Shown here: positions 1 through 64,000 of the stretch, piece after piece | Position numbering within the stretch: position 1 is the stretch's first letter | How the letters are laid out: each line of letters opens with the position of its first letter | Assembly (NCBI RefSeq): GCF_009818105.1 | Contig: NZ_CP046564.1 | Coordinates: forward strand, 186,001 to 250,000 | Source: Bacillus sp. N1-1 | GTDB taxonomy: Bacteria > Bacillota > Bacilli > Bacillales > Guptibacillaceae | Direction: 5' to 3' | Length of the DNA: 64,000 nt | The notes under the pieces: generated by a model | What the model saw: the letters and a program-made list of their open reading frames with translations, nothing else | The model's database searches: none | Told to the model about the DNA's origin: nothing | Made by a program: the position numbers and the translations under genes

Positions 1-824
1 CAAAATGGTTAGATGAATCTTTATCAAATATTGATGAAATTGTTAGCAAGAAAAAGCAACAAATTGAAATCCTTAAGCAATATCACCAATCTCTCATTAC
101 TGAAACGGTAACGCGGGGGTTAAATTCGGATGTGAAAATGAAAGATAGTGGTGTTGAGTGGCTCGGAGAGATTCCTGAGCATTGGAATATAAAGAAAATA
201 AAGCATTTCACTAACCATATTGGTAGTGGAAAGACTCCTAGAGGTGGGGGAGAAATTTATGTAGATGAAGGAGTATTGTTTTTAAGGAGTCAAAATATTC
301 ATAAGGATTCTTTAAGGCTAGATGATGTAGTTTATATTCCAAAAGAAATTGATAATAAAATGGCAAATTCGAGAGTAAAGAATAATGATATTCTAATGAA
401 TATTACGGGGGCATCGATTGGCAGGGCTAATGTATACAAATTAGATATACCTGCAAACGTAAGTCAACACGTATGTATTATAAGGGTTAAAGAAGAAAAG
501 ATATCTCCTGATTATTTAAATTATGTAATTGCAAGTAGTTACTTTCAGAGTCAAATAATGGCTTATCAAAATGGAGCATCAAAGGAAGGTTTGAATTTCT
601 CCCAAATTTCAAATATATCTTTTATAGTTCCAAGGAATATTGAAGAGCAGAACAGCATTGTAGATTTTCTGAATATGAAGATTTCACAGATTGAATCAAT
701 TAGAAAATTAATGCTACAACAAATTGAAAGTTTTCAACAATATCGCCAATCCCTAATCTACGAAGTGGTTACAGGTAAAATCGATGTCCGTAACTACGTC
801 TCGAACGAACAGGAGATGACGTAA
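1..824 (+). CDS. hsdS: Type I restriction enzyme specificity subunit HsdS, 5' end missing
   Basis: This is the DNA-recognition subunit of a type I restriction-modification complex; it dictates the sequence bound by the methylase (HsdM2S) and by the HsdR-containing endonuclease. The reading frame is open from base 3, so the gene begins before the window. A GTG at 132 lies inside the protein, because the upstream codons encode the helical conserved spacer (IEILKQYHQSLITETVTRG). After it comes GVEWLGEIPEHW, the usual start of a target recognition domain, and then the second TRD. The C-terminus repeats the spacer (IESFQQYRQSLIYEVVTGK). The stop overlaps the hsdR start (TAATG), so the two are translationally coupled. 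The hsdM gene is expected upstream, outside the window. Confidence 0.93.
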   Translation, partial: KWLDESLSNIDEIVSKKKQQIEILKQYHQSLITETVTRGLNSDVKMKDSGVEWLGEIPEHWNIKKIKHFTNHIGSGKTPRGGGEIYVDEGVLFLRSQNIHKDSLRLDDVVYIPKEIDNKMANSRVKNNDILMNITGASIGRANVYKLDIPANVSQHVCIIRVKEEKISPDYLNYVIASSYFQSQIMAYQNGASKEGLNFSQISNISFIVPRNIEEQNSIVDFLNMKISQIESIRKLMLQQIESFQQYRQSLIYEVVTGKIDVRNYVSNEQEMT

Positions 825-3796
825 TGATTGTAACCCCAGACACGTTAAAAGAACGTGAGTTTCAAGCAGTGATCAAGGAGTATTTGATCACTAATCACGC
901 TTATTTAGAAGGCAAAAATCAAGATTATAATCGTCAGTATGCAATCGATGAGAATCGGTTGTTCGCATTCTTGGAAGATACGCAGCCTAAGGCTGTAGCT
1001 AAATTAACAGAGATTTACAAGGGGCAAGCGAGAAACAAAATCCTTTCTCGCTTGGATACCGAATTGAGACGACGTGGCATGATTGATGTGCTGCGAAACG
1101 GCATAAAAGATTACGGTGTTCAGGTGCACCTCGCATATTTTAAGCCCCCTACGACGTTGAACTCTGACATAACAGCTCTTTATGAAAAGAACCGTTTGTC
1201 AGTCACAGAAGAACTAGTTCATAAAGAAGGAGAACGAATTGATCTTGTGATTTTCTTAAACGGTTTACCCGTTCTAGCCTTTGAATTAAAGAATGAGTTC
1301 ACCGGTCAAGACGTAGATGATGCGAAACAACAGTGGATGTATGATCGGTCTGGGGAAGACTTATTGTTTCGATTTAAGCAGCGAACCCTTGCTTGTTTTG
1401 CGATGGACACTAATGAAGTATTTATGACGACAAAGCTGAACGGTAAGAAGACGTTCTTTCTCCCTTTTAACAAGGGGCACAACGGCGGTAGGGGGAATCC
1501 ATCAGTAAAAGATAAGCTAAAGACCCATTATGTTTGGGAAGACATGTTACAACGTGATAGCTTACTTGAGATATTAGGGAAGTTTGTCTATTTAAAGGTC
1601 GATGAAGAGGAAAATGATGAAGGCAAACTCATCAAAAAAGAAACGCTGATCTTCCCAAGATATCATCAACGAGACGCCGTTCAAAAATTGTTAATGCATG
1701 CGAAATCATTTGGCTCTGGTCATTCTTATCTTATTCAACATAGTGCTGGTAGTGGAAAAACCAATTCGATCTCCTGGTTATCGCATCGACTCGCTACCCT
1801 TCATAATGATAATAACAAATCTATATTTGATGGTGTAATAGTGGTGACCGACCGAAAGGTGTTAGACAAACAACTACAAAAAGCAGTTTATCAATTGGAG
1901 CACAAAGCTGGTATGGTAGCAAGGATTGAAGAAGATTCTACACAATTAGCGGAATCATTGAATAACGGAATTAAGATAATTATCACCACTATACAAAAGT
2001 TTCCTTACATCCTGGATAAGCTGGGAACCCTTCGTGATAAATCCTATGGCATCATCATCGATGAAGCTCATTCCTCTACGAGTGGTAAGAACATGGCAGC
2101 ACTCACAACGAGTTTAACCTTAGAAGAAGCGCAGAAAATGGATGCAGAAACTGAAGCGAATGAACGGGATACAGAAGACAAGATCATTGATGAGTTATCT
2201 CGAGTTGGGAAGCAACCTAATGTCAGCTTTTTTGCATTTACCGCAACTCCAAAAGGGAGCACGCTTAAGATGTTTGGGTCAGAAGATGGGAAAGGAAAGC
2301 CACGTCCCTTTCATCTATACAGCATGAAGCAGGCGATTGAAGAGGGATTCATTATCGATGTTCTCAAAAATTACGTCACATATAAAACATATTACCGTGT
2401 AGCAAAAAAAATAGAAGACGATCCAGAGTTTGAAAGCGCGAAAGCAACGAAAGCGATATCTCGTTTCGTAAGTCTTCATCCCCATAACATTGAACAAAAG
2501 ACTGAGATTATGATTGAGCATTTCCGAAAGATTACAAGTAAAAAGTTAGCCGGGCAAGCAAAAGCTATGGTCGTAACTGCATCACGTCTCCATGCTGTCC
2601 GTTATAAACTTGCGTTTGATGCCTATATCCGAAAAAAGAAGTATGCAGACATGAAAGCACTTGTCGCGTTTTCAGGGAAGGTAAAAAATAGAGGCAATGA
2701 ATATGCGGAAACAGACATGAACGGATTTTCTGAAAAGCAGTTGCCGAAAAAATTTGATAGCGATGAGTACCAGATATTACTCGTAGCGGAAAAATACCAA
2801 ACGGGCTTTGACCAACCGAAATTGCATACGATGTTTGTTGATAAAAAGCTAACTGGTTTAAAGGCAGTCCAAACCTTATCACGATTAAACCGTACGCATC
2901 CAGACAAGGAAGATACGTTTATCTTAGACTTTGTAAATGATCCTGAAGACATTCGAAAAGCATTCGAGCCGTATTATGAAGATACCGTTCTCGAGGGGGA
3001 TGTGGATCCGAATGAACTGTATAGCATTCAACAAGAGCTTGAGGAATACCAAATCCTTCGTACTGCAGAAATTGACGAGTTCGTTGAGATTCTTTACAAA
3101 CAAAAGCAAACGAAGCAAGAGACAGCAAGATTGAATTACTACATAGATGAAGCGCTAGAGCGGTATAAAGGATTAGAAGAAGAAGAGAAACGGGACTTTG
3201 TTAGTAAGGCAAAGAAGTTCAACAGTATCTACATGTTCGTGTTACAGATTACGCCCTTTCAAGATGTCGACCTTCATAAGCTTTTTGTGTACCTTCGCTT
3301 CTTATTGAAAAAAATCAGTCTTAAGCCTGGTAATAACGTAGATTTAGAAGATAAAGTTGCATTGGAATATTATTCGATTAAAAAGAAGGGTGAAGGTAGT
3401 ATTTCGCTAGGTGAAGATGGAGAAGAATACAGCGTTTCGGTCGCGGTGAGTGGCGGTAAATCAAACGAAGAACCTCCAAAAGATCCTTTAACGGTTATTC
3501 TAGAAAAGCTCAATTCAAAAAATAGTACGGATTTCGGTCAGCATGAAAGATTAACCATACAACAAATCGTAGACATTGCATCAGAAGACGTTGCGCTAAA
3601 AACCCAAGCTGAAAACAACACATATGAAGATTTCATTTTAGGATTCAGAAAACGTTTTATGGACTATGTAGTGGAAGGGTTTGAGAAGAACCAGGGCTTT
3701 TTTGGAAAAGTATTGGAGGATGATGATTTTCAGGCACAGCTAGAAGGCTACATTGGAGAACATATTTATGACTTTTTCAAACATCGGGACTCATAG
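824..3796 (+). CDS. hsdR: Type I restriction endonuclease HsdR (nuclease-translocase subunit)
   Basis: This is the motor and nuclease subunit of the type I complex. It translocates DNA using ATP and cleaves away from the recognition site. The 990 residues are the usual family length. The N-terminus has the PD-(D/E)xK nuclease: D140 in GERIDLVIF and E154-x-K156 in LAFELKNE. The SF2 helicase follows, with Walker A HSAGSGKT (K312), DEAH at 413-416, the FTATP motif and a motif VI-like TLSRLNRTHP. The C-terminal third is helical and charged and should contact HsdM. All motifs look intact, so the enzyme is probably active. The start codon overlaps the hsdS stop. Confidence 0.95.
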   Translation: MIVTPDTLKEREFQAVIKEYLITNHAYLEGKNQDYNRQYAIDENRLFAFLEDTQPKAVAKLTEIYKGQARNKILSRLDTELRRRGMIDVLRNGIKDYGVQVHLAYFKPPTTLNSDITALYEKNRLSVTEELVHKEGERIDLVIFLNGLPVLAFELKNEFTGQDVDDAKQQWMYDRSGEDLLFRFKQRTLACFAMDTNEVFMTTKLNGKKTFFLPFNKGHNGGRGNPSVKDKLKTHYVWEDMLQRDSLLEILGKFVYLKVDEEENDEGKLIKKETLIFPRYHQRDAVQKLLMHAKSFGSGHSYLIQHSAGSGKTNSISWLSHRLATLHNDNNKSIFDGVIVVTDRKVLDKQLQKAVYQLEHKAGMVARIEEDSTQLAESLNNGIKIIITTIQKFPYILDKLGTLRDKSYGIIIDEAHSSTSGKNMAALTTSLTLEEAQKMDAETEANERDTEDKIIDELSRVGKQPNVSFFAFTATPKGSTLKMFGSEDGKGKPRPFHLYSMKQAIEEGFIIDVLKNYVTYKTYYRVAKKIEDDPEFESAKATKAISRFVSLHPHNIEQKTEIMIEHFRKITSKKLAGQAKAMVVTASRLHAVRYKLAFDAYIRKKKYADMKALVAFSGKVKNRGNEYAETDMNGFSEKQLPKKFDSDEYQILLVAEKYQTGFDQPKLHTMFVDKKLTGLKAVQTLSRLNRTHPDKEDTFILDFVNDPEDIRKAFEPYYEDTVLEGDVDPNELYSIQQELEEYQILRTAEIDEFVEILYKQKQTKQETARLNYYIDEALERYKGLEEEEKRDFVSKAKKFNSIYMFVLQITPFQDVDLHKLFVYLRFLLKKISLKPGNNVDLEDKVALEYYSIKKKGEGSISLGEDGEEYSVSVAVSGGKSNEEPPKDPLTVILEKLNSKNSTDFGQHERLTIQQIVDIASEDVALKTQAENNTYEDFILGFRKRFMDYVVEGFEKNQGFFGKVLEDDDFQAQLEGYIGEHIYDFFKHRDS

Positions 3797-3866
3797 AACA
3801 TAAAAGACCTCGTTTCTTTAGAGAGCACTTTGCTTTAGGTGTAACATGTTACAGTGAGGGAGGAAT

Positions 3867-4343
3867 ATGATGTATTTGGATAATGTTCGAAGGACGATTG
3901 CCAACTTAAAACCTATTGAACGTCAGCAATTCCTAGTCCACCTTCGAAAAATCCTTAAAGATAAATATCGTAAGAATGTAAAGCCATCAGAACTTGAAAC
4001 GCGTGTGAGAGAGTTTGTGACTGGCAAAGAACCAAAGGCGGATTATTTCGAAGCGTACTTGCTAACTTTCGATGAGCTAAGTATGAATGGGGCGCTCGAA
4101 GCATTAAAGAAAGGGAAAGTGAAACTGCCGATTACATGGAGACAGTTACTTTTGTCTGTTACCTCTGATACTCCTGTGCCTATCCATATTAGGGAACATT
4201 TGAATGATGAATTAATACTAAAAGAGCTTAAAGCCGTTTTTAAAAATGTCCTCCAATATTGTGAGGATGATCAGCAAGATAATTTTTTTGAAAATCTTCA
4301 AAACTTTAATAAGTTCATAAGTATCAAGGGAAAAGATCACTAA
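3867..4343 (+). CDS. Unknown protein encoded behind hsdR
   Basis: I do not recognise this 158-residue protein. It is predicted to be mostly helical, soluble and charged, with no membrane segment, signal peptide or cysteine-rich motif. The N-terminal 60 residues are strongly basic (RRTIANLKPIERQQFLVHLR and following). A GAGGGAGGA site precedes tandem ATG codons at 3867 and 3870. It lies 70 bp after hsdR on the same strand and ends in its own strong terminator, so it may be the last gene of the restriction operon. It could be an accessory defence protein or an unrelated cargo gene. Codon use resembles that of its neighbours. Confidence 0.75.
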   Translation: MMYLDNVRRTIANLKPIERQQFLVHLRKILKDKYRKNVKPSELETRVREFVTGKEPKADYFEAYLLTFDELSMNGALEALKKGKVKLPITWRQLLLSVTSDTPVPIHIREHLNDELILKELKAVFKNVLQYCEDDQQDNFFENLQNFNKFISIKGKDH

Positions 4344-4378
4344 CCTGAATTGAGATATCAGGTTAGTGATCTTTTTTT
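4331..4378 (+). terminator. Terminator of the hsd operon
   Basis: Perfect 18-bp arms (4331-4348 and 4358-4375) around a 9-base loop are followed by a T run. The stop codon of the preceding gene lies inside the left arm. This separates the restriction genes from the transposition operon. Confidence 0.9.
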
Positions 4379-4631
4379 GGATAAATGTCGTATGGAAATT
4401 ACAATTTTGACGCATTATGTTATTGAATTGTAGTTTTTAAATGACAAACAAATATAGGATGAGTGATTTTCAATGCTATCCATGTGCTTATTACTTACGA
4501 AAAAAATTTTTTATCTCGAAATAATTCAAAAGCCATTACTTTTTTATGAATTCTTCGATTGGATATTAATGCGCAATGAAAGTGTAGCTAATGTAAATTT
4601 ATGATAACAGTAGATTGGTATTGATACGGAG

Positions 4632-5438
4632 GTGAAAAACATCGCTAAGAGGAAAAACGGTTTGACCGAAAAGAAAATTGCACAAATGGAAAAGGAGGGA
4701 AGGGGCGTTGGGCATGGCGAGGAGTATAAACCCTGGATTAACATTCAAGATTTTCCATCTAGTGGTTTAGCAACTAGAACAAAAGGCTGGAAAACAAAAC
4801 GTATTCATCAATTTCTGTCGAAGTTGGAACGAGATTACTTCTATATTATGGAATGGAGTGATGTAGTTGTAGACATACGTGAGCAATACCCACTTGTAAG
4901 AGAGGATACGGTGTCAATAGCATCTGAGCTAGGTCTTAAACATCCTTTAGATCCTACCACGAAGGTACCAATCGTAATGACAACTGATTTCTTATTAACG
5001 TTAAAGACTTCTAAAGGCACTGTCTACCTTGCTCGCACAATCAAGCCTAGTGGTGAATTGGAAAAGCAAAGAACAATGGAGAAGTTTGAAATTGAACGTT
5101 CTTATTGGGAGTCGCGTGGAATTGACTGGGCTATCGTTACTGAAAGAGATTTGCCTAAAATGGTGATCGAAAATATTGAATGGCTTCATTCTTCATATTT
5201 TAAGTTTGAAGAAATCAAAGAAAATGTGTTGATGACTTATAAAGAGAAAATGAAGTTGCACATTAGCAATTACAATACCTCGATAATTGAAGTGGTAACT
5301 GAGTTTGATCAACAATACCATCTTGAAGAAGGCATGGGGTTAGAAATCCTTAAACAAATGATAGCTCATAAAGAACTGAAAATTGATATAAATAACAAAA
5401 TTTTAACTCATCTATGGATTGAGGATGTCTTTCAGTAA
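4632..5438 (+). CDS. tnsA: Tn7-like transposase subunit TnsA (5'-strand nuclease)
   Basis: TnsA makes the 5' cuts at the element ends while TnsB makes the 3' cuts, which allows cut-and-paste rather than replicative transposition. The 268-residue protein has the TnsA restriction-enzyme fold: E84 in DIREQYPL, D119 in TTDFL and K138 in RTIKP, matching the E-D-K catalytic set of Tn7 TnsA. The glutamine two before the lysine in Tn7 is a threonine here. The conserved helix MEKFEIERSYW and the C-terminal winged-helix region follow. The start is GTG, with GGAG just upstream. It is the first gene of tnsABC-tniQ, with 24 bp to tnsB. All catalytic residues are present. Confidence 0.95.
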   Translation: MKNIAKRKNGLTEKKIAQMEKEGRGVGHGEEYKPWINIQDFPSSGLATRTKGWKTKRIHQFLSKLERDYFYIMEWSDVVVDIREQYPLVREDTVSIASELGLKHPLDPTTKVPIVMTTDFLLTLKTSKGTVYLARTIKPSGELEKQRTMEKFEIERSYWESRGIDWAIVTERDLPKMVIENIEWLHSSYFKFEEIKENVLMTYKEKMKLHISNYNTSIIEVVTEFDQQYHLEEGMGLEILKQMIAHKELKIDINNKILTHLWIEDVFQ

Positions 5439-5462
5439 ATTGCAAAATGAAAGGAGCTAAAA

Positions 5463-7631
5463 ATGTTTCTAATCAATGATGTAATACAAGTGGAAGGTGC
5501 AAACGGCGAGAAACAGGTTGAGCGTATTTTATGGATAGACGAAGGCTATAAGGTGTGTTATTCGATCGATATTCGTGCAAAATCTGCAATGCCAATAAAG
5601 CGTAGACTGTCTGATTTAGAGCAACTGCATAAGGAACAACTTCTTTCGATTTTAAATGAGAATGAGTACGACTTTATATATCAGCAAGAAGATCAACTCT
5701 CTGAAAAAAGCAAATTACTAAGGGATGAACGGTGGGAAGCAATTGAGAACTTGGTTTTAGCAGAACCTGATATATATGAAAAAAGCAAGAGAGGGAAGCT
5801 AATAAAGAAAGCTGCTAAGACAACAAATAAAAACAAGCGTCATCTCTATAGGTACTTGCATCAATATTGGCAACGGGGACAAGTGAAAAATGCCCTATTA
5901 CCCGATTATTTTAAATCGGGTAATAGAGGGGTAGAAAAACCCCCCACCAATAAGAAAAATGGGCGCAGAAAGAAATTCGGAGAGCTAGTGGGCGAGGGTA
6001 TTGTTATAACAGATGAGGTCAAACGGATTTTTGAGATTAGTATCAGAAGATATTATCACAAAGCTAGTAAAAATCCACTCTCAACCACATATGAGCTAAT
6101 GTTAAAAAAATTCTTTGTTGCAGATTATCGCTATGATAATGGTGTGAAAAAACCTATTCTTCTTGATGAAGATAAGTTACCCACTTTACGACAATTTAGA
6201 TATTGGTATACAAAAACGTATAAATCCGAAGAGAAGCTAAGAAAAAGAAAAGGTAACCGCAAGTATGAACTTGAAGATCGTGCAGTGTTAGGCTCATCTG
6301 TACGTGATCTATACGGACCTGGATCCAAGTTTCAGATTGATGCCACTGTTGGTGATGTGTATCTCGTTAGTTCGTTTAATCGGAATTGGATTATCGGGCG
6401 ACCTGTTATTTATGTGGTAATTGATGTTTTCAGCAGAATGGTAGTAGGGCTATATGTGGGTCTTGAAGGACCATCTTGGAATGGCGCTATGATGGCACTT
6501 GCTAATACGGCAAGCGACAAAGTCGCTTATTGTAAAGAATATGGTATAGATATTACTCAAGATGATTGGGCGTGCAGTTCACTCCCTGAAACATTACTAG
6601 CTGACAGAGGGGAACTAGAAGGTTATAACATTAATCGGTTAACATCTTCGTTAAATATTAAAGTAGAAAATACCCCTCCTTATCGAGGGGATTGGAAAGG
6701 CATAGTAGAACGGCATTTTAAAACTATTAACCAAAAGGTAAAGCCTTTCTTACCAGGTTTTGTAGATACGGATGTAAAAGTTCGAGGAGATAGAGATTAC
6801 CGTTTAGATGCTACCTTGACTCTAGATGAGTTTACGAGCATTATAATTCGCTCCGTTCTGTACCATAACAATGAACATTGGCTTGAAAAGTATAATCAAG
6901 ATGAAATGCTTATACGTGATGACGTATCACTTATACCGAGAGACCTATGGAATTGGGGTATAAGAAACCGTTCAGGAAAGTTGAGGTATTATCCAGAACA
7001 TCTAGTGAAATTTCACCTTCTGCCATCTGGAAACGCAAGAGTTACAGGACAAGGAATTGTATTTAAAAAGATGAGGTATAGCTGCGAGAAGGGATTAAGA
7101 GAAGGGTGGTTTGAAGACGCACGACAAAAAAGTTGGAGAATTCCTATTAGTTATGATCCTAGGAATATGGGCTATCTCTATTTGCATGGAGATGACAATC
7201 AGGCTTTTGAAATAGCGTCGCTACTTGATCATCAAAAAAAGTATGACGGCAAAGCGTTCGAAGATGTTCAATATCTATTCGATCACGAATCAATGAAGCA
7301 ACAGTTGAACCACCACCATGAAACGCAACAAAAAGTCGATTTAGCGAGTGATATCGACCATATTGTTCAAAATGCAAAAAAAGCGAGTCAACGAGAAAAG
7401 GAAAGTATGAGTAACTCCGAGCGGGTCAAGAACATTCGCGAAAACCGAGCATATGAAAAGGAAGCGAGGAGAAAAGAAGAGTCGTTTCTTATTCAGGAAT
7501 CTGAACAAGACAAACTTGTAACATCGTCAGTTGAAAGTATTGATCACCTAGAGTCGAAAGCCGACAGTTCAAAAATTGATATATTACGCCAAAAACAAAA
7601 GGAGAGGCTCAACCGTGCGAAACGAAGCTGA
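5463..7631 (+). CDS. tnsB: Tn7-like transposase subunit TnsB (DDE integrase)
   Basis: TnsB binds the repeats at the transposon ends and performs 3' strand cleavage and joining. It has 722 residues, with N-terminal DNA-binding helices, an rve-type catalytic core and a Mu-type C-terminal region. The acidic triad is visible as D293 (QIDATVGD), D381 (LLADRGE) and E416 (KGIVERHF), with the classic 34-residue gap between the last two. The C-terminus is highly charged and probably contacts TnsC. An AAAGGAG site precedes the ATG. The last 17 bp overlap tnsC. I see no frameshift or missing catalytic residue. Confidence 0.96.
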   Translation: MFLINDVIQVEGANGEKQVERILWIDEGYKVCYSIDIRAKSAMPIKRRLSDLEQLHKEQLLSILNENEYDFIYQQEDQLSEKSKLLRDERWEAIENLVLAEPDIYEKSKRGKLIKKAAKTTNKNKRHLYRYLHQYWQRGQVKNALLPDYFKSGNRGVEKPPTNKKNGRRKKFGELVGEGIVITDEVKRIFEISIRRYYHKASKNPLSTTYELMLKKFFVADYRYDNGVKKPILLDEDKLPTLRQFRYWYTKTYKSEEKLRKRKGNRKYELEDRAVLGSSVRDLYGPGSKFQIDATVGDVYLVSSFNRNWIIGRPVIYVVIDVFSRMVVGLYVGLEGPSWNGAMMALANTASDKVAYCKEYGIDITQDDWACSSLPETLLADRGELEGYNINRLTSSLNIKVENTPPYRGDWKGIVERHFKTINQKVKPFLPGFVDTDVKVRGDRDYRLDATLTLDEFTSIIIRSVLYHNNEHWLEKYNQDEMLIRDDVSLIPRDLWNWGIRNRSGKLRYYPEHLVKFHLLPSGNARVTGQGIVFKKMRYSCEKGLREGWFEDARQKSWRIPISYDPRNMGYLYLHGDDNQAFEIASLLDHQKKYDGKAFEDVQYLFDHESMKQQLNHHHETQQKVDLASDIDHIVQNAKKASQREKESMSNSERVKNIRENRAYEKEARRKEESFLIQESEQDKLVTSSVESIDHLESKADSSKIDILRQKQKERLNRAKRS

Positions 7632-9321
7632 TTTGCGCGCTGACATCAATTGGATAGAAAAAGTGGATGCTCTGTATAGCACGCAGGTTGTAGAAGACTA
7701 TAAAGGCAACCCTCTAATTGAAGCCCTACCTCCTATCCTACAAGAGGATGATGTAATTGAACAAATTTCTGTCTTCCCTCCTTACAATGAAAAGGAACGC
7801 TCCTTGGATAGTAGTTATCGATACCATTGTGTCCAGAGATTATTTCAATATTTTCAACCATTTGAAAAACATCTTGATTTGGAACAACGTCTCTCTCGGG
7901 CGATCCGGCAGGGTTACCTTCATCGAAATCCAATGAAAAAAGAATCCGTCATGCGAACCCATGAAAGTTATCGGGCTATTAAAGAGGGCAAATTCCTTAA
8001 AAATTACAGGACAGGAGAAATCCAAACAGCAACAGGGTTTACTATTATAGGACTTTCTGGAATTGGGAAATCAACGGCGATTGATAGGGTACTTTCCTTT
8101 TATCCTCAAATTATTGCTCATCAAGAATATGATGGTACCCCTTTTACCTTTACTCAAGTAGTTTGGATGAAGTTAGATTGTCCTTTTGACGGTTCATTAA
8201 AAGGTTTATGTACGAGTTTTTTCACTGATTTGGATCGTTTGTTAGGCACAAACTACCTAAATAAATTCGGTTCAAAACAAAATACATTGGATTTAATGCT
8301 ACAACGCATTGCTCACCTTTCGAAACTACATGGGATAGGAATCCTCATCATTGATGAAATACAACATTTGAACCTTAGCAAAAGTGGTGGGTCGGATAAA
8401 ATGCTGAATTTCTTTGTTACGTTGGTTAATACAATAGGTGTCCCTGTACTAATGGTAGGAACGAACAAAGCGACATCAGTATTACAAGGTGAATTCCGTC
8501 AGGCAAGACGTGGCAGTGGGCAGGGTGACATGGTTTGGAATCAAATGCCTAAAGATGAGACATGGAACCTTTTTATTGAGGGGATGTGGGAGTATCAATG
8601 GACATCAAAATATACACCACTTACCCAGCAACTTAATGATTTAATTTATGATGAAAGTCAAGGAATCCTCGATATTGCTGTAAAACTGTTTATGTTATCT
8701 CAGGTGAAGGCAATATCGTTGGGAAAAGATAAAATTGGCGTACAACTCATTAAAAGAGCGTCAGAAGAGTCATTGAAGTTAGTCAAGCCAATGATAAAAG
8801 CATTGAGATCAGGAATTCCAAGTGAAATTAGCAAGTATGAAGATATACGTCCAATTGATATGGAAGAAGAGTTGGAGAAGTATGCCGCATCGGTTGACCT
8901 ACAAGACAAAATACGTGTGCAAAAGAAGCTACAGGCAAACAAGCAAAGAAAAAAAGAGCAAACAATCATGGAAGAAGTAACACTTCAATTGTTAGGAATG
9001 GATTTTGAAGCTGATCATATCCAAGTAGCAGTCAGAAAAACCTTAAAAAGGTATGGGGAAAATGTAGAGAAATCCTTAATTGTTAAACAGGCATTTAAGC
9101 TTCTTATGGAAAAGGACGAGAGGAAAGAGAGGGTAAGTCGTAAGGAAACAAAGAACACACCCACACGAGAATACTATTTGATAAATCAGATGAAAGAGGC
9201 TAGACGTCAGAAAGAATCGGTGTATGTTCATTTTCTAAAAGAAAGAATAATAAAACCACCTATGGAAGATGTAGTGGAAGGTGATGGTTATGCTAACATG
9301 GTTTCCAACTCCTTATCCTGA
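7615..9321 (+). CDS. tnsC: Tn7-like transposition regulator TnsC (AAA+ ATPase)
   Basis: TnsC is the ATP-dependent switch that links target recognition by TniQ/TnsD to the TnsAB transposase and enforces target immunity. The protein has 568 residues from a GTG at 7615. That start is chosen because AAAGGAGAGG lies just before it; an upstream TTG at 7576 lacks such a site. Walker A is GLSGIGKS (K152), Walker B is ILIIDEIQHL (D247, E248), and sensor residues follow in MVGTNKA. The C-terminal tail is basic and would bind DNA or TnsB. It overlaps tnsB by 17 bp and tniQ by 32 bp, so the four proteins are translationally coupled. Confidence 0.95.
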   Translation: MRNEADLRADINWIEKVDALYSTQVVEDYKGNPLIEALPPILQEDDVIEQISVFPPYNEKERSLDSSYRYHCVQRLFQYFQPFEKHLDLEQRLSRAIRQGYLHRNPMKKESVMRTHESYRAIKEGKFLKNYRTGEIQTATGFTIIGLSGIGKSTAIDRVLSFYPQIIAHQEYDGTPFTFTQVVWMKLDCPFDGSLKGLCTSFFTDLDRLLGTNYLNKFGSKQNTLDLMLQRIAHLSKLHGIGILIIDEIQHLNLSKSGGSDKMLNFFVTLVNTIGVPVLMVGTNKATSVLQGEFRQARRGSGQGDMVWNQMPKDETWNLFIEGMWEYQWTSKYTPLTQQLNDLIYDESQGILDIAVKLFMLSQVKAISLGKDKIGVQLIKRASEESLKLVKPMIKALRSGIPSEISKYEDIRPIDMEEELEKYAASVDLQDKIRVQKKLQANKQRKKEQTIMEEVTLQLLGMDFEADHIQVAVRKTLKRYGENVEKSLIVKQAFKLLMEKDERKERVSRKETKNTPTREYYLINQMKEARRQKESVYVHFLKERIIKPPMEDVVEGDGYANMVSNSLS

Positions 9322-11203
9322 TGAGCTTTTATATAGCATACTAGCTAGGTATCATGTCCGTTCAGGAAATATAAGCGCCAAAGTGACAGTTGAAGAGTTA
9401 TACGGAAAAAGAACAATTCGGTCGGTGTGGGATTTACCGGCTAATTTAAATGCTTTGTCATCTAAATTGGGAGGTTTTTGGAGCGTAGAAAATATCATTA
9501 ACAATCACACCATGTATCCCTACTATGCTGCTTTTTTGCTTCCCAAACAAGCTGAAAAAGTAAAAAAGTCAATGGAAAATGATACAGGGGGTACTATCCA
9601 TACACGTACAGGTGTTTCCGCTAGCAATATTAAGCCAAAAAGATTTCTATGGACATGTTCTTCATGTATCTCTGAAGATTTAGAAAGGTATGGAGAAACC
9701 TATTGGAGGCGCAGTCATCAAATGCCGGGTGTATTCATCTGTACGAAGCATGAAATGCTATTAGAAGAAACAATTGTTCCAATGAAACCGAAAAACCAGC
9801 ACGAGTTTATTGTAGCAACCCCTGAGATAGTTCGAAAAAGGCTGGAAATAAAACATTTAAGTGAAGCAGATCTCCAAGTGCTAATTGAAGTTGCAAATCA
9901 ATCAGCTCTATTAGGTTCAAATTATAAAATTCAAAATAGAGAAAACGAAATAAGGGAAAAGTACCAGGGTCTTCTTAAACAGCGAGATTTGAAAACACCA
10001 AAGGGATTTACCAATAGGGAAAAGTTATACCAAGAATTTAAGGCGATCTTTTCAAATGATGTATTAAACTTATTACAATCTAACGTTACCTTTAAAGAAA
10101 CTGATTGGTTAACGATGATATTTCAAAAACATCGAAAAACGTTCCATCCTCTAAGACATGTCCTTTTACTAATCTTTTTTGAAACTGATGTTAATAGCTT
10201 TTATTCACTTAAGCATCCTCGACCGTTTGGGAATGGACCTTGGTTGTGTTTAAACGTTGCGTGTGGAAATTACCACAAACGAGTTGTCACATCCTTAACA
10301 ATTACAAGTTGCTATGACACTGGGAAACCAGTTGGAACATTTAAGTGTGATTGTGGGTTTGTTTTTTCTAGGAAAGGACCTGATTCCTCCAGCAATGATA
10401 AGTATAAGGTTGGTACAATAAAAGAGTATGGATTCGCATGGAAGCAACAATTAACTAGTCTAGTCGAAAATCAATTGCCTCTCAATACTATTGCTAAAAC
10501 GTTACAGTGCAACACAGAGACGGTAAAGAAATACGCCTATAGACTGGGGCTAGATGTACCCTGGAAGAGACCAAGGGATCAACGAAGATTGCAAAACCTT
10601 TCGGTAAATCCTGAGGATCAATTAAAACGTATGAAGTCTCTTTGGTTGAAGACACGTCAAAAATATCCAGAGAAATCCAAGACAGAAGTAAGAAAGCTTG
10701 TCCCAGCTGTCTATGCTTACTTATATAGAAATGACCGTGAGTGGTTAAACAAAAATGCTCCAGCTAAACAGAAGGTACGAACAGTAAATAATCGTGTGGA
10801 TTGGGGAAAAAGGGACAAAGAGTTGCTTCAACTGGTGCAAGAAGTAATAGAAAACTGGGATAATGGTGAACAAAAACCTAGTAAGATAACTATTGCTTCT
10901 GTTGGAAGAAAGCTTAATAAGGTTAGCTTGTTGCAAAAAAAAGCAAATAAGCTACCTAAGACAATGGAATATCTATACCAAAATGTAGAAGGAATTGCTA
11001 CGTTTCAGAAGAGACGAGTAGATAGTGTAATTAAGCAATTGGAAAGAGAAAATATGCCTATAGTTGAATGGAAGGTATACAAAAAAGCAGGATTAGCTAA
11101 CACGGTTTCTAATGAAGTTAGAAGATATATATCGTTAAGAATGATGGAGTACGAATCAGAGAAGAGGACGATTGATCAATCACACTCCAAGTACGAATTG
11201 TGA
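9290..11203 (+). CDS. tniQ: TniQ/TnsD-type target-selection protein
   Basis: This protein recognises the attachment site and recruits TnsC. It starts MLTWFPTPYPDELLYS, the standard TniQ opening, at the ATG of 9290 (GGAAGG upstream). Earlier in-frame GTG and ATG codons (9281, 9284) are less well placed. The N-terminal TniQ domain has a zinc knuckle: CSSC near residue 125 and CTKH about 30 residues later. A second cysteine group (CLNVAC, CDCG) lies near 315-360. The C-terminal half is basic and helix-turn-helix-like, as in TnsD. At 637 residues it is longer than Tn7 TnsD (508). The tnsE-type gene of Tn7 is absent, so this is the only visible target selector. Confidence 0.92.
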   Translation: MLTWFPTPYPDELLYSILARYHVRSGNISAKVTVEELYGKRTIRSVWDLPANLNALSSKLGGFWSVENIINNHTMYPYYAAFLLPKQAEKVKKSMENDTGGTIHTRTGVSASNIKPKRFLWTCSSCISEDLERYGETYWRRSHQMPGVFICTKHEMLLEETIVPMKPKNQHEFIVATPEIVRKRLEIKHLSEADLQVLIEVANQSALLGSNYKIQNRENEIREKYQGLLKQRDLKTPKGFTNREKLYQEFKAIFSNDVLNLLQSNVTFKETDWLTMIFQKHRKTFHPLRHVLLLIFFETDVNSFYSLKHPRPFGNGPWLCLNVACGNYHKRVVTSLTITSCYDTGKPVGTFKCDCGFVFSRKGPDSSSNDKYKVGTIKEYGFAWKQQLTSLVENQLPLNTIAKTLQCNTETVKKYAYRLGLDVPWKRPRDQRRLQNLSVNPEDQLKRMKSLWLKTRQKYPEKSKTEVRKLVPAVYAYLYRNDREWLNKNAPAKQKVRTVNNRVDWGKRDKELLQLVQEVIENWDNGEQKPSKITIASVGRKLNKVSLLQKKANKLPKTMEYLYQNVEGIATFQKRRVDSVIKQLERENMPIVEWKVYKKAGLANTVSNEVRRYISLRMMEYESEKRTIDQSHSKYEL

Positions 11204-11262
11204 TCCCATATCAAATAATAGTAATGTAGCCCTGTAAAATTCGCTTGTTATATAGTATCTAA

Positions 11263-11293
11263 GACGTTAGTCGTTTGACTAACGTCATTTTTG
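11263..11293 (+). terminator. Terminator of the tns operon
   Basis: Perfect 10-bp arms (GACGTTAGTC and GACTAACGTC) around a four-base loop are followed by ATTTTTG, 60 bp after the tniQ stop. Confidence 0.85.
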
Positions 11294-11468
11294 TCTACAT
11301 GTTAAAAGCGTTTAAAACAATAGAAGTTACCTTTATTCAATCACCAAGAGCAAAAATAACGAATATGACGTCTTCTTAAGGAAAAAAATGGCGATAATTA
11401 AAATAGGAGTTCTGGTATTAGTAAATAATATATATATATGTTTTAAGAGAGTATTTGGAGGGATTTTT

Positions 11469-11687
11469 ATGGACAAATATTCCAGAAGTAAGTATAATGG
11501 AGTAAATAAACTAATTGGAGTGATTGATATGGCAACTATCTATCCATCGTTAGATACTGAATCTGTATCAGAAAAAGATTTGAAGTTAAATGAAAAGCCT
11601 CAATCTATTTCAGAGTTAAGAAAAATGCTTGCAATAAAAACTGCTCCTGGGCATTCTCTTGTTCAGCTTTATAACAGAGGTCAATAA
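11469..11687 (+). CDS. Small protein, probable antitoxin of the PIN-domain pair
   Basis: This small gene is coupled to the PIN-domain gene by a TAATG overlap, the classic arrangement of an antitoxin followed by its toxin. The ATG at 11469 has GGAGGG upstream and gives 72 residues. An internal ATG at 11529 also has a good site (GGAGTG) and gives 52 residues starting MATIYPSLDTES; either could be used. The protein is soluble and contains a short SISELRKMLAIK helix, but has no DNA-binding fold that I can name. The assignment as antitoxin rests on position alone. Confidence 0.6.
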   Translation: MDKYSRSKYNGVNKLIGVIDMATIYPSLDTESVSEKDLKLNEKPQSISELRKMLAIKTAPGHSLVQLYNRGQ

Positions 11688-12418
11688 TGGACGCTAGGAT
11701 TCTTCGATTTGAAGAGCTCAAGCAGGAATCCCTTGAGCAAGCATCTATATACGTCGATGCTTGTTTTTTATTGGAGTTCTTAGATAGCGACAGTGATAAA
11801 GGGGAAATGGTGGAATATACCCTCGGAAAAATAGAGGGAAATGGAACTATTTTGATTAGTAATCATGTCGTTTCTGAAGTAGTACATCATCTTTATTTGG
11901 GTTATTTTTCTAATTTAATTTATACGGCATATCGTAAATATACTCTTAGGGAACAACTTACAAATGATGAAGAGAAAGTGCTGGGTGATGGTGAAATATC
12001 CAAACAGTTACTTGGTTTAGCAGATCAAGAGATGTTGCAAAGAGTACATCTAAGAAGAAATGATTACATACCTGTTAAAGAAATAGTGAAAAGTTACAAG
12101 GAGAATTATCGAGATCGAGCTTCATTAAATCAATTTTATACAGCTGTACTGACTATATATAATTTACTGTGTAAAAGTTTAGAAGATGATTTTCATATTA
12201 AAATAAATCATATCTCGTCTGATGAGAGAACATTCCAAATAGCGGAAGGTTTTATGAGGAATTATCAGTTGGAAATAAAAGATGCACTTCACCTAGCAGC
12301 CGCATATAATAATAAAGCAACACATTTCGCTACATTAGATTCTGATTTTGTTCATCAACTATATACAGAAGATATAGGAGATACTACAATCTTACATATC
12401 TCAAAACGACACGTATAA
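11687..12418 (+). CDS. PIN-domain protein (VapC-like putative RNase toxin)
   Basis: This is a PIN-fold nuclease. The acidic metal ligands are visible: D24 in IYVDACFLLEF, E64 in VVSEVVHH, and the C-terminal KDALHLAAAY and FATLDSDF. At 243 residues it is longer than typical VapC (about 130-150), with a helical insertion between residues 70 and 180. Such long PIN proteins occur in mobile regions. It lies between the tns operon and the transposon end and is therefore cargo that could stabilise the element or act in phage defence. It could also be an RNA-processing nuclease that is not a toxin. Confidence 0.75.
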   Translation: MDARILRFEELKQESLEQASIYVDACFLLEFLDSDSDKGEMVEYTLGKIEGNGTILISNHVVSEVVHHLYLGYFSNLIYTAYRKYTLREQLTNDEEKVLGDGEISKQLLGLADQEMLQRVHLRRNDYIPVKEIVKSYKENYRDRASLNQFYTAVLTIYNLLCKSLEDDFHIKINHISSDERTFQIAEGFMRNYQLEIKDALHLAAAYNNKATHFATLDSDFVHQLYTEDIGDTTILHISKRHV

Positions 12419-12491
12419 TTGAACATTTAATCTATAGAAAAAGGGGTTTCATTTTCAATTAAACCGTATTTTATTTCTAGTATTATTTAGA

Positions 12492-12528
12492 ATGCCCTCT
12501 GTGCAGGTCTGTACAGAGGGCATTTTTA
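12492..12528 (+). terminator. Terminator after the PIN-domain gene
   Basis: ATGCCCTCTGT and ACAGAGGGCAT arms followed by TTTTTA. Confidence 0.85.
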
Positions 12529-12591
12529 TGTTCGAGGTTCCATTTTAATGTTATGAAATAAAGAGACTGTTAGTATTTATACATTTAGTTG

Positions 12592-12718
12592 GTTCCCGAC
12601 TCTTTTGTCAGGCAGAAAAAAAGACGGTTCCCAACTTTGATTTTTGCTAAATCATTAATGCTATATAAAAACGGGAGTTTTTTTGAGTAAGAGTTCCCGA
12701 CTTTATTGTAATCCTACA
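12592..12718 (-). repeat. Transposon end with three TnsB-site-like repeats
   Basis: Three copies of a 17-bp motif, GTTCCC(G/A)ACT followed by a T-rich tail, lie at 12592-12608, 12627-12643 and 12693-12709, all in the same orientation. Read on the minus strand, the outermost copy is ACAATAAAGTCGGGAAC, preceded by TGTAGGATT. That is the TGT terminus plus TnsB-site layout of Tn7 ends. The element therefore appears to stop at 12718. The following five bases, CCTTT, would be the target-site duplication; this cannot be tested because the other end is outside the window. Confidence 0.8.
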
Positions 12719-12747
12719 CCTTTTCCAATTGGAGAAGGCCGTTTTTT
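12719..12747 (+). terminator. Intrinsic terminator split by the transposon insertion
   Basis: CCTTTTCC-AATT-GGAGAAGGCCGTTTTTT begins at the first base beyond the transposon end. The right arm continues as GGCC, but the left arm is cut at the junction, so the bases pairing with it are missing. This suggests insertion inside the terminator of a plus-strand gene that now lies beyond the far end of the element. Confidence 0.65.
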
Positions 12748-12845
12748 GTAGGGAAAATAGTAGATAGAAGTTCAACTCTTTCTTTCGACTACTTACAAGC
12801 ATGTCCGAATACAATGGATACGAATACGACGAAGGGTGGAGGCGT

Positions 12846-13475
12846 ATGAGTATCTTTATTAGCTACATCTTTTTAGGACTATCACTTTCAGCTCCAATGG
12901 GGCCGATTAATGCGGCGCAGCTGGACAGGGGAATACGATTTGGATTTATGAATGCCTGGCTGGTAGGGTTTGGAGCGATGGTAGCAGATGGTGTATTTAT
13001 GATGCTGATTTACTTTGGGCTCGCTCAAGTTATTGAAACGCCATTTATGAAAACATTTCTGTGGCTGTTCGGTTTTTTTGTATTAACGTATACCGGCATT
13101 GAAAATATTGTTAAGGTTAATTCCATTGGAGTTAAGCAAATAAGTACTCGTAATGAGTCAAATCGCAAATCATTTCGCACGGGTTTTTTTATTGCGATAT
13201 CAAATCCACTAAATATTTTATTCTGGCTTGGGATATATGGGTCGATTCTAGCTCAAACATCCAGCATGGTTGATAGCAAGCTGCTGTTGCTTTATAGTAC
13301 AGGCATTTTTCTAGGCATCACCTTATGGGACCTCACCATGGCGAGTGCTGCAGCAGGCGCACGTGCATGGGTTAATCCAAGTGTGTTGAAACGAATATCT
13401 ATGCTATCTGGAATAACATTAATCGGTTTTGGTTTCTATTTTGGAATACAAGCGATCAAGTTGTTCATCGGATAG
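12846..13475 (+). CDS. LysE-family amino-acid exporter
   Basis: This is a membrane exporter of the LysE/RhtB family, which moves amino acids or related small molecules out of the cell. The N-terminal SAPMGPINAAQLDRG motif is diagnostic, and five to six hydrophobic segments are visible over about 209 residues. The start is the ATG at 12846, preceded by GGGTGGAGG; an ATG at 12801 would add a polar, non-conserved stretch. It is the first intact chromosomal gene next to the transposon, whose end is 128 bp upstream, so its promoter must lie in that interval or in the element. The substrate cannot be inferred. Confidence 0.88.
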   Translation: MSIFISYIFLGLSLSAPMGPINAAQLDRGIRFGFMNAWLVGFGAMVADGVFMMLIYFGLAQVIETPFMKTFLWLFGFFVLTYTGIENIVKVNSIGVKQISTRNESNRKSFRTGFFIAISNPLNILFWLGIYGSILAQTSSMVDSKLLLLYSTGIFLGITLWDLTMASAAAGARAWVNPSVLKRISMLSGITLIGFGFYFGIQAIKLFIG

Positions 13476-13492
13476 ACTGGCACCACTTTCTG

Positions 13493-13532
13493 TCCCTCCT
13501 AATAAAATAACGCGTGTCGTGTTAAGGAGGGA
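13493..13532 (+). promoter_or_regulatory. Inverted repeat enclosing the ribosome binding site of the YqcI-type gene
   Basis: TCCCTCCTAA (13493-13502) can pair with TTAAGGAGGGA (13522-13532) with one bulged base. The right arm contains the AAGGAGG Shine-Dalgarno of the TTG-started gene at 13539. Folding would hide the site. No T run follows, so it is not a terminator. Confidence 0.4.
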
Positions 13533-13538
13533 TTCCGT

Positions 13539-14297
13539 TTGGAACTATATACGAAATCATGGATTGATGAACATGAAGAAGAAATGGAAGGTTGGAAGCA
13601 CACTGCATTTACTCACATGGGGGCAATGTTAGGAGACCGTGAAAAACCTTATCCCTGTATTCCTGGAAAACAGGGGTTTTATCAAGATAATTTGCGTTTC
13701 GGGTTCGCAGATGATCCAACAACAGATAGCGCATGTACTCAGTTAGCTACTTTGTTAGAAAATTACGGAGAAGTAGCCAGGGACACAGGTAAATATGCCT
13801 CTCTTGTCGTTTTTTTTGATTCAAGGAGGTTACAGCAACAAAATGCTGATGTCGAGCAGTATCAATCACTCTTCTGGTCGCTATTAAACCGAGTACATGA
13901 ACTTGATAAGGAAGCGTGGCCGGAGCATATTCCTATAGATCCTCATGATCCTAAATGGGAATTTTGCTTCAACGGAGAACCGTATTTTGCTTTCAGTGCG
14001 ACCCCAGCTCATGTTGTTCGACAGAGTCGTCACTTTCCTTGTTTTCTAATCGCGTTTCAACCAAGATGGGTTTTTGATGAAATCAATTCGGAAACCACTT
14101 TTGGCCAAAAGCTTAAGAAAGCAATTCGGCAGCGATTGGTTTCTTACGATGGGATTCCAGCCCACCCCGCTTTGAAGTGGTACGGTCAGCAAGATAACTA
14201 TGAATGGGAGCAATATTTCTTATCAGATGATAACTCTTCGCTTTCTAAATGTCCTTTCATGGCGATGAAACAGAAATGGAAGAGCATCCGTTCCTAG
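13539..14297 (+). CDS. YqcI/YcgG-family protein
   Basis: This 252-residue cytosolic protein belongs to the YqcI/YcgG family, whose function is not well established. Recognisable family features are the YPCIPGKQGF segment near residue 40, the FADDP segment, and the central FAFSATPAHVVRQSRHFPCFLIAFQPRW block. It uses a TTG start with AAGGAGG eight bases before it, and that site lies in a hairpin. Its TAG stop overlaps the stop of the convergent permease gene by two bases, so the two transcripts must overlap. I assign no reaction. Confidence 0.85.
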   Translation: MELYTKSWIDEHEEEMEGWKHTAFTHMGAMLGDREKPYPCIPGKQGFYQDNLRFGFADDPTTDSACTQLATLLENYGEVARDTGKYASLVVFFDSRRLQQQNADVEQYQSLFWSLLNRVHELDKEAWPEHIPIDPHDPKWEFCFNGEPYFAFSATPAHVVRQSRHFPCFLIAFQPRWVFDEINSETTFGQKLKKAIRQRLVSYDGIPAHPALKWYGQQDNYEWEQYFLSDDNSSLSKCPFMAMKQKWKSIRS

Positions 14298-15598
14298 TGC
14301 TGTTTCCTTTTCATTTTAAAAAAGGTAGCCGAAGCAATGAGTAGAAGAAAGCATAGACTGACAAAAAAACCTGCTCTACTAATACGATCAAGTAACGTTC
14401 CTGAAACAGCTGTACTTATTAGAAGAATCCCAATGATGAGTTTTATCTTATCTTTGAAAGTGGTCTGGGTTAATTTCCGATAAGAAAAAAGGATAAACAT
14501 CCAATTGTATAACAGCATTAAACCAGCGGCAGTCGTTAAATACTCAAAAATGTTTTCAGGTAATAAGAGTGCGAAACCAATTGAAAGTATGACAACTAGG
14601 GTTGTAAGACCAAAAGCGGGAAGGGAAATCTTCCTGCTTTTTTTTGCGAAAATCGCAGGCGCATCATTTTCTTCAGCGAGTGTTACAAGCATGGTTGTAA
14701 CGGCATAGAGAGAAGCGACCATTGTTGAAAATCCAGCGATAATTAAAATCGCATTAAATACATGAGGGATCCAGGGGAGATGAAATTGAGTGAGTGCTGT
14801 TAAAAACGGGCTTTCCTTCGGGGTAATGCTTTTGATGGGAATAAGCTTTAAAACAACAATGAACGAAAGAATATATAGAATGGTTAAGACGATCAGCATC
14901 ACTTTTCCAGCTCTAGGAGCGTTTTTTGGATCTTCAAGCTCATTTGCCATCAGTCCCATTACTTCAATCCCACCAAATGCATAGAAAGCATATACAAGAG
15001 CAACCCAGAGCCCGATTTTATTACCTGAAAAAAAGTCGGATGAAGCGATAGCTTCGTGATCTTGTTTAGGATCAAGCCATCCAAGTAAGGCAGCGGCACC
15101 GATTGCGAGAAACATGACGATGGCAGCAATTTTCATTATCCCAAACACGTTCTCCATTTTTTCTACGAGCTGGACCCCTATAAAGATGATGAGTAGACCA
15201 AGCGAAGCAAATACGGATGCATTGAGCCACAGAGGAGTACTCGGAAACCAGAATTGAGCAAATAGCGCAAGTGCTGTTAACTGGCTTCCCATAATAAGCA
15301 TTTCAGAGGACCAGTAGACCCAACCATTGCTAAATCCAGCCCATGCCCCGAAAGCTTGTTTCGCATATGTTCGAAATGATCCTTTTGTTGGATGCTTAGC
15401 CGTTAGGTTTGAAAGAGCTTCATAAACAATCCAGGTTCCAATCGCAGCTAAGGAATATGCCACTAAAATGAGATAGCCTGCTTTATCAATGACGATGCTA
15501 GATCCAAGAAAATACCCTGTCCCTATGATGCATCCAACACCAACGAATGACATTTGCCACCAGGTTAATTTTTTTTCTTGAGCTGTCTGTTTACCCAT
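14294..15598 (-). CDS. APC-superfamily amino-acid permease
   Basis: This is an integral membrane transporter of the amino acid-polyamine-organocation superfamily. It has about 12 hydrophobic segments over 434 residues. The first helix contains GVGCIIGTGYFLG, the unwound substrate-binding motif of the family. The start MGKQTAQEK at 15598 follows AGGAGGG; upstream in-frame ATG codons would add about 25 residues without conservation. The gene diverges from the deiminase-fold gene (start 15704), and a shared control region lies between them. This could reflect uptake of arginine-like compounds followed by hydrolysis, but the substrate is not shown by sequence. Confidence 0.88.
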   Translation of the reverse strand: MGKQTAQEKKLTWWQMSFVGVGCIIGTGYFLGSSIVIDKAGYLILVAYSLAAIGTWIVYEALSNLTAKHPTKGSFRTYAKQAFGAWAGFSNGWVYWSSEMLIMGSQLTALALFAQFWFPSTPLWLNASVFASLGLLIIFIGVQLVEKMENVFGIMKIAAIVMFLAIGAAALLGWLDPKQDHEAIASSDFFSGNKIGLWVALVYAFYAFGGIEVMGLMANELEDPKNAPRAGKVMLIVLTILYILSFIVVLKLIPIKSITPKESPFLTALTQFHLPWIPHVFNAILIIAGFSTMVASLYAVTTMLVTLAEENDAPAIFAKKSRKISLPAFGLTTLVVILSIGFALLLPENIFEYLTTAAGLMLLYNWMFILFSYRKLTQTTFKDKIKLIIGILLISTAVSGTLLDRISRAGFFVSLCFLLLIASATFFKMKRKQH

Positions 15599-15703
15599 CC
15601 TAACACCCTCCTCTTCTAGACTAGTTTGAGAATTGAAGATAAGGTTTATGTGTGAATCAGTTTGTAGCATCATTTTTGAGGGTGAGGAGAAAGTAAGAAG
15701 ACC

Positions 15704-16669
15704 ATGGATATAAAGGAGTTTAGTGAGATGAACATTGAACCAAATTGTTGGAATGAATATGGACAGTTAAAAGCAGTTATCGTTTGTTCTCCGTCAATTT
15801 TAGATGTAACTGATCAACAGACAGCGACAGACGTGCAATGGGAAAAGGCAGTGAGACAAAAAAAGGCGAGAGAAAACCATGAGGTAATGATTGAATCGAT
15901 GGAGGAAGAAGGAGTGAATGTGATCGATTACTCTGTTCATTTATCACGAGACGAACTTTTACTAAATGAAAAATTAATCAACCGCATTTTCGTCCGCGAT
16001 CTTGCATGTGTGTTTGGAAATATTATTCTTCCCGGGGCAGCTGGAACGTCTATGAGAGGACCTGAATATTTTCAAAGTCACAAGTTATTTCAACAATGGT
16101 TTGATAACAAGACGTTTCGTGTGGAAGCAAATAATGATTTGAAGGCGCTCGAATATGGAGATGTGATGATCCTGAATAAAGATGCTATTTTGATAAATGC
16201 AGGCATTCGGACAAGCATTGAAAGTGTAGAAGCTTTGCAGGAAACTTTGTTCAAGGCTGGTTTCTCAGAAATTGGTGTCATTGATCTACCACGTCGACCG
16301 GATACAATTCACCTCGATATGAATTGTAACGTGGTTGGGGAAGAACTTTTTATTGGGAAAAGCTACATGAACTATTTACCGGTTCAGGTTATAACAGGAA
16401 ATGGGTTTACTTATGAAATGCTTGAACCTTTTATAAAGCGACATGGGTATGAAACAGAATGGACTTCTGACATTAAACATACCGTGGCAGATATCAATTT
16501 CTTAAATCTTAATCCAGAGACGCTGTTAATCAGTACAAAAGCTAATAAATCAATCTTTAAAAACCATTCTATTCTTAAAAAGAAAAAGCTGATTGAAGTA
16601 GAAGTAGACGAATTAGAAAAAGGGGGCGGTGGCATCCGGTGTATGACGTTGCCTTTGGAAAGAGAATAA
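15704..16669 (+). CDS. Arginine deiminase/DDAH-fold amidinohydrolase
   Basis: This belongs to the pentein superfamily of guanidine-modifying enzymes (dimethylarginine dimethylaminohydrolase or arginine deiminase type). It has 321 residues, with the N-terminal NCWNEYGQLKAVIV strand, FVRDLACVFG (acidic substrate contact), the catalytic histidine H203 in DTIHLDMNC and the nucleophile C313 in GGGIRCMT. The start may be the ATG at 15704 or the one at 15728, which has AAGGAG ten bases upstream and gives an N-terminus closer to relatives. It is divergent from an amino-acid permease. The substrate could be a methylated or free arginine derivative; this cannot be decided by eye. Confidence 0.85.
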   Translation: MDIKEFSEMNIEPNCWNEYGQLKAVIVCSPSILDVTDQQTATDVQWEKAVRQKKARENHEVMIESMEEEGVNVIDYSVHLSRDELLLNEKLINRIFVRDLACVFGNIILPGAAGTSMRGPEYFQSHKLFQQWFDNKTFRVEANNDLKALEYGDVMILNKDAILINAGIRTSIESVEALQETLFKAGFSEIGVIDLPRRPDTIHLDMNCNVVGEELFIGKSYMNYLPVQVITGNGFTYEMLEPFIKRHGYETEWTSDIKHTVADINFLNLNPETLLISTKANKSIFKNHSILKKKKLIEVEVDELEKGGGGIRCMTLPLERE

Positions 16670-16673
16670 GAAA

Positions 16674-16698
16674 ATCCTACTTTATGTAGGTTTTTTTT
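16674..16698 (+). terminator. Terminator after the amidinohydrolase gene
   Basis: ATCCTAC and GTAGG arms around a short loop, followed by eight T residues. Confidence 0.8.
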
Positions 16699-16712
16699 AT
16701 GAAACGATTCAG

Positions 16713-16741
16713 TTGACACTTATACCTAAGGGGGGTATATT
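16713..16741 (+). promoter_or_regulatory. csoR-copA-copZ promoter with CsoR operator
   Basis: TTGACA (16713-16718) and TATATT (16736-16741) are 17 bases apart. Between and overlapping them lies TATACCTAAGGGGGGTATA (16721-16739), which has the TACC...GGTA arms and G-tract of known CsoR sites. CsoR bound here would block RNA polymerase until Cu(I) releases it. Confidence 0.85.
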
Positions 16742-16773
16742 AGATGTAAGTAAATTTGGAGGAGATGATTCGA

Positions 16774-17091
16774 ATGGCAGACTTGAACATTCCTTTGCAG
16801 CCAGAGAAAAAACCAACTGAACCGCGAACGGAAGAAGAAAAACAGCAGCTTCAAAACCGCTTGAAACGTATTGAAGGTCAGATCCGTGGTATTCAGAAAA
16901 TGGTTGGAGAAGACCGCTATTGTGTAGATATTCTCATTCAGTTATCTGCGATTCAGGCAGCATTAAAGAAGGTAGGCTATACTCTCCTAGAACGTCATAC
17001 AAAAACGTGCGTTGCTAATTCAATTAAAGAAGGTACTGGCGATGATCAAATAGAGGAGTTAATGAAAGTGATTCAGCAGTTCTCCAAGTAG
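16774..17091 (+). CDS. csoR: Copper-sensing transcriptional repressor CsoR
   Basis: CsoR represses the copper efflux genes and leaves DNA when it binds Cu(I). The protein has 105 residues from the ATG at 16774, chosen because GGAGGAG lies nine bases upstream; an earlier in-frame TTG has no site. The four-helix CsoR fold is evident in [16 protein letters not shown]. The Cu(I) ligands are C50 (RYCVDIL), H75 and C79 (ERHTKTC), spaced as in B. subtilis CsoR. It is the first gene of csoR-copA-copZ, with 13 bp to copA, and is autoregulated through the operator just upstream. Confidence 0.96.
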
Positions 17092-17104
17092 GGAGGTGAA
17101 CCAA

Positions 17105-19510
17105 TTGGAATCTAAGAAGCAAATCTCACTTCATGTTACAGGGATGACGTGTGCATCATGTTCAACACGAATAGAAAAAGTATTAAACAAAATGGATGGC
17201 GTCGATGCTAATGTCAATCTGACGATGGAAAAAGCAAGCGTCGCTTATGATGGAGATAAAGTAAAGGCGGAAGAAATTGTTGGGAAAATTGAAAAGCTCG
17301 GATACGGTGTACGCAAAGAGAAAGTTGAGCTCGATATTCACGGTATGACGTGTGCGGCCTGTTCGACAAGAATAGAAAAAGGCTTAAACCGTACAAAAGG
17401 TGTTGAGCTTGCTTCCGTGAACTTAACAACAGAGTCTGGTGTTGTCGAATATCAGCCTGGAGAAGTAACGTTAGATGAAATTCTCCAAAAGGTGAAAAAG
17501 CTCGGTTATGAAGCGGTAGTCAAAAAGGATCGAGAAGAGCAAAAATCTCACAAAGATGAAGAAGTTAAAAAGAAAAAACGTCGCTTGCTTATCTCAGCGC
17601 TTCTTTCGTTACCGCTACTCTTAACAATGCTAGGTCATCTACCTGGCGGATTAGCACTTCCGGTGCCCCATCTTCTCATGGAGCCCTGGTTTCAATTTCT
17701 TCTAGCTACACCCGTTCAGTTTGTAATTGGAGCACCATTTTATTCTGGCGCTTATCGAGCACTGGTTAATAAGAGCGCAAATATGGATGTCCTTGTTGCG
17801 CTTGGGACATCTGCGGCGTATTTTTACAGTGTGATAGAAGGCATGAGAAGTTATCTAACGGAAGGCTACAATCCGTCTCTTTATTTTGAAACAAGTGCTA
17901 TTCTGATAACGCTTATTTTAGTCGGAAAGCTATTTGAAGATCTTGCGAAAGGCAGAACGACACAGGCGATTACAAAATTGCTTAACCTCCAGGCGAAAGA
18001 AGCAAGTATCATTCGAGAAGGGGAAGAAGTGAAAGTACCTGTTGATCAAGTACAGGTAGGAGATCACATCGTTGTTCGTCCTGGTGAGAAAATACCTGTA
18101 GACGGTATCGTAGAAAAAGGGAATTCATCCGTTGATGAGTCTATGATTACAGGTGAATCCATCCCAATAGAGAAAGAAGTAGGAGAAAGTGTAATTGGTT
18201 CTACAATCAATGAAAACGGTACGTTAACCATTCGCGCTGAAAAGGTCGGAAAAGACACAGCACTTGCCGGAATCATTAAAATTGTAGAAGATGCACAGGG
18301 ATCTAAAGCACCAATACAGCGGTTAGCCGATGTGATTTCAGGTGTTTTTGTCCCGATAGTAGTCGCTATTGCCGCCGTTACGTTTTTCATTTGGTATTTT
18401 CTTGTTGATCCATACAATTTACCTCAGGCGCTTGAAGTTGGAATAGCCGTGCTTGTTATTGCATGTCCTTGTGCACTAGGTTTAGCTACACCGACATCAA
18501 TTATGGTTGGGACAGGTAAAGGTGCTGAACAAGGTATTCTTTATAAAGGTGGCGAATTTCTAGAAGCCACTCATAAAATTGATGCGATCTTACTTGATAA
18601 AACAGGGACTATTACAAAAGGAAAACCAGAAGTAACGGATTTTGTTACTTTTCAAAGTGATGAGAAGAGCGTGCTGGAAAAATTGGTAGCGGCTGAAAAA
18701 GCTTCTGAACATCCTCTGGCCAAGTCCATTGTAGAGTATGGTTTGAACCAGAAGATTGAAGTAGCTGAAGCAGAGCAGTTTCAAGCTATTCCAGGACATG
18801 GGATTGTGGCAACTGTGCAAGAAAAGCAAATCCTGGTTGGAACGCGCAAGCTGATGGAGCGGGAACATATTTCGTTTTCTGCTTATGAAGAGCAAATGAC
18901 TACGTACGAATTGGACGGTAAAACGGCAATGTTTATTGCATTTGATAACAAAGTGCAAGGGATTATAGCTGTCGCTGATACTGTGAAAGAAACGTCTCAG
19001 AAAGCTATTGAAGAAATGCGTGCGCTTGGCATCGATGTGTATATGATCACGGGTGACAACCAACGCACAGCTGAGGCAATTGGAAAACAAGTAAATTTAA
19101 ATGGTGTGTTTGCCGAGGTGTTACCTGAGGAAAAGGCTAGTAAGGTGAAAGAGTTACAGGGAGAAGGCAAACGAGTTGCGATGGTAGGAGATGGAATTAA
19201 CGATGCTCCCGCTCTTGCGACAGCTGATATTGGGATGGCTATTGGTACAGGAACAGATGTAGCAATTGAAACAGCAGATGTTACTCTCGTTGGTGGCGAT
19301 CTTCAAAACATTCCAAAGGCGATTCATTTAAGTCAGAAAACGATGCAGAATATTCGCCAGAATTTATTCTGGGCGCTATTCTATAATTCAATTGGTATTC
19401 CAATTGCTGCGCTCGGTCTACTAGCTCCGTGGGTTGCTGGAGCAGCTATGGCATTTAGCTCTGTATCAGTCGTAGCAAACTCCCTCCGTTTGAAGCGAGT
19501 CAAACTTTAA
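17105..19510 (+). CDS. copA: Copper-exporting P1B-type ATPase CopA
   Basis: CopA pumps Cu(I) out of the cytoplasm. It has two N-terminal metal-binding domains with MTCASC and MTCAAC, eight membrane helices, the CPC ion-binding motif (C454-P-C456), the phosphorylated aspartate D498 in DKTGT, the SEHPLA histidine loop and [10 protein letters not shown]. The start is taken as the TTG at 17105, because GGGAGGTGA sits immediately before it; a GTG at 17096 falls within that site. CopZ, encoded next, should deliver Cu(I) to it. The length of about 801 residues is normal for Bacillus CopA. Confidence 0.96.
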
Positions 19511-19530
19511 GAATTGAAAGGAGAATGAAA

Positions 19531-19737
19531 ATGGAACAAACAACGTTAAAAATCAAAGGTATGACATGTGATCATTGTAAAGCAGCAGTAAATAATGCAT
19601 TAACAGAGCTTGAAGGAGTAGCAGAAGTAGACGTGAATGTAAAAGAAGGAACGGCAAAAGTTTCTTATGATTCTTCAAGTGTTTCTGTTTCAGAAATGAA
19701 TGAAGCGGTTGAAGAACAGGGATATGATATTGTCTAA
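19531..19737 (+). CDS. copZ: Copper chaperone CopZ
   Basis: This small cytosolic Cu(I) carrier has a ferredoxin-like HMA fold. The 68 residues contain GMTCDHCKAAV, with the two Cu-binding cysteines, and the terminal EEQGYDI strand. The ATG at 19531 is preferred over the one at 19525, because AAAGGAG is too close to the latter. It is the third gene of the copper operon, 20 bp after copA and followed by a strong terminator. Confidence 0.96.
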   Translation: MEQTTLKIKGMTCDHCKAAVNNALTELEGVAEVDVNVKEGTAKVSYDSSSVSVSEMNEAVEEQGYDIV

Positions 19738-19740
19738 CTG

Positions 19741-19782
19741 AAAAGGCCGAAGAAAGGATGCAATCCTTTCTTCGGCCTTTTT
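19741..19782 (+). terminator. Terminator of the copper operon
   Basis: A long hairpin with AAGGCCGAAGAAAGGA paired to TCCTTTCTTCGGCCTT, followed by T residues. Confidence 0.95.
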
Positions 19783-19879
19783 ATCATACATAAGTTGACC
19801 TCCCCACTAATAAAATGCGCTAATAGGACAAGTGGGTAGAAGAGAAGGCCTCTTCAATTCATTTAGGGGGAATGCAGTC

Positions 19880-20593
19880 ATGATGACGTCATTGTTAACT
19901 CTTTTTATGATCGGCTTTGGAGGACTTATAATCGGCTCGGTCGCAGGGAGAATGGCATTTACATATTATCAACATCGTTTGGAAGCTCTTTACCTTATTT
20001 GCGGAGGAATGCTCATTGGTGTAATTACGTTTGAATTAATACCCGAAAGCATACGTACTTATCCGTTTTGGGCCCTCATGGCAGGAGCATCGTTATCGGT
20101 CTTTTTCTGTATTTTTACGGATCACGCCATACATGGGATGTTTAGTCATAAAAGCTATCTTCCTGTGTTCGCTTTCGTGCTAGCCATTATTTTTCATAAT
20201 ATCCCTGTAGGAATCGCGCTAGGAATGACATTAGGGAAAGGTATCGGCATATCATTGCTTATTGCTCTATTTATTCATCATTTACCAGAAGGGGTTGCCC
20301 TATATATCCTAATGAGAATGAACGGGATTAAACGCACTTTTGTAATCATCGCGGCGAGCTTCGTAACGATAGTTTTAACAGTGGCAGCGTGGTTTGGGAT
20401 GGTTTCCAGTCAATCTATTCTTATTAACGGCGTATTTATGGGCATTGCAATCGGCTCTTTAGGCTATGTAGCCGTTCACGAAATGATCGGTCATGTTGTC
20501 GGGAAAGTTTTAAAAAGAGAGTTGTACTTGTATACGTGTTTGGGAATACTTTTGTTATCACTCTACCTACAGGTGGCTCACGAAATCTTTTGA
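19880..20593 (+). CDS. ZIP-family divalent metal transporter
   Basis: This integral membrane protein of the ZIP (ZupT-like) family has about 237 residues and seven to eight hydrophobic segments. The metal-site helices read HNIPVGIALGM and HHLPEGVALY, as expected for helices 4 and 5. The ATG at 19880 follows AGGGGG; a second ATG directly after it is also possible. It stands between the copper operon and a Zn/Cd-type exporter, with a separate promoter before the exporter. ZIP proteins usually import zinc, iron or manganese, so pairing with an exporter suggests metal homeostasis rather than pure detoxification. The direction and the ion are not shown. Confidence 0.87.
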   Translation: MMTSLLTLFMIGFGGLIIGSVAGRMAFTYYQHRLEALYLICGGMLIGVITFELIPESIRTYPFWALMAGASLSVFFCIFTDHAIHGMFSHKSYLPVFAFVLAIIFHNIPVGIALGMTLGKGIGISLLIALFIHHLPEGVALYILMRMNGIKRTFVIIAASFVTIVLTVAAWFGMVSSQSILINGVFMGIAIGSLGYVAVHEMIGHVVGKVLKRELYLYTCLGILLLSLYLQVAHEIF

Positions 20594-20651
20594 CAACGTG
20601 CAAAAGATTCAGTAAAATTGTACATAGATTAATATGAACACATGCTCATAT
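20590..20651 (+). promoter_or_regulatory. Promoter and ArsR/SmtB-type operator of the metal ATPase gene
   Basis: TTGACA (20590-20595), overlapping the end of the ZIP gene, is followed 17 bases later by TAAAAT (20613-20618). Just downstream, ATATGAACA-CA-TGCTCATAT (20632-20651) is a near-perfect inverted repeat of the type bound by ArsR/SmtB metal sensors such as CzrA or SmtB. It covers the expected transcription start. No ArsR-type gene lies in the window, so the regulator would act in trans. Confidence 0.7.
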
Positions 20652-20695
20652 ATTGAATACGATAGATAAATGAACGAAGAAAGGAGTAAAACACG

Positions 20696-22804
20696 ATGGA
20701 AGAATATCGTCTTAAGGGCTTATCTTGTCCCAACTGTGCTGCTGGCATGGAACAACAGATTCAAAAACTTGAGTATGGTGAATCAGCTCAAATTCAGTAT
20801 AATTCAGGTAAACTAAAAGTAGATAAAAGAGTTAACATTGAACAAGTCGAGAAAATCCTTGATTCCGATCATGCTTCTATAGTGAAGGAAGAGAATGGAC
20901 ATACCCATGAACATGCTCACGCTAGTATGAAGTGGCTTCTAGGCATTTCAACTGGTATCTTTCTATTCGCCCTGCTATTAGATTCCGTCACAGCTGTTCC
21001 AGCTGTTCCGTTTTATCTTACTGCGATTATTTTAAGCGGTTATCAAACGTTTATGAAAGGTCTCCGAAATTTAACGAAGCTAACGTTTAATATTGAAACC
21101 TTGATGACGATTGCGTTAATCGGGGCTGTTTCCATTGGAGAGTGGAAAGAAGGAACGCTTGTTGCGATTTTGTTCGGATTGAATGAATACTTAGAAGGAC
21201 TTGGAATGGAGAAGGCAAGGAAGTCAATGGAATCCCTTCTTCAAATCGCACCGAAAGAAGCGCTTCTTATCAGAGATGGAAAAGAAGAAGTCGTTGGGAT
21301 TAACGACCTTAAAGTGGATGATCTTGTTCTCGTTAAATCTGGCGCGAAAATTCCTTCAGATGGGATCGTCTCAGCTGGAAATAGCTCAGTGAACGAAGCT
21401 GCGATAACGGGAGAAGCCATGCCTGTTGAAAAAGGTGCTGGTGAATCCGTTTTTGGTGGAAGTATTAATAACGAGGGCATTCTGCACGTGAAAATCACAA
21501 AGGCCTATGAGGATTCTTCGCTCGCAAAAATTTTGCATTTAGTTGAAGAAGCTCAAGAAACGAAGACACCAACAGAGTTATTCATTAATCGTTTTTCTAG
21601 ATACTATACACCAATTATCATGATCATCTCAGCCCTAGTTATGCTTGTTCCTCCTTTATTATTTGGTGGGGTTTGGGCTGACTGGTTTTATCAAGGGCTT
21701 GCCGTCTTAATTGTAGGTTGTCCGTGTGCCCTTATTCTGTCATCACCTATTGCGAACATCTCCGGTATTACAAGGAATGCGCGTAACGGCATTCTTGTAA
21801 AAGGATCGGTTTATCTTGAGCAACTGGGTAAAATTGATACGCTTGCTTTTGATAAGACTGGGACACTTACAAAAGGATTCCCTTATGTTGAGACATATGA
21901 AAGCTATCATGATGAGAAGTTTTTATCTGTAGCAGCAGCGGTCGAGAAGCATTCTTCTCATCCATTAGCCAAAGCAATTATGAAGAAAGTAGCTGATTTT
22001 CCTTATAGAAAATTCGAAGCAACCAATGTCGAAACGGTTTCAGGGCAAGGCATTATTGCAGAGGTTAATGGAAAGAGACATTGGGTAGGAAATGAAAAAA
22101 GCGTTCGTCATGTTACCATACCTGAGAATGTTCAATCATCAATTGATGCGATGAAACGAGATGGGCTAACGCTTGTCATTGTAGCCGATGAAACAAAGGT
22201 ACTTGGTATGTTTGGTATCGCGGATGAAATTCGCGAAGAAAGCCAGTCTGTTATACGTGATTTGCATCAAGCAGGTATTAAGAATACAGTGATGTTAACA
22301 GGAGATCATGAGAAAACGGCTGAGAAAGTGGCAAATCGTGTTGGTGTTCGTTCTTATTTCGGCGGTCTCTTACCAGAAGACAAAGTTGCTAAAGTGAAAG
22401 AATTAACAAACGAAGGCAAAGTAGCCATGATTGGTGACGGAATTAACGATGCACCGGCTCTTGCTTCAGCTGATCTTGGAATTGCAATGGGGAAAGGGAC
22501 AGATAGCGCGATTGAAACAGCCGATATTGTATTGATGCAGGATCATCTCGGTAAGCTGCCAGAAGCGGTCTCGATCGCCAGGCGCGTGAATCGAACGATC
22601 CGAGTCAATATTGCGCTAGCCCTTGGCTTGAAACTCATTGCCCTACTCCTTACTATTCCTGGATTATTGACCCTATGGATTGCAATATTATCGGATATGG
22701 GGGCAACGATTCTCGTGACATTGATTAGTTTAACAATTTTGTGGGAGCGGAAAGAAAAAGAAAAGCCAACGATAAAGAAGGAAGCTGAACCCCAGCATAC
22801 GTAA
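20696..22804 (+). CDS. Zn/Cd/Pb-type P1B-ATPase (CadA/ZntA-like)
   Basis: This is an efflux pump for divalent soft metals. It has 702 residues, with an N-terminal HMA-like domain with C11-P-N-C14, then a histidine cluster HTHEHAH (69-75), eight membrane helices, CPC (C342-P-C344) followed by ALILSSP, and the phosphorylated D386 in DKTGT. SSHPLA and [10 protein letters not shown] are also present. The GCPCALILSSP form and the late D-rich membrane segment (LSDMGATILVTL) separate it from the copper pump CopA encoded upstream. AAGGAG precedes the ATG. Regulation is probably by a trans-acting ArsR-family sensor at the operator upstream. Confidence 0.93.
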   Translation: MEEYRLKGLSCPNCAAGMEQQIQKLEYGESAQIQYNSGKLKVDKRVNIEQVEKILDSDHASIVKEENGHTHEHAHASMKWLLGISTGIFLFALLLDSVTAVPAVPFYLTAIILSGYQTFMKGLRNLTKLTFNIETLMTIALIGAVSIGEWKEGTLVAILFGLNEYLEGLGMEKARKSMESLLQIAPKEALLIRDGKEEVVGINDLKVDDLVLVKSGAKIPSDGIVSAGNSSVNEAAITGEAMPVEKGAGESVFGGSINNEGILHVKITKAYEDSSLAKILHLVEEAQETKTPTELFINRFSRYYTPIIMIISALVMLVPPLLFGGVWADWFYQGLAVLIVGCPCALILSSPIANISGITRNARNGILVKGSVYLEQLGKIDTLAFDKTGTLTKGFPYVETYESYHDEKFLSVAAAVEKHSSHPLAKAIMKKVADFPYRKFEATNVETVSGQGIIAEVNGKRHWVGNEKSVRHVTIPENVQSSIDAMKRDGLTLVIVADETKVLGMFGIADEIREESQSVIRDLHQAGIKNTVMLTGDHEKTAEKVANRVGVRSYFGGLLPEDKVAKVKELTNEGKVAMIGDGINDAPALASADLGIAMGKGTDSAIETADIVLMQDHLGKLPEAVSIARRVNRTIRVNIALALGLKLIALLLTIPGLLTLWIAILSDMGATILVTLISLTILWERKEKEKPTIKKEAEPQHT

Positions 22805-22830
22805 AACCTCTGGTTATCCAGAGGTTTTTC
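22803..22830 (+). terminator. Terminator after the metal ATPase gene
   Basis: AAAACCTCTGG and CCAGAGGTTTTT around TTAT; it overlaps the stop codon. Confidence 0.92.
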
Positions 22831-22833
22831 TTT

Positions 22834-23001
22834 ATGAGTATTTTAGAGGATTTACCTAAATTTCAGGCGGTTAAAGATGTTTATTTAATCATGTCAACAA
22901 GTGTTGCGCCGAATTCGAGTTTGGATTTCATTGTATATGACTCAAAACGCTCGTATGATAAGAACTACAGAAAGTTGCACTGGGATAAGGATCCTATATA
23001 A
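22834..23001 (+). CDS. Possible 55-residue protein or gene remnant
   Basis: An open frame of 55 codons starts at an ATG just after the terminator and ends in TAA at 22999-23001. Its composition is protein-like (DVYLIMSTSVAPNSS, KNYRKLHWDKDP), but it has no clear ribosome binding site and directly abuts the terminator. It may be the tail of a decayed gene. I recognise no family. Confidence 0.25.
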   Translation: MSILEDLPKFQAVKDVYLIMSTSVAPNSSLDFIVYDSKRSYDKNYRKLHWDKDPI

Positions 23002-23044
23002 GCGTTCATATTTACTGATTCAAATAAGAAACGTACAAACAAAA

Positions 23045-23058
23045 TGAAAACGCTTTTA
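23045..23058 (+). promoter_or_regulatory. CcpA catabolite-response element before mtlA
   Basis: TGAAAACGCTTTTA matches the cre consensus TGWAANCGNTNWCA except for one position. It lies 27 bp upstream of mtlA, as expected for repression of mannitol use by glucose through CcpA. Confidence 0.75.
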
Positions 23059-23085
23059 AAGTGCGGATGAAAAGGAGGAAATACG

Positions 23086-24852
23086 ATGAGTGAACAGAAC
23101 ACAGAGAAATCTGGATTCAAAGTAAAAGTCCAGCGGTTCGGAAGTTACTTAAGCAGTATGATCATGCCGAATATTGGTGCGTTTATTGCTTGGGGGTTAA
23201 TCACTGCTCTATTCATACCAGATGGTTATTTACCAAATGCAAGTCTTGCAGAATTAGTAGAACCAATGCTTTACTACCTATTGCCACTACTGATTGGATA
23301 TACTGGAGGTAAAATTGTCTACGGCGGTCGCGGTGGAGTGGTCGGTGCAACAGCCACGATCGGTGTTATTGTAGGCGCAGACATTCCAATGTTCCTTGGA
23401 GCTATGGCAATGGGACCACTTGGAGGATATTTAATTAAGAAATTTGACGAGGCAATTCATGGCAAGATTAAATCAGGTTTTGAAATGCTCGTTAATAATT
23501 TTTCAGCAGGAATTATCGGTGGAGCTTTAACAATTATTGCTTCTCTAGCAATTGGACCAGTTGTATTAGGACTAAACAAAGCCCTTGCTGCTGGTGTAGA
23601 AGCGATTATCGCTGCAGGTCTACTTCCACTAGTAAGTATTTTAATTGAACCTGGTAAAGTGCTCTTTTTAAATAATGCCATCAACCATGGGATTTTTACC
23701 CCGCTTGGACTTGAACAGGTAGCGAACACTGGTAAATCAGTACTCTTTTTAGTTGAAGCCAACCCTGGACCAGGTCTAGGAATTCTCCTAGCCTACTCGA
23801 TTGTTGGGAAAGGATCGGCAAAACAATCAGCACCAGGAGCTGCACTGATTCATTTCGTTGGGGGAATTCATGAAATTTACTTCCCTTACATTTTGATGAA
23901 GCCAGCACTTGTACTTGCTGCCATTCTTGGTGGAATGGGTGGTGTATTCACATTTACACTTCTAGATGCAGGACTGTTAGCAGCGGCTTCACCAGGTAGT
24001 ATCGTCTCTCTTATGATTATGTCACCACGAGGCGGGTATCTAAGCGTTATTGCAGGTGTTCTTGTAGCAACAGCTATTTCTTTCCTAGTCTCATTCGTCA
24101 TTCTTAAACGCTCAAAAGATAGCGGAGAAGATATTTCAGAAGCAACTGAAAAAATGGAAGCAATGAAAGGAAAGAAGAGTAGCGTATCGTCTAATCCAAA
24201 AACGAATGCGGAAGAGCCAAAAGTAGAAGCATCTTCTTATGGTAATATCGCTAAAGTAGTCTTTGCATGTGATGCTGGAATGGGATCAAGTGCAATGGGC
24301 GCATCGGTACTTCGTAACAAATTCAAAAAAGCTGGGTTAACAGACATTGAAGTAACGAATACATCGATTAGCAACCTGCCGAATGATGCTGACCTAGTCG
24401 TCACGCACCAGGATTTAACGGATCGTGCGAAGGATAAGCTTCCAGAAGCGAATCATATCTCGGTTAAAAACTTTATGAATAGTCCAAAATACGATGAGCT
24501 TGTTGCTGAGTTAACTTCCACAAGCGAAACGCCAGTAAAAGAAGAAACAAAACCAGAACAAGCAGAGCAGAAAGAAATTAATAAAGTAGTCTTTGCATGT
24601 GATGCTGGAATGGGATCAAGTGCAATGGGCGCATCGGTTCTACGTAATAAGTTTAAGAAAGCAGGACTTCAAGACATTGATGTGACAAATACGGCTATAA
24701 GTAACTTACCAGATGATGCCGATTTAATCATAACGCACCAGGACTTAACAGATCGAGCAAAAGCGAAACGCCCTGATGCTGAGCATATCTCAGTTGCAAA
24801 CTTTATGAATAGCCCGAAATACGAAGAGCTTGTTGATAGACTAAAAAAATAG
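23086..24852 (+). CDS. mtlA: Mannitol PTS permease EIICB with two tandem IIB domains
   Basis: This protein imports mannitol and phosphorylates it to mannitol-1-phosphate. The EIIC membrane part covers about residues 1-345 and includes GGIHEIYFPYILMKP with the substrate-site GIHE motif. After a polar linker come two IIB domains, with phosphocysteines C395 and C505 (each in VFACDAGMGSSAMGAS), 110 residues apart and nearly identical. Family members of the EIICB form usually have about 470 residues and a single IIB; this one has 588. AAGGAGG precedes the ATG. It is the first gene of mtlA-mtlR-mtlF-mtlD and is controlled by the cre site and presumably MtlR. Confidence 0.95.
   Translation: MSEQNTEKSGFKVKVQRFGSYLSSMIMPNIGAFIAWGLITALFIPDGYLPNASLAELVEPMLYYLLPLLIGYTGGKIVYGGRGGVVGATATIGVIVGADIPMFLGAMAMGPLGGYLIKKFDEAIHGKIKSGFEMLVNNFSAGIIGGALTIIASLAIGPVVLGLNKALAAGVEAIIAAGLLPLVSILIEPGKVLFLNNAINHGIFTPLGLEQVANTGKSVLFLVEANPGPGLGILLAYSIVGKGSAKQSAPGAALIHFVGGIHEIYFPYILMKPALVLAAILGGMGGVFTFTLLDAGLLAAASPGSIVSLMIMSPRGGYLSVIAGVLVATAISFLVSFVILKRSKDSGEDISEATEKMEAMKGKKSSVSSNPKTNAEEPKVEASSYGNIAKVVFACDAGMGSSAMGASVLRNKFKKAGLTDIEVTNTSISNLPNDADLVVTHQDLTDRAKDKLPEANHISVKNFMNSPKYDELVAELTSTSETPVKEETKPEQAEQKEINKVVFACDAGMGSSAMGASVLRNKFKKAGLQDIDVTNTAISNLPDDADLIITHQDLTDRAKAKRPDAEHISVANFMNSPKYEELVDRLKK
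24252..24638 (+). repeat. Duplicated IIB-domain DNA in mtlA
   Basis: A 57-bp stretch at 24252-24308 is repeated exactly at 24582-24638, 330 bp (110 codons) downstream and in frame. Similarity continues across both IIB domains with scattered, mostly silent or conservative changes. This indicates a tandem in-frame duplication. Confidence 0.92.
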
Positions 24853-24879
24853 TTATAGCCAGAATTCGAGGTGAACCAC

Positions 24880-27003
24880 GTGTTTATTTCAGCAAGGGAA
24901 CGAAGAATTCTTCAGCTTCTATTAGAGAGTGATGACTATTATACGGTCAAAGGGATTGCTCAAGAACTTGAGGTAAGTGAACGAACGGTTCACCGTGACT
25001 TAGTCGGCGTAGAGGATATTCTCACTCAGTATGATTTAACCTTACAAAAGAAAGCTGGAGTAGGCGTTCAAATTGATGGTCAAGAATCTAGCCGAGCTGA
25101 GTTGAAAAGCTATCTAGTTGATCTCACCATTACAGAATATACGCAACAGGAAAGGGTGACGCTGATTCTATGCAAGCTATTGGAATCAGCTGATCCTATT
25201 AAGTTAGTTGGTCTAGCAAATGACTTGAAAGTGACAGTTGCTACTGTCAGTCATGATTTAGACAAAGCGGAAGAATGGCTTGAAAAAATGCAGCTTTCAT
25301 TAATAAGAAAGCGGGGATATGGCGTGCAAGTTGAAGGAGCTGAGGCCTTGAAGAGACACGCCATGAGCTCCTTGCTTGCGCTTGAGTTTAATGATTCAGA
25401 CTTTTTTACATTGTTAAAGAAGTCGATCCAAAATAAATCTCAAGGCAGTGTTCTCCAATCTGCTTCCGAACGATTGCTAGGGTTAGTTGATCGAACCAAG
25501 CTTTTGAAGGTTGAGACAATCGTTGATGATGTTAACAATGAGCTACCATATATGATCGCTGACAGCGCATATATTGGTTTGATCGTCCATCTGACCCTTG
25601 CTGTTGAGCGTATTCAAAAGGGTGAAAAAATCGAGATAGACGGAGAGTATTTAAGTACCCTAGTGAATACGAAAGAGTTTGGTTTTGCTAGCATAATCGG
25701 TAGAAAACTTGAAGAATCTTTTAATGTCTTAATACCTGAAGCTGAGATTGGTTATATCACCATGCATTTACGCGGAGCGAAATTGAGAAATACCGGAGAT
25801 TACTATTTGGAAGAAACGAATTATCCGATTCTCGTTAAAACAAAGGAGTTAATCCGCTATGTAGATAACCACCTCAATGCGGATTTAGCAACAAATGAAT
25901 CACTTCTAGAAGGGTTAGTGACACACCTCGGTCCTGCTACGCATCGTGTTAGGCAGAACATGAATATTCATAATCCTTTACTTACAAAAATAAAGGCAGA
26001 TTATGCTGATTTATTCCAACTGCTAGAAGAAGCGTTAAAAGAAATTTTTCCGGGGGTATCCATTCCTGATGAGGAAGTTGGTTTTCTTGTTTTGCACTTT
26101 GGTTCAGCTCTTGAAGGCCGCTTTCAACACAACGAAGTGAATATTCTTGCTGTATGCTCAAGTGGAATCGGTACATCCAAAATGCTGGCGACTCGGTTGA
26201 AACAGGAGTTGCCAGAAATCCAGACCATCAAAAGTGCTTCTTTATTTGAACTGCAAGATGAAGATCCTGAAAGCTATGACCTAATTGTTTCAACCATTCC
26301 TCTTCCTGATTATGAAGGCGAGTATATTAAGGTAAATCCTTTTTTAACGGAGGAAGAGGCAACACGCATTCGCTCGACACTTCAAAAGAAGTCGATGATG
26401 AAAAAAAGAAGCACGGTAGAGAAACCTAAGAAGGAAAAGGAATCTTTATTTATTTCAAACGATGAGGCAAATATCTGGTTTCGTAAAGCTGCATTATATA
26501 GCACGACTATATCTTCGGTATTAGAATTATTTCGAGTAAATCAATCTGAACACAAAAAGGTCGAGAAACTCTTAGAAGAAGAGTGTATGCGACTAGAAAA
26601 ACTTAATGCGATCAGCCAATCATCAGAAGTTAAAGAGGCGCTTCTGAAGCGTGAAGCCATTAGTGGAGTGGGTATTCCTGAGACTTCACTTGCATTGTTT
26701 CATACGCGGACACCTGAAGTTAAAAAGTCTGTGTTTACAATTGGTCGATTGATGGAACCGATTCAGAGAAAGGCAATGGATGGTTCACTTATTGAAATGG
26801 ATACTGTTCTTTTACAACTGGCACCAGAGGATTCGCCAGCGGAAAGTATTGAGATCATGAGCTACATCAGTTCGCTAATCATTGAATCAAATGAAAGCAT
26901 CGCACTTTTTTCTGAGAGCAATCAAGAGTCAATTGGGTTATACCTTGCAAATAAAATGAAAAGTTATGTAGAAAAACTATTAGGATTTAAAGGAGACGAT
27001 TGA
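24880..27003 (+). CDS. mtlR: Mannitol operon activator MtlR (PRD-type)
   Basis: MtlR is a DNA-binding activator of the mannitol genes whose activity is set by PTS phosphorylation. It has about 707 residues. An N-terminal HTH (RERRILQLLLESDDYYTVKGIA) and a second HTH are followed by two PRD domains with their histidines (for example YITMHLRGA and FLVLHFGSA), a IIB-like domain (AVCSSGIGTSKMLATRL with its cysteine) and a C-terminal IIA-like domain. The GTG at 24880 is chosen because GAGGTG lies six to seven bases before it. The gene order A-R-F-D is that known from Geobacillus stearothermophilus. The stop is one base before mtlF. Confidence 0.93.
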   Translation: MFISARERRILQLLLESDDYYTVKGIAQELEVSERTVHRDLVGVEDILTQYDLTLQKKAGVGVQIDGQESSRAELKSYLVDLTITEYTQQERVTLILCKLLESADPIKLVGLANDLKVTVATVSHDLDKAEEWLEKMQLSLIRKRGYGVQVEGAEALKRHAMSSLLALEFNDSDFFTLLKKSIQNKSQGSVLQSASERLLGLVDRTKLLKVETIVDDVNNELPYMIADSAYIGLIVHLTLAVERIQKGEKIEIDGEYLSTLVNTKEFGFASIIGRKLEESFNVLIPEAEIGYITMHLRGAKLRNTGDYYLEETNYPILVKTKELIRYVDNHLNADLATNESLLEGLVTHLGPATHRVRQNMNIHNPLLTKIKADYADLFQLLEEALKEIFPGVSIPDEEVGFLVLHFGSALEGRFQHNEVNILAVCSSGIGTSKMLATRLKQELPEIQTIKSASLFELQDEDPESYDLIVSTIPLPDYEGEYIKVNPFLTEEEATRIRSTLQKKSMMKKRSTVEKPKKEKESLFISNDEANIWFRKAALYSTTISSVLELFRVNQSEHKKVEKLLEEECMRLEKLNAISQSSEVKEALLKREAISGVGIPETSLALFHTRTPEVKKSVFTIGRLMEPIQRKAMDGSLIEMDTVLLQLAPEDSPAESIEIMSYISSLIIESNESIALFSESNQESIGLYLANKMKSYVEKLLGFKGDD

Positions 27004-27004
27004 A

Positions 27005-27442
27005 ATGGCAAAAGAAATTCTATCAACTGAGAACGTATTACTAAACGAAACGGCAGCAACAAAAGAAGAGGCTATCCGTATGGCTGGTCAAATCCTTGTC
27101 GACAACGGTTATGTTGATGAAAGCTATCTTGAACAAATGCAAGAACGCGAAAAAATCACAACGACTTACATGGGTAATTTTGTTGCCATTCCTCACGGTA
27201 CAGAGGATGCTAAGAAAGCAGTAAAGCATTCAGGGCTATCCATCATCCAACTACGTGAAGGCGTTGATTTTGGAGACGGAAATATTGCGAAGATTATCAT
27301 TGGTATTGCTGGTAAGGATAATGAACACTTAGAAATCCTTTCTCAAATTGCGATTGTTTGTTCTGAAGAAGAAAATGTAGAAGAGTTGATTCAAGCGGAT
27401 TCTAAAGAAACGTTAATCTCTATGTTTAACGAGGTGAATTAA
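27005..27442 (+). CDS. mtlF: Mannitol PTS component EIIA
   Basis: This cytosolic phosphocarrier accepts phosphate from HPr and passes it to the IIB domains of MtlA. It has 145 residues of the EIIA-mannitol/fructose fold, with the phosphorylated H64 in GNFVAIPHGTED. Here it is a separate protein rather than fused to the permease. It starts one base after the mtlR stop and ends two bases before mtlD, so it is translationally coupled. One IIA must serve two IIB domains. Confidence 0.95.
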   Translation: MAKEILSTENVLLNETAATKEEAIRMAGQILVDNGYVDESYLEQMQEREKITTTYMGNFVAIPHGTEDAKKAVKHSGLSIIQLREGVDFGDGNIAKIIIGIAGKDNEHLEILSQIAIVCSEEENVEELIQADSKETLISMFNEVN

Positions 27443-27444
27443 TC

Positions 27445-28596
27445 ATGCTTGCCGTTCATTTTGGTGCTGGAAATATTGGAAGAGGCTTTATTGGAAAGCT
27501 TCTTTCTCAATCAGGATATGAAGTATGCTTCGTAGATATCAATGAGACTGTGATTAACGAGCTTAATGAACGAAAGAGTTACACGGTTGAAATATTAGGT
27601 CAGGATAAGGAACAGATTGTTGTTGAAGGCGTGAGAGGTATTAACAGCCAACAAGATCCTGAAGCAGTAGTCGATGCGATCTATCAAGCTGACCTTATTA
27701 CGACCGCTGTTGGTCCTACCGTATTGAAATTGATTTCTTCTGCTATTACAGAAGGCATTTCAAAACGTATCGCAGATAGAAAAGCTCCCGTAAACGTTAT
27801 AGCATGTGAGAATATGATCGGTGGCAGTACAATGCTCCGAAATGCTGTTGAAGAAAAAATGGATGAAGCAGATCGCAAAGCCCTTGATCAATACGCTGGT
27901 TTCCCAGATGCAGCAGTGGATCGCATTGTTCCGAATCAAACTCATGAAGATCCGTTAATGGTTGCAGTTGAACCTTTCTATGAATGGGTCGTCGATCAAA
28001 CGATGATGGTTGGAGAGGTTCCTGATATCGCTGGTCTTACGTACGTTCAAGATCTTGCTCCTTACATTGAGCGGAAGTTGTTCACAGTGAATACAGGACA
28101 TGCCGTGACAGCTTACCTTGGTTATCAGGCAGGGTATGAAACAATTAAAGAAGCACTAGACACAGAAGCTATCTATCATGATGTTAAGAAAGCTCTTGAA
28201 GAGTCTGGTGAATTACTTCAGCATAAGCATGGTTTTGAAAAAGAGGAGCATGAGGCTTACATTACGAAAATTCTTGGTCGTTTTCTAAATCCACATCTAG
28301 TGGATGAAGTGACTCGCGTTGGAAGAGCTCCAATTCGTAAAATTGGACCCGACGACCGTCTTGTTGGCCCAGCACGTCAGCTTGCGGAATTAAATAAAGA
28401 ACCAAACTATCTTGCAAAAGGAATTGCAGCAGCATTACGATTTGATCCCTTACAAGATGAAGATGCAGTTAATATTCAGAGCAAAATCAAGAATGAGGGT
28501 CTTTCAAATGCGATTACTGCTTTTACGGGAGTAAACGAGGGCGAAACTTTGTTTGATTTAATTAGCAAGCACTATAAAGAAATGTCAATCAGCTAA
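27445..28596 (+). CDS. mtlD: Mannitol-1-phosphate 5-dehydrogenase
   Basis: This enzyme oxidises mannitol-1-phosphate to fructose-6-phosphate with NAD+, feeding glycolysis. The 383 residues begin with the Rossmann motif HFGAGNIGRGFIG, and the polyol-dehydrogenase signature KLFTVNTGHAVTAYLGY lies near residue 212. The catalytic lysine is the first residue of that signature. It is the last gene of the mannitol operon, followed by a terminator. Confidence 0.96.
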   Translation: MLAVHFGAGNIGRGFIGKLLSQSGYEVCFVDINETVINELNERKSYTVEILGQDKEQIVVEGVRGINSQQDPEAVVDAIYQADLITTAVGPTVLKLISSAITEGISKRIADRKAPVNVIACENMIGGSTMLRNAVEEKMDEADRKALDQYAGFPDAAVDRIVPNQTHEDPLMVAVEPFYEWVVDQTMMVGEVPDIAGLTYVQDLAPYIERKLFTVNTGHAVTAYLGYQAGYETIKEALDTEAIYHDVKKALEESGELLQHKHGFEKEEHEAYITKILGRFLNPHLVDEVTRVGRAPIRKIGPDDRLVGPARQLAELNKEPNYLAKGIAAALRFDPLQDEDAVNIQSKIKNEGLSNAITAFTGVNEGETLFDLISKHYKEMSIS

Positions 28597-28602
28597 TAGA
28601 AC

Positions 28603-28632
28603 GGAGAAGCTCATTTAGGGCTTCTCTTTTTT
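28603..28632 (+). terminator. Terminator of the mannitol operon
   Basis: GAGAAGC and GCTTCTC arms followed by six T residues. Confidence 0.88.
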
Positions 28633-28754
28633 AAAAGTATAATTCGTATATTTTTGTTACGATTTTGCATTAGGACTTGTGCCAAACTCGATACAATTCT
28701 ACTATTAGGGTATGACATGAGTCATATCCATTTTTAATGGGAAGGGGAACACGA

Positions 28755-29084
28755 ATGTTTAATATTTTATTACAGTCTCACTCAGGTTCATGGGCGATTC
28801 TTGTTTTGCTTTTAGTGATTAGTTATTTTGCACCTAAGCAAAAGATCTCGCTGATGATTCAACGGTTATTTTATCTGATTATGCTTGGTACAGGTATTGG
28901 AATGCTCTTTATTCTTGGTTTTCCGCTGATCTATGTACTTAAAGGAATTCTGGCGATTGTGCTAATCGGTGTTATGGAAATGATTGTTGGAAGAAAGAAG
29001 CGTGCCGAATCAACAAAGATGCTTTGGATCGCGTGTATTGTGCTAATTTTAGTGATTATTTCTATCGGGTACAACTGGATTTAA
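28755..29084 (+). CDS. YisL-family membrane protein (DUF1516)
   Basis: This 109-residue membrane protein has four hydrophobic segments and begins MFNILLQSHSGSWAI, as in B. subtilis YisL. The ATG at 28755 is chosen because GAAGGGG precedes it; a GTG-type start at 28737 would add six residues. The function of the family is unknown. It stands alone between two terminators. Confidence 0.82.
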   Translation: MFNILLQSHSGSWAILVLLLVISYFAPKQKISLMIQRLFYLIMLGTGIGMLFILGFPLIYVLKGILAIVLIGVMEMIVGRKKRAESTKMLWIACIVLILVIISIGYNWI

Positions 29085-29088
29085 TACG

Positions 29089-29125
29089 AAAAAGCGACGT
29101 TCCGTTTACGGGATGTCGCTTTTTC
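29089..29125 (+). terminator. Terminator after the yisL-like gene
   Basis: AAAAGCGAC and GTCGCTTTTT arms; T residues on both strands suggest it could also act on the convergent thioesterase gene. Confidence 0.88.
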
Positions 29126-29162
29126 TATGCTTGTCGAGGCTAATCGGGCCCTTCCGCTTTTG

Positions 29163-29675
29163 TTATTCCCAGGGTTTTTGGGTGGTTAGGAGGCCGGCTA
29201 GTTCTTTACTGGCTTGTCTGTGTTCTCTTCGTTTTTCTGCTCGTGCTGGTGCTGTTTCGTGTAGATTTGTTTCTTCTTCTGATTCTGGAATTACTTTTGG
29301 GACGGGAAGTGGTTTTTTATTTTCATCCAGTGAGACAAAAGTAAGAAATGCTGTTGCTCCGATATGTCGCTCGCCTGATAAGAGATGCTCCGCAATGACT
29401 TTCACAAATACTTCCATAGAAGATTTTCCGGTGAATGTCACGTATGCTTCGAGACAAACGGAATCGTCTGGTGTAATTGGGTGTAAGAAGTCAACAGAGT
29501 CCGTTGAGGCTGTTACAACTTCACTACGACAGTGGCGCATTGCTGCAATTGATGCTATATCATCAATGTCTCTCATCAGTTGACCACCAAATAAGGTGTT
29601 GTGGTTGTTGGTTGCTTCTGGGAATACGTGGCTTGTTTTTACTACACGTGATTCACGAATATATTTAGATTCCAT
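29163..29675 (-). CDS. Hotdog-fold acyl-CoA thioesterase
   Basis: This cytosolic enzyme of the YciA/YkhA type hydrolyses acyl-CoA to the free acid and CoA. It has 170 residues, with the N-terminal SRVVKTSHVFPEATNNHNT and GGQLMRDIDDIA, which hold the conserved asparagine and aspartate of the active site, followed by the long hotdog helix. AAGGAGAG precedes the ATG. The C-terminal tail is rich in Arg and Glu. It is a single-gene unit convergent with the yisL-like gene. Confidence 0.92.
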   Translation of the reverse strand: MESKYIRESRVVKTSHVFPEATNNHNTLFGGQLMRDIDDIASIAAMRHCRSEVVTASTDSVDFLHPITPDDSVCLEAYVTFTGKSSMEVFVKVIAEHLLSGERHIGATAFLTFVSLDENKKPLPVPKVIPESEEETNLHETAPARAEKRREHRQASKELAGLLTTQKPWE

Positions 29676-29775
29676 AGTCGTCTCTCCTTAGTATGCTTTT
29701 CTTGTAGTCTATCTTTACTATGCCCTTGATTGAGAGGTGAAAAACCTCTGTCTTTACGAAGAAGCGAAGAGGTTA

Positions 29776-30510
29776 TCAAAAATAGCTGTTATATAGATGA
29801 TTCCATTCATCGTCGTTTACGTTAAAGATTTTTTTGTGATGATTTTGAGTGATGACAAGTGAATCATTTGTAAGGGTGATCCGTCCATTGTTTGTCGCAA
29901 TCGTCACTATTGTATGATTCGTAAATGGTGAATTTGGATGAGTTTGAACAAATGAGCTTAATGGTTCATATTCAGCCAACGTTCGAGGCTCGGTTGAGAA
30001 GCGTATTTGTGTTTTCCAAGTGTCGTTGCTAACTGCTTGTTGAAGATCATACACATCATTTGAACGCTGGACAATTCTATATTGGTGAAACCCATCATCA
30101 ACGATTTCACCCGAGAGAGGGATCGGCGTTTGACTCGAGTTTCCAAAGCCTACATCGGTTAAGTAAGTCGTTCCTTCGAGTTCGACAAGGTTAGTTAAGT
30201 GTGTATTTTCTTTTCCCCAATTCTTTTCATCAATCGCGACAGTACCAGTAACCATAACTGTTGTAAATCCAAGTTGAGTAAGAAGCCAGTTAAAGAGAGG
30301 GTTTAGCTCAAAGCACAGTCCTCCGCGCTTGTTTTCAATGATCTTTGCATACATTTTCTCAAGATCTAAATCAATCCATCTTTTTCTAAAGGTATCGAGG
30401 TTTTCAAAAGGAATCTGGTGCATATGATTTCTCTGAAGTGATTGAAGAGAATATAAATCAACCTGCACTTGCTTGGTGCTAATTCGCTTGAGATACTTCT
30501 CAACATTCAT
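29776..30510 (-). CDS. Arylamine N-acetyltransferase
   Basis: This enzyme transfers an acetyl group from acetyl-CoA to arylamines or arylhydrazines by a cysteine-protease-like mechanism. The catalytic triad is complete: C66 in RGGLCFELN, H105 in ENTHLTNLV and D120 in YLTDVGFG. The length of 244 residues is slightly below the usual 250-280. AAAGGAG precedes the ATG. The gene diverges from the deacetylase-like gene at 30635. The physiological substrate is unknown. Confidence 0.93.
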   Translation of the reverse strand: MNVEKYLKRISTKQVQVDLYSLQSLQRNHMHQIPFENLDTFRKRWIDLDLEKMYAKIIENKRGGLCFELNPLFNWLLTQLGFTTVMVTGTVAIDEKNWGKENTHLTNLVELEGTTYLTDVGFGNSSQTPIPLSGEIVDDGFHQYRIVQRSNDVYDLQQAVSNDTWKTQIRFSTEPRTLAEYEPLSSFVQTHPNSPFTNHTIVTIATNNGRITLTNDSLVITQNHHKKIFNVNDDEWNHLYNSYF

Positions 30511-30634
30511 ACAAAAACTCCTTTCTCTTCATTTTCTATTTTCGTGCAGATGGGTTCAGAACGCAATGAATTTACCTGTGTAGTCATGAAGCATTTTCCT
30601 TAGGGAATAATAAAGTGAAAAAGGGAGTGAGAGT

Positions 30635-31399
30635 GTGAAGAAGTGGGTTTTTATTATGTTATTGGTTATGTACCTTCCAGCGCAAGTAGGTGCAGAAGAG
30701 AATCGTGAGCTGGCTATCGTTATTGATGACTTCGGAAATGATATGGGTGGTACGGAAGAAATGCTACGACTTCCTGTAACATTAACCGTTGCGATTATGC
30801 CATTTCTTGAAACGACTGAAAAAGATGCGGAAGAAGCGCATAAGTTTGGACATGAAGTGATTGTGCATATTCCAATGGAGCCATTGAAAGGAAAGAAGAG
30901 CTGGCTTGGACCAGGAGCGATAACAACAGACTTATCTGATGATGAAATTGAGAAGCGGGTAATTGCTGCAATTGACGCTGTGCCTCATGCAGTTGGTATG
31001 AATCATCATATGGGGTCAAAAGCGACAGCTGATGAACGAGTGATGAAAATCGTTCTTGAAGCGTGTCGCGAAAAAGGTCTTTATTATTTAGATAGCAAAA
31101 CTACGGGGAAAAGTGTCATTCCTGATCTTGCAGAAGAAATCGGGGTTCCTTATCTTGAAAATGAACTTTTTTTTGATGACGTCTATACGATTCAGCATAT
31201 GAGTAAAAAGGCTCAAGAGCTTGCAGTAAAGCTTAAAGATAATCAGGCACATATTGCTATTGGGCATGTGGGGATAGCCGGTGAAAAAATGGTTGCGGTT
31301 TTAAACGAGTTTATTCCTATGTATAAGAATGAAGCAGTGATTGTACCACTATCTCAGATGATACCAGGATTTGAAATGATTGATGAGAGTATGCCTTAA
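30635..31399 (+). CDS. Divergent polysaccharide deacetylase family protein (secreted)
   Basis: This 254-residue protein has an N-terminal signal peptide (MKKWVFIMLLVMYLPAQVGA), so it acts outside the membrane. The body matches the divergent polysaccharide deacetylase family (YibQ-like): LAIVIDDFGND with metal-binding aspartates near residue 28, HEVIVHIPMEP, GMNHHMGSKAT and HIAIGHVG. The fold is that of NodB-type deacetylases, but the family's reaction is unproved. It uses a GTG start after GGGAGTGAG. No terminator is visible before the biotin-controlled bioY. Confidence 0.88.
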   Translation: MKKWVFIMLLVMYLPAQVGAEENRELAIVIDDFGNDMGGTEEMLRLPVTLTVAIMPFLETTEKDAEEAHKFGHEVIVHIPMEPLKGKKSWLGPGAITTDLSDDEIEKRVIAAIDAVPHAVGMNHHMGSKATADERVMKIVLEACREKGLYYLDSKTTGKSVIPDLAEEIGVPYLENELFFDDVYTIQHMSKKAQELAVKLKDNQAHIAIGHVGIAGEKMVAVLNEFIPMYKNEAVIVPLSQMIPGFEMIDESMP

Positions 31400-31420
31400 T
31401 TATTCTTCCTAAACTTATTT

Positions 31421-31459
31421 TTAAATGTTAACATTAATATTATTTAAGTTAACATTTAA
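31421..31459 (+). promoter_or_regulatory. BirA (biotin) operator upstream of bioY
   Basis: TTAAATGTTAAC (31421-31432) and GTTAACATTTAA (31448-31459) form perfect 12-bp arms 15 bases apart. GTTAAC half-sites at this spacing are the standard BirA operator, so bioY is expected to be repressed when biotin is ample. Confidence 0.88.
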
Positions 31460-31471
31460 AGGGGGAGAACG

Positions 31472-32041
31472 ATGATGAACCAAAAAAAGCTTCGAATGAC
31501 GATTATATGTGCCTTTTTTGTAGCAATTACAGCTATTCTTGCTCAAATGGAAATTCCTTTACCACTTGTTCCAATCAGTGGGCAAACATTGGCTGTTGGC
31601 TTAACCGCAACGATTCTTGGTCGTAAGTATGGTGCGATTTCTATGATTGGTTATGCAGCGATAGGAGCAATGGGTGTTCCAGTATTTGCACAAGCCAAAG
31701 GTGGATTAGGCGTATTATTAGGACCGACTGGTGGGTATATTTTTGCTTTCATTGTTGCAGCATATGTAACCGGTCTTATTCTTGAGAAGACATCATTTAC
31801 ATTAATGTATGCGATGATCGCGAACACTGTAGCGATGATTATTATCTTGTTGCTCGGGACAATTCAATTGAAATTCATTGTAGATTTAAGCTGGAAGGAA
31901 GCGATGATTTCAGGAGTTTATCCTTTCATTATCGTTGGTTTGATTAAAGCATTTCTTGCAAGTTGGTTAGGAATTACTATTCGTAGACGTCTTGTTCAAG
32001 CAAGACTTTTACAACGTACAATGGGATCAATTCAATCGTAA
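31472..32041 (+). CDS. bioY: Biotin transporter BioY
   Basis: BioY is the substrate-binding S component for biotin uptake; it works with ECF energy-coupling proteins or alone. It has 189 residues and about six membrane helices, with the family motifs EIPLPLVPISGQTLAV and GAMGVPVFAQAKGGLGVLLGPTGG (the core is at residues 68-92). AGGGGGAG precedes tandem ATG codons. The BirA operator 12 bp upstream independently supports the biotin assignment. The ECF genes are not nearby. Confidence 0.96.
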   Translation: MMNQKKLRMTIICAFFVAITAILAQMEIPLPLVPISGQTLAVGLTATILGRKYGAISMIGYAAIGAMGVPVFAQAKGGLGVLLGPTGGYIFAFIVAAYVTGLILEKTSFTLMYAMIANTVAMIIILLLGTIQLKFIVDLSWKEAMISGVYPFIIVGLIKAFLASWLGITIRRRLVQARLLQRTMGSIQS

Positions 32042-32053
32042 ACTGATCCATGA

Positions 32054-32095
32054 GGACACCTCATTCGTTAGCTAGGAAACAAAAGTGAGGTGTCC
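32054..32095 (+). promoter_or_regulatory. Hairpin enclosing the ribosome binding site of the doxX-like gene
   Basis: GGACACCTCA (32054-32063) pairs perfectly with TGAGGTGTCC (32086-32095), and the right arm is the Shine-Dalgarno directly before the ATG at 32096. The flanking CCATG on the left and ATGG on the right extend the pairing past a two-base bulge, which would bury the start codon too. There is no T run, so it is not a normal terminator. Confidence 0.5.
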
Positions 32096-32494
32096 ATGGT
32101 GAAAGAACGAATAGAATGGGGCTTATTATGTGGTCGCATGATACTTGGAATTATTATGTTAGCTCATGGCATACAAAAACTAGGTGCGATGGAGAATACG
32201 ATTGCGATGTTTAATAAGATTGGTCAACCTGCAGCACTTGCATATGCAGCAGCGATTATTGAAGCAATTGGGGGAGTATTCCTGATTACTGGAATCTTTG
32301 TCATACCATCAGCGATCCTTCTTGGATTAACGATGATTGGTGCTATTGTTCTGGCAAAGCATCAAATGGGGCTTATTGGAGGTTATGAGTTCCCACTTTC
32401 TCTTCTTGGTATATCAGTAATTTTAGCTTTTACTGGTAGTCGAAAATTTGCGATATCTGAAGTTATCACGAAGAAAAGTAGAGTAACTCAATAG
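32096..32494 (+). CDS. DoxX-family membrane protein
   Basis: This small membrane protein of about 132 residues has four hydrophobic segments and the DoxX signature GRMILGIIMLAHGIQKLG near the start. DoxX relatives act in redox or thiol stress and as quinone-linked membrane subunits, but the role is not fixed by sequence. The start may be the ATG at 32096 or the GTG at 32099; the latter is better spaced from GAGGTG. The site lies in a strong inverted repeat. It could be co-transcribed with bioY, 54 bp upstream, as no terminator separates them. Confidence 0.85.
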   Translation: MVKERIEWGLLCGRMILGIIMLAHGIQKLGAMENTIAMFNKIGQPAALAYAAAIIEAIGGVFLITGIFVIPSAILLGLTMIGAIVLAKHQMGLIGGYEFPLSLLGISVILAFTGSRKFAISEVITKKSRVTQ

Positions 32495-32530
32495 CATTAA
32501 TTAAACGTTTGTTTAATTTTATTAGTTCAA

Positions 32531-32560
32531 AAAACGCCCTATCAGATGAGAGGGCGTTTT
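32531..32560 (+). terminator. Terminator after the doxX-like gene
   Basis: AAAACGCCCT and AGGGCGTTTT arms around an eight- to ten-base loop; it can serve both strands (convergent genes). Confidence 0.9.
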
Positions 32561-32605
32561 AGTCTATTTAAGAAAAAAGGAATAGATCTCGAATATCACT
32601 ACTAT

Positions 32606-33508
32606 TTATGGAATATCATACCCCATTGAACTAGTAAGGATTTCAAACCACTGATCACGAGTTAATGAGTACGAAAGGGCATCAACTGCACTATCGATAC
32701 GCTCAGGCTTACCTGATCCCACAATTGGCATAATGTTTGCCGGATGGTTAAGGAGCCAAGCATATAGAACTTGATCCATACCTTCAGCACCGATTTCAGA
32801 TGCGACCTTCTTAACCGTGTCGCGAAGACGTACGGCTTTTTCGTCATTCGAAGTGAATACATTCCCACCTGCAAGAGGAGACCACGCCATTGGCTTCATT
32901 CGTTTTTCCTGACAGAGGTTAAGTGTACCATCCTCAAAATTCTCAAGGTTATAAGCAGAAAGCTCAAGCTGGTTTGTAATGAGAGGCTGCTCAACATACG
33001 ATTGAAGCATGTTAAATTGGTGGTGTTTAAAGTTAGAAACGCCAAAATGACGAACTTTTCCTTCTTGTTTTAATGTAGAAAAGGCTTCAGCCACTTGTTC
33101 TGGGTCCATAAATGGATCCGGACGGTGGATGAGAAGAACATCAATATGATCAATACCAAGTGAGGTGAGCGATTGTTCAGCAGAAGCGATAATGTGCTCC
33201 TTACTTGTATTGTAATGATGTGATTGGTGAGCTGGTCTGTTTGGTGATTCAATTACAATACCGCATTTTGTTACGATTTCCATTTGGTCACGTAAGGAAG
33301 GTTTCAGAGCGAGTGCTTTTCCGAAAAGCTCTTCACATTCGTAACTTCCATAAAGATCGGCATGATCGAAGGTTGTAATGCCACGATCAAGGTTATGTTC
33401 AATGAGTGAAAGGGTTTCTTCACTCGTTTGATTCCAATCTGCCAGTCGCCAAAGACCATGAATAATACGAGAAAAAGATAAATCTTCTGTTAAGTGAACA
33501 CGCTGCAT
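32606..33508 (-). CDS. Aldo/keto reductase
   Basis: This NADPH-dependent oxidoreductase has a TIM-barrel fold. It has 300 residues, with the signature TFDHADLYGSYECEELFGKAL, the catalytic Tyr within it (LYGSYE) and Asp in FDHAD, the IDVLLIHRPDP strand, and the C-terminal PIVGSGKPERIDSAV cofactor loop. It resembles the E. coli YdhF group. A GGGGGGA site precedes the ATG. The substrate is unknown. Its promoter region faces the Fur-controlled small gene at 33675. Confidence 0.93.
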   Translation of the reverse strand: MQRVHLTEDLSFSRIIHGLWRLADWNQTSEETLSLIEHNLDRGITTFDHADLYGSYECEELFGKALALKPSLRDQMEIVTKCGIVIESPNRPAHQSHHYNTSKEHIIASAEQSLTSLGIDHIDVLLIHRPDPFMDPEQVAEAFSTLKQEGKVRHFGVSNFKHHQFNMLQSYVEQPLITNQLELSAYNLENFEDGTLNLCQEKRMKPMAWSPLAGGNVFTSNDEKAVRLRDTVKKVASEIGAEGMDQVLYAWLLNHPANIMPIVGSGKPERIDSAVDALSYSLTRDQWFEILTSSMGYDIP

Positions 33509-33601
33509 AGATAGTCCCCCTATTTTTTATGTGCTTTTCTTATAATAGAGGAATTAAACCGCTTGCACAACTAATGAGTCTTCTGTGAAATGTGCTTAAT
33601 G

Positions 33602-33643
33602 TTAATGATAATGCTTCTCATTATCATTAAGCCGTGCTATAAT
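33602..33643 (+). promoter_or_regulatory. Fur box 1 and promoter
   Basis: TTAATGATAATG (33602-33613) and CATTATCATTAA (33619-33630) form perfect 12-bp arms with a 5-base centre, the standard ferric uptake regulator operator. Eight bases on lies an extended -10 element, TGCTATAAT (TATAAT at 33638-33643). The operator would cover the -35 region, so expression of the following gene should rise on iron limitation. Confidence 0.88.
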
Positions 33644-33674
33644 GAAAAAAACATTTAAATAAGAGGTGGATAAA

Positions 33675-33842
33675 ATGGTTGAAATGTTACAGATATCCAT
33701 GTTTTTGTTCATTTTGCTCTTGTCTTTCACAGCATTTGCGCTAGTTTTGAGAGCAGAGGCGGTTAAAAGTGGATATGTACGTGAGAAGAAATCAAGCGCA
33801 TTTGAATCAACACCTTCGATTTCATTTAAGAAAAGTTATTGA
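33675..33842 (+). CDS. Fur-regulated 55-residue membrane peptide
   Basis: A short gene with a strong GAGGTGGA ribosome site lies 32 bp after a consensus -10. The peptide has one hydrophobic segment (about residues 6-27, MLQISMFLFILLLSFTAFAL) and a basic, serine-rich tail ending FKKSY, so it is predicted to be a single-span inner-membrane protein with a cytoplasmic tail. The Fur box before it points to a role in iron starvation. I recognise no family; it does not resemble the soluble FbpA, FbpB or FbpC proteins. The stop overlaps the -35 of the next Fur promoter. Confidence 0.7.
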   Translation: MVEMLQISMFLFILLLSFTAFALVLRAEAVKSGYVREKKSSAFESTPSISFKKSY

Positions 33843-33871
33843 CTTTGTAATTGATAAAGATTATCATTATC
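33839..33871 (+). promoter_or_regulatory. Fur box 2 and promoter of the small RNA
   Basis: TTGACT (33839-33844) and TATCAT (33862-33867) are 17 bases apart. GATAAAGATTATCATTATC at 33853-33871 matches the 19-bp Fur consensus at 17 positions and overlaps the -10. No protein gene with a ribosome site follows before the terminator at 33973. Confidence 0.8.
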
Positions 33872-33873
33872 AC

Positions 33874-34004
33874 CATAGAAGAGAATAGACATAGTGTTCC
33901 CCGACACAAATTGTCCTATATAATTCAAACAAAGCCAAAGAAGTTCCCCCTTCTCCAATTGTTTGATGATCGTAGCTGCCAACGCCGGCAGCTATTTTTA
34001 TTTG
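33874..34004 (+). ncRNA. Candidate iron-responsive small RNA (FsrA-like)
   Basis: A roughly 130-nt transcript is predicted between a Fur-controlled promoter and an intrinsic terminator (stem TAGCTGCC/GGCAGCTA, 33973-33994, then T-rich). It has no convincing open frame. Two hairpins expose C-rich loops: GUGU-UCCCCG-ACAC near 33893-33906, and GAAG-UUCCCC-CUUC near 33939-33953, the latter enclosed by CAAACAA and UUGUUUG. C-rich loops able to pair with Shine-Dalgarno sequences, together with a Fur promoter, are the hallmarks of B. subtilis FsrA, which represses iron-using proteins. The exact start is estimated from the -10. Confidence 0.72.
33973..34004 (+). terminator. Terminator of the candidate small RNA
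   Basis: An 8-bp perfect stem around AACGCC, followed by TTTTTATTTG. Confidence 0.88.
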
Positions 34005-34140
34005 TCAAATTTTATAATTATACAAAGCCCATATTGTATCAGGCTTCAAAAGAAATTATTATCCATTTATTCTCATTTACAAAATAAAATTTAGTGCTAA
34101 ACTATTTTTTGGAAGTAAACATCAATAGGGGGTTTGACAT

Positions 34141-34680
34141 ATGAAGAAGTTATTATCTGTTTTAAGTTTATCCATGCTTCTAATCGTAGCAGCGTGCGGT
34201 TCAAATACAAACAGCGAAAGTGAAACAAGTGGAGAAACAGAGCAAGCAGATACGAAAAGTGTTCTACTAGATTTTCAATCAGAAGTGGTGAGTGTTCTTA
34301 AGAAACATAATGACGCAATCGTCGCTTATGAATCAGCAAAAGCTGCTTTTCATGACAGTGAAACACCTGAAGCAGAGAAGCCTTCAACAGAAGAGCTTGA
34401 AGAGTTAAAAGGAAGTGCTGTTGAAGCTAGTAAAGCAACAGTAGAAGGTATTAAAGGTCTATCTGTTCCAGCTGAACTAGACGACTCTAAAGAGGAAATT
34501 GAGAGTTCATTTGACGATTTAACACAAGCATATACCATTCGCGCAGAACAAGCGGACATTGCTGATCCTTCTGTACAAGAGAAGGCGTTAGAGCAATTTA
34601 CGAAATTTGAAGATAAAATGGGTAAGGTTTTTGAAGATACTGGTCTTATTAAGCCAAGCTTTGCGAAAGAGTTACAATAG
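34141..34680 (+). CDS. Uncharacterised lipoprotein
   Basis: This 179-residue protein has a lipoprotein signal: a positively charged start, the hydrophobic LLSVLSLSMLLI, and a lipobox VAAC with the acylated cysteine at residue 19, so it should be anchored on the outer face of the membrane. The mature part is acidic and helical with no tryptophan. AGGGGG precedes the ATG. It follows the iron-regulated locus but has its own upstream region and no Fur box adjacent. I recognise no family. Confidence 0.82.
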   Translation: MKKLLSVLSLSMLLIVAACGSNTNSESETSGETEQADTKSVLLDFQSEVVSVLKKHNDAIVAYESAKAAFHDSETPEAEKPSTEELEELKGSAVEASKATVEGIKGLSVPAELDDSKEEIESSFDDLTQAYTIRAEQADIADPSVQEKALEQFTKFEDKMGKVFEDTGLIKPSFAKELQ

Positions 34681-34689
34681 ATATGCCAG

Positions 34690-34717
34690 GCCCCTGCATG
34701 TATTGCGGGGGTTTTTT
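34690..34717 (+). terminator. Terminator after the lipoprotein gene
   Basis: A CCCC...GGGG hairpin followed by six T residues. Confidence 0.8.
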
Positions 34718-34806
34718 GTGTATTAATAGAGTGAACAGATTCACTTATGATAAGCTAGGAAAGGGAAAGTAGAAAGAAGCTTAATTTATATAAAGGAAGT
34801 GTCACT

Positions 34807-35907
34807 ATGAACACACGTTTATCAAAAATGACAGATTGGCTTATTGAACAAAATCAAGACTTTGCTTATATTCATTCACCTTCGAATGTCTTTTACCTAT
34901 CTAGTTTTCACTGCGAACCACATGAACGGTTACTTGGTCTTTTTATCGTTCCTAACCAAGAACCATTCCTTGTAGTTCCCGGGATGGAAGTTTCCCAGGC
35001 GCGAGACGCAGGATGGGAATATGAGATCATCGGCTATAGCGATTCAGAAGATCCTTTTGACTTTATTCATGAGGCATTGAAAGAGCGTGGTGTGCATCAA
35101 CCAACAAGTGCTTCAATTGAGAAAGGAACGCTTGCCTATGAACGTGCTGAAGAATTGCAAACTCGCTATCCGAAACTTCAGTACCATTCAGCAGAGCTTG
35201 GTCTGAATCAATTTCGTCTTATTAAAGATGAGGAGGAAATTGAAGTATTGCGCGAAGCAGCAGCACTTGCTGATTTTGGTGTAGAGACCGGGGTAAAGGC
35301 TTTACGCGAAGGCGTTACTGAAATGGAAGTACTCGCTACGATAGAATTTGAGTTGAAAAAGAAAGGTATTCGAGAGATGTCTTTTTCAACGATGGTTTTG
35401 TTTGGAGAGAAATCAGGTCAACCACATGGTAACCCTGGGGATCGTCAATTGAAAAAAGGTGACCTCGTTTTATTTGATCTTGGTGTTGTCCTTAACGGTT
35501 ATTGCTCTGATATTACCCGGACAGTAGCATTCGGTAAAGTGAATGAGAAGCAAGAAGAAATCTATAATACGGTATTACGTGCCCAAATGGAATCACTTTA
35601 TATCTCTAAGCCGGGAACTAGACTTGGCGATATTGATCTTGCAGCACGAAATGTGATTTCTAATGCAGGCTATGGTGATTATTTCCCACATCGAATCGGT
35701 CATGGCATCGGGATTGAAGTACACGAGTTTCCATCGATGAGTGAAAAAAACGATAGCTTGCTACAAGAAGGTATGACTTACACGATTGAGCCGGGAATCT
35801 ACTTGCCGGACGTTGGTGGGGTAAGGATTGAAGATGATGTGCTTGTTACGGAGAATGGGTATGAGACGTTAACGAAATATCCGAAGGAATTACAAATTAT
35901 TGAATAA
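34807..35907 (+). CDS. M24-family aminopeptidase (Xaa-Pro peptidase type)
   Basis: This cytosolic metallopeptidase has the pita-bread fold and probably releases residues N-terminal to proline. The 366 residues comprise a creatinase-like N-domain (about 1-125) and a catalytic domain whose five metal ligands are visible: the two aspartates in LVLFDLGV and CSDITRT, the histidine in HRIGHGIGIEVHE, and the glutamates in YTIEPGIYLP and GVRIEDDVLVT. It resembles B. subtilis YkvY/PapA-type enzymes. AAGGAAG precedes the ATG. Confidence 0.92.
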   Translation: MNTRLSKMTDWLIEQNQDFAYIHSPSNVFYLSSFHCEPHERLLGLFIVPNQEPFLVVPGMEVSQARDAGWEYEIIGYSDSEDPFDFIHEALKERGVHQPTSASIEKGTLAYERAEELQTRYPKLQYHSAELGLNQFRLIKDEEEIEVLREAAALADFGVETGVKALREGVTEMEVLATIEFELKKKGIREMSFSTMVLFGEKSGQPHGNPGDRQLKKGDLVLFDLGVVLNGYCSDITRTVAFGKVNEKQEEIYNTVLRAQMESLYISKPGTRLGDIDLAARNVISNAGYGDYFPHRIGHGIGIEVHEFPSMSEKNDSLLQEGMTYTIEPGIYLPDVGGVRIEDDVLVTENGYETLTKYPKELQIIE

Positions 35908-35915
35908 GTGAAAAA

Positions 35916-35949
35916 GCCAGGGCCGACTCTGATAAGGAGTCGGCTTTGT
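35916..35949 (+). terminator. Terminator after the peptidase gene
   Basis: GCCGACTC and GAGTCGGC perfect arms; the T run is short (TTTGT). Confidence 0.75.
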
Positions 35950-36041
35950 AATCGTATTGTCACGTTTCATCTTTTTAAAAGTCGATTGCTGTGGTGTATA
36001 ATGAAACTACATTTTGGTGTGAAAAGAAGAGAGGTACAGCT

Positions 36042-36479
36042 GTGAAACCTGAGCAAAAAAGTGAGTATCTGTTATTTGGCGCCTGGGCTACTTCAGTCCT
36101 TGCCCTTGCTGGAAGTTTGTATTTTTCTGAAGTAATGAAATATGAACCATGTGAGTTATGCTGGTATCAACGAATTCTTATGTATCCTTTAGTCATTTTC
36201 CTTGGAATTGCTATGATAAGAAAAGATGCGTCACAATGGTTATATGTCTTGCCGTTATCGGTCATTGGTGTATGTGTTTCTCTTTATCATTATTTGATTC
36301 AAAAAACATCTTTTTTTGCAGATTCAGCGCCAGCTTGCGGGAGAGTTCCGTGTACCGGAGAGTATATTAACTACGCCGGGTTTATCACGATTCCTTTTCT
36401 AGCACTCATTGCTTTTCTTTCGATTACGATGATCATGTTGTTGTTAAATAAGCAGACGAAAAAGGAGAAAAACGTATGA
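36042..36479 (+). CDS. bdbC: Disulfide-bond formation protein BdbC (DsbB-like)
   Basis: This membrane quinone oxidoreductase re-oxidises an extracytoplasmic thiol oxidase. It has 145 residues from the GTG at 36042 (AGAGAGG upstream) and four membrane helices. The first loop has CELC and the second loop CGRVPC, the two cysteine pairs needed for electron transfer. It overlaps the next gene, a membrane-anchored thioredoxin-like protein, by four bases (ATGA), which indicates a functional pair. Confidence 0.93.
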   Translation: MKPEQKSEYLLFGAWATSVLALAGSLYFSEVMKYEPCELCWYQRILMYPLVIFLGIAMIRKDASQWLYVLPLSVIGVCVSLYHYLIQKTSFFADSAPACGRVPCTGEYINYAGFITIPFLALIAFLSITMIMLLLNKQTKKEKNV

Positions 36480-36940
36480 AGAAAGCCATTATTTTTCTTG
36501 GTATCATTATCGTATTATTTGGAGCGCTCGCATTTGTTACAAATTTAAGCAATAGCGAAAAAGCAGAGGGAAATCCTTACGGGAAAGACTCACTAGATCC
36601 TGCAACGATCGATCAGCTCGATGATCCGCTTTACCAAAATCAAATTCTTCCTGATGAGCTCGATAAAACACTTTCAAAAGAAGAAGATGCATTTGTTTAT
36701 TTTTATAGCCCAACTTGCATTCATTGTAAAAACACCTCTCCGATACTTGTGCCACTCGCAGAAGATATGGATATTGACCTAAAGAAGTACAATGTTCTGG
36801 AATTTGAACAAGGTTGGAATGACTATCAAATTGAATCAACGCCAACCCTTATCCGATTTAAAGATGGGAAAGAAGTCGATCGCATTGTTGGCACCCAAAC
36901 AGAAGAAACGTTCAAACAATGGATTGAACAAAATAAGTAA
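36476..36940 (+). CDS. Membrane-anchored thioredoxin-like protein
   Basis: This 154-residue protein has an N-terminal membrane anchor (about residues 4-22) and an extracytoplasmic thioredoxin fold. The active site CIHC lies in YFYSPTCIHCKN, and the cis-proline in ESTPTLIRFKDG follows. It is encoded with and overlaps bdbC, so it is probably the oxidase or oxidoreductase partner. It is shorter than, and different from, B. subtilis BdbD (DsbA type), lacking the inserted helical domain, so the pairing is unusual but plausible. Confidence 0.87.
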   Translation: MKKAIIFLGIIIVLFGALAFVTNLSNSEKAEGNPYGKDSLDPATIDQLDDPLYQNQILPDELDKTLSKEEDAFVYFYSPTCIHCKNTSPILVPLAEDMDIDLKKYNVLEFEQGWNDYQIESTPTLIRFKDGKEVDRIVGTQTEETFKQWIEQNK

Positions 36941-36947
36941 CAAACGA

Positions 36948-36975
36948 AAGCACCTGGCTCAGGTGCTTTTTTATT
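36948..36975 (+). terminator. Terminator after the thioredoxin-like gene
   Basis: AAAGCACCTG and CAGGTGCTTT arms followed by a T run. Confidence 0.92.
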
Positions 36976-37050
36976 TGGGCACATCCGAATGTTTATAGGT
37001 GTTTCAATCGGGAACTAGAGTGGTGTAGATAACATGAAAGGTGGATTATC

Positions 37051-37800
37051 ATGAGTCATATTAATGGAAAAGTCGTTATTATTACTGGAGCAAGTAGTGG
37101 AATCGGCGAAGCAACAGCAAAAAAACTTGCAGGCGACGGGGCGAAGGTAGTCCTTGCAGCTCGACGTGAGGATCGGCTAGAAGAACTGAAGAAAGAAATT
37201 ACAAATAGCGGCGGAGAAGCGATCATCCAAAAAACGGATGTTACTTCGAGAGAGCAAATGCAGGCTCTAGCTGATAAAACAATTGAACAGTATGGGCAAA
37301 TTGACGTTATTATCAATAATGCTGGATTGATGCCGCTATCCTTCTTGAATAAACTTAAGATTGATGAATGGGATAAAATGGTCGATGTTAATATAAAAGG
37401 CGTACTTTACGGTATTGCTGGCGTTCTTCCTCATATGGAAGAAAGAAAATCAGGTCATATCATTAATGTTTCTTCTGTCGCGGGGCATGAAATTATGCCA
37501 GCCGGTGCAGTGTATTGCGGTACGAAATTTGCAGTAAGAGCAATTACAGAAGGACTACGAAAAGAAATGTCTCCTTCTACAAATATCCGAGCGACAATCA
37601 TTTCACCAGGGGCAGTAGCAACAGAACTAACGAATACAATTACTGATGAAGATGTACAAGAGAAGTTAAACAATCGTGGTCCAAATGGTCTCGATCCACT
37701 CGATCCCCAAGCGATTGCAGATGCAATCTATTACGCTGTTGGCCAACCCGACAGTGTCTCCATTAACGAAGTACTAGTTCGACCTACTTCACAAGGATAA
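37051..37800 (+). CDS. Short-chain dehydrogenase/reductase
   Basis: This NAD(P)-dependent oxidoreductase of the classical SDR family has 249 residues. The cofactor motif is [11 protein letters not shown], with the NNAGLMPLS strand, catalytic serine in [11 protein letters not shown] and the YCGTK dyad (Tyr and Lys). AARRED after the second strand favours NADP. GAAAGGTGG precedes the ATG. It is a single-gene unit with no substrate clue. Confidence 0.93.
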
Positions 37801-37808
37801 AGGTATAG

Positions 37809-37842
37809 AAAAATCCGTCCCCCTAGAGGAGGACGGATTTTT
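37809..37842 (+). terminator. Bidirectional terminator
   Basis: AAAATCCGTCC and GGACGGATTTTT arms lie between the convergent SDR and DUF819 genes. Confidence 0.92.
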
Positions 37843-37856
37843 CTTTGTAAAAGAAG

Positions 37857-39071
37857 CTAAAACATTGTGGCGACCATTCTAGCCAATTGAGCACAGAGAA
37901 CAGCTGCATAACTACCAACAACGTTACCTACAATTCCCATCAAAAGGCCAACCGGAGCAAGTGAGGGTTGAAAGACAGAAGCAACGATTGGAGCTGAGCT
38001 TGTTCCACCTATATTTCCTTGTGATCCAACGGCTACAAAGAAAAGCGGCGCACGTAGTAATCGTGCTGCAATAAAAATAACAAGAATATGAATACTGAGC
38101 CATACAATACCCATCAGTACATATTGTGGTGAATCGACTACATATGCAAGATCGGCTCTAGCCCCAATTGTTGCGAGCAAAAGGTATATAGCAGTATAGC
38201 CGACTTTACTAGCTCCATATCCCTCTAACTTTTTAACAGGGGTGAAAGAGAACAGAATACCGATAGCTGAAATAATCATAACGGTCCATGTAGTTGTAGA
38301 AAGAACGGCTGTCTGCGGGAGGTTCTCAGAAATTTTCAATACGATGTAAGAGACACCAAATGCAAGTCCAAGTAAGCCTAATAGCTGAGGAACTTGAATA
38401 GGACGTTCATTCTTACGTTGAATATCATTCATTTCTTTATTCACGCTTTGAATAACCGAGTCATCTGCTTTGTTCCATTTATTAAATTTATCTTGGAATC
38501 CTGCAAGGAAAATCATAATCCCCATCCAGCTATAACCAACAACCGTATCGACAACGATAATGGGTGATAATATTTCTTTTGGCGTTCCGACTGCTTCGAT
38601 CATTGCTGCCATGTTTGCTGATCCACCAATCCAACTTCCTGCTAGAGCAGCAACACCTGTCCAAGCATTCTCTGGTAACCATGGTTGGAAAATGGCAAGT
38701 GCAATCGGCCCACCGATAATGACACCAATCGTACCAGCAAGGAACATGAGTAGTGCTTTTGGTCCTAAGCGGAGTGTAGCAGGAACGTTAGCTGATAACA
38801 GTAACAGCAACAATCCGACAGGAAGAATATACGTTGAAACAAATCCATATAAACTTGACTCTTGCGGAATAATAGCAAAAGTTGTTGAGAGCATTGGAAT
38901 AAAGTATGTCCAAATTAACGGAGGTGCGTAATGGAAAATCTTTTGCATAACGGCGTTTTTTGACTCGCCAAGCATAAAGATAAATCCAACGACAACCGTT
39001 AGATAGACAAATACAGCCATCGGATCCTCAATTAAGGGATTAGCCTTTGACCAGGCTAGGGCAAATGTCAT
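37857..39071 (-). CDS. DUF819-family membrane protein
   Basis: This is a large integral membrane protein of 404 residues with about 11-12 hydrophobic segments. Small-residue-rich helices such as GSWIGGSANMAAMIEAV and GSQGNIGGTSSAPIVASV resemble paired re-entrant regions of secondary transporters. It belongs to the DUF819 family (B. subtilis YjcL group), with unknown substrate. AAGGAG precedes the ATG. It is transcribed alone, towards the SDR gene, and is separated from mscL by a divergent control region. Confidence 0.85.
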   Translation of the reverse strand: MTFALAWSKANPLIEDPMAVFVYLTVVVGFIFMLGESKNAVMQKIFHYAPPLIWTYFIPMLSTTFAIIPQESSLYGFVSTYILPVGLLLLLLSANVPATLRLGPKALLMFLAGTIGVIIGGPIALAIFQPWLPENAWTGVAALAGSWIGGSANMAAMIEAVGTPKEILSPIIVVDTVVGYSWMGIMIFLAGFQDKFNKWNKADDSVIQSVNKEMNDIQRKNERPIQVPQLLGLLGLAFGVSYIVLKISENLPQTAVLSTTTWTVMIISAIGILFSFTPVKKLEGYGASKVGYTAIYLLLATIGARADLAYVVDSPQYVLMGIVWLSIHILVIFIAARLLRAPLFFVAVGSQGNIGGTSSAPIVASVFQPSLAPVGLLMGIVGNVVGSYAAVLCAQLARMVATMF

Positions 39072-39245
39072 GATTGTTCACTCCTTGATGTTAGACTATA
39101 GTCGCAAAGAAACATTATATCATCTATCAGGCTTGCGACGCTTTTATAAAAAATTATAGAAAAATTACAACCATTAAAAAAATTCATAGCTTGTATGAAT
39201 GACGCATACATATTGTGTAGAGTGAGGTTAAAGGAGTGAATTCCC

Positions 39246-39749
39246 ATCGGTCTATTAAATGAATTCCGTCATTTTGCTATTAGAGGAAATGCAGCTGATA
39301 TGGGGATAGGTATTGTTCTCGGTGCAGCATTTAGCAGTTTTATCGATTCACTCGTTTCAGATATTATTCTTCCGCCAGTCGGTCTTGTTTTAGCACAAAT
39401 CAATTTTGCAGATTTGTATATTAGTTTGAATGGTCATTACTATCCTTCCCTCTCCGATGCGAAAGAAGCGGGAGCCGCAACAATTAATTATGGTGTGTTT
39501 CTAACGACCTCCATCCGCTTTTTAATCATTTTTTTCTCTGTCTTTCTAGTTGTTCGTCAACTAAATAGATGGCGTAAACCTGGACAGGATCCAATAAATT
39601 CAATGACTCGCAAGGAATGCCCTTACTGTTGTACACCCATTCCTTCTAAAGCGGTGATTTGCCCCAATTGCTCGACATCGCTACGAGAAGAAAAGAAAGC
39701 TTCTTTAGCGATTCATTATGGAAAAGGATCAAAAGTTTCAAAGCGTTAA
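39246..39749 (+). CDS. mscL: Large-conductance mechanosensitive channel MscL, apparent ATC start
   Basis: MscL is a tension-gated pore that releases solutes on osmotic downshock. The N-terminus should read xGLLNEFRHFAIRGN, as in all relatives. The codon in the start position is ATC (39246), nine bases after AAAGGAG; a TGA lies three codons earlier, with ATT and CCC between. No ATG, GTG or TTG is available until the ATG at 39300, which lies in the first helix and would remove essential residues. Two membrane segments are present (about 18-48 and 90-112). The C-terminus carries a CPYC...CPNC zinc-ribbon, seen in some MscL proteins. Length is 167 residues. Confidence 0.85.
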   Translation: MGLLNEFRHFAIRGNAADMGIGIVLGAAFSSFIDSLVSDIILPPVGLVLAQINFADLYISLNGHYYPSLSDAKEAGAATINYGVFLTTSIRFLIIFFSVFLVVRQLNRWRKPGQDPINSMTRKECPYCCTPIPSKAVICPNCSTSLREEKKASLAIHYGKGSKVSKR

Positions 39750-39844
39750 AAAACAGATTGGGAAGAAGCACAATAACCGGTTAACTTTTTTCTCCTAGTG
39801 GTATTATAAAAAGTAACTTTAGGAGGAAAGGTGAGGGTACGAAT

Positions 39845-40549
39845 ATGATCGGTTGTTTGCTCATACATGGATTTACTGGTGCACCTTATGAAGTTGAACC
39901 GCTGGCAGAATATTTTCGAAGCCATACAAATTGGGTCGTTTCATCTCCAACGCTTCCAGGGCATGGTGAACAAGATTCGCTTCGCGGTATTACTTTCCAG
40001 CAATGGATTGATACGGCTGAATCTCATCTCCAATACTTACTAGAGGAATGCGACACTGTATACGTTATAGGCTTTTCTATGGGCGGCGTTCTAGCTGGTT
40101 ATTTGGCGACAAAGTATCAAGTGAATAAGCTTGTCTTATTAAGCGCAGCGCTTCAATATATTCATCCTATTCAAATGGTTAAGGACATTGGAGGGATGGT
40201 AACGGACCTATGTAGGGGACAACTATTCCAAAACGAATTGTTTATTCGCTATAGTCGAAAGGTGAGAAGTACACCATTTGTTGCTTCGTTAGAATTTCGT
40301 AAGCTGGTTCAACATCTTAAGCCTTCGTTTGAATCTGTTTTCACTCCTACGATGATACTTCAAGGAAAACTTGATGGGCTGGTTCCTTATAAAACGGCAG
40401 ATGCGATATACAATCTCATCGGTTCAGAAGAGAAACAGGTTAGGGTGATGGAGAATTCAAAGCATCTCATCTGTCATGGGGCAGATCGTGACGAGGTAAT
40501 TGATTCCGTTTATTGTTTTTTAACAAGTGAAATCAATAAAAATAAATAA
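39845..40549 (+). CDS. Alpha/beta hydrolase (carboxylesterase type)
   Basis: This cytosolic esterase resembles Est30 of Geobacillus. It has 234 residues, with the oxyanion segment LIHGFTGAPYE near the start, the nucleophile elbow GFSMGG, an aspartate in LQGKLDGLVPY and the catalytic histidine in SKHLICHG. The start ATG follows GGTGAGGG. Substrates are probably short acyl esters. It is separate from mscL, with a 95-bp gap. Confidence 0.9.
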   Translation: MIGCLLIHGFTGAPYEVEPLAEYFRSHTNWVVSSPTLPGHGEQDSLRGITFQQWIDTAESHLQYLLEECDTVYVIGFSMGGVLAGYLATKYQVNKLVLLSAALQYIHPIQMVKDIGGMVTDLCRGQLFQNELFIRYSRKVRSTPFVASLEFRKLVQHLKPSFESVFTPTMILQGKLDGLVPYKTADAIYNLIGSEEKQVRVMENSKHLICHGADRDEVIDSVYCFLTSEINKNK

Positions 40550-40623
40550 GTAGAAAAGAACGACGGACCTGCTTCGTCCTTGCAAGATTTTCCTAATGGT
40601 CTTGGTGAAAAGGAGAAAATGAG

Positions 40624-41298
40624 ATGAGACATGTACTAATCACTCCACTAATGATTGAAAAATACGCAAAACGTCTTGTTGATCGATTGAAAAGCCCGTT
40701 GTTAAAGGGCGTTGTGATTACGGGAAGTTTTGCAAGAGGAGAAGCAGGTCCATATTCCGATTTGGATATTTGGTGCTTTTATAACGAGTCGCTGATAAAG
40801 TCACCTTCTTTGCCAGAATTAATGGGTATTTCTCTAGATATGAGAGAAGTATGCTTGAAAGATTTTAGAGATGTGGCTGATGGTTCGAAAGAATATGTAG
40901 CACCGTGTTTTGAGCAATTAAAGATCTACGGAGAGACACCATTTGTTCTACCTTCAAGAAATGAGATAAAGAGTGGTCTAATGACATTATTGCTCTCTAT
41001 TGACAGTCGAATAAAACAGTTTGTTTCACCAATGAACTCTTACGAATTACTAAACGATCTTATGTACATTCTTCGCATCGAACGTTTTTTCGCTACTTCT
41101 CAATATCCATTAACGCTTTCAGAACTCTATTCGATGCAAATTGAGGCGAGCGATCGCTTTCTTGTTGAGCTTTATTCGGCCTTTTTATTTGGTCATAATC
41201 ATCATCAAAGAACGGAAGAAGAAATCAGATTCGCTGTGCAGCGATTTGTTCAGAAGCGCTTAAGCAGGAATTCGCTCATGGAACGAGAATCTGATTAA
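40624..41298 (+). CDS. Nucleotidyltransferase-fold protein (first of two)
   Basis: This 224-residue protein has an N-terminal polymerase-beta-type nucleotidyltransferase domain: ITGSFARGEAGPYSDLDIW carries the GS motif and the DxD metal-binding pair. The C-terminal half is helical, without a known motif. Such proteins modify antibiotics or other small molecules, but most are uncharacterised. AAAAGGAG precedes the ATG. A second protein of the same general kind lies just beyond csaA (41767), with low similarity. Confidence 0.82.
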   Translation: MRHVLITPLMIEKYAKRLVDRLKSPLLKGVVITGSFARGEAGPYSDLDIWCFYNESLIKSPSLPELMGISLDMREVCLKDFRDVADGSKEYVAPCFEQLKIYGETPFVLPSRNEIKSGLMTLLLSIDSRIKQFVSPMNSYELLNDLMYILRIERFFATSQYPLTLSELYSMQIEASDRFLVELYSAFLFGHNHHQRTEEEIRFAVQRFVQKRLSRNSLMERESD

Positions 41299-41343
41299 GA
41301 GTAGATAAATGCTCCTGAAATAGTAAAAGGCAGGGTGAACAGT

Positions 41344-41673
41344 ATGGCAACGTTTGATGATTTTATGAAGCTTGATATTCGAGTAGGCGAGATTATTGAA
41401 GTCAACGATTTTAAAAAGGCGAAAAAGCCAGCTTATCAATTAAAAGTTGATCTTGGTGAGGAAATTGGCATAAAGAAGTCCAGTGCACAAATCAAGGATC
41501 TTTACGAGGTTGAAGATTTAGTTGGTAAACAAGTGATGGCTGTCGTAAACTTTCCTCCACGGCAAATTGCTGATTTTATGTCAGAAATCCTTGTTCTTGG
41601 TATATATGGGGAAAAAGGTGTTGTTTTGATCCAGCCTGATCAAAAAGTAAAGAATGGCGATAAGCTAGGATAA
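41344..41673 (+). CDS. csaA: CsaA, tRNA-binding-domain protein
   Basis: This 109-residue protein of the CsaA family is related to the tRNA-binding domain of methionyl-tRNA synthetase and is described as a secretion-related chaperone in B. subtilis. The fold is evident in FMKLDIRVGEIIEV, the central KKSSAQIKDLY and VVNFPPRQIADFMSE. The ATG at 41344 has AGGG upstream; a GTG three codons earlier is less likely. It works as a homodimer in relatives. Confidence 0.92.
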   Translation: MATFDDFMKLDIRVGEIIEVNDFKKAKKPAYQLKVDLGEEIGIKKSSAQIKDLYEVEDLVGKQVMAVVNFPPRQIADFMSEILVLGIYGEKGVVLIQPDQKVKNGDKLG

Positions 41674-41674
41674 G

Positions 41675-41699
41675 GAGTGTGCTTTAGCACTCTTTTTTG
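41675..41699 (+). terminator. Terminator after csaA
   Basis: GAGTGTGC and GCACTC arms with one bulge, followed by six T residues. Confidence 0.75.
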
Positions 41700-41766
41700 T
41701 TGTTCATCAGCCTTCTTTTTTTCGCTAGGTAATGATCGATTTTGATGATGGATTGGAGTTGGGGAG

Positions 41767-42522
41767 TTGAAACAGGAAGAAGCAGTAAGAGTCATAACAG
41801 ATCATCTTATAGAGGACCCGCTCGTAAAAGCGGTATTTCTTAAAGGATCGATGGGACGGGACGAGCATGATGAGAATTCAGATATCGATCTCTATTGTCT
41901 CGTTGATGAGGGAGACGTGGGAGCTTTTCTAAAGAAACGAAAAAGCTATTTAGAAGCCTATAGTAGTCTTCTTTTCTATGATGAAATCTTTATTATTGCG
42001 CCACAAGTGATTGCCGTGTTTGATAATTTGTTGCATCTTGATTTGTTTACAGTAACTGCTGAAACATTAATTGAAAAAGATTTTTTCAGAGTGCTTTACG
42101 ATCCACATCGATGTCTAAGTCATTTTAACGAACAGTTACTATTATCGAAACAAGAGTTTATTGATCATGTTGATGATACGGCATTTTTCTTATTTCAATA
42201 TGAAAAGTCCAGAAGAAGAGGAAATGACATTTGGTCGGTTCATCTGTTGAATCAGGTCATGGTTCACTATTCAAGAGTCGTTCTCCACCATTACCATCCT
42301 GAGAGAGCGCAGCTGGGATTAAAAGCGCTCCACACAACACTTAAAGAAGTGAATCTTGAAAAAACGAATGAAATCTTCCAGCATATGACGATACATGAGC
42401 ATGAAAAAGCAGTACGATTGATAAGAAATTGGCTCAAAGAAGAGGAGGACTGGATACGAAATCAGCTTCAAGGAACAACGTACAGTAATGCATTTCTTAA
42501 ACGGATGATTGAATTAAATTGA
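41767..42522 (+). CDS. Nucleotidyltransferase-fold protein (second of two)
   Basis: This 251-residue protein has an N-terminal nucleotidyltransferase motif, FLKGSMGRDEHDENSDIDLY, with GS and the DID metal pair. The helical C-terminal part contains RRRGNDIWSVHLLNQVMVHYSR, reminiscent of aminoglycoside-type adenylyltransferase partner domains. It uses a TTG start after GGAG. The substrate is unknown. It may be a resistance-like or metabolic nucleotidyltransferase; nothing nearby decides this. Confidence 0.8.
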   Translation: MKQEEAVRVITDHLIEDPLVKAVFLKGSMGRDEHDENSDIDLYCLVDEGDVGAFLKKRKSYLEAYSSLLFYDEIFIIAPQVIAVFDNLLHLDLFTVTAETLIEKDFFRVLYDPHRCLSHFNEQLLLSKQEFIDHVDDTAFFLFQYEKSRRRGNDIWSVHLLNQVMVHYSRVVLHHYHPERAQLGLKALHTTLKEVNLEKTNEIFQHMTIHEHEKAVRLIRNWLKEEEDWIRNQLQGTTYSNAFLKRMIELN

Positions 42523-42538
42523 TTGAAAATAGAAATAA

Positions 42539-42567
42539 CAAAAAAGGTGCTCTAAGCACCTTTTTTG
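42539..42567 (+). terminator. Bidirectional terminator
   Basis: AAAAAAGGTGCT and AGCACCTTTTTT lie between convergent genes. Confidence 0.9.
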
Positions 42568-42576
42568 TTATGAAAG

Positions 42577-44520
42577 TTACTGAACAGAAATTGTCTCAGG
42601 TTCAAAAGCAATTTTCGCTCCTTCATAGATCGCTCGCTTAGCATCAAGCTCTCCAGCAAGTCGTGCACCACCGATCACAGCTATATCGATCCCTTTTTGT
42701 GATAGGTTTTCATATTCCTCAGGTATGTTCGACTCCTGTCCAGCAGCCAGGATGATGGTCTCAGCTTTCAGGAATTCTTGCTCACCTGTCTCACTGTTTG
42801 TAATCTTTAATCCTTCAGGTGTGATTTCTTCATATGAAAGGTTGGTTCTGAACGTAACCCCATTTTTCTTCAAGTCTTGTAGCATCGCCCATTTTGTCGT
42901 CTTTCCAAGCCCTTCTCCCATTTTTCCGTTTCGTCTCAGAAGAAGAATGTCGTGAATCCCTTTTTCGATCAGAAAGTGTGAGACATCACACCCAATTCCA
43001 CCTGCACCAATGATAATAACTTTTTTTCCAACTTCTCGGTTCCCAGAAAGAATTTCAGGGTATGGAATGGCGTGTTTAATCCCAGGGATGACAGGCAGCC
43101 TTGGAACAACACCTGTCGCAAGAACGACGAGATTAGGTGAGTGGGCTAGCAAGTCATCTGCATTTGGTTTATGATTAACGTAAATTTGAACGCCTAATCG
43201 GTTTAGCTCTGTTGTGTAGTAACGAATGGTCTCATCGAATTCTTTTTTTATTGGAATTTTTCTTGCAAGATTAAACTGACCGCCAATGGCTGCTTTTGCT
43301 TCGTAAAGCGTAACCGTATGGCCTAGTTCAGCATGGGCTCTCGCTGCCTCCATTCCGGCGACCCCGCCACCGATAACAACCACTGTTTTTGTTTTGTCCG
43401 CTTTTTTGATTGTCCATTTATGTTCTCTTCCAGCACGAGGGTTAACAAGGCAGGAGACGGCTTTTCCTTCAAAGGCATGATCAAGACACGCCTGATTACA
43501 AGCAATACAAGTATTGATTTGATCAAGAGCTTGTCCTTTTGCTTTTGCTAGTAAATTAGCGTCAGCAAGGAATGGTCTCGCCATTGAAACCATATCGAGT
43601 TTGTAAAGCAGTTCTTCTGCTAGAAGTGGATCATTAATCCGATTGCTACCAATGACCGGGATGTTAACAGCTTCTTTGATTTTGAGAGCAGGTTCAATGA
43701 AGCCAGCGCGCGGCACCATCATTGAAATTGTCGGAACGGTAGATTCGTGCCAACCAATACCAATGTTTAAAATATCAGCCTCATGCTCTTCTAGCTTCTT
43801 TGCAAGTTGGATTGTTTCCTCAGGTGTTGAAGAATCAGGCACAAGATCGAGACCGGACATCCGAAAAATAATTGGATAATCGTCCCCAACAGCGTTTCGA
43901 ACGGATTTCATTACTTCGATCGCAAACCGGGTGCGATTCTTAAAATTGCCTCCCCATTTATCAGATCGCTTATTCGTCCTAGGTGACAGGAATTGATTAA
44001 TTAAATACCCTTCAGAACCCATAATTTCTACGGCATCAAAGCCAACAGCTTTCGCTTTTCTTCCTGCTTCTGCATAGGATTCAAGCAAATTGAGAATATC
44101 GATTTCAGTTAATTCTTCTGGAACCTCTCTGTGTATAGGCGATTTTATAGGAGAGGGGGCGACGGATGGCACTCCATTCATTTGTGAATAGGCATATCGA
44201 CCAGCGTGAAAAAGTTGCGCAGCAATACGTCCGTTTGCCTCATGGACGCTGTCTGTTAGTCGTTTCATCACTCTAAGATCATCTTCCCTATAGAATCCTA
44301 GAAAATGATGTCCACCATCTCCTTCGGGAGAAACGGAAATGCCGCCAGTAACAATCAGTCCAGGACCGTTATCACCTGACCGTTCAGTATAGAAGGAAAT
44401 GAGTGCATCCTCCTGATCCTTACTTCCTTCCATTCCAAGGTGCATGGACCCCATCATCACTCTGTTTGGCAAGGTCAGTCTTCTTAATTGGATAGGTTCA
44501 AATAATTTTTCCCACTTCAT
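42577..44520 (-). CDS. FMN/FAD iron-sulfur oxidoreductase (2,4-dienoyl-CoA reductase/old yellow enzyme type)
   Basis: This multidomain flavoprotein has 647 residues. The N-terminal TIM barrel (about 1-330) starts LFEPIQLRRLTLPNRVMMG and binds FMN. The 4Fe-4S cluster has cysteines CIACNQACLDHAF plus a later SCLVNP. The C-terminal FAD/NAD(P) domains have VVVIGGGVAGMEAA and KVIIIGAGGIGCD. This layout is that of FadH and trimethylamine dehydrogenase relatives; it probably reduces unsaturated acyl-CoA or other enones. The ribosome site is weak. It is a single-gene unit. Confidence 0.9.
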   Translation of the reverse strand: MKWEKLFEPIQLRRLTLPNRVMMGSMHLGMEGSKDQEDALISFYTERSGDNGPGLIVTGGISVSPEGDGGHHFLGFYREDDLRVMKRLTDSVHEANGRIAAQLFHAGRYAYSQMNGVPSVAPSPIKSPIHREVPEELTEIDILNLLESYAEAGRKAKAVGFDAVEIMGSEGYLINQFLSPRTNKRSDKWGGNFKNRTRFAIEVMKSVRNAVGDDYPIIFRMSGLDLVPDSSTPEETIQLAKKLEEHEADILNIGIGWHESTVPTISMMVPRAGFIEPALKIKEAVNIPVIGSNRINDPLLAEELLYKLDMVSMARPFLADANLLAKAKGQALDQINTCIACNQACLDHAFEGKAVSCLVNPRAGREHKWTIKKADKTKTVVVIGGGVAGMEAARAHAELGHTVTLYEAKAAIGGQFNLARKIPIKKEFDETIRYYTTELNRLGVQIYVNHKPNADDLLAHSPNLVVLATGVVPRLPVIPGIKHAIPYPEILSGNREVGKKVIIIGAGGIGCDVSHFLIEKGIHDILLLRRNGKMGEGLGKTTKWAMLQDLKKNGVTFRTNLSYEEITPEGLKITNSETGEQEFLKAETIILAAGQESNIPEEYENLSQKGIDIAVIGGARLAGELDAKRAIYEGAKIAFEPETISVQ

Positions 44521-44633
44521 TTACCATTCACCACACTTCTTCGTTTTGAACACATTTCGATGAATGGTCATTCATTTCCTGTAAAGAAAGCGCTTTTTTA
44601 TTTATTTTTTATAAGGAAAAATGATAAGAAATC

Positions 44634-44661
44634 AAAAAAGAGCGCCAGCGGCGCTCTTTCT
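44634..44661 (-). terminator. Terminator after degV
   Basis: AGAGCGCC and GGCGCTCT arms; the run of six A on the plus strand gives the T tract for the minus-strand gene. Confidence 0.88.
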
Positions 44662-44672
44662 AAACATGCTTT

Positions 44673-45530
44673 TTAGTTTTTCTTAAAGGCGACTAGAAGT
44701 CCCCCTTCTCCAGCGTATGTTCCAATGAGCGGGCCCATTGTAGAGAGAATCACTTGTTTAAACGGATAGCGTTCTTGAATTTGTTCGATCAAAGCTTTCG
44801 CTTTGTCTTCGCAGTTACTATGAGCGACCGCAATCACTTTATCTTCAAGATTATGTCCATAGTCTCCGATTTTCTGGATAAATTGACGAACCGCTCGTTT
44901 ATTCCCACGAATTTTATCAAGGACTTCAAGTGAGCCATCGTCATCACTTGCTTTCATAAGGAGTTTAATATTAAGGGCAGAAGCAATGGTTCCTCTCACT
45001 CGATCAAGGCGTCCCCCCTTGATAACGTTCTCAAGTGTATCTAGTAAAAACATCGTAAGCGTATCTTCTGTATACTCATGTGCTTGTTCAACAATGTCAT
45101 TAAAGCTATGACCATCGCGTGCCATCTCCGCCGCATGATAAACAATAATCCCAAGACCTGATGAAGCTGTTTTAGAGTTGATCACTTCAATGTTTCGATC
45201 AGGATGTTCCTCATGAAACATTTTTTTCGCTAGAACAGCGTTGTCATACGTACTACTAAGTGCTTCAGAAAGCGCTACTACAAGAATATCGTCTTCCGGA
45301 CTTGTTTCTTCAAATTTTGTAAGAAAGTCCTGGGGCGATGGGGCAGAAGACTTAGGAAGTTCTTTTGATTTTTTTAGTTTCTGATAGAACGTCGGTGTGT
45401 CAAGATCTACTCCAGCTTTGTATTCTTTGTCACCAAAGAGAAGGTTGAGTGGAACGACCGTTACGTTCAATTCATTTAGCAGTTCTTCAGGGAAGTCAAC
45501 ACTGCTGTCAGTAATGATTCGAGTTGCCAT
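44673..45530 (-). CDS. DegV-family fatty-acid-binding protein
   Basis: This cytosolic protein of the DegV/FakB family binds a fatty acid and presents it to a FakA-type kinase in relatives. It has 285 residues, with the start IITDSSVDFP (phosphate-contact serines), PKSSAPSPQDFL, the VINSKTASSGLG strand and the KGGRLDRVRG loop. AAGGGGTA precedes the ATG. No fakA-type gene is adjacent, which is usual for extra DegV copies. Confidence 0.92.
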   Translation of the reverse strand: MATRIITDSSVDFPEELLNELNVTVVPLNLLFGDKEYKAGVDLDTPTFYQKLKKSKELPKSSAPSPQDFLTKFEETSPEDDILVVALSEALSSTYDNAVLAKKMFHEEHPDRNIEVINSKTASSGLGIIVYHAAEMARDGHSFNDIVEQAHEYTEDTLTMFLLDTLENVIKGGRLDRVRGTIASALNIKLLMKASDDDGSLEVLDKIRGNKRAVRQFIQKIGDYGHNLEDKVIAVAHSNCEDKAKALIEQIQERYPFKQVILSTMGPLIGTYAGEGGLLVAFKKN

Positions 45531-45678
45531 ACAATTACCCCTTTTTCGTTATTACCCGCATCCAGGTATTACGTCTATTGTACCATGCTTCCACTCCTAA
45601 TCGAGGGGAAGTTATTGCTCATGGATGAAGAGTGAAATGGACAGCCTAATAGAAAGATTTTTGAGAGGTGAGAACGAA

Positions 45679-46644
45679 TTGACAATCATTCAACTTGGCT
45701 ATGTCGCTATGAGTACAGAACTTGTAAACAGCTCTCCGTCTCAGACGATGACTTACGCGCAATTTCAGAAAATCAAAAACACAGAAGCCGCGATTCGAAA
45801 GCTTGAGCGGATCGCTAAATCAAACTTAGAAAATTGTCTCAGACTTTTAAAACATAATAAAGGGAATGATATTCACTTCTTTCGGTTAAGTTCTCGCTTA
45901 ATTCCTCTTGCAAACCATGAGGCTCTGGAAGGATGGGATTATTTAACACCGTTAAAAAATGAGTTAAAAGAATTGGGCGATTATGCAAGAAAAGAAAAAA
46001 TGAGAATCGGTTTTCACCCGGATCATTTTGTGCTGCTTAATTCTCCTAAAAAAGAAATCTTACAAGCTTCTGTTCAAATGCTTGCTTTGCACGTTCGGCT
46101 TCTTGAGGGGATGGGTATCGATTCGACCCATCGATGTGTCTTGCATGTGGGCGGTGGTTATGACGACAAAGAGCTGTCGCTTGAACGCTTTATCCATAAT
46201 TGGATGTATACCCCACAGAAAATACAAGAAACCATTATTTTAGAGAACGATGATACAACCTTCACACTTTTGGATACGCTCTATTTATGTGAGAAGTTAA
46301 ATGTTCCAATGGTTTTTGACTATCACCACCATATGGCCTGTCATGAAACCAAAGAGTGGGAGAAGCATTGGGGGAGAGTGGTTGATACTTGGAAGAACTC
46401 GCCACTCCCTGTGAAAATGCATATTTCGTCACCCAAAAGTGAGCAAGAATTTCGGAGTCACGCTGATTATGTTGACGTTGATTGGTTCTTTTCATTCTTG
46501 AACAAAGTAAAAGGGAGTACCGAACAGGTTGATTGTATGATTGAAGCGAAGCAAAAGGATGCGGCATTATTTCAATTAATGGAAAAAATTAAGAAGCGAG
46601 ATGATATCGAGCTCATTGATGCGTCTACATTTAGAATAAAGTAA
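45679..46644 (+). CDS. uvsE: UV damage endonuclease UvsE
   Basis: This enzyme nicks DNA 5' of UV photoproducts in an alternative excision repair pathway. The TTG at 45679 is taken as start because GAGGTGAG lies before it and it gives the typical N-terminus xTIIQLGYVAMSTEL. An ATG at 45625 would add 18 non-conserved residues. The 321 residues have the TIM-barrel metal sites: FRLSSRLIPL, GFHPDHF, LHVGGGYDDK, LENDD and the DYHHHM cluster. B. subtilis makes this enzyme for spore DNA. It is a single-gene unit, divergent from degV. Confidence 0.93.
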   Translation: MTIIQLGYVAMSTELVNSSPSQTMTYAQFQKIKNTEAAIRKLERIAKSNLENCLRLLKHNKGNDIHFFRLSSRLIPLANHEALEGWDYLTPLKNELKELGDYARKEKMRIGFHPDHFVLLNSPKKEILQASVQMLALHVRLLEGMGIDSTHRCVLHVGGGYDDKELSLERFIHNWMYTPQKIQETIILENDDTTFTLLDTLYLCEKLNVPMVFDYHHHMACHETKEWEKHWGRVVDTWKNSPLPVKMHISSPKSEQEFRSHADYVDVDWFFSFLNKVKGSTEQVDCMIEAKQKDAALFQLMEKIKKRDDIELIDASTFRIK

Positions 46645-46670
46645 AACCGGGCATGCTTTGCCCGGTTTTA
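46642..46670 (+). terminator. Bidirectional terminator after uvsE
   Basis: AAAACCGGGCA and TGCCCGGTTTTA arms. It also holds the stop of the small minus-strand gene. Confidence 0.9.
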
Positions 46671-46778
46671 CTCTGTGATTCTTTTGCTTCTTTGTTTTGT
46701 TGAGGGTTTTGTTTCATTGGCATGGTCAACTGCCTGAGAAAGTTCTTTCTTCATTCCACGTTTTTTTCCCTTTGCCAT
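46668..46778 (-). CDS. Small basic 36-residue protein
   Basis: A short minus-strand gene with an excellent ribosome site (AAGGAGGAGA, six bases before ATG) encodes 36 residues starting MAKGKKRGMKKELSQ, with 11 Lys/Arg residues. The stop TAA lies in the terminator shared with uvsE. It is not in the usual size range of annotation and I recognise no family. Small basic proteins of this kind are common among spore-core or nucleic-acid-binding proteins, which would suit its position beside uvsE, but this is only a guess. Confidence 0.6.
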   Translation of the reverse strand: MAKGKKRGMKKELSQAVDHANETKPSTKQRSKRITE

Positions 46779-46804
46779 AAAATCTCCTCCTTACATGAAG
46801 TTAG

Positions 46805-46942
46805 CGTGTCCGATTCGGCGAGTTTTATCCGTTAGCGGCACTTCTTAAACGTGATTCTTTCGCAACTTATGTCAACGACCCAAATGGAGAAGAGATGGAA
46901 TGGATTGAAAAAATGCGTCTCCCAAATGATGAGCCACATTAG
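46805..46942 (+). pseudogene. Possible 3' remnant of a gene
   Basis: After an in-frame TAG there are 45 protein-like codons (FGEFYPLAALLKR, YVNDPNGEEMEWIEK) ending in TAG. There is no start codon before the internal ATG of EEMEW. It looks like the tail of a lost gene and overlaps the end of the convergent TetR gene. The family is not recognised. Confidence 0.3.
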
Positions 46943-47523
46943 CTTAAGTATGAGGTAATGGCTTGATAACACGCCTGTTTGTAAGCCTCGTGTTGCGAAT
47001 GGTCTCCAGTCATCATCCATTGAATCATATATCCGTCAATCATGGTTCGTATGGCTCGACCAGCCGTTTCGAAATCGTTGACAACAAAGGTCTTTTCCTT
47101 CGCTCCCTGCGTTAAAATCTCCTTAGAGATTGAAGCACAATTTTGGTAAAAGCGTTCGTTAATTTCACGATATCGGTTGTTTTTTGTAGCCTGTGCTAGA
47201 AAGTCCAAATAAACACGGTAGAATTTCTCGTTTTCTTCAGCACTAACAAACACAGTATTTATATAAGCTTGAAGCATGCTTTCTGCAGATGATTCTTTTT
47301 CAACCGCTTCTTTTTCTTTCTCATAAATCCGCTCCGTAATTTGAGCGAGAAGATGAGCAAGGACATCTTCTTTGTTTTGAAAATAATAATTCGGAACGCC
47401 TTTACTTACATTGGCATAATCCGCAATATCTTGTAGTGTTACGGCTTCGTAACCTTTATCAGAAACGGCTTGATAAGCTGCTTTAATAATTTGTTGCCGT
47501 TTTAACTCTGCTTTACGGTTCAT
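46939..47523 (-). CDS. TetR-family transcriptional regulator
   Basis: This 194-residue repressor has an N-terminal HTH (ADYANVSKGVPNYYFQNKEDVL, about residues 31-52) and a helical ligand-binding C-terminal part. AAGGAGAGG precedes the ATG. It is divergent from the quinone-oxidoreductase-type gene at 47652. A perfect TGACCGGTCA palindrome lies between them, so it probably controls that gene and perhaps itself. The inducer is unknown, though a reactive carbonyl or acyl compound would fit the enzyme. Confidence 0.92.
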   Translation of the reverse strand: MNRKAELKRQQIIKAAYQAVSDKGYEAVTLQDIADYANVSKGVPNYYFQNKEDVLAHLLAQITERIYEKEKEAVEKESSAESMLQAYINTVFVSAEENEKFYRVYLDFLAQATKNNRYREINERFYQNCASISKEILTQGAKEKTFVVNDFETAGRAIRTMIDGYMIQWMMTGDHSQHEAYKQACYQAITSYLS

Positions 47524-47590
47524 CTGAGTCCTCTCCTTACAGAGCTTATTATACAGGAATTCAAATAAGGATTAAAGAATTCAGATTAAT

Positions 47591-47600
47591 TGACCGGTCA
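47591..47600 (+). promoter_or_regulatory. Probable TetR-family operator
   Basis: A perfect 10-bp palindrome, TGACCGGTCA, lies in the divergent intergenic region, 51 bp before the oxidoreductase gene. The form is typical of TetR-family operators. Confidence 0.65.
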
Positions 47601-47651
47601 GAATAATTTCTGTTAAGCTTATACCGAATGAAAGATCAAGGAGGAATAAAT

Positions 47652-48641
47652 ATGGATCAATTTAAAGCATTAGTTGTTAATAAAGTTGAGGATGATACAA
47701 ATATAGCGATTCAGGAATTTACGAAGGAAGACCTACCTGAAGGTGATGTGTTGATCAAAGTTCATTATTCGAGTGTGAATTACAAAGATGGATTAGCAGC
47801 GCATCCAAAAGGTAATATCGTAAGAAACTATCCTCATGTTCCAGGGATAGATCTTGCAGGAGTTGTGGCTGAATCAGATCATCCAGATTGGAAGGAAGGA
47901 GACCGCGTAATCGTTACGAGCTATGAATTAGGCGTCTCTCATTATGGCGGCTTTAGTGAATACGCTAGAGTAAAATCTGACTGGATTGTTCCGCTCCCTG
48001 ATGGTTTATCTCTTAAAGAAGCAATGGTTTATGGAACAGCTGGCTTTACGGCGGCGCTATCTGTTTACCAACTTGAACAAGCAGGAATTAAGCCAGACAA
48101 AGGCCCTATCCTTGTAACAGGCGCTACCGGTGGAGTTGGAAGTATGGCTGTTGCGATTCTTGCCAAAAAGGGATATGAAGTTGCAGCTAGCACAGGGAAA
48201 GAAACTGAGCATAGCTATTTAAAAAAGTTAGGCGCAACTACGATTATGAGCAGGGAAGAAGTAGCTCCAAAAGGGTTTAAGCCAATTGGTAAGCAGAAGT
48301 GGGCTGGCGTAGTGGATCCAGTTGGTGGAGAAACGCTTGCAGCTGTACTAAGTAACACAATGTACGGCGGTGCTGTTGCGGTTAGTGGTCTTACTGGCGG
48401 GGCCAAAGTTCCAACGACAGTATTTCCTTTTATCCTAAGAGGCGTTAATTTACTCGGAATTGATTCTGTGTACTGTCCAATGGAAAAGCGGAAAGAGATT
48501 TGGAAAAAAGCTGCTGATGAATACAAACCTTCTGAGCATCTTGAAGCTATTCAAAACGAAATTACTCTTAACGAACTACCAGATGTATTACGCAACATTT
48601 TAAATGGGAAAGTTCGTGGCAGAACAATCGTCGCATTTTAA
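47652..48641 (+). CDS. Acrylyl-CoA reductase/quinone oxidoreductase (YhdH/AcuI type)
   Basis: This zinc-free MDR-superfamily NADPH oxidoreductase has 329 residues from the ATG at 47652 (AAGGAGG upstream). Landmarks are VNYKDGLAA, the VPGIDLAGVV strand, the cofactor motif VTGATGGVGSMAV and the C-terminal IRGRTIVAF-type end (VRGRTIVAF). It matches the YhdH/AcuI group, which reduces acrylyl-CoA or quinones. A divergent TetR gene and an operator palindrome indicate inducible control. Confidence 0.92.
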   Translation: MDQFKALVVNKVEDDTNIAIQEFTKEDLPEGDVLIKVHYSSVNYKDGLAAHPKGNIVRNYPHVPGIDLAGVVAESDHPDWKEGDRVIVTSYELGVSHYGGFSEYARVKSDWIVPLPDGLSLKEAMVYGTAGFTAALSVYQLEQAGIKPDKGPILVTGATGGVGSMAVAILAKKGYEVAASTGKETEHSYLKKLGATTIMSREEVAPKGFKPIGKQKWAGVVDPVGGETLAAVLSNTMYGGAVAVSGLTGGAKVPTTVFPFILRGVNLLGIDSVYCPMEKRKEIWKKAADEYKPSEHLEAIQNEITLNELPDVLRNILNGKVRGRTIVAF

Positions 48642-48645
48642 AACC

Positions 48646-48677
48646 GGGAGGCGGAGCAAAGCTCTGCCTCCTTTCTT
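48646..48677 (+). terminator. Terminator after the oxidoreductase gene
   Basis: GAGGCGGAGC and GCTCTGCCTC arms with a TTTCTT tail; it separates convergent genes. Confidence 0.8.
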
Positions 48678-48686
48678 ATATTACTG

Positions 48687-49325
48687 TTAAGGTTTTACTC
48701 GGCAAATGGTAAGGCCATCACAAAGAGGCAGGAGCATTGCTTCCACTCTCTCATCAGTGGCAACTTGTTCGTTGTATTCGCGTATCGCGGTTACATGATT
48801 AGTGGTTACATTTTCATCAAAAACGTTGTCACCCTGGAGGGTATTATCAGCTACGATAACTGCTCCGGGTGTAGCTAATTTTAGAGCGGCTTGAAAATAA
48901 TTTGGGTAATTGACTTTATCGGCGTCAATAAAGAAAAAGTCGTACTGCTGACCAGCGCTATGTAAAGACTCCATGTTCTGAAGAGCTGGACCAATCACAT
49001 ACTTAACTTTATCGCCAAGACCCGCCCTATTCAAGTTGTCTTTCGCGACATTTGCATAAGCTTCCTCTAATTCGAGCGACGTAAGTGACCCTTCTTTATC
49101 AAGTGCGCTAGCAAGCATAATGCCACTATAGCCGCCTAAGGCTCCAATTTCCATAATGTTTCGTGGCTTAGCAATGCTGACAAGTAAAGAGAGAAAGCGC
49201 CCAACCTCTGGTTTAACTGAGATAGCAGGCATACCATTTTTACGAATACTTTCATTGACTGATTGCAGTGCTTCGTCTTCATTTCCGAATAGATGTTGAA
49301 TATACTCATCGTGGTTACGTGCCAA
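48687..49325 (-). CDS. SAM-dependent O-methyltransferase (caffeoyl-CoA OMT type)
   Basis: This 212-residue class I methyltransferase has motif I IMEIGALGGYSG, an acidic residue after the second strand in SLELEE, and the metal-binding FFIDADKVNYPNYF and VADNTLQGD segments of cation-dependent O-methyltransferases. B. subtilis YrrM (TrmR), which methylates 5-hydroxyuridine in tRNA, is of the same general family, so an RNA substrate is possible. The start is a TTG with AGGAGGAAGG somewhat far upstream; another TTG may be used. Confidence 0.87.
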   Translation of the reverse strand: MARNHDEYIQHLFGNEDEALQSVNESIRKNGMPAISVKPEVGRFLSLLVSIAKPRNIMEIGALGGYSGIMLASALDKEGSLTSLELEEAYANVAKDNLNRAGLGDKVKYVIGPALQNMESLHSAGQQYDFFFIDADKVNYPNYFQAALKLATPGAVIVADNTLQGDNVFDENVTTNHVTAIREYNEQVATDERVEAMLLPLCDGLTICRVKP

Positions 49326-49685
49326 GCAAATCTCATCCTTCCTCCTATTAGTGGATTCGTACTCATTGTTATGCAGTCAAAGGTGGCTGTCAAGGTTAAA
49401 GTGTTACTTTTGAAGGAGCGTCGAAAGGAAAGGAAAGGAAACAGTAAAAGAACTCGCTTCATTCTAATGCTGAGGAGTAAAGACCTATTAGTTTCCACAA
49501 TACTTGGGAAAGTAGGAAACGATTCACGCTAATAATCCTACTAAAGTTATTGTTATTTCCCAATACCCCCTTCACGAATTGTTTGTTAAACTAGTAATAA
49601 CAGCAAGGATCGGTTGCAAACATCTATCCTTTTTCCTACTTGCCTCAGCGGAAGAAGGCAGCTGATTACGAAGGGAGCGTTTAGA
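49326..49685 (+). other. 360-bp intergenic leader with possible RNA structure
   Basis: No gene is seen here. The first half is purine-rich, with short AAAGG repeats near 49425-49441. The second half, upstream of the gene at 49686, has a weak AGGAT/ATCCTTTTT hairpin (49606-49634) resembling an attenuator. A possible H-type pseudoknot follows: TGCCT/AGGCA (49641-49645 and 49656-49660) with CAGC/GCTG (49646-49649 and 49661-49664), just before the ribosome site. I match it to no riboswitch class. Confidence 0.35.
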
Positions 49686-50582
49686 ATGCCGTTTGAGCAA
49701 GGGAGCAAAGCACTAAAATCTGATGGGCATAAGCACACTACCCAAACATCTGAGCGGGTCAATGTACCCAAACTACCAATCGCAAGTGAAGAAGGCTTCT
49801 CTAATGTTGTGAGGGATTCAAACCAAAATTATTGGTTTACCAAACAACTTTCGCCTACTCATGTCGAGGTTTACGTCTTTGTTCATAGCCTTGCTCAACT
49901 AAGAACGTTCCAAGTAAACGGTAAACCAAGCTTCTATGAATATCCTGAAACCATTTGTATTGCTTGTGAAGGAGAAGAATGGAACGGTTGGATTTATGAG
50001 TTTTCGAAGGAAGACCCAAGAATGACACATCAGTGGCACGTGAATGGAATTTTTTGTGACTTAAAAAGAAGAGGAAGTCAGCTCATTGTATCATCGTACC
50101 ATGTTGAAGGGGATGAGGCCCTGTTAACAACGTTTGGTGATTCTGGCAAAAAGGTGATTCCCTTAGAAGCTGGCTATTCTCCGGTAAGCATGATGGTTGC
50201 TGAAGAGGGCGTTTATGTTGCTGCTTTATCGATTTCTGCTTCTTACCAGGATCAGGTTCTTTTACTTGATGATACATATCAAATTAAAAACACCTTTAAA
50301 CTTGATTTTTCACCGCGAACGATTCATTCCTGGAACGGGAGTTTAATTGTCCATGGTATTAACAGAAGAACTGGTAAAAGTGATCAGCTTGTTTACATCT
50401 GTTCCAAAACTGGTCGACAGGAGAAATTCCCAATACCAAGTTGTGAGCTAGTTCAGTGTTCAGAGCAGCATTTAACTTTTTATAATGCAGATACTAAAAT
50501 ATTATCGATCTGGGACCATCAACAAAAAGAAATCGTTAGTATGAGAGAATCTGAACGGCCTTACGTATCAAATCACTTTTAA
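49686..50582 (+). CDS. Unknown protein, possibly beta-propeller-like
   Basis: I do not recognise this 298-residue cytosolic protein. It is rich in beta-strand-like segments with aromatic pairs (NYWFTKQL, EWNGWIYEF) and repeated V/I-x-V patterns spaced about 40-50 residues, which could be propeller blades. It has no signal peptide or membrane helix. The ATG at 49686 follows AAGGGAG; upstream in-frame codons would translate the structured leader. It ends in its own terminator, so it is a one-gene unit. Confidence 0.75.
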   Translation: MPFEQGSKALKSDGHKHTTQTSERVNVPKLPIASEEGFSNVVRDSNQNYWFTKQLSPTHVEVYVFVHSLAQLRTFQVNGKPSFYEYPETICIACEGEEWNGWIYEFSKEDPRMTHQWHVNGIFCDLKRRGSQLIVSSYHVEGDEALLTTFGDSGKKVIPLEAGYSPVSMMVAEEGVYVAALSISASYQDQVLLLDDTYQIKNTFKLDFSPRTIHSWNGSLIVHGINRRTGKSDQLVYICSKTGRQEKFPIPSCELVQCSEQHLTFYNADTKILSIWDHQQKEIVSMRESERPYVSNHF

Positions 50583-50593
50583 TAATAGTAAAT

Positions 50594-50626
50594 AAAACTT
50601 GAGCTGAAAAAAGCTCAAGTTTTTTG
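50594..50626 (+). terminator. Terminator after the unknown gene
   Basis: AAAACTTGAGCT and AGCTCAAGTTTTTT arms. Confidence 0.92.
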
Positions 50627-50742
50627 TTGTTATGCAACCTTTCTTATATGAAACAGAGGAATAGAAGGCATAACCTAAGAATGATATAATTGTTCTAATA
50701 CTTAAGAGATGATTACACATTCAATAGAAAGTGAGGAAGCGG

Positions 50743-51225
50743 ATGCGACTGGAACCTTCAAAACGAATTGACCCAAAAGGGTTGAAAGTATGGCAAATAA
50801 CAGGGGGGATGGTTTCACTTATTTCCATTTTTCTCCTGAGTGGTTTGTTTGTCGTTCATGTCATCGTACGACCTCTCCCTTTATGGATTTTAGCGTTAGG
50901 TTGTGTGCTTGCTCTTCTATTTGTCATTCTCCAGACATGGTTGCTACCAAAACTGCGCTGGAAAAAATGGAGATATGAAGTCACTGAACACGAAATTGAA
51001 CTTAAACATGGCGTCATTATTGTGAAACGAACTCTCATTCCGATGGTTCGAGTTCAACATGTTGATACGAGACAGGGACCGCTGTTAAGAGCTTATCATC
51101 TGTCGTCGGTAACGATTTCAACTGCAGCTACGACGCATGAAATACCAGCTCTTTCAAACGAAGTTGCTGATGAGCTAAGAAATCGGATCTCGATTCTAGC
51201 AAGGGTGGCAGAAGATGATGTCTGA
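50743..51225 (+). CDS. ydbS: YdbS-like bacterial PH-domain membrane protein
   Basis: This 160-residue protein has two N-terminal membrane segments (about 20-65) and one bacterial PH (bPH2) domain, recognisable in RTLIPMVRVQHVDTRQGPLLR. The ATG at 50743 is chosen because GAGG lies seven bases upstream. It overlaps ydbT by 11 bp, as in B. subtilis. There YdbS and YdbT act together and have been linked to resistance against certain antimicrobial peptides; the mechanism is unknown to me. Confidence 0.88.
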   Translation: MRLEPSKRIDPKGLKVWQITGGMVSLISIFLLSGLFVVHVIVRPLPLWILALGCVLALLFVILQTWLLPKLRWKKWRYEVTEHEIELKHGVIIVKRTLIPMVRVQHVDTRQGPLLRAYHLSSVTISTAATTHEIPALSNEVADELRNRISILARVAEDDV

Positions 51226-52660
51226 GAAAAAACGCCTGCATCCAGTAGCAATGCTGTTATCTTTTGTAAAGTACGCTAAAGAAGCGGCTATTCCGTTAAT
51301 TTTCTTTGTTTTTGTTGGAGGAGGAAATGGTTACACGTGGTGGCACTTTCTAATGATCGGAGCACTTCTTCTATTCACTATAGGAAATGGAGTGCTAGGA
51401 TGGTTTTTTTATACATATCACATTGAAAACAACGAGCTACGCATCCATCAGGGATTTATCTTCCGCAAAAAGAGATTCATTCCTCGGGAGAGAATTCAAT
51501 CGATTGATTTTTCTCAAGGGTTAATACAGCGTGCATTTGGACTCGTTAAAGTGCAAATTGAGACAGCCGGAGGCGGGGGAGAACCGGAAGTGGTGATGTC
51601 AGCGTTAAAACGGAATGATGCTGAAATGTTGAAAAGCAATCTCTACCAGAAAAGAAATGCGGTCGCCGATGAAATGATGGAAGAAGTGGAGGAGAAACCG
51701 TCGCTGCTTTATAAACTTTCATGGAAAGAATTACTGATCACAGCTTCAACTTCAGGTGGTATAGGTGTTGTTCTTTCCTTCGTAGCGGCAATTGCCTCGC
51801 AAGTAGATGATTTCATTCCTAATCAGTTCTATGAAAGTGTAACAGAGCGGGTGATGGATGCTACGCTTCCATTTCTATTACTTGCAGTCGCCTTTCTGCT
51901 CTTGATATCATGGTTTTTCTCAGTCGTTGGTACTGTTCTAAAATATGGCGGCTTTGTTCTTACGCGACACGAGGATGATTTAATCATTAGTAGAGGGATT
52001 CTTGAAAAGCGTCAGTTAACCATTCCTGTTCATCGCATTCAGGGGATTCGAATTGTGGAAGGGCTCCTTCGTCAACCTTTTGGTTATTCGGTACTATACG
52101 TAGAAAGTGGCGGAGGCGGAGGAAAAGAGGAACAGTTTTCAACTGTATTATTTCCTCTCGTTAAACGAAAAAGAGTGAAAACATTATTAGGGGAAATCCT
52201 ACCTGAGATGGCCATTCATGACGAATGTTCACCCTTGCCTATTAGAGCAAAAAGACGTTATTTCATTCGATTCCTTCTGCCTGCTGTATTACCATTAGGA
52301 TTAATAACCTACTTTGTTCCATACGGTGCTTTCTCACTCTTGTTATTGCCAATTTGCTGTTTCATCGGTTATTTCCATTATCGTGATGCAGGTTGGGGTA
52401 TCAAAAAAGATGTCGCTCTTCTGCAATTTAGACAAATTTCAAAAACGAGAGTATACGTAGCAAGGAAAAACATTCAAGCAATGGAGTTGGAGACAACTTT
52501 TCTTCAAGAGCCCAAACAATTAACCACCTTTAAAATATCGATTTTATCAAGCTTTGCGGGAAAACAATTTAGGGTGAAAGATATTGAACATACAAATGGA
52601 GAAGAACTTTTAAATTGGTATTCTTACTCTGCCAAAAAAAATATAAAAGAAGAGGTATAA
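51215..52660 (+). CDS. ydbT: YdbT-like multi-PH-domain membrane protein
   Basis: This 481-residue partner of YdbS has paired membrane segments near residues 25-65, 165-245 and 345-395, each followed by a bPH2 domain. The repeated motif is visible as RFIPRERIQSIDFSQGLIQR, QLTIPVHRIQGIRIVEGLLR and a more divergent third copy RVYVARKNIQAMELETTFLQ. Three PH modules suggest a membrane scaffold. The start may be either of two tandem ATG codons. It is translationally coupled to ydbS. Confidence 0.88.
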   Translation: MMSEKKRLHPVAMLLSFVKYAKEAAIPLIFFVFVGGGNGYTWWHFLMIGALLLFTIGNGVLGWFFYTYHIENNELRIHQGFIFRKKRFIPRERIQSIDFSQGLIQRAFGLVKVQIETAGGGGEPEVVMSALKRNDAEMLKSNLYQKRNAVADEMMEEVEEKPSLLYKLSWKELLITASTSGGIGVVLSFVAAIASQVDDFIPNQFYESVTERVMDATLPFLLLAVAFLLLISWFFSVVGTVLKYGGFVLTRHEDDLIISRGILEKRQLTIPVHRIQGIRIVEGLLRQPFGYSVLYVESGGGGGKEEQFSTVLFPLVKRKRVKTLLGEILPEMAIHDECSPLPIRAKRRYFIRFLLPAVLPLGLITYFVPYGAFSLLLLPICCFIGYFHYRDAGWGIKKDVALLQFRQISKTRVYVARKNIQAMELETTFLQEPKQLTTFKISILSSFAGKQFRVKDIEHTNGEELLNWYSYSAKKNIKEEV

Positions 52661-52682
52661 CATTTCTGTAAGGAGGGAATAT

Positions 52683-52988
52683 ATGTACATTGTTAATTCG
52701 GTGATTAATGTACCAGAAGAAAAAGTGGATGAAGTGATCGGTATCTATCAGTCACGTTCGCGGCGGGTGGATGAGTTTGAGGGGTTTGAATCTTTCCGAC
52801 TTCTCCAAAATGAGAATAAACCTTCAGAACTCACCGTTCAAATGAAGTGGAAAACGAAAGATTCTTTTTTAACATGGATTAAAAGTCCTTCATATAAAGA
52901 AATACATGACCTTGAAAAGAAATATCCTGATCAGGAACTAGCCGCAATAAAACCAAAAGTATCTCGCTTTAAGGTTGTAGCTGAATGA
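52683..52988 (+). CDS. IsdG-family haem-degrading monooxygenase (HmoA/HmoB-like)
   Basis: This 101-residue ABM-fold protein, active as a dimer in relatives, opens haem to release iron. The residues N5, W65 and H75 have the same 60- and 10-residue spacing as the Asn-Trp-His set of Staphylococcus IsdG, so haem degradation is likely. AAGGAGGG precedes the ATG. Its stop overlaps the next gene (ATGATGA), linking it to the B12-sensor-like cluster, another tetrapyrrole system. No Fur box is seen directly upstream. Confidence 0.85.
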   Translation: MYIVNSVINVPEEKVDEVIGIYQSRSRRVDEFEGFESFRLLQNENKPSELTVQMKWKTKDSFLTWIKSPSYKEIHDLEKKYPDQELAAIKPKVSRFKVVAE

Positions 52989-53365
52989 TGAGCCAAATCG
53001 ATGCGATTATTGACCGAGTTGTTCACGGTATCTATCATGATATGCCCGAACTATTAGAGAAATATGGAGAACAGGGTCGTGTGAAGTGCCGTGAAGATAA
53101 TTATCATCACATCAAACACCTGAATTCGGCGCGCAACCTGGATTCGGATGATTTTTTTGTTGATTATGTTTTATGGCTGAATAATATTCTAACTGCTAGA
53201 GGTATGAAAACCGAGCACTTAATTGATAATTTCAAGCGTCTGGAAAATGAATTGCGTGCATCTGAGTCGTTCGAAGAGAAGGAAGATTATCTTAGAACGT
53301 TGAAAAAAGGTCTTGCAGAGCTGGAAGAACTAACAGTTGATAGTTCTTCGTATACAAAGAGGTGA
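52985..53365 (+). CDS. Unknown helical protein in the B12/STAS cluster
   Basis: This 126-residue soluble protein is predicted to be entirely helical. It contains several histidines (EDNYHHIKHLNSAR) and a C-terminal charged coiled-coil-like region (ELRASESFEEKEDYLRTLKK). I recognise no family. It overlaps the haem monooxygenase gene by four bases and ends five bases before the B12-binding gene, so all are co-translated. It could be a sensor partner of the globin-like helical kind found in RsbR N-termini, but nothing in the sequence proves that. Confidence 0.75.
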   Translation: MMSQIDAIIDRVVHGIYHDMPELLEKYGEQGRVKCREDNYHHIKHLNSARNLDSDDFFVDYVLWLNNILTARGMKTEHLIDNFKRLENELRASESFEEKEDYLRTLKKGLAELEELTVDSSSYTKR

Positions 53366-53369
53366 GCAT

Positions 53370-54029
53370 GTGTCGATAGATATAAAAGGGTTAACAGATG
53401 ACTTTCTTGAAGGTGATCAAGATCAAGCATGGGAAAGAATAACAGCGCAGTCTGAATTGATGACAAATAGCCATTTAACCTTTGAAGCTCTTACGAAAGC
53501 CATGCAGCGAATTGGTGAGTTATGGGAAGGAAATGAAATATCAGTTGCGGACGAGCACTTAGCTACAACTACGTGTGATTATGTTCTTTCTCGGTATGCC
53601 CATTTCAGGAAAATTACGAATAAGAATGAAGATGGCCCGAAAGCCCTTTTTCTTTGTATTGAACAAGAACAGCATTATTTAGGCTTGAAAATGATATCGT
53701 TACTCTTTCAAGAGTATGGCTGGCAAACAAAGCTGTTTGGAGCCAATTTACCTCTTGAATATGCCTTAGAGAAAACGGAGAAATGGGGAGCATCAGTTGT
53801 TGGTATTTCGGTTGCAATCTTGTACCATGCTGAGCGATTAAATCGTTATGTCACTGATCTTGAAGCGTTGGAAAATCCTCCTGAAGTCTTAGTTGGAGGG
53901 AGGCTTACCTCACAGTACAACTTGTCTAAATATTGCTCTGAACATACAACGTTGGTTCCTGATTTACATCATGTTCGTGAATGGCTGAAAGCGAGGAAAG
54001 GGAGTATGAATAATGTTCGATATAAATGA
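53370..54029 (+). CDS. Stand-alone B12-binding protein with CarH-type photoreceptor motif
   Basis: This 219-residue protein has two parts: a helical cap (about 1-80) and a Rossmann-type cobalamin-binding domain (about 90-210). The cap holds W52 and E62-H63, which is the Wx9EH motif of CarH light sensors that surrounds the adenosyl group. The Rossmann part has E100-x-H102-x-x-G105, a variant of DxHxxG with the lower ligand histidine kept, followed by the VVGISV strand and LVGGR. No MerR-type DNA-binding domain is present. The GTG start follows GAGGTGAG. The gene overlaps the PAS/STAS gene by 17 bp. Regulation through protein contact is therefore inferred. Confidence 0.85.
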   Translation: MSIDIKGLTDDFLEGDQDQAWERITAQSELMTNSHLTFEALTKAMQRIGELWEGNEISVADEHLATTTCDYVLSRYAHFRKITNKNEDGPKALFLCIEQEQHYLGLKMISLLFQEYGWQTKLFGANLPLEYALEKTEKWGASVVGISVAILYHAERLNRYVTDLEALENPPEVLVGGRLTSQYNLSKYCSEHTTLVPDLHHVREWLKARKGSMNNVRYK

Positions 54030-54783
54030 TCATCCACTCCCTGCTTTTTTAGTTGATGAGGAACTAAACATTCTTTCACAATCAAAGCTTGCAACGGAAG
54101 CTTTTTCTCCTCGTTCTTCTTTTTTGGAGCTTGTTGATATCGATAGTCGAACGAAAGCTGCCAAAATGCTGAACCCGCTTTTGAAAGAAACTGAAGTTGA
54201 ATTAGTTATGGGCACTGCCCAGTCCCCTTATTCTCTGTTTCATGTTTATGCAAAGTGGTCCATGAGTGGTGGAGGACAGCTGGTGTGTGTAAGGCAAGAT
54301 GAACGATTGGAAAAACTATCAAAGGCGCTTCAAAAACAGCAGGAAAGACTCGCGGATACGAACTTTGATTTATTGGATAAAAAAGAAGAGCTTGAAGCAG
54401 CTTTAGTGAAAGTGAAAAAGCTTTCTAGCCCCTTCCTCCCCATTTCAGCGTCACTCGGCATTATTCCATTGTTTGGCGAGCTTGAGGAAAATCTTTTTCG
54501 AGTTAATGAGCATCAGCTGTTACAAACGCTTCAGAATGGCGATTATGAACGTGTGATTCTAGATTTTAGTGGGATTGGTGAAGTACACGCCAGTGGTGTG
54601 CTTGCGTTGCTTTCGTTTTGTAGTATGCTCGAAGTTGTGGGGGTTTCTCCGATTTTATGTGGGATAAAACCGACTCATGCCCGACATCTAGCGAATCACG
54701 ATTTTGTGTTAAACCAACATTTTGATATCACGGGAAATTTAAAAAACGCCGTTCGCTATTATTTAAATGACTCTTTCATGTAA
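54013..54783 (+). CDS. PAS-like/STAS regulatory protein
   Basis: This 256-residue cytosolic protein has three parts: a PAS-like N-terminal domain (about 1-95, LPAFLVDEELNILSQSKLA), a coiled coil (about 100-140, KALQKQQERLADTNFDLLDKK) and a C-terminal STAS domain (about 145-256). The STAS core VILDFSGIGEVHASGVLALL has S194 where anti-anti-sigma factors are phosphorylated. The layout copies RsbR-type stressosome proteins with a different sensor. It overlaps the B12-binding gene, so the two products probably interact. It may feed the sigma-B pathway encoded downstream or another partner-switch system. Confidence 0.85.
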   Translation: MFDINDHPLPAFLVDEELNILSQSKLATEAFSPRSSFLELVDIDSRTKAAKMLNPLLKETEVELVMGTAQSPYSLFHVYAKWSMSGGGQLVCVRQDERLEKLSKALQKQQERLADTNFDLLDKKEELEAALVKVKKLSSPFLPISASLGIIPLFGELEENLFRVNEHQLLQTLQNGDYERVILDFSGIGEVHASGVLALLSFCSMLEVVGVSPILCGIKPTHARHLANHDFVLNQHFDITGNLKNAVRYYLNDSFM

Positions 54784-54812
54784 AAGACCAGTGATGAGAT
54801 CACTGGTCTTTA
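54782..54812 (+). terminator. Bidirectional terminator
   Basis: AAAGACCAGTGAT and ATCACTGGTCTTT arms lie between the STAS and rhomboid genes. Confidence 0.9.
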
Positions 54813-54827
54813 ATAATATCATTTCCG

Positions 54828-55589
54828 TTATAAATATCTTGCTATAAAGCCAAGTATAACAAGACCGATAAAAATGCCCCAGATGATTTTTCCACCACCA
54901 GAAGGTCCAGTTCGGATTTTTCTTCGCTGCCATCGATTTGGCTTAAAGCGAATTTCTCCACTATCGGCTGTTCTCCTTACGCGAACGATCCCTCGGTTAA
55001 TAAAAGGCTTCGCACCAATTAAAAGAATAGGTGCAAGTGCCGCTCCTCCAATGAAGCCAAAGAGGTGTCCAAGAATATTAATATTTGGACTAATAAACGT
55101 CATGACAAGTCCAATTCCAAGGATCATAAGTATGAGTTGGGAATTTGCCTGGTCTATTAATTCTTTACGATAGAAAGCCATGTAAAAATAGATGCCGAAC
55201 AATCCAAAAATAGCACCTGAGGCACCGACATGACTAAAGTTACTATCCTGCAAATAGAATGTAGCGATGTTCGCAATAATTCCAGCCCCAAAATAGCCAA
55301 TCAAGAACTTTGCTTTTCCGAGCATTTGCTCGAGAGCGGGTCCAAAGAGGTAAAGTGAAAAGGAATTAAAGAGGACGTGGGCAAATCCACCATGCAGGAA
55401 GATTGGAGTGATAAGTCTCCAGTATTCTCCTAGTTCGATCGCCCTGTTGTAACCTACCCCTAACCTAAGTATTGAGAACATTCCAAACAGGTTTACTAGA
55501 ACGAAGAGGAGGATATGTATACCAATAAGTATGGAGATGATAGGATAATAACGAATAAATGAGCGAAAATCTTCATTTCGCACGAACAT
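54828..55589 (-). CDS. Rhomboid-family intramembrane serine protease
   Basis: This 253-residue membrane protein has about six helices. The active serine lies in GASGAIFG and the histidine in LGHLFGF; the HGGFAHVLFNSFSLYLFG helix is also characteristic. The start at 55589 follows AAAGGTGG; an upstream in-frame GTG at 55616 is less well placed. It corresponds to YdcA in the B. subtilis gene order. The C-terminal tail is basic and ends in an extra hydrophobic segment. The substrate is unknown. Confidence 0.92.
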   Translation of the reverse strand: MFVRNEDFRSFIRYYPIISILIGIHILLFVLVNLFGMFSILRLGVGYNRAIELGEYWRLITPIFLHGGFAHVLFNSFSLYLFGPALEQMLGKAKFLIGYFGAGIIANIATFYLQDSNFSHVGASGAIFGLFGIYFYMAFYRKELIDQANSQLILMILGIGLVMTFISPNINILGHLFGFIGGAALAPILLIGAKPFINRGIVRVRRTADSGEIRFKPNRWQRRKIRTGPSGGGKIIWGIFIGLVILGFIARYL

Positions 55590-55756
55590 ATGTCGACCAC
55601 CTTTCTTAGGAACCAAAGTGTAAATGTTAGAATTGACTGCTCGTTTTATATAAAATTGAAATGGGTATTTCTTATAAGTTTAGCATAGCAAAAGGAAAAA
55701 TCACTATTGAAAACACTATGCTAACTTTTAATGATTTAGTACGAAGGGGTTTTATC

Positions 55757-56116
55757 ATGATTAAAGGTATTGGGATTGATATGATTGAGCTTGATCGAAT
55801 AAAAAAAGCCATTCAACGAAATGCTTCGTTTGCAAAGCGCATTCTAACAGAAAGTGAATTAAGTACTTATTACTTACTTACTGGACATCGAAGTGTTGAA
55901 TTTTTGGCTAGCCGTTTTGCTGCAAAAGAAGCATACGCAAAAGCAAGAGGAACTGGTATCGGGAAACTGAGCTGGCAAGATATTTGTGTACAGAAATCAA
56001 CTGAAGGCGCTCCCTATATCGAAACAAAAGAGGAAAATGAGATCGTACATATTTCTATTTCACATACAAAGCAACATGCTGTTGCACAGATCATTATTGA
56101 GTGCTCGTCAAGCTAG
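55757..56116 (+). CDS. acpS: Holo-acyl-carrier-protein synthase
   Basis: AcpS transfers the phosphopantetheine arm from CoA to acyl carrier protein for fatty-acid synthesis. It has 119 residues from the ATG at 55757 (GAAGGGG upstream), with the metal-binding GIGIDMIELDRI and ASRFAAKEAYAKARGTGIG motifs, and HISISHTKQHAVAQ at the end. Upstream in-frame ATG codons are not supported. The gene order rhomboid-acpS-ydcC-alr is that of B. subtilis, with nnrD inserted. Confidence 0.95.
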   Translation: MIKGIGIDMIELDRIKKAIQRNASFAKRILTESELSTYYLLTGHRSVEFLASRFAAKEAYAKARGTGIGKLSWQDICVQKSTEGAPYIETKEENEIVHISISHTKQHAVAQIIIECSSS

Positions 56117-56173
56117 TCTGCATATGATGGAGACTTGCCTCATATAATTTACCACGGTCAGGAGGGACCTGTT

Positions 56174-57703
56174 GTGAGAATCGTATCCGGAGAAGAAATG
56201 TATGAAGCGGACCGGTTTGCCATGGAGGAGATTGGAATAGCTGGTGCCATGTTAATGGAAAACGCAGGGAAATCTCTATTTGAAGCGATGAAAAGCAAAC
56301 TTCATAAGAATGAGCGTATAGCGCTGTTAATCGGCACAGGGAATAATGGAGGCGACGGTTTTGTACTTGGAAGGTATTTGAAAGAGCATGGGTATGATGT
56401 TGATCTTTGGTTAATTCCCCCATATTCAAAAGTAAAGGGAGATGCTAAAACCCATCTAGATATCTTTCAAAATCTGACCTACACGTGGAAACCGTATGAA
56501 GATGGCAAAGCATTTGTAGAATCACTTCCCGAGTATGGTATTATCATTGATTGCTTACTAGGACTCGGTTTATCTGGGGCTGTTCGTCAACCATATGATG
56601 ATGTCATTAGGCAAGTGAATCAAACTCATGCGACGGTTTTGTCAGTCGATCTTCCAAGTGGTATACAGGCAAATGGTGGCTACAAAGAGGAGTGCGAGCC
56701 TATTCGTGCTGATTTTACGTATACTATTCAATGCCCGAAGCTTGGAGCCTTTCTTTACCCTGATGCTGAATTTTATGGAGAAATGGAGATAGTTGATATC
56801 GGTCTTCCACAAGCCGCTTTCTCATCATGCGATAGAGCACTCTGGCAAAAATCAGACGTACATCGCACGCTTTCTGATCGATCGGCATCCTCTCATAAAG
56901 GAAGCCATGGAAAAGGTCTGGTAATTGGCGGATCAAGAGGAATGGTTGGCGCACCAATTATGACAGCAAAAGCAGCCTATCGAAGCGGAGCCGGGTTAAT
57001 ACAAGTTTCTGTTCCAGAGGAAATCCTGTCGATGACAGCTGGTGCCGTAGTTGAAACGATTTTTCAAGGGTACCCATCTCGTAATGGATTTTTCTCTGGT
57101 GAGGTGTCCGAGGATCTCGCTCCTTTTGACGGCATTGCGGTTGGTCCAGGTCTTGGAAGACAACCAGGATGCAAACAAATCGTTGAAACGATGTTAGCGA
57201 CAGATTCGCTCCTCATTTTGGACGCAGATGCCTTGTACCACTTAGCTGAGTTGAAAGAGCGCCTTAAGGCAAGAGAAGCACCAACTGTTTTGACACCGCA
57301 TCCTGGTGAGATGGCGAGGTTAACGGGGCTGTCGATCAAGGAAGTGCAAAGGAAGCGATTCGACATCTCGCGAGCGTTTGCTAAAGAGTTCGGTGTTTAT
57401 CTTGTTTTGAAAGGCCCTTATACGATTGTAACTGCTCCTGATGGAAGTCAGTACGTGAATACAACAGGTAATCCTGCACTTGCTAAGGGAGGATCTGGTG
57501 ACGTTTTAACTGGCATGATTCTTGCCTTTGTCATGCACAGCACGTCTCTTCAAGAGGGGATAAGCAATGCCGTGTATTTACACGGTCAATCAGCAGATAC
57601 TCTGGTGCAAACAGCTCATTCTACTCTTGATGTACTGGCAACTGACGTCATTGCTACAATACCAACCGTTCTGCATTCATTTCTCGAGCAACACCACGGA
57701 TAG
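56174..57703 (+). CDS. nnrD: Bifunctional NAD(P)HX epimerase/dehydratase
   Basis: This enzyme repairs hydrated NADH and NADPH. The 509 residues have an N-terminal epimerase domain (about 1-210, with GTGNNGGDGFVLGR) and a C-terminal ADP/ATP-dependent dehydratase domain (about 220-509, with GSRGMVGAPIMTAKAAYRSG, VGPGLG, LTPHPGEMARL and GGSGDVLTG). It uses a GTG start after AGGAGGG. It lies between acpS and ydcC, an order seen in many bacilli but not in B. subtilis itself. Confidence 0.94.
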   Translation: MRIVSGEEMYEADRFAMEEIGIAGAMLMENAGKSLFEAMKSKLHKNERIALLIGTGNNGGDGFVLGRYLKEHGYDVDLWLIPPYSKVKGDAKTHLDIFQNLTYTWKPYEDGKAFVESLPEYGIIIDCLLGLGLSGAVRQPYDDVIRQVNQTHATVLSVDLPSGIQANGGYKEECEPIRADFTYTIQCPKLGAFLYPDAEFYGEMEIVDIGLPQAAFSSCDRALWQKSDVHRTLSDRSASSHKGSHGKGLVIGGSRGMVGAPIMTAKAAYRSGAGLIQVSVPEEILSMTAGAVVETIFQGYPSRNGFFSGEVSEDLAPFDGIAVGPGLGRQPGCKQIVETMLATDSLLILDADALYHLAELKERLKAREAPTVLTPHPGEMARLTGLSIKEVQRKRFDISRAFAKEFGVYLVLKGPYTIVTAPDGSQYVNTTGNPALAKGGSGDVLTGMILAFVMHSTSLQEGISNAVYLHGQSADTLVQTAHSTLDVLATDVIATIPTVLHSFLEQHHG

Positions 57704-57722
57704 GTTTTTCACCATACAGGAA

Positions 57723-57754
57723 CCTCCTTTGTCGTTTTAAATGAGGCAAAGGAG
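57723..57754 (+). promoter_or_regulatory. Inverted repeat over the ribosome site of ydcC
   Basis: CTCCTTTG (57724-57731) pairs with CAAAGGAG (57747-57754), extendable by AA/TT with one bulge. The right arm includes the AAAGGAG sequence before the GTG start at 57766. It may act as a terminator remnant or as translational control. Confidence 0.4.
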
Positions 57755-57765
57755 TTGGGGATAGA

Positions 57766-58767
57766 GTGAAAAAGTTCGGTGCAGTTTTATTAATTGGGAT
57801 ATTGATTGCGGTGCTTGCAGGTTGCGGACAAAAAAGTCAGGAAGACGTTGTGAATGCCCTTGATAAGAAATTGAACGAAATGGAAGGGTATAAAGTTAAC
57901 GCTAAAATGACGCTTGAAACGGGAGAAGAACCACAGCGTTACGATGTAGAGATCTGGTACCAAAAGCCATCTTATTATCGAGTTGAATTGAAAAACGAAT
58001 CAAAAGAGCAAAGTCAAATCATCTTGCGAAATGATGAAGGAGTCTTTGTTCTCACCCCAGCATTGAATAAAAGTTTTCGATTCCAAAGTGATTGGCCTGA
58101 AAATGGTAGCCAGGCCTATCTGTATAATACGCTCGTGCAGGATATTTTAAATGATTCAGGAGCTCAATTTGAAGCTAAGGAAAATGATTATGTTTTTACA
58201 ACGAAAACGAATTACCAAAACAAGAACTTATCGACCCAATCGATTCAATTAAATAAAAAGGACCTTGCACCAGAAAAAGTAACCATTATGAATCAAGATC
58301 AAAAGCCCCTTGTTGATATTGAATTTTCGGATATGAAATTCAATGCTTCTTTTGATAAAGGCGCTTTTGATATGGAGCGAAACATGACTGCAGCTCAACT
58401 AGAAGTGCCGGTGCTTGCGACTACGAATGAGCCTTTTGAAGTCGTGTATCCAATGTATGAGCCGCAAGGAACTGGTTTAACTGATGAGAAAGAAGTGGCA
58501 ACCAACAAAGTGATGCTAAGTTTTACGGGAGAAAAATCTTTCACTTTAATAGAAGAGAAAAGTGAGGCTGCCGTTGAAACGAGTGCTCCTGTCAATGTAA
58601 GTGACGGGCAACCCATTGATTTAGGTTTTACGATGGGAGTTATGACTGATACGACTGTCTCCTGGCATCACAATGGAGTTGATTTCTTCCTTGCGTCAGA
58701 TGATTTATCTCAAGAAGAAATGGCTGCCGTAGCAAGGTCTGTGTACGGCATGACAGAAATTAAATAA
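57766..58767 (+). CDS. ydcC: YdcC-like lipoprotein with LolA-type fold
   Basis: This 333-residue outer-surface lipoprotein has the signal MKKFGAVLLIGILIAVLAGC, with the acylated cysteine at 20. The following region (about 25-205) resembles the LolA/LppX beta-sheet fold: VNALDKKLNEMEGYKV, YDVEIWYQKPSYYRVEL, and GVFVLTPALNKSFRF. Relatives such as YdcC and GerS act in sporulation or germination, so a sporulation role is probable. Its place between nnrD and alr matches B. subtilis ydcC. Confidence 0.88.
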   Translation: MKKFGAVLLIGILIAVLAGCGQKSQEDVVNALDKKLNEMEGYKVNAKMTLETGEEPQRYDVEIWYQKPSYYRVELKNESKEQSQIILRNDEGVFVLTPALNKSFRFQSDWPENGSQAYLYNTLVQDILNDSGAQFEAKENDYVFTTKTNYQNKNLSTQSIQLNKKDLAPEKVTIMNQDQKPLVDIEFSDMKFNASFDKGAFDMERNMTAAQLEVPVLATTNEPFEVVYPMYEPQGTGLTDEKEVATNKVMLSFTGEKSFTLIEEKSEAAVETSAPVNVSDGQPIDLGFTMGVMTDTTVSWHHNGVDFFLASDDLSQEEMAAVARSVYGMTEIK

Positions 58768-58773
58768 TACTTC

Positions 58774-58811
58774 AAAGAGGTTCAGCTATGACAAATGGCT
58801 GGACCTTTTTT
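58774..58811 (+). terminator. Terminator after ydcC
   Basis: GGTTCAGCT and GGCTGGACC arms (with G-T pairs) followed by six T residues. Confidence 0.75.
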
Positions 58812-58944
58812 GGAAATAAGAGATACCGAACCCACCACACTTGAGATTCGCCTTAAGCTAGTCGGGGATAAACAAGACGCTTGCGCTTTTCTTAAAATCT
58901 CCTAAAATAGAGGGCAGAGTGTATTGTTGTGGGAGGAAGTTGGA

Positions 58945-60111
58945 ATGGACAATCAAGTGTTTTATCGCGGGACCTGGGCTGAGGTAGATCTCGATGCTAT
59001 CGAACAGAATGTAAAGTCTTATAAACGATATGTATCGGATGAAGTTGGGATTATGGCTGTAGTGAAAGCCAATGGATATGGACACGGGGCGGTTGCAGTT
59101 GCCGAGAAGGCTTTACACGCTGGGGCTGAATATTTAGCGGTAGCGATTTTAGATGAAGCGATTGCTCTACGAGAAGCAGGCATTCAATCTCCTATTCTTG
59201 TATTGGGATGGGTGCCGCCTATTTATGCTAAAGTAGCGGCTATGAATGAGATCACCCTTACTGTTTTTCAAGAAAAATGGTTAGAGGAAGCTTTTGGAGT
59301 ATTGGACGGAATGATACTGAACGTTCATCTAAAAATAGACACTGGTATGGGACGACTTGGAATAAAGGAAAAAAAGGAAGCCAAGCAAATCATCGAGTGT
59401 TTGAATACCTATGCTTCATTTCATATAGAAGGCTTTTATACGCATTTTGCAACAGCAGATGAGCCTAGTAATTCGTTTATTGAAACGCAGATAGAGAAAT
59501 TTGAAGACATCACTTCCTTTCTTAAGGAGAATGGTTTGCAACCGAAGTGGATCCATCTTGGAAATAGCGCTGGATCGTTACGTGTTCCCGAACGGATTGG
59601 GAATCTTATTCGTCTAGGCATTTCGATGTATGGGCTAAGTCCATCTCAAGAAATGAAGCCAATACTACCTTTTGCATTAAAGCCTGCTTTTTGCCTCTAT
59701 AGTCAGCTTGTGCACGTAAAGAAAATGAGGGCTGGAGAACCGATTAGCTATGGCTCTACGTATCACGCAGCTGAAGGTGAATGGATTGGAACGATTCCGA
59801 TTGGATATGCTGATGGATGGATACGCAAGCTAGGTAAAGCGTATGTGCTCGTAAACGGTGAGCGTGCTCCGATCGTTGGACGTATTTGTATGGATCAATT
59901 CATGGTTCGCTTACCTTCGCAAGTAGAGATTGGTACGAAAGTGACGCTGATAGGAACAGAGGGCGCAGAAGAAATTACAATAGATGACATTGCTGAGCGA
60001 CTTGAGACGATAAACTATGAAATTCCTTGTATGATCGGACCGCGTGTTCCGAGACTTTTTCGTGAAAATGGAGAAAAAAAAGGCGTAATGAATACAATTT
60101 TAAAAAAATAG
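58945..60111 (+). CDS. alr: Alanine racemase
   Basis: This PLP enzyme makes D-alanine for cell-wall synthesis. It has 388 residues from the ATG at 58945 (GGGAGGAAG upstream). The PLP lysine is K41 in AVVKANGYGHG, and the second catalytic residue is the tyrosine in GEPISYGSTYHA. GRICMDQFMV completes the family signature. It directly precedes the ndoAI-ndoA toxin pair, as in B. subtilis. Confidence 0.96.
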   Translation: MDNQVFYRGTWAEVDLDAIEQNVKSYKRYVSDEVGIMAVVKANGYGHGAVAVAEKALHAGAEYLAVAILDEAIALREAGIQSPILVLGWVPPIYAKVAAMNEITLTVFQEKWLEEAFGVLDGMILNVHLKIDTGMGRLGIKEKKEAKQIIECLNTYASFHIEGFYTHFATADEPSNSFIETQIEKFEDITSFLKENGLQPKWIHLGNSAGSLRVPERIGNLIRLGISMYGLSPSQEMKPILPFALKPAFCLYSQLVHVKKMRAGEPISYGSTYHAAEGEWIGTIPIGYADGWIRKLGKAYVLVNGERAPIVGRICMDQFMVRLPSQVEIGTKVTLIGTEGAEEITIDDIAERLETINYEIPCMIGPRVPRLFRENGEKKGVMNTILKK

Positions 60112-60245
60112 TAAAATAAAAGAAGGATTTTGCAAGAATATGATGAAATAGTCTTGTGGAAAGTTGTTTTGCAATGCGCCGCGCGCAATGGTAAGATTAA
60201 TGGTGGAATACAATATGAGTAGCAGTGCTTCGGAGGTGTATGTTT

Positions 60246-60524
60246 GTGTCAGAGGCAAACAAAAAATCGATTGTTGTAACTCTCCCACAACATATTTTAA
60301 ATGAGGTGGATGGTATTATTCAACAGGAACAGCTTGATCGTAACGAGTTCATATCACAGGCCACGACAATGTATATTCGCGAACGAAAGAAGCGACAAAT
60401 TCGTGACGCCATGCGCCAGGGATACATGGAGATGGCTAAGATTAATTTGAACCTTGCAGCAGAAGCCTTTCTTGTTGAGGAGGAAGCAGAGCACACCGTG
60501 GACCGCTTAGTAAGCGGGGTGTAA
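60246..60524 (+). CDS. ndoAI: Antitoxin EndoAI (MazE-type, ribbon-helix-helix)
   Basis: EndoAI is the antitoxin that neutralises the mRNA interferase EndoA. It has 92 residues, starting at the GTG of 60246 (GGAGGTG eight bases before). The N-terminal ribbon-helix-helix starts [18 protein letters not shown] and binds its own promoter. The C-terminal [17 protein letters not shown] segment, conserved in relatives, contacts the toxin. It is co-transcribed with ndoA, four bases downstream. Confidence 0.94.
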
Positions 60525-60528
60525 TGGC

Positions 60529-60879
60529 TTGATTGTCAAACGAGGTGATGTGTATTTTGCTGACCTTTCTCCTGTTGTAGGTTCTGAACAAGGTGGCGTA
60601 AGACCCGTCTTGATTATTCAGAACGACATTGGGAATCGTTTTAGTCCTACTGTCATTGTTGCTGCAATCACTGCGCAAATTCAGAAAGCAAAGCTTCCCA
60701 CACATGTCGAAATCGATGCGAAGCGCTATGGATTTGAACGTGATTCGGTTATACTGCTAGAACAAATCCGTACTATTGATAAACAGCGTCTAACTGATAA
60801 AATCACTCACCTTGATGAGGGTATGATGCAAAGGGTACAAGAAGCTTTGCAAATCAGCCTTGGACTTATTGATTTTTGA
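60529..60879 (+). CDS. ndoA: mRNA interferase EndoA (MazF-type toxin)
   Basis: EndoA cleaves single-stranded RNA at specific short sites (UACAU in B. subtilis). It has 116 residues with the MazF fold: [30 protein letters not shown], the strand VIVAAITAQ and EQIRTIDK. The basic and polar residues of the active site (R in GGVRPV, T in AAIT) are present. It uses a TTG start. It is a chromosomal housekeeping pair, in the same place as in B. subtilis, just before the rsb operon. Confidence 0.96.
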
Positions 60880-60901
60880 AAACGTATAATACCAAGCGAA
60901 G

Positions 60902-60926
60902 CTGCTCCTATGAGCAGTTTTTTTTA
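60902..60926 (+). terminator. Terminator after ndoA
   Basis: CTGCTC and GAGCAG arms followed by eight T residues. Confidence 0.88.
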
Positions 60927-61155
60927 TATCAATCCATTCAAACGCAAGTTAATTATGGTGAATATGGAACAGATTGGTCCCTTCTATTTCCGAACATTTA
61001 GTGTGGCCGACAGCAGGGAATTTTCTAGTTATGTCGAAAAGTGTGTTAAGATGAAAATGATGTAATGTGCTAAGACTAGGAAAGCATAATTATTGCGAGA
61101 CGTTCCTTGCAATGAGAAGATAAATGAATGTAGAAAGATCGTAGGGAGGAGCAAG

Positions 61156-61977
61156 ATGGACAAGTTAGTCATACAATTATTGAATGAAAGTCGTGAACGA
61201 ATCTACACCAGATGGATGGATGAGATGGAGAGGGTTCGTGATGAGCATCGGCTACAATCAATAACGGATACAGCCTATGAAGAAACGAACAAAGAGCTTT
61301 TTGAAATCATTTATACGCATATAGAGCAAAATGTTCATAAGCCAACAGATCGAATGACAGGGTTTGCTGAACATCTAATGAAGATTGGATGGAGACTTAG
61401 CTATATAACGCAAGGTTTGCAAAACTTCCGTCGAATTATTTTAGCAGTTCTACTAGATGCGAATCAATCTAATGAAAAAGTATACAGTATGTATGATGAA
61501 ATTGATCGTTGGATTGACCCTATCGTGAACCAGCTGATTAATGAAAGTGCAAAGAACTGGGAAAACACCGTTTCAATTCAAAAGGTTGCTCTTCAAGAAT
61601 TGTCGGCACCGCTCATTCCAGTATTTGAGAATATTAGTGTCATGCCACTGATCGGAACCATTGATACTGAGAGAGCCAAGCTGATCATGGAGAATTTGTT
61701 AACCGGTGTAATTAAACATCGATCACAAGTGGTCCTTATTGATATTACTGGAGTTCCTGTAGTCGATACAATGGTTGCTCATCATATTATACAGGCAGCT
61801 GAAGCAGTTCGTCTCGTTGGGGCGCAGTGTATTCTAGTTGGAATTAGGCCGGAGATTGCTCAAACAATCGTTAACCTGGGGATCGATCTTGGTCAATTCC
61901 CTACGAAAAGCACATTATTTAAAGGCATGAAAACTGCATTAGAAATGACAAAACGCAAAATGATTGAGATTGAGTAA
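61156..61977 (+). CDS. rsbRA: Stressosome co-antagonist RsbRA
   Basis: RsbRA is a sensor subunit of the stressosome that holds RsbT in unstressed cells. It has 273 residues from the ATG at 61156 (GGGAGGAG upstream), with a non-haem-globin-like N-terminal domain (about 1-135) and a C-terminal STAS domain. The two phosphorylated threonines of B. subtilis RsbRA, T171 and T205, are at the same positions here (TIDTERA and VVDTMVAHH). It heads rsbR-rsbS-rsbT-rsbU-rsbV. Confidence 0.96.
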
Positions 61978-61988
61978 GGGGGAAGACA

Positions 61989-62345
61989 ATGCGAATTCCT
62001 ATATTAAAACTGAATCAATATTTACTAATTACAATTCAAGTTGATCTCGATGACAAAACAGCACTTCAATTTCAGGAGGATTTGCTCGAGAAGATTCATG
62101 AAACAGGAGCAAAAGGCGTTGTAATTGATTTAACATCTGTCGATATGATTGACTCCTTCATTGCTAAAGTTTTAGGCGATGTGGTGCGCATGTCAAATTT
62201 AATGGGGGCAAAAGTAGTGCTCACAGGAATCCAACCTGCTGTTGCTATTACGCTAATTGATTTAGGTATTATGATGAAAAACGTCCCGACTGCATTAGAT
62301 TTAGAACAGGGGTTAGAGAAATTACAACAGGAATTGGGGGGATAA
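61989..62345 (+). CDS. rsbS: Stressosome scaffold RsbS
   Basis: RsbS is a single STAS-domain protein of 118 residues that forms the stressosome core with RsbR and is phosphorylated by RsbT. The target serine is S56 in [10 protein letters not shown], equal to S59 of B. subtilis. It lies 11 bp after rsbRA and three bases before rsbT. Confidence 0.96.
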
Positions 62346-62348
62346 GTT

Positions 62349-62750
62349 ATGAATATCCAATCCTGTGTGGAAGTACGAAATGAGTGGGATATCGTGAAAG
62401 CGAGGCAGTCTGGTAGGAATATTGCTAAAGAACTTGGCTTCGGTACGGTCGATCAAGCTCGCATTACAACTGCTATTTCTGAACTCGCGCGTAACATATA
62501 CCTCTATGCTGGAAGTGGCGAAGTAGCCATTGAACGTGTAGAAAACGGTGGAAAATTTGGTCTTAAAATTGAAGCATCCGACTCGGGCCCAGGAATTAAA
62601 GACATTAGAAAAGTAATGGAAGATGGTTTTACAACCTCTGGTGGTCTTGGAGCTGGTTTACCTGGTGTTAAACGATTGATGGATGAGTTTACAATTGATT
62701 CGAAAGAGAACGAAGGTACAGTTATCACTTCTATTAAATGGCTCCGTTAA
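62349..62750 (+). CDS. rsbT: Switch kinase RsbT
   Basis: RsbT is a serine/threonine kinase of the GHKL fold that, once released from the stressosome, activates the phosphatase RsbU. It has 133 residues with the ATP-binding motifs ISELARNIYLYAGSG (N box), EASDSGPGIKDI (G1) and GGLGAGLPGVKRLMD (G2). It is closely spaced to rsbS, and rsbU follows 15 bp later. Confidence 0.96.
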   Translation: MNIQSCVEVRNEWDIVKARQSGRNIAKELGFGTVDQARITTAISELARNIYLYAGSGEVAIERVENGGKFGLKIEASDSGPGIKDIRKVMEDGFTTSGGLGAGLPGVKRLMDEFTIDSKENEGTVITSIKWLR

Positions 62751-62765
62751 GGAGGATCGAGCATA

Positions 62766-63776
62766 ATGGACGACCGAGATCTTCAATATCAAAAGTATAA
62801 AGCAATATTAGAAAACTATTTAGAAGAGCAATCTGAGCAAACCTTATATAAGGGACAGCAGTTTAGTCGGAAGATGATTGAACAAAAGATCTCCCCTGAA
62901 GAAGCAGTCAGTCTCCACGTAAGTGTTCTAGAGGAACTATTTCCTGATATTCCTGAGCCGCTTAAAAACTCGTATGATTTTTTGCTTGAAATGATGATTG
63001 GGTACGGATTTGCCTATCGAGAGCATCAAAGTCTTCGTAGTCGACAGCAGCAGTTGGAATCTGAAATTGAAATTGCTGCAAATATGCAACAAACGTTACT
63101 AGCGGGCGATAAACCGGAGGTACCGAATCTTGATATTGGTGCCATTAGTAAACCCGCCCAGAAAATGAGCGGGGATTACTATCATTTTGTTCAAGACGAA
63201 AATGATTGTGTTAGTGTAGCGATTGCAGATGTAATTGGAAAAGGTATTCCTGCTGCACTTTGTATGAGTATGATTAAGTACACAATGGATAGCGCACCAG
63301 AGCAGCGAATGCAGCCTGGAGCTGTTCTTGAGAACCTTAACCGCGTAGTGGAACAAAATGTTGATCCTAATATGTTTATTACGATGTTTTATGGATTATA
63401 TGATCCGAGGGTGCATTCATTTTATTACGCTGGAGCCGGTCATGAGCCGGGCTTTTTTTACGATGCGGAAAAGGATGAATTTGAAGAGCTCTTTACGAGA
63501 GGACTTGTTCTTGGTGTTTCAAAGAAAACATCATATCAAGAATACCAGCGAGTACTTAATGGAAATGATATGGTTATCATGCTTTCTGACGGTGTTACCG
63601 AATGCCGTTCGACCAATGGTTTTATTGAACGCGATGAAATCGTAGCGTTGATTCGTAAATATATTCACCTCTCAGCACAAGAAATTGTGGAAGAGGTTTA
63701 CCGAGAACTTGAGCGTCTGCAGGAGTTTGAACTCAGAGATGATTTCACCCTTGTTATTTTAAGACGTGAGGTTTAA
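62766..63776 (+). CDS. rsbU: PP2C-type phosphatase RsbU
   Basis: RsbU dephosphorylates RsbV, which frees sigma-B. It has 336 residues, with an N-terminal RsbT-binding four-helix region (about 1-85), a coiled linker (EIEIAANMQQTLL) and the PPM phosphatase domain with SGDYYHF, the metal-binding AIADVIGKGIPAAL and MLSDGVTE. AAGGAGG precedes the ATG. Its stop codon lies in a sigma-B-type promoter for the downstream genes. Confidence 0.96.
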   Translation: MDDRDLQYQKYKAILENYLEEQSEQTLYKGQQFSRKMIEQKISPEEAVSLHVSVLEELFPDIPEPLKNSYDFLLEMMIGYGFAYREHQSLRSRQQQLESEIEIAANMQQTLLAGDKPEVPNLDIGAISKPAQKMSGDYYHFVQDENDCVSVAIADVIGKGIPAALCMSMIKYTMDSAPEQRMQPGAVLENLNRVVEQNVDPNMFITMFYGLYDPRVHSFYYAGAGHEPGFFYDAEKDEFEELFTRGLVLGVSKKTSYQEYQRVLNGNDMVIMLSDGVTECRSTNGFIERDEIVALIRKYIHLSAQEIVEEVYRELERLQEFELRDDFTLVILRREV

Positions 63777-63797
63777 CTTCTTTCTAAAAGTGGAATA
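63771..63797 (+). promoter_or_regulatory. Candidate sigma-B promoter before rsbV
   Basis: GTTTAA (63771-63776) and GGAATA (63792-63797) are 15 bases apart, close to the GTTTAA / GGGTAT sigma-B consensus. It overlaps the end of rsbU, exactly where the autoregulated promoter of B. subtilis rsbV-rsbW-sigB lies. Confidence 0.6.
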
Positions 63798-63851
63798 AGG
63801 AATTAATGACTTTAACTAATAATTAGAAGCAACCTAACAGGGGGTAATGTT

Positions 63852-64000
63852 ATGAATTTACAGATCAAACAAGAAGATCATGAGAATACACATCATTTAC
63901 ATATAGGTGGAGAGATTGACGCTTACACGGCGCCACAGTTAAGAGAGGCTTTACTTCCGCTAACTGGAAAAGAAGGTCATGAGACGCTCGTTCATCTTGG
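63852..64000 (+). CDS. rsbV: Anti-anti-sigma factor RsbV, 3' end cut off by the window
   Basis: The first 49 codons of an STAS-domain protein begin at the ATG of 63852 after GGGGG. They read MNLQIKQEDHENTHHL and continue GGEIDAYTAPQLREALLPL, the typical RsbV opening. RsbV, when not phosphorylated, binds RsbW and frees sigma-B. rsbW and sigB are expected beyond the window. Confidence 0.92.
   Translation, partial: MNLQIKQEDHENTHHLHIGGEIDAYTAPQLREALLPLTGKEGHETLVHL

Follow-up and report, generated by a model that had tools for sequence, protein, structure and literature searches.

The window, by which we mean the whole stretch of 64,000 nucleotides analysed here, belongs to a genome that consists of a single 4.5 Mb contig. 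It carries a tightly packed cassette of four genes, all on the forward strand, in the order ABM, photoglobin, B12 protein and PAS-like/STAS. The features are as follows:

52683..52988, forward: ABM/IsdG-HmoA-like protein, 101 aa (PF03992, 48.5 bits, cut-off 23.1; profile matches to IsdI, IsdG and HmoB structures)
52985..53365, forward: stand-alone photoglobin, 126 aa, with bilin-type motif C35-x-E37-D38 (codons 53087-53098)
53370..54029, forward: stand-alone B12-binding photosensor-type protein, 219 aa (PF02607 and PF02310; photocobilins and CarH among PDB matches); codons of W52 at 53523-53525, E62-H63 at 53553-53558, H102 at 53673-53675
54013..54783, forward: PAS-like, helical linker and STAS protein, 256 aa, with RsbR/YtvA-type output
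54784..54811, unstranded: hairpin, likely a terminator, lying between the STAS gene and the rhomboid gene that converges on it (read from sequence)
61093..63776, forward: sigma-B stressosome operon with rsbR-, rsbS-, rsbT- and rsbU-type genes
61093-61977, forward: rsbR-type gene (PF08678 and STAS)
61989-62345, forward: rsbS-type gene (STAS)
62349-62750, forward: rsbT-type gene (by position and translation only)
62766-63776, forward: rsbU-type gene (PF07228/PF08673)

The ABM and photoglobin genes overlap by 4 bases, a gap of 4 bases separates photoglobin from the B12 gene, and the B12 and STAS genes overlap by 17 bases. An earlier note on this DNA had described the last two as an overlapping unit; the overlap and both genes are there, but the unit is one of four genes, including ABM and photoglobin. 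Beyond the terminator-type hairpin, a rhomboid-type gene converges on the STAS gene. On the other side, two genes of the YdbS/YdbT type at 50731-52660 stop 22 bases short of the ABM gene, and the cassette may therefore use their promoter in this genome. Neither a cobalamin riboswitch nor any other riboswitch was found within the 64-kb window at Rfam gathering thresholds; a Guanidine-I riboswitch in a related locus (L073, 16381-16484, 86 bits) is unrelated to the cassette. Conservation was assessed in 81 loci, comprising the window and the best 80 of 279 confirmed relatives from a profile scan of genome contigs with 30 B12 proteins. Cluster alignments contain the loci that passed an ORF filter (56 of 61 with ABM and photoglobin, 76 of 77 with STAS).

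By Pfam, the B12 protein is composed of two B12 domains (PF02607 and PF02310). The nearest named relatives occur in Bacillus sp. Cs-700 and Pseudalkalibacillus hwajinpoensis, and its best solved relatives are the cobalamin-binding 8jbs, the photocobilins 8j2w, 8j2x and 8j2y, and then CarH. When aligned to SasPcob, W52 falls on Trp61, E62-H63 on Glu71-His72 and H102 on His108 (chain numbering plus 6, our own count). According to the photocobilin paper, Trp61 stacks on the ribose, Glu71-His72 link across the dimer and His108 binds cobalt (PMC10979010). The Wx9EH residues and the histidine singled out in the earlier note are thereby confirmed; they supply the B12 photosensor motifs W-EH (W52, E62, H63) and E/DxH (E100-x-H102) and, together with G49, G124 and P128, are present in 81/81 loci. 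The signature GxxW, EH, GxxH and GxxxP, as published in PMC11796333, is matched except at position 99, which is Q in the window and G in 33/81 loci. As previously proposed, the protein has no DNA-binding domain: the Pfam scan found no HTH or MerR-type family, and the CarH equivalog reached 43.6 bits against a cut-off of 400. A separate full-length MerR-B12 protein of the CarH/LitR type is encoded in the same genome (L002, G000:C1:2579324-2579713). As in CarH and SasPcob, the cofactor of the B12 protein is probably adenosylcobalamin, whose supply is plausible, an adenosyltransferase being present in 30/30 genomes examined. Judged by residue conservation and by the solved photocobilins and CarH, light as the likely input to partner switching is well supported; plain B12 status, which had been offered beside it, is less so.

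The STAS domain of the partner protein is of the RsbR/RsbS type, with RsbS and stressosome RsbR as closest folds, and an LSxPxxPI-type motif lies in the linker, bearing out the RsbR-like layout noted before. The proposal of S194 as a phosphorylatable serine was rejected on the basis of the RsbR alignment and the cluster alignment of loci. In the former, the RsbR phospho-threonine positions (T171 and T205, phosphorylated by RsbT according to PMC6614362) fall on E156 and A193, neither of them Ser or Thr. This would fit a STAS protein that is not a stressosome subunit and drives another partner-switching system or a dedicated output, as would the photoglobin-B12 fusions found elsewhere, which in the 4 examined adjoin a gene for a histidine kinase or for a GGDEF protein. 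We consider such an arrangement rather improbable, because YtvA also lacks both threonines, with Asn and Glu in the same alignment, yet is listed as an RsbR paralogue in PMC6614362, and because of the closest folds and of an RsbS orthologue (E 1e-15) in 29/30 genomes examined, which is consistent with RsbS/RsbT assembly and no more. STAS type and RsbS distribution are better evidence for a putative stressosome output than the nearby sigma-B operon to which the earlier note had pointed. Although its rsbR, rsbS, rsbT and rsbU genes do lie at 61093..63776, nearness is weak evidence and was discarded as the main argument: the same rhomboid-type gene follows directly downstream in just 16/81 loci, the window included, and the rest have other neighbours or a contig end (L012).

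The partner is not of the YtvA equivalog (LOV-STAS) type, scoring 63 bits against a cut-off of 250 and over residues 123-237 only, and a profile scan of the PAS-like domain gave no LOV match. The genome also encodes a separate PAS-STAS protein of YtvA type (L094, LOV motif read by eye) and a large RsbR-type STAS set (L092-L098; 13 matches including the query) with N-termini that vary by eye, one being a confirmed PAS-STAS. In two loci (L058, 8665-9282; L042, 8661-9299), the partner proteins keep the PAS-like part and have a different C-terminus, without STAS.

The photoglobin is predicted to fold as a bilin-binding globin of the photocobilin/phycobiliprotein type, for which sequence-only and Foldseek support is weak. 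Foldseek matches all stayed above E 0.001, PF00502 (phycobiliprotein) did not match the window protein at E 1, and a fused photoglobin-B12 relative matches PF00502 at E 0.03, below the cut-off. The best matches are nevertheless bilin globins and not heme globins, of which Foldseek lists one, at rank 37. In place of the phycobiliprotein CXRD motif the photoglobin has CxED, with Cys and Asp in register, and the register of two alignments suggests that D38 corresponds to Asp270 of SasPcob. The protein would bind a linear tetrapyrrole, probably through a Cys35 linkage and with Asp38 on the pyrrole nitrogens. Among 95 distinct full-length photoglobins (7 short rows dropped), 75 have both the Cys and an ABM gene, 16 neither, 4 ABM without the Cys and 0 the Cys without ABM. 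On a tree the Cys pattern requires as few as 2 changes and that of ABM 5, so this link stems mainly from one large clade and is not repeated evidence; an independent-pairs test had too few pairs to reach significance.

The ABM protein belongs to family PF03992, whose solved relatives are mostly IsdG-type enzymes. Against the IsdG-family triad Asn6-Trp66-His76 (PMC4835899), it has Ser6, Trp65 and His75. Ser occupies the catalytic Asn position in 55/56 cassette members, with one gap; position 65 is Trp in 45/56 and Tyr in 11/56; and His75 is invariant (56/56). Asn5 stands beside Ser6 in the window, where the register may thus be off by one residue; Asn occupies position 5 in 9/56. These substitutions mark the cassette proteins as a distinct branch, whose members may either be monooxygenases of changed chemistry or serve to carry or load a bilin. 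Canonical heme oxygenase, the one oxygenase family covered here (PF01126), was found in 0/30 genomes and in 3/14 control genomes. This raises the questions of which bilin these genomes use, with PF01126 lacking in 30/30, and whether an IsdG-family protein can supply a photoreceptor pigment.

Because solved ABM relatives degrade heme and His75 is kept throughout, the cassette could instead sense heme or iron status, with the ABM and globin-like proteins handling heme, the B12 protein reporting B12 or redox state to STAS, and light incidental. Heme turnover is plausible in this genome, as it also encodes an HmoA-like (L085) and an HmoB-like (L086) protein, both of which, named and inspected by eye, retain the Asn, Trp and His. 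We regard this reading as unlikely, given the preference of the photoglobin for bilin globins, the invariance of W52, E62 and H63, which in photosensors lie around the adenosyl group, and the lack of a cobalamin riboswitch in the window at the Rfam thresholds.

All four genes are kept together in 57/81 loci; 20 have only STAS beside the B12 gene, and 4 have ABM and photoglobin with no STAS found locally, one of which (L050) carries STAS upstream. A local STAS gene thus accompanies the B12 gene in 77/81 loci. ABM and photoglobin are either both present or both absent in 81/81 loci. A green-light B12 sensor working with STAS alone, beside a separate ABM-photoglobin module (e.g. for bilin storage or signalling) in the same operon, seems quite improbable. 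In its favour are the 20 STAS-only loci, 4 of whose genomes have no photoglobin at E 0.001, the other 16 having one elsewhere. Against it, the four-gene set prevails, photoglobin and B12 domain are fused in 8 genomes, and optical coupling of the two is known in photocobilins (PMC10979010).

The linkage recurs in wider surveys. Among 199 genomes of the window's taxonomic order, 80 have photoglobin (E 1e-5), 70 cassette-type ABM (E 1e-25) and 82 the B12 type (E 1e-40), with photoglobin and B12 together in 70, photoglobin only in 10 and B12 only in 12. ABM lies directly upstream of photoglobin on the same strand in 70/70 genomes having it; these genomes are related, so such counts are not independent events. 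In 13 stretches from genomes with photoglobin and without ABM or B12 at the cut-offs, a weaker or broken B12 gene adjoins photoglobin in 4 (L136, L141, L142, L143), a weak or partial ABM occurs in 2 (L133, L135), and the photoglobin is short or broken in 2 (L134, L140, the latter in two pieces). ABM was adjacent in 17 of 19 stretches around photoglobins (not in L101 and L111), some of which repeat the 81-locus set; in L109 a broken ABM gene spans two open frames. A phylum survey of 398 genomes gave a photoglobin match in 12, the window's own included. In 8 of these, all from other families, a single frame of ~360 residues encodes photoglobin (E 1.5e-20 to 6.3e-12) followed by a B12 domain, and in one (L125) an ABM gene lies directly upstream. 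The gene after the fusion, scanned in four (L121, L122, L125, L127), encodes a HisKA/HATPase kinase in three and a GGDEF protein in one. Natural fusions with differing next genes indicate that the photoglobin/B12 pair is a sensor that can be moved from one output to another, which also holds for known photocobilins. The stand-alone CarH-like photosensor of the earlier note keeps its photosensor residues and its CarH match, but appears as half of a two-protein B12 and bilin sensor.

As to regulation, a sigma-B-like promoter pattern occurs 5' of ABM in 4/56 loci against 1.4 expected from mononucleotide shuffles, which is not persuasive. The pattern is found 5' of the B12 gene in 5/20 STAS-only loci against 0.4 expected (mononucleotide shuffles), in just two near-identical pattern groups; these loci (L022, L029, L047, L069, L072) have it about 160-205 bases upstream.

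On balance, we find it reasonably probable that the cassette is a light-sensing operon with stressosome output, with greater certainty for B12 photosensing and for the bilin-type fold than for the output or for what ABM does. The analysis itself establishes gene order, predicted folds, motifs, conservation and natural fusion, from which the cofactors, the complex, the light response and the output are deduced. The B12 protein would hold AdoCbl and the photoglobin a linear tetrapyrrole produced, carried or loaded by the ABM protein, a role suggested by the invariant linkage, although the Asn-to-Ser change may have altered its chemistry. Docking of the photoglobin on the B12 protein would couple the two chromophores, as the two domains are coupled in single-chain photocobilins, with the bilin acting as an antenna in trans. 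The Co-C bond would be broken by green light directly and, by way of the bilin, also by red light, changing the B12 dimer; the PAS-like/STAS protein, built into the stressosome, would relay this change to RsbT release and sigma-B. In a bolder and doubtful version, the tetrapyrrole of this two-polypeptide photocobilin is not heme oxygenase biliverdin but is made or loaded by the altered-site IsdG/HmoA-family protein, is covalently held on the photoglobin and is coupled across the interface to AdoCbl, and the stressosome is informed of both green and red light. If true, the sigma-B response of Bacillaceae-type bacteria would take green and red light as input in addition to the blue light sensed by YtvA, and there would be a photocobilin in two halves that could be combined, swapped and controlled independently, a useful property for optogenetics.

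Photocobilins, photoglobin-B12 neighbourhoods and stand-alone globin and B12 clusters are known. At title and abstract level, we found no description of a B12 protein and bilin globin that are accompanied by an ABM gene of their own and by a stressosome-type partner, and whose globin has a conserved bilin-type Cys. Schneider 2022, reportedly a study of photoglobin gene neighbourhoods and the likeliest place for this gene order, lay outside that search. The earlier note's observation is in sum partly confirmed and its interpretation partly supported: its view that no system of this composition had been characterised holds for the whole set in the literature searched, but photocobilins have the sensor core in one chain (PMC10979010).

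Among known systems, CarH and LitR share the photosensor residues of the B12 domain and differ in having a MerR DNA-binding domain. YtvA and RsbR share sensor domain, helical linker, STAS and the LSxPxxPI-type motif, and YtvA likewise has no Ser or Thr at the phospho-positions; here, the PAS-like domain has no LOV match and light would be sensed by separate proteins. With IsdG, IsdI, HmoA and HmoB the ABM protein shares family, His75 and mostly Trp65, but it has Ser at the catalytic Asn position. In BBAG-2/photoglobin clusters the globin gene also adjoins a separate B12-binding gene, there with pre-PcyA and with heme oxygenase nearby or elsewhere in the genome (PMC10151467); the cassette differs in its C-x-E-D motif, its ABM gene instead of heme oxygenase and its STAS output. 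The photocobilins SasPcob and AbDPcob (PMC10979010; PDB 8J2W, 8J2X, 8J2Y) likewise combine a B12 domain with W/EH/H and a bilin-binding globin with the fold predicted here. They are single chains and, according to that paper, have no bilin-type Cys, whereas here Cys35 is present, photoglobin and B12 protein are encoded by separate genes (52985-53365 and 53370-54029; fused in the 8 relatives of other families), and dedicated ABM and STAS output genes are added. The cassette would work like a split photocobilin, while not being one by the single-chain definition.
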